Source of the DNA: Paracoccaceae bacterium
GTDB lineage: Bacteria > Pseudomonadota > Alphaproteobacteria > Rhodobacterales > Rhodobacteraceae
Length of the DNA stretch: 11,408 nt
NCBI GenBank assembly: GCA_003561595.1
Contig: PWWF01000402.1
Span: forward strand, 1 to 11,408
Direction of reading: 5' to 3'
The first letter of the stretch is position 1, and each line of letters begins with the position of its first letter. The position numbers were made by a program, and so were the translations under genes. The notes below the pieces were generated by a model. That model made no database searches. It was not told where the DNA came from and worked only from the letters and a program-made list of their open reading frames with translations. Shown piece by piece: positions 1 to 11,408 of the stretch.

Positions 1-1529
1 GCCACTGTATCCTCGCGCAGATGGATCTCGGCCTCGCCGCGCAGGATGGGGCGGGCCGCTTCGGTCATGCGCAGCGCGCCATGGCGTTCAGGGTCGGGGC
101 GCACCAGATCGCGCCCCATCATCTGCCGAAACACCGCCTGCCAGCGCGCTTTTGACAGATCACGCCCCACGGCAAAGGTCGGCAAACGGTCATGGCCGCG
201 CTGATTGACCTTGGATGTGGCATTGCCGGTCAGAATGTCGATCAGATGGCCGGTCCCGAAACTCTCGCCCGTCCGCAATATCGCTGAAAGCGCTTTGCGC
301 ACCGGCGTCGTGGCATCGAACAGGCGCACAGGGCTCGCGCAGATATCGCAATTGCCGCAGGGCGCGCTGTCCTCGCCGAAATAGCCCAGCAACACCTGAC
401 GGCGGCAGCCCACGGCCTCGGCCAGCCCCAGAAGCGCATTCAGGCGGCCGTGATCGGCCTGTTTGCGTTCCATCGGCGCAGCGCTTTCATCGATCTGCGA
501 CCGGCGCAGGCGGATATCGTCGGGGCCATACAGCGTCAGCGTATCCGCGGGCGCCCCGTCCCGCCCCGCGCGCCCGATTTCCTGATAATAGGCCTCGATC
601 GATTTGGGCAGATCGGCATGGGCCACCCAGCGGATATCGGGCTTGTCCACCCCCATGCCAAAGGCCACGGTCGCGACCACGATCAGATCATCCTCGCGCT
701 GGAACAGCTCCTCGACCATGCGGCGGGCATGGGCCTCCATCCCGCCGTGATAGGCGCGGGCATTATGCCCCTCGGCCACAAGCGCCTGCGACAGGCTCTC
801 GGTCCGGGCGCGCGTGCCGCAATAGACGATGCCGGACTGCCCTTTCTGCGCGCGCGCATAATCGATGATCTGCGCGCGTGGCCGGTTCTTGACGCGAAAG
901 TTCAGCCGGATATTCGGCCGGTCAAAGCCACGCAAATACACATCCGGCGCAGCACCCGCGAACAGGCGGCGCATGATCTCTTCGCGGGTTTCGGCATCTG
1001 CCGTGGCGGTAAAGGCCGCCAATGGCACATCCAGCACGCGCCGCAGATCGCCGATGCGCAGATAATCGGGGCGGAAATCATGGCCCCACTGGCTGACGCA
1101 ATGGGCCTCATCCACCGCGATCAGGCCGCAGCCCGCGCGGCGCAGCATATCCATCGTCCCGCCCGAGGACAGGCGTTCCGGCGCGATATACAACAGCTTC
1201 AGCGCCCCGCGCGACAACCCGTTGAACACGGCATCTGTCTCGGCCTCGGTATTGCCGGATGTCAGCGCCCCCGCCGCAACGCCCACCTCTTGCAGCGCGC
1301 GCACCTGATCGCGCATCAGCGCGATCAAGGGCGAGATGACCAGCGTCACCCCCTCGCGGCAGAGCGCCGGCAACTGATAGCACAGCGATTTGCCCCCGCC
1401 TGTGGGCATGATCGCCAAGGTGTCGCGCCCGGCGGTGACCGCCTCGACAATCTCGCGCTGGCCGGGGCGGAATTCGGCAAAGCCGAAGACCGCGCTCAGC
1501 AGCGCATCGGGCGTGGGCGGGCCGTGCAT
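1..1529 (-). CDS. recQ: ATP-dependent DNA helicase RecQ (partial, 3' end outside window)
   Basis: This is a superfamily 2, 3'-5' DNA helicase that acts in recombination and replication-fork repair. Reading leftward from the ATG at 1529, 509 codons are visible. Seen motifs are Walker A PTGGGKS (residues 42-48), the DEAH box (140-143) followed by the RecQ aromatic-rich loop CVSQWGHDFRPDY (144-156), motif VI QEIGRAGRDG (316-325), and the zinc-binding cysteines C375, C391, C394 and C397, which lead into the RQC winged-helix region. The HRDC domain and stop codon lie beyond the left edge. The start is fixed by an in-frame TGA two codons upstream, and that TGA is also the yggT stop. Only 3 bases separate the two genes, so recQ is probably co-transcribed with yggT. 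No frameshift or missing key residue was seen. Identification is firm; only completeness is unknown. Confidence 0.97.
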   Translation of the reverse strand, partial: MHGPPTPDALLSAVFGFAEFRPGQREIVEAVTAGRDTLAIMPTGGGKSLCYQLPALCREGVTLVISPLIALMRDQVRALQEVGVAAGALTSGNTEAETDAVFNGLSRGALKLLYIAPERLSSGGTMDMLRRAGCGLIAVDEAHCVSQWGHDFRPDYLRIGDLRRVLDVPLAAFTATADAETREEIMRRLFAGAAPDVYLRGFDRPNIRLNFRVKNRPRAQIIDYARAQKGQSGIVYCGTRARTESLSQALVAEGHNARAYHGGMEAHARRMVEELFQREDDLIVVATVAFGMGVDKPDIRWVAHADLPKSIEAYYQEIGRAGRDGAPADTLTLYGPDDIRLRRSQIDESAAPMERKQADHGRLNALLGLAEAVGCRRQVLLGYFGEDSAPCGNCDICASPVRLFDATTPVRKALSAILRTGESFGTGHLIDILTGNATSKVNQRGHDRLPTFAVGRDLSKARWQAVFRQMMGRDLVRPDPERHGALRMTEAARPILRGEAEIHLREDTV

Positions 1530-1532
1530 CGA

Positions 1533-1820
1533 TCAGATGAACATCGCCGCATTGTTTATCAGCACGATCCGCACCGCATAGATCGCGACCAGTGCGACCA
1601 GCGGCGCAAGGTCAATCCCGCCCAGATCGGGCAGGAATTGCCGGATGCGCGTATAGACCGGCTCCACCAGCCGGTTCAGACCATCCCAGATCGATGCGAC
1701 CAGCGGGCTGCTCAGGCTGATGACCTGAAAATTGATCAGCCACGACATGATGATATGGATGATGATGATCCATTGCGCGATGCTCAGGACAAGCAGGATG
1801 ATCTGGATCAGGGACAGCAT
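1533..1820 (-). CDS. yggT: YggT family membrane protein
   Basis: A 95-residue integral membrane protein of the YGGT family (YggT/Ycf19), linked in other bacteria to osmotic tolerance and cell or chloroplast division. Its biochemical role is not settled. The sequence shows an N-terminal hydrophobic helix (about residues 1-27, beginning MLSLIQIILLVLS), a polar middle containing LVEPVYTRIRQFLPDLGGID (about 51-70), which is the family signature, and a C-terminal hydrophobic helix (about 71-90). E. coli YggT has two such repeats; the short one-repeat form is usual in alphaproteobacteria. The frame is open further upstream, but the ATG at 1820 is chosen because AAGGAG lies 6 bases before it and the protein then starts directly with the membrane helix. 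recQ follows after 3 bases. yaaA is divergent on the other side. Confidence 0.93.
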   Translation of the reverse strand: MLSLIQIILLVLSIAQWIIIIHIIMSWLINFQVISLSSPLVASIWDGLNRLVEPVYTRIRQFLPDLGGIDLAPLVALVAIYAVRIVLINNAAMFI

Positions 1821-1826
1821 CGGGCG

Positions 1827-1832
1827 CTCCTT
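1827..1832 (-). promoter_or_regulatory. Ribosome binding site of yggT
   Basis: AAGGAG on the minus strand, 6 bases before the ATG at 1820. It decides the start over in-frame upstream ATGs that would add an uncharacteristic, arginine-rich N-terminus. Confidence 0.8.
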
Positions 1833-1892
1833 GCTCTGTGGCTGGCCAGACCCTAATCGGCGCCAGCGCGAAGGGCAAGCCGCGAGGCTGGA

Positions 1893-1928
1893 CAATCGCC
1901 GCGCGATCGTTAACTGGTGCGACGATTG
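1893..1928. repeat. Imperfect inverted repeat between divergent yggT and yaaA
   Basis: Arms CAATCGCCGC (1893-1902) and GCGACGATTG (1919-1928) are complementary at 9 of 10 positions. They flank a 16-base centre containing the small palindromes CGATCG and GTTAAC. The dyad lies in the 130-base region between the two divergent starts, 23 bases before the yaaA ATG. It could be an operator or an mRNA leader hairpin for yaaA. No clear -35/-10 pair was recognised around it. Function is inferred from position only. Confidence 0.35.
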
Positions 1929-1950
1929 CCCGAACACAAGTCTGCTGCCC

Positions 1951-2724
1951 ATGCTCGTCATCCTCTCGCCTGCCAAGAAACTCGACTGGACTGCGCACCC
2001 CGACCCGCGCCCGCTGACCGATCCCGATTTTCAGTCAGATGCCACCTATCTGGCGGGTCAGGCGCGCGATCTTGGCGCGGACGGGCTGAAAAAGCTCATG
2101 AAAATCAGCGACAAGCTGGCGGCGCTGAACCTGGAGCGGTTCGAGAATTTCGCCGATACGCCCGCGCCGGAACAGACGCGCCCGGCGATCCATGCCTTTG
2201 CGGGCGACACCTATACCGGGCTGTCCGCGTCCACGCTGGACAGGGATGCGCTGGACTGGGCCGAGGGGCATCTGCGCATCCTCTCGGGCCTGTATGGTCT
2301 GCTGCGCCCCTTTGACGCAATGCAGCCCTACCGGCTGGAAATGGGCAGCCGGCTGGCGACCGATCACGGCAAGACGCTTTACGCCTATTGGGGCGCGCGA
2401 CTGGCCAAGGCGCTGGACCGCGCCGCGCAGGATGCGGGCGCCGGTGTCATCGTGAATTGCGCATCGCAGGAATATTTCGGGGCCGTGGCGCAGGACGCGC
2501 TGCGCAGCCGCATCATCACGCCCGTGTTCATGGAAACCCGCGACGGCACGGACCCGCGCATCATCAGCTTCTTTGCCAAGAAAGCGCGGGGCGCGATGGC
2601 GCGGTTCATCCTTGAACACCGCCTGCGCGACCCCGACAGCCTGCGCGATTTCGACACGGGCGGCTATCGCTACCAGCCCGATCAATCCACCGCCGACCGC
2701 CCCGTTTTCTTTCGCGACACCTGA
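1951..2724 (+). CDS. yaaA: Peroxide stress protein YaaA (DUF328/UPF0246)
   Basis: A 257-residue cytosolic protein of the YaaA family. In E. coli, YaaA limits intracellular free iron and Fenton damage during hydrogen peroxide stress, and it has a DNA-binding fold with a cantaloupe-like shape. The diagnostic N-terminus MLVILSPAKKLDW is present, followed by FAGDTYTGLSA (about residues 84-94), LRILSGLYGLLRPFD (about 109-123), the PYRLEMG strand, and the conserved NCASQEYF and FFAKKARGAMARF segments. Length matches the E. coli protein. The start at 1951 is chosen by homology; the frame stays open upstream but the preceding residues do not resemble the family, and no strong Shine-Dalgarno is seen. 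The stop codon directly abuts that of the convergent sensor kinase, so no spacer is available for a terminator. No OxyR-type site was recognised upstream. Confidence 0.95.
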   Translation: MLVILSPAKKLDWTAHPDPRPLTDPDFQSDATYLAGQARDLGADGLKKLMKISDKLAALNLERFENFADTPAPEQTRPAIHAFAGDTYTGLSASTLDRDALDWAEGHLRILSGLYGLLRPFDAMQPYRLEMGSRLATDHGKTLYAYWGARLAKALDRAAQDAGAGVIVNCASQEYFGAVAQDALRSRIITPVFMETRDGTDPRIISFFAKKARGAMARFILEHRLRDPDSLRDFDTGGYRYQPDQSTADRPVFFRDT

Positions 2725-4944
2725 TCAGCCGGGGGGCGGGGCATCGCTGCCATCACCGGGCGGCACGGCACCGGGCAGGTGATCGGTCAGCGCCTGCAGA
2801 AGCTCTGTCTTGCGCAGGGGTTTGGTCAGCATCGCATTCATGCCAACTTCCATGATGCGTTCGACCTCTTCGCGCAGGGCATGGGCCGTCAGCGCGATGA
2901 TCGGCACGTCGCGCCCGGCCTCGGTCGCGCGGATGCGGCGTGTCGCCTCGCGCCCGTCCATCCGGGGCATGGAGACATCCATGAAGATGATGTCAGGCAC
3001 TATCTCGGCGGCCCGCTCGACCGCGCTCTGCCCGTCCTCGACCACATGCACCTCCAGCCCCAGCGGCGCGAGCATGCGGGCAAAGACCATGCGATTGGTC
3101 TTGTTATCCTCGGCATAAAGCACCCGCCACGGACGCCCGGCAGCCGGGGTCAGCGGCGGGGTTGGGTCAGCACGCCGGGGTAAGGTTGCGCTGTCGGGGG
3201 CAAGGACCTGCACCAGATCGCGCCACAAGAGCGGCTTGGGCAATACTGCGCGCAACTGCCCCCCCTGCAGGGCCGCGCGCGCCTCGGACGTGCAGGAACA
3301 CAGCATCACGACCGTCAGACCGGGATGGTCCGCATGCAGCGCGGCCAGAATCTCAAGCGCCGCGCGCCCCGGCAGGTCCTGATCGACAATCACCAGATCG
3401 GGGCTGGTTTGTGCCACGATCCGCAGCGCCACATCCTTCTGCGTTGCGGTCGCGACGGTCACATCGCAGGCCGTCAGCCTGCGCGACAGGATCTCGCGGC
3501 TGATCAGATGGTCACTGACGATCAACGCTGCGCGGACCCCGGGCGCTTCGGGCACAGAGGCTGCGCCGGGCGCATCCGGGTCCGCGCCCAGCACCAGCGA
3601 CACGCCAAAGCACGACCCGACGCCGGGTTCCGATTCGACCCAGATCTTGCCATCCATCGCGTCCACGATGCGCCGCGTGATCGCCAGCCCCAGCCCCGTG
3701 CCCTCATACCGGCGGTTGCTGCTGGCCTCGACCTGGCTGAACTCGGTAAAGATCAGGCCCTGATCCTGCGCCGCGATGCCGATGCCCGTATCCTCGACCG
3801 TGATGTTCACCAGATGCCCGCCATCCGCCGCCCCCACGCCCACGGCGCGCACCAGCACATAGCCGCTTTCGGTGAATTTCAGCGCATTGCCCACCAGATT
3901 GGTCAGGATCTGACGCACGCGGCCCGCATCGCCCAGCATGCTCTGGGGCAGGAACATGTCATGATCGAGGATCAGCTCGATCCCCTTGGCGCGGGCCGTC
4001 GCAGCCAGCAGGGTCAGCACATCATGAATGGTCTTTTCCAGATCGAACGGGGCCGCGTGCAGGTCCATTCGCCCCGCATCCATCTTGGAGAAATCCAGAA
4101 TGTCATTGATGATCTGCACCAGCGCCTCGCCGCTGGAACAGATCGTCTCGACACAGGCGCGTTGTTCGGCGTCCAGATCGGTTTCGGCCAGCAGTTCCGA
4201 CATGCCCACTACGCCGTTCATGGGGGTGCGGATCTCATGGCTCATATTCGCGAGGAAGGCCGATTTCGCCTCAGCGGCGGCCTCGGCCTTCTCCTGCGCC
4301 GCGATCAGGTCGCGCTGATAGCGCAACGTCTCGGTGATGTTGTGGACCAGTGACACCATATCGCCATTGGCCACCCGCCGGTCCACAAGCCGCACGGATA
4401 CGCCTGTGCGGAAATGCATCTCGACCGGCTCGACCGCGCCCCCGTCCCACCGCGCCAGCATCCTGCGGCTCCAGTCCTCGGGCGTGCTGCCCTCCAGGTC
4501 AACAAGGTCTTCATAGGCGCAGATCTCGACCACGCGGCGGTAGCTGATGCCGGGCTGCACCTCCGGGAAATCACGAAAGGTGCCAAGCCAGGCGCGGTTG
4601 GCAAGGACCAGCAGGTTGTCACGGTCAAACACGGCAAACCCATCGCGCAGCGTCTCGACCGCTTCGCGCAGGCGCAGATTGGCCAGATCCGCCGCACCAT
4701 GCGCGGCCTGCAGATCCTGCGCGACCTGGGTGTTCTCACCCTCCAGCGTTTCGGCATGGCTGCGCACGGCCGAGAGTTCGGCGCGCTGGGCGATGATCTG
4801 ATCAGACAGGCTGAAGGCATGGGCCTTCAACTGGTCATTGGCGATGCGCAATTCATGGCGCATCTGTTCATACATGCGCTCGGCGCGCAGCCGCGCCCGC
4901 CGCTCGCGGGTCAACCTGTCGGAATAGGAATGCGAAATGGTCAT
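2725..4944 (-). CDS. Cytoplasmic PAS hybrid sensor histidine kinase with two receiver domains
   Basis: A 739-residue soluble hybrid kinase; no membrane segment is visible. In order: a charged coiled-coil N-terminus (about 8-95), a PAS domain (about 92-205, including [20 protein letters not shown]), a HisKA dimerisation domain with phospho-acceptor H236 in [10 protein letters not shown], and a HATPase_c domain with N353 (N box), D385 (DTGIGI) and GTGLGL (415-420). Two receivers follow. The first (about 470-582) keeps D478, acceptor-position D521 and K570, but has Ser477 in the acidic pair and Cys549 at the usual Thr/Ser position, so it may be degenerate. The second (about 605-722) is canonical, with E612/D613, D656, T686 and K708. 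No Hpt domain or DNA-binding output is present, so an external phosphotransfer partner is expected. The signal is unknown. The stop codon abuts that of convergent yaaA. A CtrA-like box lies about 48 bases before the ATG. Confidence 0.94.
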
Positions 4945-4992
4945 GCGCTCGCTGCGGGCCTGTAGAAACCGTCAGAGTATCGGCGCGCTGGC

Positions 4993-5007
4993 TGAACAAG
5001 CCGTTAA
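4993..5007 (-). promoter_or_regulatory. Candidate CtrA box upstream of the hybrid kinase
   Basis: On the minus strand this reads TTAACGGCTTGTTCA, which is TTAA, 7 bases, then TTCA. It differs at one of eight core positions from the alphaproteobacterial CtrA consensus TTAA-N7-TTAA. It sits in the 69-base gap between the DUF167 gene and the kinase ATG. Binding is inferred from sequence and position only. Confidence 0.35.
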
Positions 5008-5011
5008 CGGC
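5000..5011. repeat. Perfect 12-bp palindrome GCCGTTAACGGC
   Basis: The self-complementary 12-mer GCCGTTAACGGC lies 2 bases downstream of the DUF167 stop codon and upstream of the hybrid kinase. It shares its central TTAA with the candidate CtrA box. It could be a dimeric regulator site. With no loop it is unlikely to be an intrinsic terminator, and no T-run follows it. Confidence 0.4.
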
Positions 5012-5013
5012 AC

Positions 5014-5262
5014 TCAGTCCAGCCGGAAGCGCTTGTCCCGCGATGCCGCCCCGCGCAGCAGATGCAGGCGCGTCGGCGCGACCCCCAGCGCTTGCGCCAA
5101 TACGCGGCGCGCAGCTTCGGTCGCGCGGCCCTTTTCGGGTGGTGCGCTGACAGCCACACGCAAGCGCCCCTCTGCGTCCAGCAAGATACCGGGGCAACGG
5201 GCACGCGGGGTCACGCGAATATCGAGTATGGCGCCGGAACGGGCGCGCGCGCGCAGGTCCAT
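5014..5262 (-). CDS. DUF167 (UPF0235/YggU) family protein
   Basis: A small 82-residue cytosolic protein of the DUF167/YggU family. These proteins are conserved across bacteria and eukaryotes, and their biochemical function is not established. The signature VSAPPEKGRATEAA (about residues 38-51) and the closing pattern of a hydrophobic strand plus GAASRDKRFRL (71-81) are clear. The beta-rich start ILDIRVTPRAR (12-22) also fits, and the length is typical or slightly short. The ATG at 5262 has no convincing Shine-Dalgarno, but there is no better in-frame alternative near the conserved start. In many proteobacteria this gene lies next to yggT. Here yaaA and the hybrid kinase separate the two. It precedes the kinase by 69 bases on the same strand and is divergent from the nitroreductase across a 76-base gap. 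Confidence 0.88.
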   Translation of the reverse strand: MDLRARARSGAILDIRVTPRARCPGILLDAEGRLRVAVSAPPEKGRATEAARRVLAQALGVAPTRLHLLRGAASRDKRFRLD

Positions 5263-5338
5263 GCCGGGCAGGATAGTGCTTTTCGTCAGGGCTGGAAACG
5301 ACTAGGTTTTCCCCGAAGCCGAGACAAGAGCCAAACCA

Positions 5339-5908
5339 ATGACCGAAACCCCGCCCGTCATGGAGTTCCTGCTGTCGCGCCGGTCGCGCCCCGCCAAGCT
5401 GCTGGCCCCGCCCGTGCCGGACCGCGACCAGCTATTGCCGATCCTGACCGCCGCCGCCCGCGTGCCCGATCATGGCAAGCTGGAGCCGTGGCGCTTTGTG
5501 GTGATGGGCCGCACGACCTGCACGGCAATGGCCGAAGCGGTCGAGGCGCGCGGTCTGGAAATCGGCATTGACCCCGACAAGCTGGCCAAGACGGTCCGTG
5601 CCTTTGGCGACGCGCATCTGATCGTGGCGGTCATTGCCAGCCCCAAACCCTCTGCCAAGATCCCCGAGATCGAACAGACGCTCTCGGCCGGGGCCGTCTG
5701 TCTGGGGCTGGTCAATGCCGCGCTGGCCAGCGGCTGGGGCGCCAACTGGCTGACCGGCTGGCCTGCGATGGACGCAACTGTGCAAGCCCATCTGGGGCTT
5801 GGCCCGTCCGAATGGGTCGCGGGGTTCATCCATCTGGGCACGGCCACGGCCACACCCCCCGAACGCCCCCGCCCGGATATAGAGGCCCTGACCACATGGC
5901 AGCCGTGA
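5339..5908 (+). CDS. YdjA-like nitroreductase family protein
   Basis: A 189-residue FMN-dependent nitroreductase-fold protein resembling the small YdjA subgroup, which reduces nitro or quinone-type compounds with NAD(P)H as homodimers. The physiological substrate is unknown. Seen features are the N-terminal FMN phosphate-binding segment SRRSRPAKLL (13-22), PDHGKLEPWRF (43-53), the helix LSAGAVCLGLVNAALASGWGANWLTG (115-140), and the C-terminal GFIHLGTA (162-169). The start at 5339 is preceded by a weak AAGAG; the Met at residue 8 (5360) is a possible alternative start. The 3' end overlaps the first EI24 gene by 13 bases, which makes one transcript with the two membrane proteins likely. The 76-base gap upstream must hold the promoters of this gene and of divergent DUF167; no clear -35/-10 pair was recognised there. 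Confidence 0.92.
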   Translation: MTETPPVMEFLLSRRSRPAKLLAPPVPDRDQLLPILTAAARVPDHGKLEPWRFVVMGRTTCTAMAEAVEARGLEIGIDPDKLAKTVRAFGDAHLIVAVIASPKPSAKIPEIEQTLSAGAVCLGLVNAALASGWGANWLTGWPAMDATVQAHLGLGPSEWVAGFIHLGTATATPPERPRPDIEALTTWQP

Positions 5909-6612
5909 TCCGACACGCCTTTTCGCTGGCATTCGCGCAGATGCGAGAGCCGTCCTTTCGCATGCTTGCGGTTCTGGGCGCGGCGCTGTCACTGGTGCTG
6001 CTGTTCGTGGTCTTTGCGCTTCTGGTGCAACTGTTCGTCGGCAGTGGCGGGCTGACGATTTCGGGCGATATCCAGATGACCCGGCTGGGTGATTTCTTCT
6101 CACCCATTACCATCCTGCTGATGCTCGGGCTGTCGGTGTTTCTGATGATGCCGGTCGCCTCGCTCTTCACGGGGCTGCACCTGAACGCGGTCGCCGACGC
6201 GGTCGAGGCGCGGCACTACCCCGACCTGCCGCCAGCTGCCCCGCTGCCCCCGCTCAAGCTCTGGGGCGATTCGGCGCGTTATTTCTTTCCGATCCTGGGC
6301 ATCAACCTGCTGGGGATCATCGGGCTGTTCCTGCTGGGCGCGCTCTGGGGGTTTGCGTTGTTCTGGTTCCTGAACGGGTGGCTGCTGTCGCGCGAATACC
6401 TGACCATGATCGCCGAGCGGCGCGACGACCCCGCCACGATCCACGCCTTTCGCCAGCGCCATCGCGGCCCGTTGCTGATGGCAGGATTCGCGCTGGCCTT
6501 TCTGCTGTCGATCCCGGTCCTGAATCTGGTGATGCCGGTGATCGGCGTGGCCGTCTTTACCCATCTTGCGCATACGCTGACCCCCCACCAACTGCATGAG
6601 GCCGCCCCATGA
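5896..6612 (+). CDS. EI24 domain (CysZ-like) membrane protein, first of a tandem pair
   Basis: A 238-residue inner-membrane protein of the EI24/CysZ family. CysZ imports sulfate, but the substrate of this alphaproteobacterial subgroup is not known from sequence. Hydrophobic stretches lie at about residues 24-48, 70-93, 130-165 and 192-225. Family-like segments are GLSVFLMMPVASLFTGLHL (78-96) followed by NAVADAVEARHYPDL, the loop LNGWLLSREYLTMIAERR (159-176), and the C-terminal SIPVLNLVMPVIGVAVFTHL (205-224). The ATG at 5896 is internal to the nitroreductase end (13-base overlap). The frame is open further upstream, but that part is the antiparallel-like shadow of the nitroreductase and lacks family similarity. 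The stop overlaps the ATG of the next gene, its paralog, by 4 bases (ATGA), implying translational coupling. Confidence 0.87.
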   Translation: MAAVIRHAFSLAFAQMREPSFRMLAVLGAALSLVLLFVVFALLVQLFVGSGGLTISGDIQMTRLGDFFSPITILLMLGLSVFLMMPVASLFTGLHLNAVADAVEARHYPDLPPAAPLPPLKLWGDSARYFFPILGINLLGIIGLFLLGALWGFALFWFLNGWLLSREYLTMIAERRDDPATIHAFRQRHRGPLLMAGFALAFLLSIPVLNLVMPVIGVAVFTHLAHTLTPHQLHEAAP

Positions 6613-7331
6613 TCCGCGCCTATATCGATTCCGTCACCCAGATCCGCGACCCGCGCTACCGCAAGCTGTTATGGATCGGGATCATCCTGTCGGTGGTGCT
6701 GCTGTTCCTGCTTTACGCCTTTGTGCTGCTGATCGTGCAGTTGCTGATGCCCGGCGCGCTGTTCCTGCCGATCACAGGGCAGGTGGAGGGGCTGTCCTCG
6801 CTGTTTTCGCTGGGCTCGATCCTGTATCTGCTGGGGCTGTCGGTGTTTCTGATGGTGCCCGTTGCCTCGGTCTTTACCGGGTTTTACCTTGATGACGTGG
6901 CCGACGCGGTCGAGGCAGAGCATTACCGCGACCTTGCCCCCCGCAACCGCACCCCGCTGCTGGAAGCTGTGGGCGACGGTCTGCGCTATTTCGGGCTGCT
7001 GGTGGGGGTGAATGTGGTCGGCATGGCCATCTTTGCCGTGTCGAACGGCTGGGGCCTGACGATCCTGTGGGTGGTGAACGGGCTGCTGCTGTCGCGCGAG
7101 TTCTTTACCATGATTGCGCGGCGCCGCCACGGACCGGAAGACGCGCGCCGCCTGTTCCGCAATGATTTCTACTGGCTATGGCTGCCCGGTATCTTACTGG
7201 CCATCGGGCTCAGCATTCCGGTGGTGAACCTTGCCATGCCACTGGTCGGCGCGGCCGTGTTCACGCATCTCTATCACTGGCTGCACCCGACAGAACAGGA
7301 CGCGGTGCCAGAGGTCACGGACGACGCGTAA
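6609..7331 (+). CDS. EI24 domain (CysZ-like) membrane protein, second of a tandem pair
   Basis: A 240-residue inner-membrane protein and clear paralog of the gene before it. GLSVFLMVPVASVFTGFYL (76-94) followed by DDVADAVEAEHYRDL, VNGLLLSREFFTMIARRR (156-173) and SIPVVNLAMPLVGAAVFTHL (202-221) align almost position for position. Hydrophobic segments lie at about 20-47, 68-92, 125-160 and 188-222. A short acidic C-terminal tail (EQDAVPEVTDDA) has no counterpart in the upstream copy. Coupling through the ATGA overlap suggests equal production, compatible with a hetero-oligomer; that is inference. The last 17 bases overlap the end of the convergent DUF1467 gene. Substrate is unknown. Confidence 0.87.
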   Translation: MIRAYIDSVTQIRDPRYRKLLWIGIILSVVLLFLLYAFVLLIVQLLMPGALFLPITGQVEGLSSLFSLGSILYLLGLSVFLMVPVASVFTGFYLDDVADAVEAEHYRDLAPRNRTPLLEAVGDGLRYFGLLVGVNVVGMAIFAVSNGWGLTILWVVNGLLLSREFFTMIARRRHGPEDARRLFRNDFYWLWLPGILLAIGLSIPVVNLAMPLVGAAVFTHLYHWLHPTEQDAVPEVTDDA

Positions 7332-7581
7332 GGCTCTCGATCATCTCATAGGTGATGATTTCGGAAATGATGATCCCGGCAATGACCAGAAAAGCGGGTG
7401 TCGCAATATAGGTCACCAGCTTGATCTTGCGCCACATCTGCACATCGGACGGGGCAGACGACGGCGTGCCGGGAACGACCTCGCCCGCCTCGCCCTGTGT
7501 TTGCAGGCGGAAGGGCAGGATCAGGAACATCGTCATGAACCAGATGACGAAATACAACGCGATGGCGGACATGATGGACAT
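7315..7581 (-). CDS. DUF1467 family membrane protein
   Basis: An 88-residue protein of the DUF1467 family, found mainly in alphaproteobacteria and of unknown function. It has two hydrophobic helices (about residues 5-24 and 57-76) separated by the conserved polar loop LPFRLQTQGEAGEVVPGTP (22-40) and SAPSDVQMWRK. The ATG at 7581 shares its A with the TGA of mce (TGATG), giving a one-base overlap and likely translational coupling. A second in-frame Met at residue 4 could also serve. Its 3' end overlaps the convergent EI24 gene by 17 bases. The adjacency to mce recurs in related genomes to my recollection, but no functional link can be stated. Confidence 0.9.
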   Translation of the reverse strand: MSIMSAIALYFVIWFMTMFLILPFRLQTQGEAGEVVPGTPSSAPSDVQMWRKIKLVTYIATPAFLVIAGIIISEIITYEMIESLTRRP

Positions 7582-7985
7582 CAGACCTGCTCCAACTCTA
7601 CCAGGCAGCCATTGAAATCCTTGGGGTGCAGAAACAGCACCGGCTTGCCATGCGCCCCGATCTTGGGCTCGCCGCTGCCCAGCACACGCGCCCCCTCGGC
7701 CATCAGCTTGTCGCGGGCCGCCATGATATCGGCGACCTCATAGCAGATATGGTGTATCCCGCCGGCGGGGTTCTTGTCCAGAAAACCCTGGATCGGGCTG
7801 CCTTCGCCCAGCGGATACAACAGCTCGATCTTGGTGTTGGGCAGGGTGATGAACACCACGGTCACCCCGTGATCGGGTTCATCCTGCGGCGCGCCCACAT
7901 CCGCGCCCAGCGTGTTGCGGTATTGCGCGGCTGCGGCCTCCAGATCAGGCACGGCAATGGCGACATGGTTCAGGCGACCGATCAT
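7581..7985 (-). CDS. mce: Methylmalonyl-CoA epimerase
   Basis: A 134-residue member of the vicinal oxygen chelate (glyoxalase) superfamily. It interconverts (S)- and (R)-methylmalonyl-CoA, linking propionyl-CoA carboxylation (or, in reverse, the ethylmalonyl-CoA pathway) to methylmalonyl-CoA mutase. The start MIGRLNHVAIAVPDL is diagnostic. Likely metal ligands are H7, H79 in GGIHHICYEV, and E130 in CLVELEQ, with the family strand IELLYP (53-58) contributing to the site. Length is standard. The ATG at 7985 is preceded by GGAG 7 bases upstream. The frame is open far upstream, but that extension is arginine/proline-rich shadow sequence from the divergent gene. The downstream DUF1467 gene is translationally coupled. 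The 152-base gap to the divergent response regulator holds the promoters. Confidence 0.95.
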   Translation of the reverse strand: MIGRLNHVAIAVPDLEAAAAQYRNTLGADVGAPQDEPDHGVTVVFITLPNTKIELLYPLGEGSPIQGFLDKNPAGGIHHICYEVADIMAARDKLMAEGARVLGSGEPKIGAHGKPVLFLHPKDFNGCLVELEQV

Positions 7986-8080
7986 ATGCGCTCTCCATCC
8001 AACGGGTCGCGCCGTTATGCGGGCTGTGGCGGCCCAAGACAAGCCCGCCTTGCCGGATCGTGACAGCAGGCCGCAGACGC

Positions 8081-8095
8081 TTAACCGCATCTTAG
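8081..8095 (+). promoter_or_regulatory. Candidate CtrA box upstream of the response regulator
   Basis: TTAACCGCATCTTAG is TTAA, 7 bases, then TTAG. It matches seven of eight core positions of the CtrA consensus TTAA-N7-TTAA and also carries the frequent C after the first half-site. It ends 42 bases before the regulator ATG, a plausible promoter position in the gap divergent from mce. Binding is not shown; the call rests on sequence and position. Confidence 0.45.
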
Positions 8096-8127
8096 TCAAT
8101 CTGCGGTCTGATGGACCGACTCGGCCC

Positions 8128-8132
8128 GGAGG
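8128..8132 (+). promoter_or_regulatory. Ribosome binding site of the response regulator
   Basis: GGAGG lies 5 bases before the ATG at 8138. It decides this start over the in-frame ATG at 8111, which lacks a Shine-Dalgarno and would itself span this site. Confidence 0.8.
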
Positions 8133-8137
8133 ATCTG

Positions 8138-8833
8138 ATGAATACCGACCACGCATCCCCATCCGCTGTTCGCTACCCGCCCCTTGGTGCCGTCGCGCGT
8201 CCCAGACTGCGCGGTGGCACCCTGCTGCTGGTCGAGGATTCGCGCCTGAGTTGCGAATCGATCCGCCTGATGCTGCGCGGGCTTGGGGGTCGCCTGCGCC
8301 GGGCCGAGACATTGCAGACAGCAAAGCGGCATCTCGCACTCTATACCCCCGATGCCGCGCTGATCGATCTGGGCCTGCCCGATGGCTCGGGGCTGGACCT
8401 GATCGCGCAGATTGACCGCAAGACCCCGCGCGTGCCCCTTGTTCTGGCGATCTCTGGCCAGCCGGAACTGGAAACGCAGGCGCTGGACGCGGGCGCGGAC
8501 GGGTTTCTGGCCAAACCCTTTGCCAGCGTGCAAGCCTTTCGCCGCCAGCTTGCCCCGATCTTCCCGCGCTTCGCACAAGAGGGATGCGCCGATCACGCAC
8601 CGCCCCATGACACGGGCGCACTGCGCGATGACCTGTATCAGGCGCTCGATCTGCTGCTGGGCAACCGCCCGCCGGACCAGCGCGCCTATGCGCTGCAATT
8701 CGTCACCACGCTTGCCCGCAACCTGGCGGACACCGGCCTTTTGCAAGCCGTTCAACAGGTGGGGCGCGACGACGATATCGCCAGCCTCGCCATCGCCCTG
8801 CGCGACAGGCTGCGCGCGCTGCCGCTGGTCTGA
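8138..8833 (+). CDS. Response regulator with receiver domain and uncharacterised helical C-terminus
   Basis: A 231-residue cytosolic receiver protein. After about 25 residues of low-complexity lead, a complete REC domain runs from about 27 to 142: E33/D34 in LLVEDSR, phospho-acceptor D77 in LIDLGLPDGSG, S106 in AISG, and K126 in LAKPF. The remaining 80 or so residues are predicted mainly helical (DDLYQALDLLLG, LQFVTTLARNLADTG, SLAIALRDRLRAL) and match no DNA-binding or enzymatic output that I recognise. It may act by protein-protein contact or as a phosphate sink. The start at 8138 follows a strong GGAGG. A CtrA-like box lies upstream and a strong hairpin follows the stop. No cognate kinase is adjacent; the hybrid kinase about 3 kb away is a possible partner by proximity only. 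Confidence 0.88.
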   Translation: MNTDHASPSAVRYPPLGAVARPRLRGGTLLLVEDSRLSCESIRLMLRGLGGRLRRAETLQTAKRHLALYTPDAALIDLGLPDGSGLDLIAQIDRKTPRVPLVLAISGQPELETQALDAGADGFLAKPFASVQAFRRQLAPIFPRFAQEGCADHAPPHDTGALRDDLYQALDLLLGNRPPDQRAYALQFVTTLARNLADTGLLQAVQQVGRDDDIASLAIALRDRLRALPLV

Positions 8834-8846
8834 CACAGGGCACGGC

Positions 8847-8869
8847 GCGGCGGGTCCGACCCCAGCCGC
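8847..8869 (+). terminator. Terminator-like hairpin after the response regulator
   Basis: GCGGC and GGGT pair with ACCC and GCCGC around a CCG loop (9 base pairs, with a two-base CA bulge in the 3' arm), starting 14 bases after the stop codon. No T-run follows, so it is a candidate GC-rich or factor-assisted terminator, or an mRNA 3' stabiliser, rather than a classical intrinsic one. Confidence 0.4.
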
Positions 8870-9009
8870 GATGCTCGCCATCAGCACGCGCCCGACCTCA
8901 CGGCAAAGCCCCGATCCCCTGCCCGACCTTGAACCGCGCCGCCCAAGGCCTCATCTTCACCCCATATGCACGGGCCTGCCGCGCAACACCTGCGCCGCAA
9001 CGCCACCGC

Positions 9010-9027
9010 CGCGCAAATAGATGCGCG
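9010..9027 (+). repeat. Small hairpin upstream of the ParB-like gene
   Basis: CGCGCA and TGCGCG flank a six-base AATAGA loop, giving a six-base-pair stem that ends 27 bases before the ATG at 9055. It is the only clear structure in the second half of the 221-base gene-free stretch 8834-9054. It could lie in the leader mRNA or overlap the promoter. I recognised no convincing -35/-10 elements. Confidence 0.25.
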
Positions 9028-9054
9028 TTGCGAACGGAACGAGAGAGGGGACGG

Positions 9055-10440
9055 ATGACCGACACCCGCAACGACAAAACGCCTGCAGGCGCGATGCAGC
9101 ACGACATCCCGCCGCGCAAGACCCGCAAAAGCACCATCAAATCCGCGCTGGACGGGGCCGCCCCTTCACATTTCGTGCCCATGCCCGACGGTCTGGTACA
9201 GGTGCCCGTCGCGCGCATTCCGCATGACACCCTGATCTACCGGCTGGAAAACGGGCGGCTGATCGCCGAATTGCACGAATACATGCACCGTCATAACGTC
9301 AGTTGGGACAAGCTGGAACAAAGCGTTGAAGCACCCGAGACCCAGTCCCTGCTGCACGGCTTGCTGATGCAGCACGCCGCCGATGCGCGCGGGCCGATCT
9401 TTCAGGAACTCAAGCGCCAGAAACAGCAGATCGAACCGCTGCTGATCGACCGCAACGGCATTGTCATCAACGGCAACCGCCGTCTGGCCGCGATGCGCAC
9501 ATTGCTGGCCGAGGACGCCGCCGCCTTTGCCGATTTCGCGGACCTGACCGTCGCCGTGCTGCCAAAGGATATCAGCGCCGCCGATATCGATTTCATCGAG
9601 GCCGCGCTGCAGATGGCCCCCGAAACCAAGCTGGGCTATGGCTGGGTCAACCGGCGGCTGAAACTGCGCCGCCAGTTGACCACGCTGGAACTGCCGCGCG
9701 ATTGGGTGCGCAAGGCCTATCAGATCGAGGATGACGCCCAGCTTGATCGCGAAATCGCGGAACTGGCGCTGGTCGAGGAGTATCTGAGCACCCATCTCGG
9801 AACGCCAGATCATTACGAGGCGGTTGCCGATGCGGAAGCCCATTTCGCGGCCCTGCAGACGCAGCTTGCAGAACTTGACGCGCCGCTGCGCGATCTGTGG
9901 AAAACCATCGGCTTTGCGATGATCGAGGCGCGCGCCAAGCTGGGCCAGGTCCTGCTGACGGGCTTCCCGTTCGAGGCCCCCACGCCCAAACACCTGCCCA
10001 CCAACGCCCCGCGACGGTTCCTGCAAGAACATCTGGCGCAGGAGCCTGATACCGAAAAGCCCGACGCCCCGCTGGGCGCCTCCGAGGTTCAGGACCTGCA
10101 ACAATTCTTCAGCCAGACAGGGCTGAAAGACCTCGAACCCTTGCGCGACCTGATGGCGCTGATGACCGACCTGCGCGAGGAACACCGCATCAAGGTCGAA
10201 CCTGCTGCCATGGTCAAGAGCCTGCGCAACGCCCGCGCCAAGCTCGACAAACTCTCGCCAGAGCGTTTGAGCGACACTCAGCGCAGCGCTCTGCGCAGCG
10301 AAATCGGCGCGATTCAGGCGCAGGCAGCCTGGCTGCTGGGCGAGGCCCCGGACCATCGGTTCGAACAGTCCAAGACAACCATGGTCAAGGCTGTCTCGGC
10401 CTATCTGAAACGCTGGCGCGCCATGCGTGGGCGCGGTTAA
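9055..10440 (+). CDS. Orphan ParB/sulfiredoxin-fold protein, not a chromosome-partition ParB
   Basis: A 461-residue cytosolic protein. A basic, disordered-looking N-terminus (RKTRKSTIKS, 21-30) precedes a ParB-like N-terminal domain: VPVARIPHDTLIYRLENGRL (about 50-69), an extended insertion (70-125), then IEPLLIDRNGIVINGNRRLAAM (126-147). GNRRLAA corresponds to the GHRR-type nucleotide-binding motif of ParB/Srx folds. DISAADIDFIEAALQMAP (172-189) resembles the post-motif helix of ParB (ENLQR region), and about 216-245 is weakly reminiscent of its HTH. The last 200 residues are charged and helical, with no domain that I recognise. No parA or parS-like palindrome is nearby, so a partition role is unlikely; nuclease, CTPase-switch or regulatory roles are open. 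The start at 9055 is supported by GAGAGGGG just upstream; the longer in-frame start at 8929 would add implausible residues. Its stop lies 5 bases from convergent aspS. Confidence 0.8.
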   Translation: MTDTRNDKTPAGAMQHDIPPRKTRKSTIKSALDGAAPSHFVPMPDGLVQVPVARIPHDTLIYRLENGRLIAELHEYMHRHNVSWDKLEQSVEAPETQSLLHGLLMQHAADARGPIFQELKRQKQQIEPLLIDRNGIVINGNRRLAAMRTLLAEDAAAFADFADLTVAVLPKDISAADIDFIEAALQMAPETKLGYGWVNRRLKLRRQLTTLELPRDWVRKAYQIEDDAQLDREIAELALVEEYLSTHLGTPDHYEAVADAEAHFAALQTQLAELDAPLRDLWKTIGFAMIEARAKLGQVLLTGFPFEAPTPKHLPTNAPRRFLQEHLAQEPDTEKPDAPLGASEVQDLQQFFSQTGLKDLEPLRDLMALMTDLREEHRIKVEPAAMVKSLRNARAKLDKLSPERLSDTQRSALRSEIGAIQAQAAWLLGEAPDHRFEQSKTTMVKAVSAYLKRWRAMRGRG

Positions 10441-10445
10441 CGGCG

Positions 10446-11408
10446 TCAGCTTTCCGGGGGCAGCACCCGCAGACGCAGGTCGCGCAACTGGTCATTCGTC
10501 GGGGCCGATGGCGCACCCAGCAACAGATCCTCGGCGCGCTGGTTCATCGGGAACATGATGACTTGCCGGATATTGGCCTCATCCGCCAAGAGCATCACGA
10601 TCCGGTCAATGCCCGCCGCGCAGCCGCCATGGGGCGGCGCGCCGAACTTGAACGCCTTGACCATGCCACCAAAGCGCGTGTCCACCTCGGATGCCGGATA
10701 GCCCGCGATTTCAAACGCGCGATACATGATCTCGGGCTTGTGGTTGCGGATCGCGCCTGACAGGATCTCATAGCCATTGCAGGCCAGATCATATTGATAG
10801 CCCTTGACCGCCAGCGGATCGCCCGAAAGCGCCTCCATCCCCCCTTGCGGCATGGAAAACGGGTTATGGCTGAAATCGATCTTGCCGGTCTCAGCGTCGG
10901 CCTCATACATCGGGAAATCGACGATCCAGGCAAAGGCGAAACGATCTGTATCGATCAGCTTCAACTCGCGCCCGATCTCGTCGCGCGCCTTGGCGGCGAC
11001 GCCCTCGAACTGCGCGGGCTTGCCACCAAGGAAGAAGGCCGCGTCACCCTCGCCAAGGCCGAGTTGCTGGCGGATCGCCTCCGTGCGTTCGGGGCCGATA
11101 TTCTTGGCGAGAGGGCCAGCGGCTTCTTGATCGCCGAAGTATGCGCCGACAAGTAAGTTCGCCTCCGAAAGACCACCATTCCTGACCAGTTCAATGATCC
11201 GGTTAATAATCTTTTGAGATTCTTGCTCGTTTAATCCAGACTGACTTGCAATCAGTGGCCAAGCTCGACCCTTCTCTGCATCCGATACACTCGACCAAGC
11301 ATTCACGAACTTTTCTGCTGCGTTGGGCGCTTCTATGTCGCCCTCCCAAAATCCGTGAGGCGCTCGTTTTCTCCAAAAAATATACCCCATCCCCGGCAGC
11401 CCCTGCGC
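10446..11408 (-). CDS. aspS: Aspartyl-tRNA synthetase (partial, 5' end outside window) with an in-frame insertion
   Basis: The 3' part (320 codons) of a class II bacterial-type AspRS, which charges tRNA with aspartate. Visible are the GAD (insertion) domain from [12 protein letters not shown] onward, [33 protein letters not shown], the catalytic-core segments [24 protein letters not shown] and motif 3 [14 protein letters not shown], and the C-terminal [13 protein letters not shown] ending LPPES. The N-terminal anticodon-binding domain and motifs 1-2 lie past the right edge. The oddity is the GAD loop: about 81 residues separate GYIFWRK from AAGPLAKN, where E. coli has about 9 and relatives only slightly more. 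The extra segment is AT-rich with atypical codons (AGA, CGA, TTA, ATA) but has no stop and keeps frame. Catalytic residues downstream look intact, so the enzyme may be functional. The stop is 5 bases from that of the convergent ParB-like gene. Confidence 0.95.
11122..11135. repeat. Imperfect direct repeat, right side of the aspS insert in coding direction
   Basis: GCTTCTTGATCGCC on the plus strand matches the copy at 11329-11342 at 11 of 14 positions. The offset is 207 bp, exactly 69 codons, so collapsing one copy restores a short GAD loop in frame. On the protein the two copies read GDQEA and GDIEA. Confidence 0.45.
11136..11328 (-). other. Low-GC in-frame insertion in the aspS GAD domain
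   Basis: By my count 93 of 193 bases are G or C (about 48%), against clearly GC-rich flanks. On the minus strand it encodes an uninterrupted, mostly helical-looking peptide, including [40 protein letters not shown] and [14 protein letters not shown]. The middle piece is weakly HTH-like, but I do not recognise the family. Low GC and unusual codons continue to about 11385, through the codons for [15 protein letters not shown], so the foreign stretch may be up to about 250 bp. It lacks intein motifs (no Cys/Ser at the left junction, no terminal His-Asn) and is too short for an intein. Alternatives are a divergent natural loop expansion, recombination from a low-GC aspS, or an assembly artefact. 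Confidence 0.7.
11329..11342. repeat. Imperfect direct repeat, left side of the aspS insert in coding direction
   Basis: GCTTCTATGTCGCC on the plus strand is the partner of 11122-11135, with the three mismatches all together in the middle. It could be a decayed target duplication or a microhomology used for recombination, or the resemblance may be chance. Confidence 0.45.

What the first reader, a model, noticed from the sequence alone, without database searches (positions are those of the whole stretch)
11136..11385. About 70 foreign-looking residues inserted in frame in the GAD domain of AspRS
Both flanks are ordinary alphaproteobacterial AspRS ([12 protein letters not shown] and [11 protein letters not shown]), yet the loop between them is about 81 residues instead of roughly 9-15. 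The extra DNA is about 48% G+C with AGA, CGA, TTA and ATA codons, unlike the rest of the window, and has no stop codon over about 250 bases. An in-frame insertion of foreign DNA into a single-copy essential gene recalls Rickettsia palindromic elements, which insert in frame in genes, but no palindrome is evident here. The loop site could tolerate a small folded domain, adding a new binding surface to the synthetase.
Basis: partly seen in the sequence, partly recalled or inferred. Interest (0 to 1): 0.82.

Follow-up and report, generated by a model that had tools for sequence, protein, structure and literature searches.

The report
Hypervariable swappable domain in aspartyl-tRNA synthetase
An essential enzyme that loads tRNA with aspartate carries, at one fixed loop, a small extra protein segment whose sequence differs almost completely between close relatives and is swapped by DNA exchange in one bacterial family, a pattern more typical of molecules caught in an arms race than of a housekeeping enzyme.

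Summary
The aspS fragment at the window's end carries 81 codons (11127-11369, minus strand) where the same assembly's contig C44 has six: net +75 aa, in frame, GC 0.50 against 0.63. It is not unique. At the same GAD-domain hairpin, 11 of 30 readable genomes of the genus and 22 of 93 other sampled family genomes carry extra sequence (11 of the 22 are one short conserved form, 10 of them with normal GC). In 137 alphaproteobacteria outside the family only two have long loops, both low-complexity. The 71 distinct inserts compared fall into 49 clusters at 40% identity.

Alignable inserts evolve as coding sequence under purifying selection; long ones are lower in GC in 62 of 63; presence shows no phylogenetic signal in the genus. 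Swapping is visible: sister species with about 97% identical aspS have very different inserts, and two genera share a 99% identical insert inside genes about 80% identical. Four assemblies, this one included, hold two loop alleles. No free-standing relative or fold match was found.

Best reading: a hypervariable, mostly helical segment, kept polymorphic by allele exchange, most likely to escape or tune binding by an unknown AspRS-directed antagonist (inferred). The Rickettsia-palindromic-element reading fails.

The parts
10446..11408 (-). aspS (aspartate--tRNA ligase), 3' part; the 5' part lies outside the window
   Evidence: 320-codon open frame to the contig end; PF00152 E=1.1e-37; TIGR00459 match on C408, below the cut-off on its own because it is a fragment
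11370..11408 (-). flank before the insert, ...[11 protein letters not shown] (GAD-domain strand); first 36 nt match contig C44 with one mismatch at 11376
11127..11369 (-). insert: 81 codons replacing the six residues AGSDGL; low GC; predicted helical, ending in an AYFG..E stretch like other inserts
11079..11126 (-). aspS flank after the insert with six mismatches to contig C44 (11079, 11088, 11109, 11112, 11115, 11118): read as a recombination footprint
10981..11078 (-). 98 nt identical to the end of contig C44; read as an assembly-graph overlap where two alleles merge (inference)

Best explanation
SHOWN: The beta-hairpin turn of the GAD domain of Rhodobacteraceae AspRS is a hypervariable site. 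It has either a short loop (about 9 residues) or one of many alternative in-frame segments of about 30-100 residues. Those that can be aligned are constrained at the protein level, the long ones are lower in GC, and segments are moved between lineages by recombination of the insert with short stretches of flanking aspS. INFERRED: The insert is a small, mostly helical accessory domain displayed on the cell's only AspRS. The many alleles persist because being different pays: the loop is the docking surface of an AspRS-directed antagonist (a phage protein or a competitor's toxin) or of a variable partner. Strains gain by swapping to an allele, or to the bare loop, that the current antagonist does not bind. 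The antagonist is not identified.
For: Same-site inserts of many sequences and lengths; 71 distinct inserts in 49 clusters. Sister genomes G020/G011: core 97.6% (1092 nt upstream) and 96.2% (666 nt downstream) identical, inserts barely alignable (17 identities in a block of 76/53 residues), excess mismatches confined to the first 90 nt downstream. G022 and G097 (different genera): insert 99% identical with 0 of 35 synonymous differences, pS 0.50 over the 466 other aligned codons. Eleven long-insert pairs: insert pS 0.72-0.93, pN 0.20-0.48; rest pS 0.36-0.66, so insert alleles look older than the genes carrying them. Differences by codon position 209/172/392 in eight pairs. Genus tree: 10 changes for insert/none, shuffled mean 9.8-9.9. 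Two alleles within one assembly in G000, G022, G193, G241. One aspS and no AsnRS over cut-off in 10 of 10 genomes. In 99 kb around aspS only aspS shows such a block among 297 ORF pairs.
Against: No antagonist or partner was found. Neighbouring ORFs were only clustered, not annotated or compared with insert-free genomes, so a linked partner is neither shown nor excluded. No phage, viral or plasmid relative of the inserts tried. Selection inside alignable inserts is purifying, not dN>dS. The eleven pairs were chosen by me for similarity and are not all independent, and misaligned codons would raise pS and pN. Half of the insert-bearing genomes in the family sample carry one short conserved form, 10 of 11 with normal GC, that looks like an ordinary inherited indel. 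Two-allele assemblies could reflect mixed strains or binning, and the control for other genes is local.
Confidence: 0.42

Rival explanations
1. Regulatory or adaptive module: the insert tunes AspRS, for example its docking with GatCAB on tRNA-Asn, its stability or localisation, and different alleles suit different habitats.
For: One AspRS and no AsnRS over cut-off in 10 of 10 genomes, so AspRS probably also charges tRNA-Asn. Alignable inserts are constrained proteins, and 19 of 43 long inserts not selected by the pattern end in the same FG..E stretch.
Against: Sister species, and alleles within one assembly, differ between no insert and very different inserts, which is hard to reconcile with a specific interaction with conserved GatCAB or tRNA.
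Confidence: 0.22
2. Permissive neutral loop: a surface turn that tolerates insertions, with alleles moved by ordinary homologous recombination and no benefit.
For: Bare and insert-bearing alleles are mixed on the genus tree with no phylogenetic signal.
Against: Insert synonymous sites are near saturation while the surrounding gene is not, implying a maintained old allele pool; purifying selection; near-absence outside one family, 2 of 137, both low-complexity.
Confidence: 0.18
3. Selfish in-frame element (like a Rickettsia palindromic element or a mini-intein) that inserts at this site.
For: Low GC, in frame, sporadic, transferred.
Against: No palindrome within the insert, no other significant genomic copy of this insert type, no Pfam hit to a splicing or homing domain, very different sequences at one site, transfer includes flanking aspS sequence.
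Confidence: 0.06
4. Assembly chimera: the window's insert is a false join.
For: Contig end, 98-nt exact overlap with an insert-free contig, fragmented assembly.
Against: aspS flanks lie on both sides of the insert in the correct frame; the insert scores E=2.8e-16 against a profile made from it and 29 relatives; the same architecture occurs on contigs of 3.5-3.8 Mb.
Confidence: 0.05

Closest known systems
Bacterial AspRS (TIGR00459) with GAD insertion domain
   Same: Six insert-bearing genes tested are otherwise full-length AspRS over the family cut-off
   Different: The GAD hairpin turn carries an extra 25-100 residue segment that splits the GAD match
Rickettsia palindromic elements (recalled, no call)
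   Same: In-frame, AT-rich segments inside a conserved gene
   Different: No palindrome, no dispersed copies found, one fixed site, protein-level constraint
Type I restriction specificity subunits (HsdS target-recognition domains) and surface-antigen cassettes (recalled)
   Same: Alternative low-similarity domains swapped by recombination between conserved flanks
   Different: Here the carrier is a single-copy aminoacyl-tRNA synthetase and no cognate system is known
Appended or inserted accessory domains of aminoacyl-tRNA synthetases (recalled)
   Same: Extra domain on a synthetase outside the catalytic core
   Different: Those I recall are lineage-stable; this one is polymorphic even within assemblies
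AspRS as target of microcin C; LeuRS as target of agrocin 84 (recalled)
   Same: Synthetases are known targets of natural antagonists
   Different: Those act at the active site; here variation is in a GAD loop and no antagonist is known

Membership tests
Bacterial aspartate--tRNA ligase (TIGR00459) | Whole-protein match over curated cut-off | tested here: met
   Insert-bearing G010, G011, G020, G021, G118, G328 over cut-off with the pieces of the frame summed (556-580 bits); the window fragment alone scores 174.8 and does not reach it because its 5' half lies off the contig
Bacterial aspartate--tRNA ligase (TIGR00459) | GAD domain at the loop | tested here: met
   Insert-free C44 copy: GAD 29.0 bits (cut-off 23.4) over residues 376-465, spanning the loop; insert-bearing L139 and L120 score 20.1 and 24.1 with only one side matched; the window fragment 14.2
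Rickettsia palindromic element | Palindromic/hairpin DNA structure of the element | tested here: not met
   The only inverted repeat reported in 11000-11408 has arms 11032-11057 and 11103-11128, outside the insert but for two bases
Rickettsia palindromic element | Several copies at many genomic sites | tested here: not met
   No second significant copy in own genome; the profile of this insert type finds nothing significant outside aspS in 37 genus genomes; it also misses other insert types, so it speaks for this type only
Intein | Hint splicing domain or homing endonuclease | tested here: not met
   No such Pfam family for the window insert or for the 30 aligned inserts
Known protein domain family | Recognisable sequence or fold relative | tested here: not met
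   Pfam: 19 families, each hit by 1 of 30 members, best 1.9e-4; PHROGs: 5 families, each by 1 member, best 0.0078; Foldseek no hit at E<=0.001 in PDB or BFVD for the window insert model; no homologue at E<=1 among proteins of similar length
Antagonist-escape (arms-race) locus | Identified antagonist that discriminates alleles | not testable with these tools
   No candidate found; viral and phage searches with single inserts negative
Antagonist-escape (arms-race) locus | Allelic diversity older than flanking sequence, exchanged by recombination | tested here: inconclusive
   Insert synonymous sites near saturation against rest pS 0.36-0.66 in eleven chosen pairs and recombination footprints fit; no population sample of one species was available

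The most novel reading that the evidence does not exclude
Rhodobacteraceae keep an old, shared pool of interchangeable accessory domains in the only copy of an essential tRNA synthetase, maintained by balancing selection in the manner of immune or self-recognition loci. This implies an undiscovered, widespread class of phage- or competitor-borne factors that attack AspRS through its GAD domain.
Probability: 0.33. Interest if true: 0.92.

Novelty: new variant of a known kind. Interest (0 to 1): 0.76.

Why it matters
Aminoacyl-tRNA synthetases are usually treated as slow, conserved markers. A hypervariable, horizontally swapped domain in one of them would point to an unseen selective force on translation enzymes, perhaps a natural AspRS inhibitor. 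It could also break aspS assemblies in metagenomes and mislead phylogenies, and it offers a bait with which to find the partner.

Tried and rejected
Searches that led nowhere: insert against 5.8 billion proteins (no candidates; with a 30-row alignment, 1355 candidates, none at E<=1; with the insert region of the Ruegeria pomeroyi protein, 103 candidates, only itself). Viral contigs, phages (best E=2), plasmids (one chance-level hit). Rfam at gathering scores (none). Clustering of neighbour ORFs for a linked partner: clusters exist, for example upstream ORFs shared by 13-14 of 30 loci, but I did not annotate them or compare with insert-free genomes. Literature: ten searches listed nothing on variable AspRS inserts; I saw listings and abstract starts, plus two passages of PMC4206432, which contribute nothing beyond calling GAD a bacterial AspRS insertion domain. 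The library holds open-licence papers only, so this is not proof of absence.

Rejected: misassembly as the whole explanation; palindromic element; intein; decaying duplicate (one aspS per genome in 10 of 10); ancient conserved indel (fits only the short form). The full-length model (mean pLDDT 57) is poor in the catalytic core and was used only for the insert region. The E=0.08 hit on C311 overlaps a gene that looks like rarA by eye. Profile hits at E 0.04-0.1 to a conserved ~830-aa protein in 17 genus genomes are not significant. Net charge is negative in 42 of 42 inserts over 55 aa, without a control.

Caution on the motif: the 29 named loci were found with a pattern that demands [11 protein letters not shown], so those residues are invariant by construction; among 43 long inserts not so selected 19 end in FG..E.

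Rows dropped: A1 used 26 of the 29 pattern loci (L122, L125, L141 left out). The genus tree used 32 rows from 30 genomes; of 37 genomes searched five had no match at E<=0.001 and G002 and G007 had no readable loop. Two-allele assemblies: G000 and G022 were noticed directly; ten family genomes with unusual match counts and six genus genomes were then looked at, giving G193 and G241. One search used a wrong stretch upstream of the insert and was not used; one search used wrong insert coordinates and was replaced. One search counts inserts from loci up to L142 only.

Full report
WHAT IS THERE. The window is a complete contig (C408) of a 3.31 Mb, 440-contig assembly. It is a member of the Rhodobacteraceae: genome G010, of the same genus, has an aspS contig of the same length (116,419 bases) and the same insert as the named record REBU01000043.1, 'Rhodobacteraceae bacterium'. 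The window's last gene, on the minus strand, is the 3' part of aspS. Between GYIFWR and [12 protein letters not shown] it has 81 residues instead of the six (AGSDGL) found on contig C44 of the same assembly. In the C44 copy the Pfam GAD match spans this loop (29.0 bits, cut-off 23.4). The segment is 11127-11369, in frame, GC 0.498 against 0.628 in the aspS sequence that follows, GC3 0.469 against 0.789.

TWO ALLELES IN ONE ASSEMBLY. Contig C44 carries the 5' part of aspS and the normal loop and ends inside the gene. From the end of C408 inward the two contigs compare as follows: 36 nt with one mismatch, then the insert, then 48 nt with six mismatches, then 98 identical nt up to the end of C44. 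The exact overlap looks like a k-mer join (inference), so the assembler met two versions of aspS. Three other assemblies also hold two versions: G022 (two different inserts), G193 and G241 (bare loop and insert). Mixed strains are the simple reading; reads were not available.

HOW COMMON AND HOW VARIABLE. In the window's genus 37 genomes were searched and 32 had a match. In the 30 whose loop I could read, 11 carry an insert (12 insert rows and 20 bare rows, G000 and G022 giving two rows each). In a sample of 95 family genomes, about one per genus, 94 matched, that is 93 besides G000: 71 align in one piece across the loop and 22 are split by extra sequence. Reading the 22 gives 11 with a short form (like REKTADAVAQELGITVKEAQAKLKSGE) and 11 with variable segments. 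Of the 11 short ones, 10 have the GC of their gene (nine, L101); the eleventh, G097, is a low-GC variant (0.53 against 0.66) and is the one found to be transferred. Outside the family 137 of 140 alphaproteobacterial genomes matched; two have long loops, both low-complexity (G059 and G568, read), and the others show at most about 11 extra residues, a few matches being partial. A DNA pattern for one insert type found 29 named loci, with titles naming Rhodobacteraceae, Rhodobacterales, one 'Alphaproteobacteria bacterium', or genera such as Ruegeria, Jannaschia, Rhodovulum, Litoreibacter, Lutimaribacter, Palleronia and Hasllibacter. Among loci L001-L142, 71 distinct inserts of at least 25 aa form 49 clusters at 40% identity over 80% of length, 40 of them singletons. 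In 63 distinct long inserts GC is lower than in the rest of the gene in 62 (mean 0.496 against 0.625).

IT BEHAVES AS A PROTEIN. In eleven long-insert pairs that I chose because they align, synonymous differences (pS 0.72-0.93) far exceed nonsynonymous ones (pN 0.20-0.48). In eight pairs, 585 codons, differences by codon position are 209, 172 and 392. Of 43 long inserts collected without the pattern, 19 end in FG..E; in the 29 pattern-selected loci this ending is so by construction. AlphaFold2 gives four helices for the window insert alone (mean pLDDT 72; residues 41-80, mainly the last two helices, at 80-93, the first half only 52-64) and four helices for the insert of Ruegeria pomeroyi SZCCDBG043 within AspRS (blocks of the insert region 77-85), between two strands. 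The rest of that model is poor because the alignment is shallow. No PDB or viral fold matched the window insert model at E<=0.001.

IT IS SWAPPED. G020 and G011 are sisters: 97.6% identity over 1092 nt upstream and 96.2% over 666 nt downstream, yet their inserts share 17 identities in a block of 76/53 residues; both still match the same insert profile, G011 only weakly (E=7.7e-8 and 0.004). In 45-nt windows downstream the mismatches are 12, 7, then 0-2, a clear tract edge. G022 and G097 belong to different genera: their inserts are 99% identical with 0 of 35 synonymous differences, while the other 466 aligned codons have pS 0.50. On the genus tree of aspS without the loop, insert presence needs 10 changes, the same as shuffled labels (9.8-9.9). 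In the eleven long-insert pairs the insert is near synonymous saturation although the carrying genes are not (rest pS 0.36-0.66). The insert alleles therefore look older than the genes that carry them, as expected of a maintained allele pool; faster mutation or misaligned codons are not excluded. In contrast, two pairs of the short normal-GC form have insert pS close to that of their gene (0.68 against 0.64, 0.39 against 0.48), as expected of vertical descent.

IS aspS SPECIAL? Over 99 kb around aspS, comparing G020 with G011, 297 reciprocal ORF pairs (spurious overlapping ORFs included) were aligned, and only aspS had an internal low-identity block between conserved flanks; in G020 against G021, 39 pairs, again only aspS. 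This is a local control, not genome-wide. There is one aspS in 10 of 10 genomes checked (in G000 split over two contigs), and none has an AsnRS over the cut-off, so the carrier is very likely essential and probably also charges tRNA-Asn (inference).

MECHANISM. Shown: a fixed site, many alternative protein segments, purifying constraint where testable, recombination of insert plus short flanks, coexistence of alleles in four assemblies. Inferred: diversity is maintained because rare or foreign alleles are favoured, most simply if the loop is where an AspRS-directed factor binds. I found no such factor: no phage, viral or plasmid relative of the inserts tried, and neighbours of aspS were only clustered. 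The rivals are a habitat-tuned regulatory module and a neutral permissive loop. The age contrast and the protein constraint argue against the neutral loop, and polymorphism between sisters argues against a specific conserved partner, but neither is excluded.

KNOWN OR NEW. It is not a palindromic element, not an intein and not a recognised domain. Ten literature searches in an open-licence library listed nothing on variable AspRS inserts. Swappable domains between conserved flanks are known from restriction specificity subunits and surface antigens (recalled); I know of none in an aminoacyl-tRNA synthetase. I therefore call it a new variant of a known kind.

Noticed in passing
L100, L101, L104, L173-L176, L178-L180, L182, L184 (AspRS loop): A short insertion of about 25 residues (KTADAVAQELGITVKEAQAKLKSGE-like) is conserved across many genera with roughly the GC of its gene and looks vertically inherited, unlike the long inserts; a low-GC relative of it (L009, L094, L105) behaves like a transferred allele.
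   Followed up: partly
L109, L181, L238, L246 (AspRS loop): Another loop type of about 45-60 residues ends in an aromatic stretch before EAAGPL (e.g. WYDPDHDRWFEAAG); by eye not helical.
   Followed up: no
G004, G016, G023, G025, G035 (same genus): No aspS match at E<=0.001 in 5 of 37 genus genomes, one of them rated 100% complete; perhaps assemblies lose aspS where loop alleles are mixed.
   Followed up: no
L028 (G009): Here the flanks of the loop are also changed (GYIVWQ...AKGPIANNIGQDRCEAIRDQLNLKQG), suggesting a longer replaced tract.
   Followed up: no
window 9055-10437 (+): A 461-aa protein convergent with aspS has no Pfam hit; by eye it has a ParB-like NGNRRLAA motif (recalled).
   Followed up: no
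window 5812-6612 and 6609-7331 (+): Two adjacent, overlapping EI24/CysZ-like genes, apparently a tandem duplication.
   Followed up: no
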